From positions 1-25,106 of IMG/VR virus record IMGVR_UViG_3300032278_002138: a stretch of 25,106 nucleotides of DNA. One strand, written 5' to 3'. Made by a program: the position numbers and the translations under genes. The notes under the pieces were generated by a model, which worked only from the letters and a program-made list of their open reading frames with translations, ran no database searches and was not told the origin of the DNA. Positions 1 to 25,106 of the stretch are shown piece by piece; the stretch's first letter is position 1, and every line of letters begins with the position of its first letter. Source of the stretch: a virus.

Positions 1-8
1 GCTGTGGG

Positions 9-518
9 TTATCGGGCTCCTTTCGCATAGGCTTGCAAGCGCTCAGCCAATGCCGAGATGTAAAGCTCTCGTGTCTTGAAGGACTGCGCAATTGGCAGCG
101 TCTGCCCCATGCTGTCAAGCTGAGCGTGCAATGTCGGCACGTCGAACGCCCCTGCTGCCTCAGTTCCCCGCACCAGGTACTCAGCCATCTTCCTGAACTG
201 GGCGTCTGTTGTCGCCGTCAGTCCCATCTTCGTGAGGGGTGAGCAGATGGCTGGCTTGGCAACATCTACTCCCATGTTCAGTGGGAGTCTGCCTTCATGT
301 ACCGAGACCACACAGGAACGCTCCAAGGTGTTCACCCGCTCCTCTATGGCAGCGATGTCGATGCTGGCCTCAAGGGCTGTCACCTGCCTTCGCAGCTTCT
401 CTAGCTCTTCCATGGCGACCCAGTTAGTCGTCCACGCGCTACGAATCCACGGCATGCTACAGTCCACATCCATAAGCCAGCACAGTCCACGATACAAACG
501 TCTGAGTTTGCTTAGCAT
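9..518 (-). CDS. Hypothetical coiled-coil protein, leftward gene 1
   Basis: The product is 169 residues and I do not recognise the family. The start is well supported: on the minus strand the ATG (516-518) is preceded by a perfect AAGGAGG Shine-Dalgarno (plus-strand 526-532) with 7-nt spacing. Residues about 36-70 are rich in heptad-spaced Leu, Ile and charged residues (for example EELEKLRRQ), consistent with a coiled coil. The remainder looks helical, and no signal peptide or catalytic motif is visible. It is the most distal of three leftward genes, and an intrinsic terminator lies immediately upstream, so it would be reached by read-through or by a promoter I cannot identify in the short gap at 519-554. 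The stop is TAA at 9-11. Confidence 0.75.
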   Translation of the reverse strand: MLSKLRRLYRGLCWLMDVDCSMPWIRSAWTTNWVAMEELEKLRRQVTALEASIDIAAIEERVNTLERSCVVSVHEGRLPLNMGVDVAKPAICSPLTKMGLTATTDAQFRKMAEYLVRGTEAAGAFDVPTLHAQLDSMGQTLPIAQSFKTRELYISALAERLQAYAKGAR

Positions 519-554
519 GTTCGTTCCTCCTTAGTGTGCCCGTCACCATTGACG

Positions 555-590
555 ACACAAAAAAGCCCCTGACCCGAAGGCCAGAGGCTT
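555..590 (-). terminator. Intrinsic terminator reading leftward
   Basis: On the minus strand a 12-bp stem (arms 579-590 and 563-574, two G-U pairs) closes a TTCG tetraloop and runs into a T6 tract followed by GTG. On the plus strand the two wobble pairs become A-C mismatches, so the hairpin is specific to leftward transcription. It lies between leftward genes 2 and 1. Confidence 0.85.
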
Positions 591-614
591 GATGTAGCAT
601 CAGGATGTGGCTGC

Positions 615-893
615 CTAACCTGCTACGAGACACGCAAGGCGCTGTGCTGCTAGGCTACGTGCTGGCAGTGGGACCACTTCAACCAGTCGGCTCTGTACCT
701 GTGGTGTTAGGCTGCTGCTGTCTACTGTTGCATGGTCTGCTAGCAGTTCCCGTACCGTGATACGCAGGGCTTGCGGTGCTGGTGCCTTGACTGCTTGCTG
801 CATGGGCTCTGGCCTAGTCGCTACCTGATGGCGTCTGAGGCTGTAGCGTCTGGACGAGAGGGCTTGCAGGGTATCAGTCAATGGGTTAGTCAT
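615..893 (-). CDS. Hypothetical small protein, leftward gene 2
   Basis: The product is 92 residues, basic at the N-terminus (SSRRYSLRRHQ near residues 14-24) and Leu/Val/Ala-rich at the C-terminus, with no recognisable domain. The ATG at 891-893 has a modest GAAAGG Shine-Dalgarno about 7 nt upstream, weaker than those of its two leftward neighbours. It sits between two leftward terminators. It could be a small regulatory or host-takeover protein, but nothing in the sequence shows this, and the coding call rests on length, strand and placement. Confidence 0.55.
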   Translation of the reverse strand: MTNPLTDTLQALSSRRYSLRRHQVATRPEPMQQAVKAPAPQALRITVRELLADHATVDSSSLTPQVQSRLVEVVPLPARSLAAQRLACLVAG

Positions 894-932
894 GGTGTGC
901 CTTTCAGTACTGCCCTAATGGGCTGTTGACGT

Positions 933-947
933 GGAGCAGAATGCTCC
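933..947. other. Small perfect hairpin beside terminator
   Basis: GGAGCA and TGCTCC form a perfect 6-bp inverted repeat around a 3-nt loop, a few bases leftward of the terminator tail at 951-961. In leftward transcripts it would be a second stem in the leader of the 92-residue gene. It has no U-tract of its own, so its role is unknown. Confidence 0.5.
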
Positions 948-950
948 TGT

Positions 951-987
951 ACACAACAAAAGGCCCAGCCCCTTGCGGGGCCAGGCC
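951..987 (-). terminator. Intrinsic terminator reading leftward
   Basis: In minus-strand RNA an 11-bp GC-rich stem (arms 977-987 and 962-972, two adjacent wobble pairs) closes a GCAA loop and is followed by TTTTGTTGTG. On the plus strand the wobble positions become A-C mismatches, which supports the leftward orientation. It lies between leftward gene 3 (stop at 1007) and gene 2 (start at 893). Confidence 0.8.
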
Positions 988-1006
988 CTTGGTTGGTGCT
1001 GCGGTG

Positions 1007-1507
1007 CTACCGCCCTTGGTAGTGGGCTACGAACTGCTTGGCGTCCAGCTTGCTTTGGTGTGTCGGCTTCGCTGGGTCCACTTGGGCCTTGAGGCGCATC
1101 GACCAGCCTGTCCCGATGACTACATCACCCTGTTCGACAGCTTCAATGGCTGAGGTGTAGGTATCGGACTGTGTCCAGTCTGGCACATGCAGCTGCAGTA
1201 CTGGCGTCAGATGCTTGGCTGCATAGCACATCTTGACCCCTTGGTTTTTCTTCAGGCTGTTAGTGGTTCTGTAACCCTTCAAGACATGCAAGAACAGGTT
1301 CACGTTGTCACTAGCCTTTGGCATAGCCTGTGCTGCGGTAGTCACGGTCTGCCGTTGAACCTGCGCCTGCTCCACTGGCTGCTGCAAGGGCTCAGCCTTC
1401 TGCGTCAGATGGTCCAGTATTTGGTCCAGCTTAGCATCGGATGAGTTAGCCTGCTGCTCCAGTGCTTCAATGCGAGCCATGCAATCCTTGATGGTAGTCT
1501 GTGGCAT
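1007..1507 (-). CDS. Hypothetical protein, leftward gene 3
   Basis: The product is 166 residues. The open frame extends upstream to 1573, but I choose the ATG at 1505-1507 because a perfect AAGGAGG (plus-strand 1513-1519) lies 5 nt before it, and the upstream extension would be read through a strong hairpin. Residues about 5-35 (starting MPQTTIKDCMARIEALEQQ) look like a coiled coil, followed by a Gln-rich linker and then a mixed alpha/beta domain rich in Trp and Val. The family is not recognised. It is first in the leftward block and would be the most strongly expressed if the downstream terminators are efficient. Confidence 0.75.
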   Translation of the reverse strand: MPQTTIKDCMARIEALEQQANSSDAKLDQILDHLTQKAEPLQQPVEQAQVQRQTVTTAAQAMPKASDNVNLFLHVLKGYRTTNSLKKNQGVKMCYAAKHLTPVLQLHVPDWTQSDTYTSAIEAVEQGDVVIGTGWSMRLKAQVDPAKPTHQSKLDAKQFVAHYQGR

Positions 1508-1512
1508 TCTGT

Positions 1513-1569
1513 CCTCCTTGGACAATGGTACGGTCGAGGAACATCCTCGCCGACCGGACTTCCATTGTC
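1513..1569 (-). promoter_or_regulatory. Structured 5' leader abutting the Shine-Dalgarno
   Basis: GACAATGG (1521-1528) and CCATTGTC (1562-1569) form a perfect 8-bp outer stem. Inside, CGGTCG/CGACCG (1531-1536 with 1551-1556) and AGGA/TCCT (1537-1540 with 1544-1547) continue the helix with a 3-nt bulge and an ACA apex. In leftward RNA the hairpin ends one base before the AAGGAGG ribosome-binding site (1519-1513) of the 166-residue gene. It could modulate ribosome access, stabilise the mRNA or bind a protein. Confidence 0.7.
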
Positions 1570-1590
1570 TCAATTCCCCGCAGAAATAGC

Positions 1591-1619
1591 AAAATAAGGG
1601 CTAACTCTTTTGTTTACAA
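1591..1619 (-). promoter_or_regulatory. Candidate leftward sigma-70-type promoter
   Basis: The minus strand reads TTGTAA (1619-1614), 17 nt, then TATTTT (1596-1591), each matching 4 of 6 consensus bases. Transcription would start near 1584 and give a leader of about 77 nt that contains the hairpin at 1521-1569. The call is from sequence pattern only. Confidence 0.4.
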
Positions 1620-1654
1620 TGACTTGCAGCGGATACCCTTGGGTCGATACCCAT

Positions 1655-1674
1655 CCCTAGGTGCTGGACTAGGG
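1655..1674. promoter_or_regulatory. Dyad CCCTAG-N8-CTAGGG, possible operator
   Basis: This is a perfect 6-bp inverted repeat with an 8-nt spacer between the candidate leftward and rightward promoters. A shorter ACCC-TT-GGGT dyad and repeats of GATACCC lie just to the left (1633-1652). Its placement between divergent units and next to a helix-turn-helix gene suggests an operator, but no binding data support this. Confidence 0.4.
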
Positions 1675-1698
1675 CAATCGACATAAGGGTAGGCATTA

Positions 1699-1754
1699 AG
1701 GCGGGGGGAGGGGTCTTTTTGCTGGCCTTTCTGGGCCTGGGGCCCCATCCCGCC
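1699..1754. other. G-rich foldable segment in the divergent region
   Basis: GGCGGG (1700-1705) can pair with CCCGCC (1749-1754), with further partial pairing inside. The plus strand also holds G-tracts at 1703-1708, 1710-1713, 1733-1735 and 1739-1742, the middle two separated by a long loop, so a long-loop quadruplex is conceivable. No open reading frame was assigned here. Besides this and the promoter and dyad elements, I see nothing else in 1574-1822. Confidence 0.3.
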
Positions 1755-1783
1755 TACAAAAGTGAAGGGGAAACGTCAATAGC

Positions 1784-1813
1784 TTGACTGACCAGCGCAT
1801 CGAGAGGTAGACT
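1784..1813 (+). promoter_or_regulatory. Candidate rightward promoter, near-leaderless
   Basis: TTGACT (1784-1789; 5 of 6 bases of the -35 consensus), an 18-nt spacer and TAGACT (1808-1813; 4 of 6) form a plausible sigma-70-type promoter. The expected start point at about 1819-1821 lies 2-4 nt before the ATG at 1823. This would make the first rightward mRNA essentially leaderless, in keeping with the lack of a well-spaced Shine-Dalgarno. Confidence 0.5.
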
Positions 1814-1822
1814 AGCGGCATT

Positions 1823-2221
1823 ATGAGTGATTCAGGACCGCAAACGCTTAGTCCAGTCAGTCTACGGCGCATCACGCCTCTAGCTCCACGGCGAAAAGAG
1901 ATCCCCTATGCGCTGACCCGAGATGGCACGGCATTTGCGGCGTTGCTGCGTGATATGCAGCGGCATGCGGGACTGAGCACGCGTGCAGTGGCGCGTCGTG
2001 TGGGTGTGGAACCGAGTTCCATCAATCAATACCTGTGGAAGAAGCGTGGCCGTGGGGGCAGCAGCACCTTGAAATGGTTTCTGCGCTTTGCGGAAGCCTG
2101 TGGGTGTCGGCTCTACCTGACATTTCCCACCGCAGAAACGGTGCGCTACCTGGAACGGATGCCGCCCAAAGCACCTATCCTGTTTGGGGTTGGAGGACCA
2201 GAAACACCATGCGACCCCTGA
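1823..2221 (+). CDS. Helix-turn-helix (XRE/Cro-like) regulator
   Basis: The product is 132 residues with a Cro/C1-type DNA-binding domain at about residues 37-100. Helix 2 reads STRAVARRVGV (52-62) and the probable recognition helix begins at EPSSINQYL (63-71). The C-terminal segment RLYLTFP (96-102) resembles the beta edge seen in short repressor-like proteins. The N-terminal 30 residues are basic and probably disordered. There is no good Shine-Dalgarno: the nearest, GAGAGG, is about 15 nt away, and the candidate promoter places the 5' end almost at the ATG, as for leaderless repressor mRNAs. The 3' end overlaps the next gene by 13 nt, so the regulator is co-transcribed with the packaging genes. 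It probably acts on the adjacent divergent region. Activation rather than repression is equally possible. Confidence 0.75.
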   Translation: MSDSGPQTLSPVSLRRITPLAPRRKEIPYALTRDGTAFAALLRDMQRHAGLSTRAVARRVGVEPSSINQYLWKKRGRGGSSTLKWFLRFAEACGCRLYLTFPTAETVRYLERMPPKAPILFGVGGPETPCDP

Positions 2222-2643
2222 GCGCGGCTGAAGCTGACCAGTTTGCCCTGATGCTGCTTTCGGGAGCCCCCGTCAGTGACGCCATTCAATACTTCTGTGA
2301 CCCACTGACCCCGGAGGAATTGCAGGCCGAGGCGATTGAACAGTGGCCTGCGCAGTCCGATGTGCTTGACGCCCTCCAACGCTACACGGGTGGGGAGGCA
2401 TGGCACCGGATGACTGATGAGCAGCGCCTGGAAGTCGCCATCAAGAAGCATTACAACGAGATGTCCTATTTCTTGTGGACCGTCAATTATGTGGAAGCGG
2501 CTGGAGCCGATAAACTCAAGGCGGATACCTGCCGTGTAGCCCTGGAAACGAAATTAGCGGGGATGGCAGGACAGGAATCACCCCTCGCCCGCTTTTATCA
2601 CGATATGCTGGCTAAGTATGACCACCAAGGTGCCATCAGCTAA
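2209..2643 (+). CDS. Probable terminase small subunit
   Basis: The product is 144 residues, acidic and mostly helical. I start it at the ATG at 2209, preceded by GGAGGA (2192-2197) with an 11-nt gap, rather than at the far upstream start in the same frame, which would overlap the helix-turn-helix gene by 187 nt. The conserved-looking core (EQRLEVAIKKHYNEM near residue 70, then ADTCRVALETKLAGMAG near 105-121) resembles small packaging proteins that precede large terminase genes in podovirus-like genomes. The role would be recognition of the packaging site and stimulation of the large subunit. No classical N-terminal helix-turn-helix is evident here, so the assignment rests on position and resemblance. 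The upstream regulator could alternatively supply DNA recognition. Confidence 0.55.
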   Translation: MRPLSAAEADQFALMLLSGAPVSDAIQYFCDPLTPEELQAEAIEQWPAQSDVLDALQRYTGGEAWHRMTDEQRLEVAIKKHYNEMSYFLWTVNYVEAAGADKLKADTCRVALETKLAGMAGQESPLARFYHDMLAKYDHQGAIS

Positions 2644-2779
2644 ATGGGTGCGCTGCCCCGAATGTGAAGACTGGTGGTGTCGGATTCACCGGCAGCATGT
2701 CTTTGCCTGTCCGTGTCCCCCGCTTGAGGACTGGACGACTGATCCTTACGGCGTACAGTCAACCGGACCTGCACACTAA
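2618..2779 (+). CDS. 53-residue Cys/His-rich putative zinc-binding protein
   Basis: This short gene begins at the ATG at 2618, inside the end of the preceding gene, and stops with TAA at 2777-2779, sharing its last A with the terminase ATG. The product contains C13, C16, C21, H24, H27, C31 and C33 in the pattern CPEC-x4-C-x2-H-x2-H-x3-C-x-C, plus clustered Trp (W10, W19, W20). This is a dense set of metal ligands suggesting one or two small zinc sites. There is no clear Shine-Dalgarno, so translation is presumably coupled to the upstream gene. The 26-nt overlap upstream, the 1-nt overlap downstream and the non-random Cys/His pattern support real coding. The function is unknown. Packaging accessory or DNA-binding roles are guesses from position. 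Confidence 0.7.
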   Translation: MTTKVPSAKWVRCPECEDWWCRIHRQHVFACPCPPLEDWTTDPYGVQSTGPAH

Positions 2780-4362
2780 TGCCTGCCACTACCGTCGCCC
2801 CCCTGTTGCGTGACCGACTCATCACTGAATTTCGCCAGTTTTTGTGTACCCAGGTCGGCTTTATTCCCTTTGAACATCAGGCCGATTGGTGGGTCACGAC
2901 CGATGGCTACACCCTGACCGAGCAGGTCGTAGATCCCGAGACGACCACCGAGCCCTTCATCACGCTCCGCCTCCCCACGCGCACACTAGAATCCAGACGC
3001 CTCGCGCGTCGTCCTGCCGGACGAGCAAAAGTAGTGGCCGAGCTGGGGGCGTATAAGTCCGGGAAGTCGGCGGGGGCTGGCTTGTGGGGTGCGGCCTTTG
3101 CAGCCGTCCCCAATGCACTGGTCTACCTGGTGGGCAATGAATACGATATGTGTGCCCCCGAGTTTGACTACATCCTGGAAGCGCTCTGCTCGGAACGGGG
3201 ATTGAATCAAAAACCCACATCCCTCCAGAATCGTCCCAAGGACGGACGGTTGTGGTTGGAGCTGGAGAACGGGGCTCGCTTTGAAGCTCGCAGCTGGGAA
3301 CGCTCCGAGTCCCTCAAGGGGAAAGAAGTCGACGCCTATATCTACTGCGAGGCCTATCAACTACCAGGCATCGAATGCTTCACCTCCGTGGCCCAGAACC
3401 TCCGAGTGCGTGAAGGCTATGCGGTGTTTCCGACCACTCCGGACAGGCCCTGGGTGGGAGTCTTTCACGACAACGGCCATGGGCATGCAGACTTTCCGGA
3501 CTGGGTATGTAAGTGTGGCGTGTCAGCCCAGGTGAATCCCTACAGCTTCGATCAGCGGGCCATGGATCGGGATCGGCATCTCCTGACCCGTGAGAAATTT
3601 TCCATTGCCTACTTCGGAAAGCTCGGGGATTACGTCGGGCGTGTCTATAACTATCAACGGGGTGAGCGGCAGATCTCGCTGTCCAGTCATCCTCACCTCT
3701 GGCACCTGACTGAAAAGCCTGCCACCCGCGAGAACTTTCGACTCCCGTCAGATTGGCGCATTGAAATTGGGGCAGACACTGGCACCTATTGTGCTGCAGT
3801 CGTCGTGGGCATTACCCCAGAGGGACAGGCGTTCTTACTGGATGAGTTGACGAACTATACCTACATCGCAGGCACACCTGAAATGGACCCATCCGGGTCC
3901 TTGCTCTCCTGGGCACAGGCCTTGATCCGTATGGCAGCCCTGTGGCAGACACGTCCTATGGCCTGGGCCGATGCCAATAGTCAGTTCAAGCAGGAATTTT
4001 TGCACCATGGTGTGCAGCTCCTCCCAAATCATCGAGGGCGGGAAGTGCGCACCGAAGCCGCCCGACAGTACTTTCAGCATGAGCAGCTGTTCTTTGCGCC
4101 CTGGCTGACAGTGTTGCCCTTTGAAGTTGAAGGAGCCCAGTGGCCAGCACACACCACAGCCTCTGGACGGTACGAGCGCCTCAAGTCCAATGACCATGCG
4201 CTTGACTGTGTCGAGCATGTCTTGTCCCGACACCCTCGTGGCAAACAGCCCGCACCAACACCTGCATTTACACCCCCAGTCGGATCGGTGCAGTGGATGG
4301 GATCCCCTATCCGCAAACGCAAACGGGGACACGCTCCGGATGCACATTTAGGAGAGCAGTAG
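2779..4362 (+). CDS. terL: Terminase large subunit (ATPase-nuclease)
   Basis: The product is 527 residues. The ATPase domain shows a Walker A-like loop GAYKSGKS (90-97) and a Walker B with catalytic glutamate YIYCE (187-191). The C-terminal RNase H-like nuclease shows acidic residues in GADTGT (D333), AWADAN (D398) and NDHALD (D472/D476). The motor pumps phage DNA into the prohead through the portal and cuts it to unit length. An N-terminal stretch of about 80 residues precedes the Walker loop. The tail (about 486-527) is Pro-rich, then basic (RKRKR at 512-516), and ends PDAHLGEQ, a motif repeated at the end of the 72-residue protein just before the portal. The start is the ATG overlapping the previous stop (TAATG). 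The last codons contain GGAG, serving as ribosome-binding site for the next gene. Confidence 0.93.
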   Translation: MPATTVAPLLRDRLITEFRQFLCTQVGFIPFEHQADWWVTTDGYTLTEQVVDPETTTEPFITLRLPTRTLESRRLARRPAGRAKVVAELGAYKSGKSAGAGLWGAAFAAVPNALVYLVGNEYDMCAPEFDYILEALCSERGLNQKPTSLQNRPKDGRLWLELENGARFEARSWERSESLKGKEVDAYIYCEAYQLPGIECFTSVAQNLRVREGYAVFPTTPDRPWVGVFHDNGHGHADFPDWVCKCGVSAQVNPYSFDQRAMDRDRHLLTREKFSIAYFGKLGDYVGRVYNYQRGERQISLSSHPHLWHLTEKPATRENFRLPSDWRIEIGADTGTYCAAVVVGITPEGQAFLLDELTNYTYIAGTPEMDPSGSLLSWAQALIRMAALWQTRPMAWADANSQFKQEFLHHGVQLLPNHRGREVRTEAARQYFQHEQLFFAPWLTVLPFEVEGAQWPAHTTASGRYERLKSNDHALDCVEHVLSRHPRGKQPAPTPAFTPPVGSVQWMGSPIRKRKRGHAPDAHLGEQ

Positions 4363-4685
4363 TGACGCAACCCAAAGTCGAACAGCGCTTGCGCACCGTA
4401 GAATCCAAGGTGCAATTCATCATGCACACTTTACAAATGTCTCGTCGAAATGAATCGACAGGGGGCACAGATTCACGTACATTAGATCAATTGTTTGAGG
4501 AGGCAACAACCCATGCAATGGATGGCAAAACACTTGCGCAGGTGGCTGCTGGGTCCTTTGCACGGGCCGCACCCGTGGGATCCAGCCCTTCACCAGCTAC
4601 AAGCCCGGATGGATACTCTGGAGGCCTCGCTGATGAAACACCCACTCCCTTCAGTGCCCCAGCCGATAGCAAGCCCACGGGATGA
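4362..4685 (+). CDS. Hypothetical protein, GTG start, overlapping next gene
   Basis: The product is 107 residues and unrecognised. Translation is predicted from a GTG (4362-4364) that shares its G with the terminase TAG stop, with GGAGAG 6 nt upstream. The N-terminal 20 residues (VEQRLRTVESKVQF) look like a short coiled coil. The C-terminal half is low-complexity and rich in Ala, Pro, Ser, Thr and Gly. The last 173 nt overlap a second frame that also carries its own ribosome-binding site. The overlap leaves some doubt about which of the two is translated, but without this gene nothing would fill 4363-4512. It may be a small head or packaging accessory factor, by position only. Confidence 0.6.
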   Translation: MTQPKVEQRLRTVESKVQFIMHTLQMSRRNESTGGTDSRTLDQLFEEATTHAMDGKTLAQVAAGSFARAAPVGSSPSPATSPDGYSGGLADETPTPFSAPADSKPTG

Positions 4686-4731
4686 ATGGGATATGGCTGA
4701 TAGCCCTGATGCCCATCTAGGAGCCCAGTAA
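4513..4731 (+). CDS. 72-residue protein ending in PDAHLGAQ, overlapping frame
   Basis: The start ATG at 4513 is preceded by GAGGAGG (4497-4503) with 9-nt spacing, a strong ribosome-binding site. A longer form from TTG at 4495 is possible but less likely. The product is amphipathic, with a basic Trp-rich N-terminus (MQWMAKHLRRW) and a short Leu/Met heptad stretch (LQARMDTLEASLM, residues about 29-41). Its C-terminus is PDAHLGAQ, matching the terminase large subunit tail at 7 of 8 residues. The stop TAA shares its A with the portal ATG, and the codons for LG supply the portal's AGGAG. It overlaps the 107-residue gene by 173 nt in another frame. The function is unknown. Confidence 0.6.
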   Translation: MQWMAKHLRRWLLGPLHGPHPWDPALHQLQARMDTLEASLMKHPLPSVPQPIASPRDEWDMADSPDAHLGAQ

Positions 4732-6938
4732 TGGCCGACAAAGCCGAAGCCCTGGCAGAGCACACAGAAGACTATAACCGGCTGCGTGCCCAGAAAGCCC
4801 GGAATGTGGGATCGGTGGAATTGCGGATCCTGACCAACCTCGCGTTTGTCTCTGGAGAGCATTGGGTGGGGTCCCAGAATCGGGTGTTGTTTACACGACG
4901 GCGGGATCCGAACAAGCTCTATCTGGTGTTCAATATCGCGGCCCAGATGTTGGGCAAAATCATGGGACGGTTGAGCAGTATTGCGCCCGTGTTCAAGGCC
5001 CGCGCCGATAAACAGGATCCCAAGTCGGTTGCTAATGCAGCCGTGGTCGACAAGCTCATCAAAGCCCTGGACGAAAAGCTCGATCAGCCCTCGCGCACCT
5101 GGGAAATTCTGTGGTGGACGGCTGTGGGAGGTGTGGCCTTTGAGTATGTGCCGTGGGTCAAGGATGCCACCATGGAACCCATGCCCCAGTTTGATGAAGC
5201 GACTGGGGAATTATTGTGGACCCATGTGGCGACGGGTGAACAGGTGCCCGATAGCATCCGGCAGCAGTTCTTGGCGCAAGGGGCTCCCAAGGAGCAGTTT
5301 GAAGTCGTGGAAGAAATGGTCCTGACTGGGGATGTCGGGAGTGAAGTCCTGAGTCCCTTGCAGGTCTTTATTGATGCCTCTGTGCGGTCCGTCGAAGACC
5401 TCGCCCCCGACCAGGCTGTGTATATTGCCAAGATTCGTACGCTGGGCTGGATTGAAGCGAACTATGAGATCAGCCCAGAGGTAGCACAAAGTATTCAGGA
5501 CGCCAGTGAAGTGCGGATTCTGTCGACAGACATTAAGCAGTTTGGCGATCCTACGGGCTCAACGCATCTACAGGATTTGATTCCACGGATTCAAGGGACG
5601 CGCACTGAGAATGACCCGGACCTGGCCGTGGTGGTGGAACGGTTTCAGCCGGTGTCTGCAAAGCATCCCCATGGGCGCTATACCGCCTTTGTACCAGGGG
5701 AGCAGATTTTGCATGATGGGGTGAATCCCTATGGGTTCATTCCCCTGGTGGATTTCCATTGGGGCCCAACCGTGGCCTCGTTCTGGAATGGCGATTACGT
5801 CTCTGATCTGATTCCCCCACAACGGTTTTTGAACAAGCGGATTTCGCAGTTAGGGGAGCAGGCCAATGCCTCGATCTACGCGGATGAGTTGCTGGGGCCG
5901 ACGCTGAAACGGGAGGATATTCCTTCGGATTATCCAGCCCCGATTGAGCATGGGTTGAACGAAGCAGGGGTCAAGATGGTGCAGCGGCGTGATCCTCCCA
6001 ACTTGCCCACCTGGTTCATGCAGTCTATTGACCTGACCCTAAAACTGCTGCGTGAAGTGGCCGGTGGGGTGGATCTGTTTCAGGAATCGAAATTCCCTGG
6101 GCAGATGCGTGGTCCCATGGCCGTGCCCATGCTGCAGGAACTGCTCGATACCCAGTGGGGGAATCTGTATCGGCATTTGGGTGAGCGCATGGCTAAGGTC
6201 AAGGAGATGCGTGTAAATCGGGTGAAAGAGTTTTATCCCCCCTTTCGCACGTTGCATTACACCGACAATTCCATGAAAGATGAGGTCTTTATCTTCCAGA
6301 CCTCTGAGATTCTCCGGGCCGGGACGGATTATTCCATCACGGTGGAGCGGGGCAGTCTGGTGCCAGAGATGCGGGCCTTACGGGAGGCACGGATTCGGGA
6401 ACACCTGGAATCCCCCCTGAGTGTGCTCTATATCGATGAGCGTACCGGCAAGATTGACAAGGAAAAGATTGCGGCGGATCTGTCCATGAGCGATGTGGGA
6501 CGTGAGGACTCCGAAGCCAAATACCGCAAGCTGGCCATGTCACTGGTTGAACGGTTATGGCAGGGCCAGCCCCTCCCACCCCAGATTCCGATGCCCTTCT
6601 GGAATCTCCGTGTGGTGATGGATGAGCTGGAATCCGAAATGGCGACGATGGAATTTCTGGGAGCCAGTCCACAGATTCAAGAGAGCTTTGTCACATTCTG
6701 GAATAAATGCCGACAGCTCTTGATGGAGGCGTCTGAGCGGCGGCAACAGGGGGTACAGGATCAGCAGATTCAAGGGGCGGTTGCACAGGCGGCTCAACAG
6801 GCTGCTGCGAAAGCTGCCGCAGAAGCAATTGATGCAGCGTTAGGGCAGTTCCAGGCGAGCCAAGCAGTAGCGCCACAAGCCCCACAGGAATTGGCGCAGG
6901 CGATGATGCAAGCGGAAGGTCCACGCAGACCACAGTAG
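4731..6938 (+). CDS. Portal protein (P22-like)
   Basis: The product is 735 residues, close to the roughly 725 of the P22 portal. The portal is a dodecameric ring at one head vertex that docks the terminase during packaging and later the tail. The N-terminal segment (residues about 20-85, including FVSGEHWVG and NIAAQMLGKIMGRLS) matches the usual opening of the P22-like family. A mixed alpha/beta crown-stem region follows, and the last 80 residues are Gln/Ala-rich helix (AAQQAAAKAAAEAIDAALG), which may form an extended barrel like that of the P22 portal. The start is the ATG in TAATG, with AGGAG 7 nt upstream inside the preceding gene. Assignment is by size, order and composition. Confidence 0.88.
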   Translation: MADKAEALAEHTEDYNRLRAQKARNVGSVELRILTNLAFVSGEHWVGSQNRVLFTRRRDPNKLYLVFNIAAQMLGKIMGRLSSIAPVFKARADKQDPKSVANAAVVDKLIKALDEKLDQPSRTWEILWWTAVGGVAFEYVPWVKDATMEPMPQFDEATGELLWTHVATGEQVPDSIRQQFLAQGAPKEQFEVVEEMVLTGDVGSEVLSPLQVFIDASVRSVEDLAPDQAVYIAKIRTLGWIEANYEISPEVAQSIQDASEVRILSTDIKQFGDPTGSTHLQDLIPRIQGTRTENDPDLAVVVERFQPVSAKHPHGRYTAFVPGEQILHDGVNPYGFIPLVDFHWGPTVASFWNGDYVSDLIPPQRFLNKRISQLGEQANASIYADELLGPTLKREDIPSDYPAPIEHGLNEAGVKMVQRRDPPNLPTWFMQSIDLTLKLLREVAGGVDLFQESKFPGQMRGPMAVPMLQELLDTQWGNLYRHLGERMAKVKEMRVNRVKEFYPPFRTLHYTDNSMKDEVFIFQTSEILRAGTDYSITVERGSLVPEMRALREARIREHLESPLSVLYIDERTGKIDKEKIAADLSMSDVGREDSEAKYRKLAMSLVERLWQGQPLPPQIPMPFWNLRVVMDELESEMATMEFLGASPQIQESFVTFWNKCRQLLMEASERRQQGVQDQQIQGAVAQAAQQAAAKAAAEAIDAALGQFQASQAVAPQAPQELAQAMMQAEGPRRPQ

Positions 6939-6945
6939 GCTTTAA

Positions 6946-6954
6946 TGCTATACT
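6946..6954 (+). promoter_or_regulatory. Extended -10 promoter before the scaffold gene
   Basis: TGC followed by TATACT is an extended -10 element. No -35 match is found 17 nt upstream, which is typical of this promoter class. It lies just after the portal stop, in the longest gap of the structural operon (6939-7061), and would give a leader of about 100 nt. The identical 9-mer recurs before the acetyltransferase gene at 18572. Confidence 0.5.
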
Positions 6955-7061
6955 GCACAGGACGTGTCATACATGAACAGGGTACACGAACAGCCTTGGC
7001 TGGACTCACTGGCAAGTGAATACCCCCCAAGGACTCGTTGACCACTCACGGAGACACCATA

Positions 7062-7877
7062 ATGGACAATGAAATCATTGAGGGCGCACCGGATGCCGGA
7101 AGTGTATCCGAGGCTCCAGTTGAACCTGACGGAACAGCAGCAGGGACACCCTGGCCCAAAGAAGTCCAGGCCGAGTACACAAAAAAGTCCCAGGCGTTAG
7201 CATCGGAACGTCGTGCCTTTGAGCAGCAACAGCAACAGTGGACACAACAGCAGCAGTATGCGCAGCAGCAACACCAGCGGCAGGCGCAACAGCAGCAGCA
7301 GCAGGCCTATCAACAGCAGGCGGCCCAGAAGCAAGGGCAGAACAAGCAGTTGATCGACCAGTTGCGGGAGATGTCCTATCTTGATGGACCGACAGCTGCC
7401 CAGGTCATTGAACGTTTGATCTCAGAGGGGATTAACCCTTTGCATCAAGCGTTGCAGCAGCGGGATCAAGCCCTTGCGCAGATGTATAAAGAGCATAAAC
7501 AGATGCGTGAAGGGTTTGGCCAGCATACGTCAAAAGTAGCTGAGAGTGATTTGACGCAGCGGTTTAACAAGATGCGCGACGAACATGGGCTGCCCGATGA
7601 AGAGTGGGCCAATCAATACCTCCAAGATGTGTGGTATTCCCATGAAGGGGACGGATTGGCGACTGAATACCCGGAGATGGTACGGGCACGGTTAGAGTCT
7701 GTGCGTAAGGGGATTCGGGAGATGGATCGAGCAACAGTCCAGAAAGCTAAAGCCTCACCATTTCCTGGCAAGGGCGGGGAAGTGGCGATTACGGACGGCA
7801 AGACCGGTGGGTATAAAACCCCACAGGATCGTGCTGATGAACTCTGGCCCATGTTGAACCCAGGACAACCTGAGTAG
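7062..7877 (+). CDS. Capsid scaffold protein
   Basis: The product is 271 residues, acidic at the N-terminus, with a strongly Gln-rich helical segment (residues 55-90) and a helical C-terminal half. Scaffolds direct coat assembly into proheads and leave before or during packaging. They are typically helical, charged, and encoded between portal and coat, as here. I choose the ATG at 7062 because GGAG lies 8 nt upstream; an upstream TTG at 7038 in the same frame lacks support. The C-terminal end is short and rather neutral (LWPMLNPGQPE), whereas in P22 the coat-binding end is basic, so the interaction surface may differ. No protease motif is seen. Confidence 0.8.
   Translation: MDNEIIEGAPDAGSVSEAPVEPDGTAAGTPWPKEVQAEYTKKSQALASERRAFEQQQQQWTQQQQYAQQQHQRQAQQQQQQAYQQQAAQKQGQNKQLIDQLREMSYLDGPTAAQVIERLISEGINPLHQALQQRDQALAQMYKEHKQMREGFGQHTSKVAESDLTQRFNKMRDEHGLPDEEWANQYLQDVWYSHEGDGLATEYPEMVRARLESVRKGIREMDRATVQKAKASPFPGKGGEVAITDGKTGGYKTPQDRADELWPMLNPGQPE
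7224..7331 (+). repeat. CAG/CAA-rich tract encoding glutamines
   Basis: A run of CAG and CAA codons inside the scaffold gene encodes mostly Gln over residues 55-90, interrupted by Trp, Tyr, His, Arg and Ala. The DNA is a degenerate triplet repeat that could change length by slippage without breaking the frame. Confidence 0.8.
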
Positions 7878-7906
7878 ACTGTTCCTCATGCAGAGAGGAC
7901 AGGCAC

Positions 7907-9190
7907 ATGGCGAGTACCACTGATGTCATCGAAGCCCTGAAATATACGTACGGCACAGAGCAGGTGTTGTACCTGTTGAATCAGGAAGTCGTGACCTGGA
8001 ATTTATTCCAGAAAATTAAGAAACCCATGGCTGGTCGTGGGCAGTTCATTATGCCCATCATGACCAAGAACCCTGGGTCCTGGACGGGCTTGGCTGAAGG
8101 CGGGACCTTACCGTCCAATCTGAACCCGGATACGGCAGAAGCGACCTGGGCGCTGCAGGAATTTGCAGGGCTCTACAACATGTCGTGGAAGCTCTTGCAG
8201 GATGCCCGCAATTCCAAGTTCGCGTTCCAGACAGCCCTGAAAATGCTGGAACAGGGCTTTCGGCGGCGGGTGCTGCGGCTGATTAACGGGGACCTCATCT
8301 CTGATGGGTTGGGGAAGCTGGGCATCATGCCTGCCGCGGATAACCAGACGACGATTACAGTGAATGCCCTCCCTGGGGTGGACATTGGCATGGTCGTAGA
8401 CCTGATTGACGCTTCGGACAATGATGCTGATCTTGCAGCCTCCCGAACCGTCAATGCCGTCGATCCGATCAATCGCACGATCACGATCAGTGGATCAGCT
8501 CCGAGTGGCACGGCGGCTGGAGACTTCTTCTGTGTCGAGAACTCGACGAAATCGGGCGCGATCTATCACACCAATGGCATTCTGGGTGTGATTGATGATG
8601 GCAATCCTGGCAACGGGAACTTTGGCAACATCAACCGCTCAACCTCGGGGAATGAGTTCTGGCAATCAGTGGTGCTGTCCAATGGAGGGACCAACCGAGC
8701 GCTGACCGAGGATCTCATGATGCAGTTGGAAGATGCTGTACGTGAGAAGGGTGGAGCCAAGCTCAATGCCTATGTGTCGAACCTGTCTATCGTCCGGCGC
8801 TATCATGAACTCCTCCGCGAGGATACCTACTTCGCCATGAGCTCACCGAAAGCGTTTGGCGGGCAGGTGGGTGTTGGACGTGATGGTGGGGCCCAGCAAA
8901 AAGGGAAAGACGGCGGTGACGGTGGGACTATTTACCGGTTCTCCGGACAACCCTGGCATGTGGATCCCTACTTTGCGGCCAACACGATCATTGGACTCGA
9001 CAAGTCGCACTTCTTCCTGGGACACGGGGAGAATGAAACACCACGGCCTGTGTCTGAAATCTTTGATGGCACCCCGTTCTTCCGGCAGACCACGGCGACC
9101 ACTTTTGAGGTGGCGTGGTACTGGCAAGGACAGTTGCTGAGTGATAACCCAGCGGCTGGTGCGAAGATTGAGGACGTAGCCGAATCGTAA
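7907..9190 (+). CDS. Major capsid protein (HK97 fold, P22-like)
   Basis: The product is 427 residues, close to the 430-residue P22 coat protein. The layout is an N-terminal helical arm, a backbone region (QFIMPIMTKNPGSWTGLAEGG, residues 46-66), a beta-rich inserted segment at about 147-210 with alternating Val/Thr/Ile (TITVNALPG and RTITISGSAPSG) that could be an Ig-like or insertion domain, and a returning helical/beta backbone. A flexible Gly-rich loop spans about 319-340. It forms the icosahedral shell. The ATG is preceded by GAGAGG at about 8 nt. A stable hairpin follows the gene before the decoration gene. The assignment is strong by order and size, and moderate by sequence. Confidence 0.9.
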   Translation: MASTTDVIEALKYTYGTEQVLYLLNQEVVTWNLFQKIKKPMAGRGQFIMPIMTKNPGSWTGLAEGGTLPSNLNPDTAEATWALQEFAGLYNMSWKLLQDARNSKFAFQTALKMLEQGFRRRVLRLINGDLISDGLGKLGIMPAADNQTTITVNALPGVDIGMVVDLIDASDNDADLAASRTVNAVDPINRTITISGSAPSGTAAGDFFCVENSTKSGAIYHTNGILGVIDDGNPGNGNFGNINRSTSGNEFWQSVVLSNGGTNRALTEDLMMQLEDAVREKGGAKLNAYVSNLSIVRRYHELLREDTYFAMSSPKAFGGQVGVGRDGGAQQKGKDGGDGGTIYRFSGQPWHVDPYFAANTIIGLDKSHFFLGHGENETPRPVSEIFDGTPFFRQTTATTFEVAWYWQGQLLSDNPAAGAKIEDVAES

Positions 9191-9202
9191 ACTGAGTAGG
9201 TG

Positions 9203-9238
9203 GGAGGAGGAGCCGACGTCCCAGCCGGTTCCTTCTCC
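9203..9238 (+). promoter_or_regulatory. 13-bp intercistronic hairpin after the coat gene
   Basis: Arms 9203-9215 and 9226-9238 pair over 13 positions (two G-U) around a 10-nt loop. No U-tract follows (GACACTTCG), so it is not a classical intrinsic terminator. Possible roles are mRNA end protection, processing, or tuning of decoration gene expression. The decoration gene's ribosome-binding site at 9250-9254 is outside the stem. Confidence 0.65.
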
Positions 9239-9260
9239 GACACTTCGCCAGGAGATTATT

Positions 9261-9662
9261 ATGGGCATTAAAGCAATTGCACGGTTAGCCCCTGTTCATA
9301 TTCCCTATACCATTTCAGCCGGGGAAGCAGCCGATTGTCAGATTTTTGTGGCGGACCAAGACTACGAAATCATGGATGTGCGGGAGACGCACAGTATTGC
9401 AGGTGCTGGGAGCAGTACCCTGGATGTAGGGGTATCGGCTTCAGGCACCGCAGCGGCGAGTTTGACGACCGCCCTCAGTTCGACCTTTGCCCTGGACAGC
9501 ACTGCAGATACGCCGGTCCAGGCGACCTTGACTTCAACGGTGGCGAATCGGAAGGTGGATAAGGGCGAACAGATTTCACTAAACTTTACGGGGACCATAT
9601 CGGCCTATGAAGGGGCGGTGCATATCGTCCTGAAACCGGTACGGACCAACTATACCTATTAA
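9261..9662 (+). CDS. Probable capsid decoration protein
   Basis: The product is 133 residues and almost entirely beta-prone, rich in Thr, Ala, Ser and Val, with small-residue turns (SIAGAGSSTLDVGVSASGTA). No membrane segment or catalytic motif is seen. The ATG at 9261 has AGGAG 6 nt upstream. A small all-beta protein directly after the coat gene is the usual place for a decoration or cement protein that sits on the outside of the shell. The ending ISAYEGAVHIVLKPV resembles the last strands of jelly-roll-like proteins, though this is only a visual impression. A head-fibre role is the alternative. Confidence 0.6.
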   Translation: MGIKAIARLAPVHIPYTISAGEAADCQIFVADQDYEIMDVRETHSIAGAGSSTLDVGVSASGTAAASLTTALSSTFALDSTADTPVQATLTSTVANRKVDKGEQISLNFTGTISAYEGAVHIVLKPVRTNYTY

Positions 9663-9670
9663 GGAGGCAT

Positions 9671-10315
9671 ATGGAGGTTTTTGATCCGGTCAAGTATTCC
9701 GTAGAGGAGAATCAGTTTTTCCTGCAGCATCTGGGCACCTCCCCTGTCGCTGTCTTGCAGGCTCCACTGCCTACGGGGGTGGCTCCCGCAGCAGTGCAAG
9801 AGGTACTTGGGACCGTCTATGAGCTGGAAGAACTCCAGAAGCATCGCGGAAATACTTGGGTAGGCACCGCCTCCATTAGTGCGGCAATTGAAGTCTATTT
9901 GCGTGAGAGTGCCAAGTGGGTTGACCTGGCCAAGAAGGGAGCCCCTCGGTTTCCGACAATGCACGCCTGGGATGGCAAAGGACGCCCACATCGGAGTGGG
10001 ATTGGATCTGATGCTGGACAGGTGACGACCTATATTGATGCAGACGGCAATCGTCAGCCGTTGGCTGTCTCCCTTACAGAATCTCCCGTTGCGAGCTTTC
10101 ATCCTGATTGGGTCAAGCCAGAAGCCCCGCTCCCAGATGCGTATGTAGTGGACGAGGACCAAGGCATCCTGACCTGTCCGGTTGACGGGTGGTCTACCAA
10201 TTTCAAGCCTGAATCCCGCTCGTCTTTCAACGTGGCACGGGCACGCATGGCACGGCATTGCAAGAGCAGCAAGGATGAGCGGGTGCGGGACTTTGGGGAG
10301 AAGGTGTTTGGCTGA
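9671..10315 (+). CDS. Hypothetical head-region protein, degenerate zinc-finger-like C-terminus
   Basis: The product is 214 residues. A perfect AAGGAGG precedes the ATG, but at only 3 nt spacing. The N-terminal 90 residues look helical, the middle is mixed, and the C-terminal part (residues about 165-200) reads LTCPVDGWSTNFKPES then FNVARARMARHC. This resembles small zinc fingers with a Cys pair and a downstream His/Cys, but the second Cys of the first pair is replaced (CPVD), leaving C169, H195 and C196. Metal binding is therefore uncertain. It lies between the decoration and connector genes and could be a head-completion or DNA-associated virion protein. Confidence 0.65.
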   Translation: MEVFDPVKYSVEENQFFLQHLGTSPVAVLQAPLPTGVAPAAVQEVLGTVYELEELQKHRGNTWVGTASISAAIEVYLRESAKWVDLAKKGAPRFPTMHAWDGKGRPHRSGIGSDAGQVTTYIDADGNRQPLAVSLTESPVASFHPDWVKPEAPLPDAYVVDEDQGILTCPVDGWSTNFKPESRSSFNVARARMARHCKSSKDERVRDFGEKVFG

Positions 10316-10316
10316 C

Positions 10317-10850
10317 ATGGGGACAATGCAGGCGACACAGGACGGGTTTCAGGTGACGCCTGCCCGTCCAACCCCACCTCCGCTTGAATCAACCCTCCAG
10401 TTCTGGCATCCCAACCGCTTCGGTGTGCGCTATGCCCCTACGGATTTTCGGGCACGGCTCTGGGCTGTCCATCCTGATCTGGATGTGACCTGGCATCCGA
10501 TCAAGGAGCGGTGGCTGGTGTGGTACAAGCGTCCTCGGATTCGGCATCGGTTATGTCAGGGGTGGTTGCTCCTGCTGGTAGTGGAGGACTCAGCGCACCA
10601 GTATGTCCCCCTGGATGAACGGGTGTTTGCCGCCGTGTATGAGCAGAGCGGGTTCAAGTGGGGGAATGGTAGGCACTATTGGGCGCGGATTGAAGATGAA
10701 GCGCAGCGGGATCGAGATGCCACTGACGCGCAGCGTGAGCAGTATATGGATGATGTAGGGGCGGCTCAATGGGATCATACCAAGATCCAGGTCAGCATGT
10801 GTGGGCCCTCATCTGGCAGTAAATTCGTCAATCATCATGCGGGGGACTAG
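10317..10850 (+). CDS. Hypothetical structural-region protein
   Basis: The product is 177 residues. The frame is open far upstream, but that part overlaps the preceding gene, so I start at the ATG at 10317, just after its stop. A second ATG at 10326 is possible. The best Shine-Dalgarno (GAGAAGG, about 12 nt away) is only fair. The protein has a Pro-rich N-terminus and a Trp/Tyr/Arg-rich core (WHPIKERWLVWYKRPR near residues 60-75) that looks beta-rich, then a charged helical segment. I do not recognise the family. The location suggests a head or neck component. Confidence 0.6.
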   Translation: MGTMQATQDGFQVTPARPTPPPLESTLQFWHPNRFGVRYAPTDFRARLWAVHPDLDVTWHPIKERWLVWYKRPRIRHRLCQGWLLLLVVEDSAHQYVPLDERVFAAVYEQSGFKWGNGRHYWARIEDEAQRDRDATDAQREQYMDDVGAAQWDHTKIQVSMCGPSSGSKFVNHHAGD

Positions 10851-11108
10851 ATGGGATTTTTGGCGCTGGGGTTGAAAGTACTGCCGCTGATTATTGAAGC
10901 CATTACGTGGGTTGAACGGTTTTCGACACGCAAGGGACGGGCCAAGCAGGATGCGGCAGTCCAACTGGTCAGGTCGCTGTTAGGCCTGACAGAGGAAGCC
11001 GCCAAGCGCAATCTTCTTGATGACGATCAGGTTGAAGCTGCGACACGCACAGTGATTGATGCTGTGGTGGCGTTGCAGAACCTGATTGGCAGAAACCACG
11101 AGGGTTAA
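10851..11108 (+). CDS. Small protein with hydrophobic N-terminus
   Basis: The product is 85 residues. Residues about 2-21 (GFLALGLKVLPLIIEAITWV) are hydrophobic, interrupted by a single Lys and a single Glu, enough for a membrane or amphipathic helix. A basic segment and then a charged helical domain with Leu/Val heptads follow. The ATG immediately follows the preceding TAG, with GGGGGA about 6 nt upstream. It could be a holin-like or other small membrane-active protein, or simply a helical virion component, and the sequence does not decide. Confidence 0.6.
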   Translation: MGFLALGLKVLPLIIEAITWVERFSTRKGRAKQDAAVQLVRSLLGLTEEAAKRNLLDDDQVEAATRTVIDAVVALQNLIGRNHEG

Positions 11109-11786
11109 ATGGCAACCGGACAATCCATCCTTGATCTGATCGAGGTCATGGATCGGGGTATGGCCCTGCAATCAGGGGAGACGGGGGTCACAATGGGCCT
11201 GCGTGCTGCCAACGCAGCGCAGGATGTGTTTGAAGCCTTGCTCGCCCAGCAGCCGAATGTCTTGGGGTCTACGGTAGGGACTGTCACGACCGCAGCTGAC
11301 ACAGAGCAGACGACCTTCCCAACAGGGTTGCTGCGTATAGATCGGCTGCAGTTTATTGATCCAGACACCAGTCGGCCAGCGTGGGATCTGGATCGCGTTG
11401 GTCCGGTTGGGGATTATTACCAGTCCCGCCGGATGTATCCAACGCTGCAGTACAACACCGTGACGACAGGCCGTCCGGTGCGGTATTGGACGAATGGCAC
11501 AAACATCTACTGGGACCCGTTGCCGGATGCGACACATACGGTGCGGTATTACGGCTTTGTGGCGGCATCAGATCTGACAGCGGGTGGTACCTTTGCCTAC
11601 CCAGATATTGTGTTGATGCCTATCGCGACCTATGCAACCAAGCTCTTACGCATTGGGAAAGATGATGATGTGGCTGGTGTGACATCCACACTGGGGGAAG
11701 TCTTCACCGCCGTAATTGAGGCCCTCACCCGCTTTAACCGTGATCGGCCTCCCGGTTACGACTATCGGTATTTCCACACAGAATAG
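11109..11786 (+). CDS. Head-tail connector/adaptor protein
   Basis: The product is 225 residues. The N-terminal half is helical (DLIEVMDRGM, AANAAQDVFEALLAQQP). The middle has the pattern LRIDRLQFID, YNTVTTGRPVRYWTNG then IYWDPLPDATHTVRYYGF (residues about 77-155), and the end is again helical, closing DYRYFH. Adaptor proteins of SU10-like and related podoviruses have this mix, with a 'GRP..Y' step followed by strands. They form the ring below the portal. The ATG directly follows the previous TAA, with GAGGG 4 nt upstream. Confidence 0.7.
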   Translation: MATGQSILDLIEVMDRGMALQSGETGVTMGLRAANAAQDVFEALLAQQPNVLGSTVGTVTTAADTEQTTFPTGLLRIDRLQFIDPDTSRPAWDLDRVGPVGDYYQSRRMYPTLQYNTVTTGRPVRYWTNGTNIYWDPLPDATHTVRYYGFVAASDLTAGGTFAYPDIVLMPIATYATKLLRIGKDDDVAGVTSTLGEVFTAVIEALTRFNRDRPPGYDYRYFHTE

Positions 11787-11795
11787 GAGTATCCC

Positions 11796-12143
11796 ATGGC
11801 GCGAGGACAGTTTCAGACCCAATCCAGCATTAGTTCCAATACGGATACCTCCTTGATTGCTGCTCCAGGCAGCGGGCAACGCATTGTGGTGTTGTGGTGG
11901 TCGATTGATGTCGCTGTGGCAGGCACAGGGTCACTCTTGCGGCTGGAAGATGGCGCAGGCGGGGATACGTTGCTGCGCAAGGGGGGCGCGACGGTCAATG
12001 AGCGGACCTATGAGTGGTATGCCATGGATGGCATGGCGATTCATGGACTCCAGCTCTCTGACAACACGGCCCTGAGTGCGGAAACCTCAACCAGTGATGG
12101 AACAGCCACCTGGGTTATTAATGTGGCTTATGAGGTGCGGTGA
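11796..12143 (+). CDS. Small all-beta virion protein
   Basis: The product is 115 residues, predicted all-beta with short strands (RIVVLWWSIDVAV, SLLRLEDGAGG, TWVINVAYEVR) and no membrane helix. The ATG has AGGAG 6 nt upstream. Lying between the connector and the tail fibre, it may be a tail accessory, head-fibre or decoration component. Its stop TGA overlaps the fibre ATG (TGATG). Confidence 0.6.
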   Translation: MARGQFQTQSSISSNTDTSLIAAPGSGQRIVVLWWSIDVAVAGTGSLLRLEDGAGGDTLLRKGGATVNERTYEWYAMDGMAIHGLQLSDNTALSAETSTSDGTATWVINVAYEVR

Positions 12144-14338
12144 TGGCTGACATTCAAGTTGCCAACACCGATGCGGATCTCTCCGGGAATACCGTCGTCA
12201 CCGAAGAGAACGCCTATACCATTACGGGGCTGCATACCTTCAGCCGGTCCACCAATGCGCCGTTTGCCTGTATTTCGGGCGCGGCGTATGTGCAATATCT
12301 GGATGCCGACAAGCTGGATGGGCAGGAAGGGACGTATTACCTCGCGGCGGCGAACTTCACCGGGACCCTCGCGGTCAATCAGGGAGGGACAGGGGCGACG
12401 AGTCTCACCGATGGAGGCGTCTTACTCGGAAGTGGCACGGGCGCTGTGACCGCCATGGCCGTGCTGGCTGACGGCGAGATGATTGTCGGGGACGGATCCA
12501 CGGACCCGGTGGCTGAGAGTGGCGCTGACCTGCGGACTAGTATTGGCGTAGGCACAGGTGACAGTCCGACCTTTACAGCTGTGACAGTGGGACAGGTGGA
12601 TATCACTGCTGAAGGGGACCTCCGCCTCCAAGACAACACGGGTGGACAGTATGTTGGGTTTGATGCACCAGCCACCGTCAGTGGGTCCTATACACTGACG
12701 CTCCCTGCTGCTATTGGGGCCGTGGATCAGGTGCTCTCCATCAACAATACAGACGGGACTCTTCAGTGGGCCACGCCCGACAGTGGCGATATCACCTCGG
12801 TGGTGGCTGGCGCAGGCATGACCGGTGGGGGCACGGCTGGGGATGTCACGCTCAATGTCATTGGCACCGCTGACAAGATCACCGTCAACGCGAACGATGT
12901 GACTATTGCCTCGACCTATGTAGGGCAGACCTCGATTACCACGCTGGGGACCGTCGCCACAGGTGTGTGGAACGGCACCGCCGTGGCTGCGGCCTATGGG
13001 GGGACTGGGCAAACCTCATACACCACAGGAGATTTACCGTATGCGTCCGGGTCCACCGCGATTAGCAAGCTCGGCATCGGGACGGCAAATAAAGTGCTCA
13101 CCTCAAGTGGGTCTGCCCCGCAGTGGTCCACGCAGGTGGTGAACGCGGCCCTACCGACCAATATCGATGTGGGTGGGACGCTGGATGTGACCTCTGCGAC
13201 GACGTTGGACTCGACACTTGGGGTTGTGGGTGCGGTCACATTCAACGACGCTGGGGCAGATGTGGACTTCAGGGTCGAATCTGACGACAACCAAAACATG
13301 CTGTTTGTGGATGGTGGGGAAGATCGTGTAGGGATTGGAACTGGAACACCTCAGGGCGTGCTGGACGTGACGATTGCAGGTGAGGCAAAGACGGACACTG
13401 GAGGCGTATATGGCTATTTGGGAAAATCTAATGAGGCATCAAATTACGCTGCCCTTCAACTCTTTGCAATGGGGGGAGCTTCAGCAGCAGATCGAAAGTG
13501 GAAATTTCAAACGATTGAAGCAGGTGTAGCAAATTCGGGGTCAATGGTATTTCAGCAAAGCGGCGGCTATGTTGGCATCGGAACGGATAGTCCAGCCGGA
13601 CTCCTCGACGCCGGCAAAGACACCGATAGAGCCTGCTATTTCGGCAAGGGCTATATCAGCAGCACCGGCACCGACATGACTGCTGATAGGGCATATTTCG
13701 GTCATGTCGATTGTGAACATGCTCATAACTTTGCAATGTACCAAACCGCAGATGGCAACACGACGATCAATGCAATGAGTGGGCAGAGCATTTGGTTTTC
13801 GATCCCAGGCAATGTCGCGGTTGGCAATTGGAACGCGACTGGGTTGCGTATTGGTGATGCGACTGGGGCCAGTTACAAACTCGACGTAAACGGATCGCTG
13901 AATAAAACCAGCGGAACCTTCTCCATCGATCATCCACTGCCGTCCATGACGGACACCCACAAATTGGTCCACAGTTTCGTGGAGGGACCAAGGGCCGATT
14001 TAATATATCGCGGGAGTGCGGTATTGGATGCTGGCACCGCCGAGGTCGATCTTGACGAGGCAGCAGGAATGACGAGCGGGACGTGGGTGCTGCTGTGCCG
14101 CGATGAGCAGTGCTACACGACCAACGAAACCGGGTGGCACCATGTGCGTGGCAGTGTTTCAGGTAGCACCTTGACCATCGACTGCGAGGAAGTCTGCAAC
14201 GACACTGTCTCGTGGATGGTGGTGGCGTGCCGCAAGGATCAGCATATGTATGACACCGATACCCTGTGGACCGACGATGACGGCTACCCAATTATCGAAC
14301 CGCTGAAGCCGCTTCCTAACCCAGATCCGCCGCTATGA
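12143..14338 (+). CDS. Tail fibre / virion structural protein
   Basis: The product is 731 residues from the ATG at 12143 (GAGGTG 5 nt upstream; a GTG one codon earlier is less likely). It has repetitive beta segments with NQGGTGATS and YGGTGQTS motifs, two copies of VGIGT-x2-P-x-G-x-LD (residues about 396 and 474), and a well-formed C-terminal region from residue about 580 (DVNGSLNKTSG, HKLVHSFVEGPRADLIYRG, WMVVACRKDQHMYDT). Similar C-terminal modules occur in many marine and environmental phage structural proteins. It lacks a visible S74-type self-cleaving chaperone. The protein probably forms a trimeric fibre contacting the host. The stretch at about 13390-13860 is more AT-rich, suggesting module exchange. 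Confidence 0.85.
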   Translation: MADIQVANTDADLSGNTVVTEENAYTITGLHTFSRSTNAPFACISGAAYVQYLDADKLDGQEGTYYLAAANFTGTLAVNQGGTGATSLTDGGVLLGSGTGAVTAMAVLADGEMIVGDGSTDPVAESGADLRTSIGVGTGDSPTFTAVTVGQVDITAEGDLRLQDNTGGQYVGFDAPATVSGSYTLTLPAAIGAVDQVLSINNTDGTLQWATPDSGDITSVVAGAGMTGGGTAGDVTLNVIGTADKITVNANDVTIASTYVGQTSITTLGTVATGVWNGTAVAAAYGGTGQTSYTTGDLPYASGSTAISKLGIGTANKVLTSSGSAPQWSTQVVNAALPTNIDVGGTLDVTSATTLDSTLGVVGAVTFNDAGADVDFRVESDDNQNMLFVDGGEDRVGIGTGTPQGVLDVTIAGEAKTDTGGVYGYLGKSNEASNYAALQLFAMGGASAADRKWKFQTIEAGVANSGSMVFQQSGGYVGIGTDSPAGLLDAGKDTDRACYFGKGYISSTGTDMTADRAYFGHVDCEHAHNFAMYQTADGNTTINAMSGQSIWFSIPGNVAVGNWNATGLRIGDATGASYKLDVNGSLNKTSGTFSIDHPLPSMTDTHKLVHSFVEGPRADLIYRGSAVLDAGTAEVDLDEAAGMTSGTWVLLCRDEQCYTTNETGWHHVRGSVSGSTLTIDCEEVCNDTVSWMVVACRKDQHMYDTDTLWTDDDGYPIIEPLKPLPNPDPPL

Positions 14339-14583
14339 TCTCTATCTCCTGGGCTGAAGTGGCCGCGATTGTCTCGGCGGTGTCGATTATCACCGGCTGC
14401 GCGGCCACCTATGTTCGGCTGGCTACAGTCAATGCCGTGCGGGAGATTCTCAACGAGCGCCTCAAGGACTACATGGGCAGAGAGTTAGTCGAGACGCGCT
14501 TGCAGTATTTGGGCACAGAAATGAGTTCGGTGCGGAAGGACATTGACTCCCTCACGCACATGGTGCAGCAGCTGAAACAATGA
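14335..14583 (+). CDS. Small membrane protein, holin- or spanin-like candidate
   Basis: The product is 82 residues. Residues about 5-27 (AEVAAIVSAVSIITGCAATY) form one hydrophobic segment, followed by a charged coiled-coil-like C-terminus ending in TRLQYLGTEMSSVRKDIDS and QQLKQ. The start overlaps the fibre stop as ATGA, with no Shine-Dalgarno, so translation is coupled. The single N-terminal segment plus cytoplasmic coil recalls small holin-like or hemolysin-like phage proteins. ITGC at 18-21 also fits a lipobox pattern, but the N-terminus has no Lys or Arg, which is unusual for lipoproteins. Lysis function is inferred from position and topology only. Confidence 0.6.
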   Translation: MISISWAEVAAIVSAVSIITGCAATYVRLATVNAVREILNERLKDYMGRELVETRLQYLGTEMSSVRKDIDSLTHMVQQLKQ

Positions 14584-16049
14584 CGCACAACGATTACTTC
14601 ATCGCGATTCAACGGGCGCGTGATGCCTATTTTGCTACCCTAGGGCGGGAGGTAGACGATAGTGGGTTAGCAGAGGCGCTCCGTTTACAGATTGAAAAGG
14701 GGTATACCTACGACCAACTGGTTGAATGGCTAGAGGGGAGCCCTGAATATCAGCGGACGCATGCTGTGCCCCCAGTCGTGCTCCCTGATACAGGGGCTCC
14801 ACTCCCCGTAATACAGGGACAGCTTGGCGTGGATGGGGTGGCCTTCCGGGATGACACAGGGCGGCGTGTCCCCTTGTTCTGCCATGCCGGGGACTTGCTC
14901 ATGCTGTTCGTGGAAGGGCGTGAGCGCCAGGATACAGCGCTTGAGCATCGGGTACACCAGGCATTTACAGATTTACGTGACCAGGGCTATGCAGGACTCC
15001 GGTCCTGGTGGTCGATCCGCTGGAGTGGGCAGCCACATCGGTACTGGGGGGATCGACGGCTGAACCCCTCCAATGACGCGCATCGACGGCTGATAGTGGA
15101 GTGCCTGCGGATTGGGTCAGAGGACTATGGGCTGCGGTGGCATCTGGCTTTGGGATCGGCGGAAGACGTGCCTGCCCACCAGATGACCGAGGCGTGGCAC
15201 TGGATGGCCGAGGTGGTAGCCGCGCATCCGCAGTGGTTTGCCCTGATAGAGGGCCTGAATGAGGCGTACCACACAGGCGAACCCAACCCAGACGTGGTAG
15301 AAAAATGGGTCAATATCTGCCGGAATCGGAACCCCACCGTCCTCCATGCGCTGAGTGCGGCGGCAGGGGCTGGCCACAGCGAAGAAGTGCAGGAGCTTGA
15401 GAAGTGGACACCCGACTGGCAGCAAATCTATCTCGTCCATGCCAGCCGTGCGAATCACTGGGGGGATCAGACCCGGCATGCGTTTTCGACAGGCTATAAA
15501 CGGGGACCACGGCGGCTTGGGTGGAGCGGCGAACCGCCTGGAATGCAGTGGAATGGCTTTACCCGCGTCAGTGGGATGAATCATCCTGAGCAGTGGACTG
15601 AACACCCCTGGCGCTATGCGTTGTATTTAGCCCAAACAGCCATCGCTCGCCAGATACCGACCTTTATGTGCAGTCATGGGGTCTGCTTAGAGGGGCGGTT
15701 CCGCGATGCCCCCGCCTTTGGATTGGCTCCTCGGCTGATTAGCGATCTCCCACCTGATGTGATGGCCTATGACGAGATATTTCATGGGGGTGAGACGCAT
15801 CAATCGAGGCGTACGATTCAAGCGCCTCTGCATTGTCGGGCTGATCATGTCAAAAAAGCGACGGGGGAGACGGTGATTACTGTATACCCTGAACAGGTTG
15901 GTATTGCAGACGTGGATTTGGTCTTTGATCGGGATTGGCACGGGCGCATCCATGATTACCTTGGCTACACTGATTGTGCCGTGGTGCGGGGGGCACGGTT
16001 ACGGCGCAACATTGCGAGTGGGCTGCTACTCGTTGGCAGGGAACTCTAA
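14580..16049 (+). CDS. Glycoside hydrolase-like TIM-barrel protein, DUF4214-like N-terminus
   Basis: The product is 489 residues. Residues about 12-58 (LGREVDDSGLAEALRLQIEKG then LEGSPEYQ) match the DUF4214-like pattern 'GR..D..GL....G.....SPEY', often found in extracellular and tail proteins. From about residue 80 the protein resembles a clan-A glycoside hydrolase barrel: 'DGVAFRDDTGRRVPL', alternating strands, and ALIEGLNEAY (221-230) with N227-E228 as the likely acid/base pair. The nucleophile is not identified with confidence. It could degrade host surface polysaccharide or peptidoglycan. Its start overlaps the previous stop (ATGA), and its TAA overlaps the next ATG. No signal peptide is seen, so it is probably virion-borne or holin-released. 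Confidence 0.7.
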   Translation: MTHNDYFIAIQRARDAYFATLGREVDDSGLAEALRLQIEKGYTYDQLVEWLEGSPEYQRTHAVPPVVLPDTGAPLPVIQGQLGVDGVAFRDDTGRRVPLFCHAGDLLMLFVEGRERQDTALEHRVHQAFTDLRDQGYAGLRSWWSIRWSGQPHRYWGDRRLNPSNDAHRRLIVECLRIGSEDYGLRWHLALGSAEDVPAHQMTEAWHWMAEVVAAHPQWFALIEGLNEAYHTGEPNPDVVEKWVNICRNRNPTVLHALSAAAGAGHSEEVQELEKWTPDWQQIYLVHASRANHWGDQTRHAFSTGYKRGPRRLGWSGEPPGMQWNGFTRVSGMNHPEQWTEHPWRYALYLAQTAIARQIPTFMCSHGVCLEGRFRDAPAFGLAPRLISDLPPDVMAYDEIFHGGETHQSRRTIQAPLHCRADHVKKATGETVITVYPEQVGIADVDLVFDRDWHGRIHDYLGYTDCAVVRGARLRRNIASGLLLVGREL

Positions 16050-18094
16050 TGGCCTATCCGATCCAGACACAAGTCTTCTCGGTGTTCATGGGGACCCAGG
16101 AGGGGATTCATTCGGTGGCGCTGCCAGCGATTTACTCCTCCTCAGGCTCACGAAACCTGTGGATCGATAAACTGGGCCGGGCCAAGAAGATCCTGGGGTA
16201 TGCCAAGCAGAATACGTCGGCTGTGACCACGAATACAGGCGGCACAGCGACGTTAGTGCGTGCCCTGCGGGCCTATCGACAGACTGGAGCCTCCTTTACA
16301 CGTCAACTGGTGGGGGTTTTTGAAGACGCCACGGATGAATATGAGTTGTGGTACAGCACCAATGACGGGACAAGCTGGACGTTCATTGCAGATCTTGGCA
16401 GTGGGTCAGTCGGGGCGATCCCGGATTTCGCGCAGGTGGGCAATACCCTATTCTTTGCCAATGGCGTAGTGGCTCCTCGGGCGTGGAACGGCTCTACGTT
16501 GTCCACTGCTGGAGCCACAAGCCGCTCTCCGACCATCACTGCTGCCGTGAATACGGCAACAGGGGTGCTGAATGGCAGTTACTCGTGGAAACTGGTCAGC
16601 CTGGATGGAGCCGAGACGCGCTCAGCTGGCGCAGTGACCTCCAATATTATTCAGACGCAGAACGAGCAGGCGAATCTGTCGTGGACAGCAGATAGCGATA
16701 CTGATATCACGGGGTATGAGTTGTACCGTACCTCGGGCACAGGGGCGACGTTTTACTTTGTCACGTTCATTGATGGACGCACCACGGCAAGCTACACCGA
16801 CAATACGTCAGACCTGGATATCCTGGAAAACCGTCTTTTGCAGGAGCATGGTGATGCCCCAGCCACCGGATCGTATTTCTGTGCGCCCCACATGCAGCGC
16901 CTCTGGTGGGGACGCACCGACACCAATCCCCGCCGTGTCTTTTTCTCCGATCCTGGTCTTGCCGATCAGGTGGGGGCGACGAACTACCTCGATTTTACAG
17001 ATCAAAGCACCCTTGGGGATGTCATCACCGGGATGGTGGGGGACTTCGACAACACGCTGGTCGTGTTCCTGGAACGTTCTGTCTGGACCGTGAGTGGAAC
17101 CGGGCAGATTGTTAGTGATGTCATGGACTGGGACCGCACAAAGTCCAATGCAGTGGTGGGGGCTGTGGCTCAACAGGCTGTTGTCCAGATCCCAGCCGGG
17201 GCTGTGTACACTGATGCGTCAGGCACACAGGTGACGACGCCACGGTCCATGCTGGCCTATTTCACCCCCCTCGGTGATATTCGGCTGTTTGACGGGCAGC
17301 ACGATACCGTAATCTCCACCCCAGTCAAGGAGACCCTCAAAACATTCTTGTATGCCCAGCGTGCCAAGATTCATGCGGTGCATGACATTGAGAATGCGCA
17401 TGTGGTGTGGTTCTGGCCAGGGCCGACCCCTGCGGGGGGACGGGCTGAATGCACACAAGCCGTGGTCTGGAACTATCGCTGGGGGGTGTGGTATGTGTGG
17501 CCTGATATGCCCATGGCGGCTTCCACTATCGTGGATACAGCCAGTGATACGCAGGTGCTCCTGACCGGCGAAGCCCAAACAACCAAAGGGGGCTTTTGTT
17601 ATCAGTTCTTTAGTGGCGACAGCTTTGACGGGGAGACTATCCCGGCACGCTGGATGACGAAAGTGATTTACGGGACCGATAACTCCTGGAATTCGCGGGC
17701 TCCTCAACAGTTAATGGCCTATATTAAACGCTATCGCTGGTTGGATCTGATTGCCGAAGCTGATGCTGATGTCACGCTCACGATTGAATGGATGAGTGGG
17801 AGTGCCTCAGATGATGCCGTCAGTCGAGGGGCAGCCAGTAAGAGCCTGGAACCGATTGGCTTGCAGTTGATTACAGCTGACGGCAATGGGATTGACACGT
17901 CGGACGGCAGTAATATCACGATTCCGTATGAGTCCGTGCAGAAGATTATCAACATGGAAGGCACCAACGGGGATTACATCCAGGATGTGGGCTGTCGGAT
18001 TCGGATCAGTGATGATGCCGCGAATGGGAGTTGGAGTCTGGAAGGCATGACCCTGGGATATCAGCTCTTACCAGGCGCGACACGGAGACTCTAA
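16049..18094 (+). CDS. Tail hub/nozzle protein with Fn3-like insert
   Basis: The product is 681 residues from the ATG at 16049 (AGGGA 7 nt upstream; TAATG overlap). It is predominantly beta. Residues about 160-255 look like a fibronectin type III-like domain (SYSWKLVSLDGAETRSAG, ITGYELYRT, ASYTDN). The core then reads RLWWGRTDTNPRRVFFSDPG and DNTLVVFLERSVWTVSG, the kind of beta-propeller blade sequence found in podovirus tail nozzle or tubular proteins. The C-terminal part is also beta. The protein likely forms the tail tube tip below the connector, to which fibres attach. Alternative: a large baseplate-like tail protein. Confidence 0.75.
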   Translation: MAYPIQTQVFSVFMGTQEGIHSVALPAIYSSSGSRNLWIDKLGRAKKILGYAKQNTSAVTTNTGGTATLVRALRAYRQTGASFTRQLVGVFEDATDEYELWYSTNDGTSWTFIADLGSGSVGAIPDFAQVGNTLFFANGVVAPRAWNGSTLSTAGATSRSPTITAAVNTATGVLNGSYSWKLVSLDGAETRSAGAVTSNIIQTQNEQANLSWTADSDTDITGYELYRTSGTGATFYFVTFIDGRTTASYTDNTSDLDILENRLLQEHGDAPATGSYFCAPHMQRLWWGRTDTNPRRVFFSDPGLADQVGATNYLDFTDQSTLGDVITGMVGDFDNTLVVFLERSVWTVSGTGQIVSDVMDWDRTKSNAVVGAVAQQAVVQIPAGAVYTDASGTQVTTPRSMLAYFTPLGDIRLFDGQHDTVISTPVKETLKTFLYAQRAKIHAVHDIENAHVVWFWPGPTPAGGRAECTQAVVWNYRWGVWYVWPDMPMAASTIVDTASDTQVLLTGEAQTTKGGFCYQFFSGDSFDGETIPARWMTKVIYGTDNSWNSRAPQQLMAYIKRYRWLDLIAEADADVTLTIEWMSGSASDDAVSRGAASKSLEPIGLQLITADGNGIDTSDGSNITIPYESVQKIINMEGTNGDYIQDVGCRIRISDDAANGSWSLEGMTLGYQLLPGATRRL

Positions 18095-18567
18095 TGCCCG
18101 CCTCAGGCACCCGGCGGTTTCTCCCTGCCCTGAACTATGCGCAGATTCGGGCAGAGGCAGGCACGTTCACGGAACGGGCGCTCCGCTCGCTCTATTTTGG
18201 GATCCAAGATAGCCGTCGTCGGATGCAGCGGACACGCAATGCCCTTGAAGCGGCTGTCCAGACCGGCCCTGTGACAGATCAGCAGTTTCTGGCTCCCAGT
18301 CAGGCAGTCGCCAATGCAGGTGTGCTCCAACTCCCCAAGTATGTTGGTGGATTGGTGGTTGTGCGCTCCACAGACAATGTAGGTATCTTCCTGGTGGATA
18401 CGGGGACGGTCACAGCCTTACATGATCCAGATTCAGCCTTTAGTGTCTCAGTCGATACCTCATCCAAGGTGAATGTGTACTGGTCTGCCGCCAATGCCCG
18501 CTTTGAACTCCAGAACAATAGTGGAGGGGCGCGTGCAATCAGTATCACTTATCTAGGGGCTGCATGA
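18094..18567 (+). CDS. Tail-associated hypothetical protein
   Basis: The product is 157 residues from the ATG at 18094, which overlaps the hub gene's TAA and has GGAG upstream; the longer reading of this frame would lie inside the hub gene. The N-terminus (about residues 10-55) is a basic helix (RALRSLYFGIQDSRRRMQRTR), followed by a beta-rich half (GGLVVVRSTDNVGIFLVDTG, SKVNVYWS, ARAISITYLG). No family is recognised. A helix-plus-beta head of this sort suits a fibre attachment or small tail appendage. Confidence 0.65.
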   Translation: MPASGTRRFLPALNYAQIRAEAGTFTERALRSLYFGIQDSRRRMQRTRNALEAAVQTGPVTDQQFLAPSQAVANAGVLQLPKYVGGLVVVRSTDNVGIFLVDTGTVTALHDPDSAFSVSVDTSSKVNVYWSAANARFELQNNSGGARAISITYLGAA

Positions 18568-18571
18568 GCAG

Positions 18572-18580
18572 TGCTATACT
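18572..18580 (+). promoter_or_regulatory. Extended -10 promoter before the acetyltransferase gene
   Basis: TGC plus TATACT is identical to the element at 6946-6954. It lies in the 27-nt gap between genes. The expected start near 18587 leaves a leader of about 8 nt whose first bases are the TTGGGG ribosome-binding site (18586-18591). Confidence 0.5.
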
Positions 18581-18594
18581 AGCCCTTGGGGTCT

Positions 18595-19047
18595 ATGCCT
18601 GAGTGCACGATCCGTGCGTTTGAGTCGCGCGACAGTGAATGGTTGCGTGAGTGGTATGAGGCCGATCAGACAGGCATGGCTGCCGTTATGGGCAAGCCCC
18701 TGCCAACAGCAGACGACTGTGTCAAGGCGTTCCAGGTAATTTTTCAGGGCGTACAGGCACAGCAGTCACAGTTTTGGATAGTGGAGTGTGACCAGGAGCC
18801 TTTGGGGTTCTTTGTCTTGACTGACATTCCCCCTACCCAGGATGTCGCAAGCGTGCATGTCTTTATTGATCCAGCACAGCGACGGCACAGTCTACGGGCG
18901 TCACGCGCCTTTGTTGGATTTTGCACAGCGCAAGGATTTCAGCGGTTAGTGGTGGTGACACGAAGTCGGGCAGCCCATGCACTCGCGAAGCATGTGGGCT
19001 TTCGACCTCCAGTCGCTAATATTTTAACGCTTACATTGCCAAACTAA
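18595..19047 (+). CDS. GNAT-family N-acetyltransferase
   Basis: The product is 150 residues from the ATG at 18595; an in-frame TTG at 18586 would coincide with the predicted mRNA start. The fold is suggested by an N-terminal strand/helix (TIRAFESRDSEWLREWYEAD), a central strand pair (FWIVECDQEPLGFFVLTD, residues 60-77), motif A at 87-102 (VHVFIDPAQRRHSLRA) and motif B near 126-137 (AAHALAKHVGFR). The usual glycines of the acyl-CoA pyrophosphate loop (RGxGxG) are replaced by RHSLRA, so cofactor binding may be altered or the enzyme divergent. GNAT genes do occur in the tail region of podovirus-like phages. Substrate unknown: a virion protein, host protein or antibiotic-like small molecule are all possible. 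Confidence 0.75.
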   Translation: MPECTIRAFESRDSEWLREWYEADQTGMAAVMGKPLPTADDCVKAFQVIFQGVQAQQSQFWIVECDQEPLGFFVLTDIPPTQDVASVHVFIDPAQRRHSLRASRAFVGFCTAQGFQRLVVVTRSRAAHALAKHVGFRPPVANILTLTLPN

Positions 19048-19057
19048 AGGACTGCTT

Positions 19058-20149
19058 ATGACTGGCGCTGAAATGGCCTATGCCATGCCCATTCTCATGG
19101 GGGCTATGGGGGCCATGGGTGGGGGTGCGGCTCGGAATCCAGTGGACAGCCCTTTTCTGCTTGAGCCATTTGGCGGGGCTGAAGGAGAGTTCCTCGATCC
19201 ACGTCGGATGCTGACCCAGAACGTCAAAGATGTGGCGTTGCTGGGCAGTCTGCTTGGGGAGCGGGCAGCAGCGCCTGTGACACTTCCTGGGGCTGTTGTG
19301 CAGCCGACACGGTGGTACAGCGGTGGGGGATTGCCGTTTCCCATGGGGAACACAGGCCTGGATCCAGCGCTGTTTCAGCCTGCTGCGCATCAGTATCGCG
19401 CAGGGCTCCAGTTTCCCCAGCCTACATTTCAGGGACCTGACCCAACGGCGACACTGGAGACAGGCATAGAAGGGTTAGTGGATGGCGTAGATTACAGTGT
19501 TATCCCTGACTTCGCTCGGCAGGCCGGACTGCCAACAGACACAGATAACTGGCTGTTTGGGGCTCGACGTGGCGCTGATACTGACGCGATTACAGATCCA
19601 ACGCGGTTCAAAGAGACAACGATCCTTGACCCGGCGACGGGGAAGGTGCGCACCTTGGGACCTTTTACCCGCGAAGGGCTTGATGCCAACGTGCCTGGAT
19701 GGGATCAGGCGTTGGGTGGGGACATGGGTGGGTATGCCCCTCGACGAGCCTCGACAGGTGAGGCGCGTGATTGGACGACGCCTGAGGGCTGGCTCGGTGG
19801 GGCACAGGAAAGTGGGCCACTGCCTGAGGTGGGTGGGGGTGTGCCACGGTTGATGGCCAATCTGGAACTGCTCGGTGTAACAGCTGATCCTACGACTGGA
19901 AATCTAGTGGATCAAGGCCCAGCAGAGATTGGGAATCTGGCCCTGTTTGCAGGCAGGAACAATGTACGTCGGCGGTATCCGGCAGGCCCACAGCCAGGGA
20001 CAGGATTGGACACGCCAGGATGGCAGCAAGCTGATGTGGGGGCTCCCTTGGCGGTGCCGCAGGCAACAGCGCGGCCAGGGACAGGGCAGTGGGGCTTGAA
20101 TGCACGCACATTACCCTTTGGGTCGACCCAAAAGAAGGGACTAGCCTAA
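19058..20149 (+). CDS. Putative ejection/internal virion protein with Gly-rich N-terminus
   Basis: The product is 363 residues. The ATG has AAAGGA 7 nt upstream. Residues about 7-24 (AYAMPILMGAMGAMGGGA) form a hydrophobic Gly/Met/Ala segment that could insert into a membrane. The rest is Gly/Pro/Asp-rich with little predicted order. The gene opens a run of proteins of similar composition after the tail genes, where P22-like phages encode the proteins ejected with DNA (gp7, gp20, gp16). Homology to those is not visible, so the role is inferred from position, composition and the membrane-like segment. Confidence 0.6.
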   Translation: MTGAEMAYAMPILMGAMGAMGGGAARNPVDSPFLLEPFGGAEGEFLDPRRMLTQNVKDVALLGSLLGERAAAPVTLPGAVVQPTRWYSGGGLPFPMGNTGLDPALFQPAAHQYRAGLQFPQPTFQGPDPTATLETGIEGLVDGVDYSVIPDFARQAGLPTDTDNWLFGARRGADTDAITDPTRFKETTILDPATGKVRTLGPFTREGLDANVPGWDQALGGDMGGYAPRRASTGEARDWTTPEGWLGGAQESGPLPEVGGGVPRLMANLELLGVTADPTTGNLVDQGPAEIGNLALFAGRNNVRRRYPAGPQPGTGLDTPGWQQADVGAPLAVPQATARPGTGQWGLNARTLPFGSTQKKGLA

Positions 20150-21987
20150 TGGCGCGACGTGTACCTGGGATGGGAGGCGCGGGACCAACAGGGTTTGAGG
20201 ACTATCCGGACTGGGAAGGCTATGCGGATGCGTGGCCTGGGACTGCAGCCACAGATCCTACCGGGATCCCTCCAGCCATTTCGTCTGACTGGACAACGCA
20301 TTTTCGTCCCGGTGATATCCCTGGGGCCTACGACCAGTATCAGGACTGGTCACAGGGGGAGGGACAGGACCCGCTCCCGCTCGACCGGTTCAACGACTTA
20401 CAGTATCAGCAGGGCGTTGGTCCGATTCCTGACGCGCCTTCCAGTGACCCGGCAGCTCTTGCGAGCCAAGGCTATGGGCTGCAGTTTGATCCGCAGTCCA
20501 CCGCAAATACCGGCTGGAATCTGAACTACGACATTCTCAATCCGCAGGGGCAGCGGACGGGGTTTGACCTGTCCTCGACGGGTCCCTATGAGCACTTCCC
20601 GTGGGTGCCAGGTGGGGCAGCCTACACGTCGCCCAACCAACAGGGCGTAGCTGACAACCAAGTGATAATGGAGCGAGCCGACCATTCCGTTGCATCTCTA
20701 AACGATCAGCGCGAATGGTGTGTGTATACCGGCGGGACCTGGAATGGGGTGTCGTGCGATTCCAAGACTGCCCCAGATGCTGGCGCGTTCCCCGATAAGG
20801 AGATTGAGAGTACCCGTGGGGATGATGGTGATGCGATCCAGACCGCCACAGACTTGCCAGATCCCTATGCAGGGGACTTGCGCGATGATCCCTCCATCAC
20901 AGATTACCCCTTTGCTGTCCCAGAACAGCAACTGATCGGGATGACACAGGTGGGAGATGATCCCATTTCTGAGTTGATCAATGCCAGTCTGGCCTCCATG
21001 GCCTCCACAGGCGGGCTTGCTGCCACGCCCTATACAGGGCAAACGCAAGGGGCGCTGTCCGACATCATGGCCCATGGGGGTCAGGGAGCCGAGATTCCAG
21101 GGCAGAGTGGGTGGGAGGCGCAGAATCAATTCTCCCACCTGATGCAGCAGCAAGGACGTGGGGCCGAGCAGGAGTCTGCGTTGGGGCAGGACGTGCAGGC
21201 TACCTTACAAGACCTGCTGGCCAGTGGGGGACAACTGCCTGCTGATGCCCAACGACGGGCGTTGGAGATGGAGACGTTGCGCAGTCCTATTGACGCCTTC
21301 CGGAGTGCCCAACTAGCACAAGGACAGGCTGAACTGGCCCGTCGAGGCCTGTTGGGGCAAGGACCTGAACTCGATTTCATGTCCCGACTGGAAAGTCGCA
21401 TTGCGCCCCAGTATGCCCAGGCTGGTCGTGACCTGGCCCTGGCAGAGGCCCAGCGGGCAGATCAGCGCTTTACGACTGCCTTGGCCACAGCCCAGCAAAT
21501 GGGACAGGGACAGGCCCAACGACGCGAAGCGCAGTATCAGAACGCCTTGAATCAGGCAGCAGCCCAGGGGGATACAGCAGCCCTCCGACGGGAAGATCGC
21601 TTGGCTAACACACTGCAGTTGGCGACAGGCATGTCTGAGGCGCAGAGTCGTAATCTCTTGGCGACCGCACAGACCTGGAATGATCGGCAGCAGATGTTGT
21701 CTGATGTGGTGCTCCAGAGTATTGATCGGGACCAGACGTGGAATCGGTTCCTGGCTGAGTTTGGGCTTGATCGAGCCCAGACACTGGACCTGATATCACA
21801 GGGACGTATCAATTCGCTCCTGCCACTTTTGCAGCAGTTCATGGATCAGATTGAGATCGCAGCTACTGGTTTCGTGCCGTATTACCCGCAGGAAGAAGGA
21901 CGGTATGGGCGGCAGGTTGGGGAGACGACCGCGACACGCCAAGACGCCGCAGACTTTTATACAGACCCGCGAATCGGGAATCAATAG
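20149..21987 (+). CDS. Putative ejection/virion protein with Cys-loop motif
   Basis: The product is 612 residues from the ATG at 20149 (TAATG overlap). Residues 1-180 are Gly/Pro/Asp/Tyr-rich and probably flexible. Residues 191-203 form the motif C-VYT-GG-T-W-N-G-VS-C, a disulfide or metal-capable loop repeated in the 102-residue protein downstream. Residues about 330-560 are long Ala/Gln/Arg/Leu helices (AELARRGLLGQGPELDFM, QAQRREAQYQNALNQAAA), likely coiled coil. The ending is Tyr-rich (FVPYYPQEEGRYGR). The composition suits a large internal or ejection protein. It could also be a tail needle-like or fibre component. Confidence 0.65.
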   Translation: MARRVPGMGGAGPTGFEDYPDWEGYADAWPGTAATDPTGIPPAISSDWTTHFRPGDIPGAYDQYQDWSQGEGQDPLPLDRFNDLQYQQGVGPIPDAPSSDPAALASQGYGLQFDPQSTANTGWNLNYDILNPQGQRTGFDLSSTGPYEHFPWVPGGAAYTSPNQQGVADNQVIMERADHSVASLNDQREWCVYTGGTWNGVSCDSKTAPDAGAFPDKEIESTRGDDGDAIQTATDLPDPYAGDLRDDPSITDYPFAVPEQQLIGMTQVGDDPISELINASLASMASTGGLAATPYTGQTQGALSDIMAHGGQGAEIPGQSGWEAQNQFSHLMQQQGRGAEQESALGQDVQATLQDLLASGGQLPADAQRRALEMETLRSPIDAFRSAQLAQGQAELARRGLLGQGPELDFMSRLESRIAPQYAQAGRDLALAEAQRADQRFTTALATAQQMGQGQAQRREAQYQNALNQAAAQGDTAALRREDRLANTLQLATGMSEAQSRNLLATAQTWNDRQQMLSDVVLQSIDRDQTWNRFLAEFGLDRAQTLDLISQGRINSLLPLLQQFMDQIEIAATGFVPYYPQEEGRYGRQVGETTATRQDAADFYTDPRIGNQ

Positions 21988-21998
21988 GACCATATATT

Positions 21999-22355
21999 AT
22001 GCCCACTGAAACTGATCCTGTGACTGGGAAAACCATACGCCGTCCCTATCCAGGGGAGCCAGGATTTGGTGCAGGAGCGCCAGTGTCTGGACCCCCACAG
22101 CCCACAGGGAGACCTGCCCCTCCAGCTGGGCCTCCACGTCGGCAGCAGGGAGGACGCCCCCCAGAGCGCCAGATTATGCGGGGGCCTGGGGTGCCTGCGC
22201 AGGATGCCCGTGTCGGGCCTGAACTGGGGGGCGATCCAGCAGGGCTTGGGCACTATGGGGCCAGTGGGGCGGTACCTGGGGTGGCACCTGCAGGGGCTGT
22301 CACTAGTGCCAGTGTCTTGCCGCATGAACGTCGGCGTCGAGGCGTGTTCAGCTAA
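21999..22355 (+). CDS. Pro/Gly-rich hypothetical protein
   Basis: The product is 118 residues and low-complexity: Pro, Gly, Arg and Ala make up most of it (PPQPTGRPAPPAGPPRRQQG), so it is probably disordered. The ATG has only a weak AGGA about 10 nt away. The TAA overlaps the next ATG. Its composition would suit a linker or nucleic-acid-contacting virion protein, but there is no motif. Confidence is moderate, from operon continuity and same-strand coupling rather than from conserved features. Confidence 0.5.
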   Translation: MPTETDPVTGKTIRRPYPGEPGFGAGAPVSGPPQPTGRPAPPAGPPRRQQGGRPPERQIMRGPGVPAQDARVGPELGGDPAGLGHYGASGAVPGVAPAGAVTSASVLPHERRRRGVFS

Positions 22356-22663
22356 TGGCTGGGAAACTGCCTGTGCGTCGACGGCGACAGGAGCCTGAGG
22401 ACAATGGCTTCAACTGGACAGGAGCCCTGACAGGGGGCTTGGCTGGGGCAGGGAGTGGGTATCTGATGTCCCAGTTGATGGGGGCTGAGCAGGAGGACCC
22501 GTTGGAGGAAGGGGTGCTTGGTGACTGGGGGGCTGCACAGTGCCAGATGAGTGGGGGTCACTGGACAGGTGAGCAGTGCATCGATCTCAGCACTGGACAG
22601 CCGATCTATCCACAAACGCTTGACCTTGGGAGCCTCATGAGGCGCAGGCAGGAGAGACCCTAA
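22355..22663 (+). CDS. Small Gly-zipper protein with Cys-loop motif
   Basis: The product is 102 residues. After a basic N-terminus (KLPVRRRRQEP), residues about 21-43 (WTGALTGGLAGAGSGYLMSQ) form a Gly-zipper-like hydrophobic segment suited to oligomeric membrane insertion. Residues 63-75 carry C-QMS-GG-H-W-T-G-EQ-C, with the same spacing as the loop in the 612-residue protein. A basic end (LMRRRQERP) follows. Both gene ends overlap neighbours (TAATG). A membrane-active ejection protein or small virion pore is plausible. Holin activity is an alternative, as the size and single segment also fit. Confidence 0.6.
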   Translation: MAGKLPVRRRRQEPEDNGFNWTGALTGGLAGAGSGYLMSQLMGAEQEDPLEEGVLGDWGAAQCQMSGGHWTGEQCIDLSTGQPIYPQTLDLGSLMRRRQERP

Positions 22664-23931
22664 TGGCTAGACTGAAACGCCGCACGCGCCGTCCGCCCTA
22701 CCAGGGTGCGGCTCAGCCAGGCATGCTGGAGCAGATCATGGCAGGGCTGAAGCCTGCGATGGGCATGATGCCCATGCTGATGATGCAGGGCATGCAGCGG
22801 AAACAGGCACGGGCTGACACGCTAGCAGACAGGGCACAGGCAGAGCGAGATCGTATTGCGGCTGAACTGCGGCAGGAGGGTCGTAACATAAGTGCTGCAG
22901 AGCGTGCCGCTACGCAGGAAGGTATGGTGTACCGTCGGGGACAGGAGCAGGAGGCACGGAAGGCGGCTAGTGCCTTGACGCCAACACAGTCACCCGACGC
23001 ACAAGCGCTGGCATTGGAACGTATTCAGCGGCAGTTTGATGTGTCTCCTGATGTCCTGGGCTCAGCTGAAAATTGGCTAACAACACCACCAGAACGTGTC
23101 GAGGCTGCCGCACAGATTCCTGGCACAATGGATGCACCCACGCTAGCGATGGGCGATATAGCGGTCCAAGAAGCTATGGGGCGTGTGCATATGGACCAGC
23201 CACTGACTGAGCAGATAGGCCCACCGACGAGGGAAGGGATGTTGGCACCCCTAACTGAAACTATTGCAGGGGAGCGGGTACGGGAAGCTACACAGGTGGC
23301 ACAGGAGGCAGCCATCCGGGAGCTTGAGCAGCAGATTGGCACAGCAGGAGCCGAGACAGGCGCACGAGCAGCGGCCAACTTCCCGTATCAAGTAGAGCTA
23401 CAGTCTCAGGCTGGCAGAAGTGCGGCGTGGCATCAGGCCATGGCTCAGCAGGCTGATCCGGGGGTAGGTATTCCTGTCCGGGTAGGCGGAAGTCAGGGGA
23501 ATGCGGTCTCCGCGCCCTATCTTGTTGCCAGTGCTGATAGTGGTGAAATTTGGGAAGTGCCTAAGAACTTTGAGGGGATGTGGCACACTGTAGGGGCTGT
23601 GAATGTGCCAGGGGGTAAGTATCACGGGATTCCCTATGTATCGTACAAACCTATTCCACAGGCTGTGACAGATGAGCAGCTAGCGGTAACAGAAGCGACG
23701 CAGGAGGCAACTGGAGCCACGGGAATAGAAGTAAAGTCGACAGGCGACACTGCCCTCCCAATGGGGCGAGCAGAGCTAGGGGATCTGGAGGCCAGGTTTG
23801 CGCTGCCAGTCCCTGGTGTGGGTGACATGGACACCTTCTTGGGGCTAGAAGAACTTCGGAACATGCGTAGCTGGTTCCAACCGATTACCCGTAATGTGCT
23901 TCCAGGGCATCGCCGTTTCCGTCAACCATAG
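22663..23931 (+). CDS. Putative ejection/virion protein with Met-rich segment
   Basis: The product is 422 residues. The basic start (ARLKRRTRRPPY) is followed by a Met/Gly/Ala hydrophobic stretch at about residues 21-45 (MLEQIMAGLKPAMGMMPMLM), then charged helices (residues 48-105, Ala/Glu/Arg/Gln rich) and a mixed C-terminal half with some strands (PYLVASADSGEIWEVPKNF). The family is not recognised. The basic tail plus hydrophobic segment plus coiled coil is repeated in neighbouring proteins, so a shared role in DNA ejection is inferred. The ATG overlaps the previous stop. Confidence 0.6.
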   Translation: MARLKRRTRRPPYQGAAQPGMLEQIMAGLKPAMGMMPMLMMQGMQRKQARADTLADRAQAERDRIAAELRQEGRNISAAERAATQEGMVYRRGQEQEARKAASALTPTQSPDAQALALERIQRQFDVSPDVLGSAENWLTTPPERVEAAAQIPGTMDAPTLAMGDIAVQEAMGRVHMDQPLTEQIGPPTREGMLAPLTETIAGERVREATQVAQEAAIRELEQQIGTAGAETGARAAANFPYQVELQSQAGRSAAWHQAMAQQADPGVGIPVRVGGSQGNAVSAPYLVASADSGEIWEVPKNFEGMWHTVGAVNVPGGKYHGIPYVSYKPIPQAVTDEQLAVTEATQEATGATGIEVKSTGDTALPMGRAELGDLEARFALPVPGVGDMDTFLGLEELRNMRSWFQPITRNVLPGHRRFRQP

Positions 23932-23942
23932 GATCCCCCCTC

Positions 23943-25106
23943 ATGCCACAGACTGTGCAGCAGCAGGCAGCGCAAGCCCTAGAACAGCTTATTCAGACAA
24001 ATATTCAGGCAGGCATGAGTGCTCGGATTCGCCGCATGCGCCAGCGAGTCGAGACTGATGCGGTCCTGGCTGCCCAGGTGTTACGAGAATTAGGGATGCA
24101 ACCAGTGGAGGCCCCAGTAGCCCCACCACCGACAGCTCCCACGCCTGCTCCTCCGCCTGATCGTACTGTGGAAGAGGAGCTTGCGCTCCCGCCACAGCCG
24201 GTACAGCCCACACCACAGCCCCTGCCACAGCCAACACTGCCTGTGCAGCCGCCACTGCCTGGCGTCTCTCCGCCGGGACCGCAAGCACCCATGTGGACTG
24301 GGCGGGATTTTAGTGGCGTGTCCAAGGCTCCCATGGAGGAGTACCCCGAGTGGATGCAGCATGAGATGGTGCAATCTCCCTGGAAGTATCTCTCTGGGGG
24401 ATTTCCTGCGCTCATGCGGGCCGGTGATTGGGCAGCCACTCGGATCGATCCGACTGTCATGCCTCGGACGCAGACGGTGGGTGATCGAGGAGATGAGCTG
24501 CCAGCGTGGGAACAAGCCATGCGGTGGAAGTCTGAGCCCACGTATGACATCCATGGAGCACATGAGATGGGCACCGCTGCGCCAGGGGCGGCAATCTCTC
24601 CATGGTTCAATCCGGCACAGCAAGGACAGGCTCCTCCTCCTGACTGGACAGGCACCGATCTTGAGTGGATGACAGGAGAACAAGGCCCGTTCTCAGGGGC
24701 AGGATTTCGGCGTAAGTTGGCCACGGGTGTTCAACAGCTGACAGATCTCCCAGCCATCCTTGATGTCATCGGGTTGAAGCGGCCACTTGTACGGGCAGGG
24801 CAGGCACTGGCACGCGGAGGGGTAAATCCGCAATTCGCCAAGCAGACAGCGCTGGGTAATGTGCGTGCGTTGAAGGAAGCACAACTGCAAGGAGCAGCCC
24901 TTGCACCTCCAGGCGAGCGTCTTGGGACAGGCCGACGGCAAGCTAGAACACAGGCCGAGCAGGTGCAGGCGGAAGCAGCGCGTGCACGCAACGCACGGAT
25001 GGTGGAGCAGGCTACGGAGGAGGTCCAGCAGGGGAGAGACCCTACTGAGACGCTCATCTCGATTGATAAGGGAGCTGCAGACGATGCGCTGCACCCCTTA
25101 AAGGAT
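23943..25106 (+). CDS. Large virion-type protein, 3' end outside the window
   Basis: An uninterrupted frame of 388 codons runs from the ATG at 23943 (AGGA 9 nt upstream) to the window edge with no stop. Residues 1-50 are Gln/Ala-rich helix (VQQQAAQALEQLIQ). Residues about 53-115 are a Pro-rich linker (PPPTAPTPAPPPD, PQPVQPTPQPLPQPTLPV). Then comes a Trp-rich folded-looking region (MWTGRDFSG, PEWMQHEMVQSPWKYLSGGF, residues 116-260), and the end has Ala/Glu/Arg-rich helix. No enzymatic motif is visible in this part. The protein may be much longer. By position it is probably another internal or ejection protein. Confidence 0.7.
   Translation, partial: MPQTVQQQAAQALEQLIQTNIQAGMSARIRRMRQRVETDAVLAAQVLRELGMQPVEAPVAPPPTAPTPAPPPDRTVEEELALPPQPVQPTPQPLPQPTLPVQPPLPGVSPPGPQAPMWTGRDFSGVSKAPMEEYPEWMQHEMVQSPWKYLSGGFPALMRAGDWAATRIDPTVMPRTQTVGDRGDELPAWEQAMRWKSEPTYDIHGAHEMGTAAPGAAISPWFNPAQQGQAPPPDWTGTDLEWMTGEQGPFSGAGFRRKLATGVQQLTDLPAILDVIGLKRPLVRAGQALARGGVNPQFAKQTALGNVRALKEAQLQGAALAPPGERLGTGRRQARTQAEQVQAEAARARNARMVEQATEEVQQGRDPTETLISIDKGAADDALHPLKD

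Follow-up and report, generated by a model that had tools for sequence, protein, structure and literature searches.

Ejection (internal virion) proteins of podoviruses are known from P22, T7 and phage PhiM1, as described in PMC8954989 and PMC11440229, and the internal proteins are reported to form a trans-periplasmic channel (PMC11440229, PMC8402733). A word search of the review PMC8954989 revealed no occurrence of cysteine or disulfide. Disulfides are described for Agrobacterium phage Milano, in which the tail is disulfide-crosslinked and the virion is dependent on disulfides (PMC10811340).

The locus investigated here is in a 25,106-base IMG/VR virus record, the whole of which was analysed and is called the window. 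Like the podovirus ejection proteins, the proteins of interest are encoded in a module located after the portal, capsid and tail genes, and are helical and poorly conserved with long cysteine-free neighbours; they differ in that they match no PHROGs ejection family and are known here from sequence only. Two of them carry a small loop bounded by two cysteines, for which stabilisation by a disulfide is proposed, as found for the virion proteins of phage Milano, although the Milano crosslinks join components of a contractile tail whereas the window has a small internal loop. The same loop is present in the central stretch of tape-measure proteins (phrog_13338, phrog_2335 and others; L017, L068, L106) that have exactly two cysteines, although these proteins belong to long-tailed phages and are unrelated to those of the window.

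Gene organization of the window

The gene order in the window is terminase-like (phrog_2), portal (PF16510, phrog_156), major head protein (phrog_14242), tail module and loop module, the latter encoding proteins of 363, 612, 118, 102, 422 and 388 aa in that order after the tail-module genes. The two loop-bearing proteins, their features and the 118-, 422- and 680-aa proteins described here are all encoded on the plus strand. The 612-aa ejection-type protein (20149..21987) is comprised of an N-terminal region, a variable loop-bearing linker and a conserved helical C-terminal half in which AlphaFold2 placed helices at residues 407-493 and 497-537. The open reading frame begins with the ATG at 20149, the position equivalent to the ATG at which the homologues in L002-L004 begin; a longer GTG-started frame from 20089 is also listed. 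The 102-aa protein (22355..22663) is encoded two genes 3' of the 612-aa gene. The two carriers are separated by a Pro-rich, cysteine-free protein of 118 aa (21999..22355) that is also found in relatives, and downstream in the loop module is a cysteine-free protein of 422 aa (22663..23931). The label 'ejection-type' is reasonable given the gene order and the predicted helical and disordered make-up. A GNAT acetyltransferase-like gene (PF00583, E=1.6e-4) is located at 18586-19047 within the tail/ejection-type module, with homologues in L002-L004, L281 and L305.

Searches with PHROGs profiles revealed no match for the 612-, 118-, 102-, 363-, 422- or 388-aa proteins, and no sequence relatives of the 102-aa protein were found in IMG/VR. 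When named phages were searched with tblastn no match was obtained for the 612-aa protein or the portal; the 680-aa tail-module protein (16052..18094), assigned to the tail from its position only, gave one weak partial match to named phages.

The two loops

It was originally predicted that the 612- and 102-aa proteins share a cysteine loop with identical spacing and little DNA identity. The loops were indeed found as CVYTGGTWNGVSC at residues 191-203 of the 612-aa protein (20719..20757) and CQMSGGHWTGEQC at residues 63-75 of the 102-aa protein (22541..22579), with identical spacing and with 21 of 39 bases identical, much of those 21 imposed by shared codons. A six-frame search of the window with the pattern returned these two loops only. 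The 102-aa protein and the 612-aa protein, taken from its ATG, contain two cysteines each, both within the loop. Loops 1 and 2 share 16% identity over 38 residues, a value tied for the lowest among 81 comparisons with loop 1, which indicates that neither is a recent copy of the other; a model in which one loop had recently been duplicated into the second gene was rejected for the same reason. The loops may have several separate origins and not constitute one family. Across the six positional equivalents compared for the small protein, the only invariant residues are Met1, one Gly and both cysteines.

Distribution of the loop

In order to collect the phage family independently of the motif, the loop-free 680-aa tail-module protein was used as bait, yielding 80-81 records with 799 kb of DNA that was searched on both strands. 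The relaxed pattern C-x3-GG-x-[WFY]-x(3-6)-C occurred 21 times and the reversed form 0 times. All 21 matches were located either in the linker of the 612-aa homologue or in the small protein encoded two genes 3' of it. The 11 distinct loops are all within ~7.5% of the family DNA, an arrangement with a rough probability of 4e-13, which is an estimate given that the small-gene share was itself estimated and that related phages are not fully independent. A DNA pattern search of IMG/VR with C-x3-GGTW-[DN]G-x2-C returned 85 stretches compared to 2 for the reversed pattern, and nearly all of the forward matches fall in long open frames; the 85 stretches are not 85 independent events, several protein families being represented many times. 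With a 14-base version of the pattern, the in-frame matches differed between forward and reversed forms among the matches listed. Loose dereplication of all phage carriers left 37 proteins, 17 of which contain exactly two cysteines.

The loop was variably distributed within the family. In the nearest relatives (L002-L004) the big protein is without cysteine and the small protein contains CAQFGGELQLDGRC, while in L281 and L254 only the big protein carries the loop. L042/L337 have two loops in the big protein and one in the small, and the loop is present in the small protein of L342 and L399. Several looser tandem loops are found in the big protein of L363, L365 and L399, with four cysteine pairs each in L363 and L365 and more in L399. 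Copy number ranges from none to several. Counted by family genotype, the loop is in both genes in three, in the big gene only in three, in the small gene only in three and in neither in about seven, with no detectable co-occurrence between the two genes (Fisher p=0.61, small sample).

Among the non-redundant 612-aa homologues, 13 of 22 are cysteine-free and the remainder have even cysteine counts, nearly always as closely spaced pairs, with the window represented by the ATG-started protein and with the open frame of L399 including sequence 5' of the likely start. The large downstream proteins of the module contain 9 cysteines in 16,533 residues. The linker of loop-free relatives often consists of Gly, PT, PN, GT or GN repeats, and since about half of the 612-aa homologues use such plain low-complexity linkers instead, the loop is dispensable in some lineages. 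The linker site (about 20614-20919 of the window) is fast-changing, and the simple repeats PT, PN, GT, GN, poly-Gly and poly-Pro vary by relative.

Carriers outside the family

The loop is also carried by a nozzle-like family of 552-557 aa with matches to phrog_5107/phrog_3287, and the loop proteins of L030 and L255 gave weak Gly-zipper matches. Some loop proteins are followed by cysteine-free frames of 839, 1041 and 2827 aa, and the 2,827-residue frame, without any cysteine, is directly 3' of a two-loop protein (L265:1-8481, minus strand). L245, L247, L250, L279 and L282 encode single-loop proteins in which the loop comes after a VLANIKRSDEYACAQSGGTWDGSSC-type sequence; L245, the one tested among these, has four DUF4214 repeats. 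A collection of bacterial and archaeal species contained 86 loop stretches, and in 47 of 80 carrier frames some upstream Met is followed by a hydrophobic stretch, which is a crude sign of export. In the Solobacterium records L425, L426, L440, L452, L473 and L480, tandem 22-residue repeats like PTPAEQCANNGGTWDGSTCVYP have the same loop core.

No family covering the loop element was found in Pfam or PHROGs, the consensus loop peptide gave only chance-level matches to named phages (E 4-7), and no paper was found for the peptide strings GGTWDG, GGTWNG or GGTWSG in a partial literature collection. The Trp-Asp-Gly-x-x-Cys turn is shared with the Notch LNR and trefoil domains (PF00066, PF00088), which differ in being multi-disulfide domains. 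The Notch profile scored above cutoff only for a multi-copy query modelled on the bacterial tandem repeat, whereas single loops gave E>=0.03 only.

Predicted fold and disulfide

AlphaFold2 applied to an alignment of 82 loops gave a core pLDDT of 84-85 for a predicted micro-domain of helix, GG turn and short strands, which corresponds to residues 52-85 of the 102-aa protein (22508..22609). In the AlphaFold2 model of the 612-aa protein, computed on alignment A4, residues 184-205 (20698..20763) form an ordered island with pLDDT of about 71-80 in a predicted disordered linker, between flanking stretches below 50. Low-confidence linker is found at residues 156-182 (20614..20694) before the loop and 206-257 (20764..20919) after it. 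The island comprises a helix at residues 184-193 and two short strands in the same element order as the 82-loop model, although the full-length model is poor overall (pTM 0.26), both models derive from modest alignments, and, with some input sequences in common, the two are only partly independent. For the 612-aa and the 102-aa protein alike, the predicted micro-domain is a helix plus beta-hairpin.

When the loop model was submitted to Foldseek nothing was returned at E<=0.001, and the 612-aa model returned one viral protein of 630 aa with 29% identity and no named relative. No solved structure with the loop was found, nor a solved lectin matching the loop profile. Weak matches of one member to kringle-type structures were judged to be chance.

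That the two proteins would share a disulfide loop, as had been proposed, is very probable from the sequences, since the sole cysteines of both proteins are in the loop and family cysteines are even in number and nearly always in close pairs. The near absence of cysteine outside close pairs in the 612-aa family implies that the disulfide is intramolecular, and very probably a single such bond closes the loop. A lipobox was rejected based on the distance of the cysteines from the N-terminus, a CxxC redox site based on the spacing, and a zinc site based on the presence of only two cysteines.

Discussion

The pattern has just seven fixed positions among 13 residues, consistent with a short functionless sequence that arises by convergence or chance. 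The original prediction was to be abandoned if the pattern proved random in phage proteins without positional preference; instead, the preference is strong. The excess of forward over reversed matches in IMG/VR and in the family DNA, together with the total positional restriction in the latter, makes coincidence extremely improbable. Since related phages place the loop only in these two genes, the results suggest that it is a real element repeatedly reused in phage cell-entry machinery. The restriction to two gene positions is also what would be expected if the shared loop mediated binding between the big and the small protein, or of both to a common partner, as had been proposed for a common complex or ligand. 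However, the two genes gain and lose the loop with no detectable co-occurrence, single carriers are common, the two loops of the window have low similarity, and many unrelated proteins carry the loop as well. On these data a common complex or ligand is not favoured and is considered very unlikely.

Another explanation is a purely structural role, in which the loop would serve as a spacer, its disulfide knot making the linker bulkier or stiffer, without a partner and interchangeable with Gly, PT and PN repeats. This explanation is in agreement with the Gly-rich, PTPTP, NPNPN, GTGTG or GNGNG repeats of relatives at the same linker position and with the range from none to several tandem loop copies, but a spacer has no need of the Trp and GG that are kept in most loops, a retention that is only partly independent evidence since the search pattern that yielded most loops required both. 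The loop is also the main conserved feature of the small protein and not only part of a linker, and a spacer role is judged unlikely. The suggestion of a lectin-like loop was not borne out. On this reading the loop would be an adhesive lectin-like tag on the virion surface, with the two proteins as two copies of a sticker for envelope or environmental glycans. The weak neighbour found most often for the loops is the Pfam MVL repeat (PF12151), a mannan-binding lectin repeat: the local stretch around C-x3-GG-x-W scores at E<=0.1 in 8 of the 82 loops, the best at 1.9e-4. One carrier family has DUF4214 repeats, the module of the L275 carrier includes a laminin-G protein, and many bacterial proteins with the loop, often in tandem copies, are probably exported. 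Yet the window had no PF12151 match at E<=10, the Pfam scan of both proteins listed no MVL (25-bit cutoff), and 10 of 14 control genomes gave sub-cutoff MVL matches in the same loose search. The loop profile matches no solved lectin, and the loop is carried by tape-measure proteins, which lie inside the phage tail. A role as a glycan-binding tag is distinctly unlikely.

The reading considered reasonably probable, based on sequence patterns and structure prediction, is that the loop forms a disulfide-closed contact or anchoring micro-domain, carried by virion or ejected proteins and oxidised outside the cytoplasm. The element would be a two-cysteine micro-domain of roughly 24-35 residues, with a helix ending near the first cysteine, a GG turn, a short Trp strand, an [N/D]G-type turn and a strand from the second cysteine, and in phage virion proteins it would sit as a folded bead within flexible linkers of low complexity. 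The carrier proteins are probably in the head or tail and would enter the host envelope at infection. The cysteine pair would be made in the reduced state in the cytoplasm and would oxidise only outside it, either in the free virion or in the host periplasm. Oxidation may then lock the bead into a compact contact site, helping the protein to keep its place in the entry apparatus or to stick to an envelope component. It is also conceivable, if on balance doubtful, that this is a mobile disulfide micro-domain, not yet described, that unrelated phages have repeatedly inserted into linkers of their ejection and tape-measure proteins, which leave the virion; it would be unfolded and slim during passage through the portal or tail and become an oxidation-locked contact bead in the periplasm.

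Phage proteins that enter the envelope show little conservation and are difficult to recognise, and a short, countable loop signature would help to find them in uncultured phages. Within one family the signature is confined to genes of this kind, and tape-measure proteins carry it too. A further question raised is whether ejected proteins fold using the oxidising periplasm.
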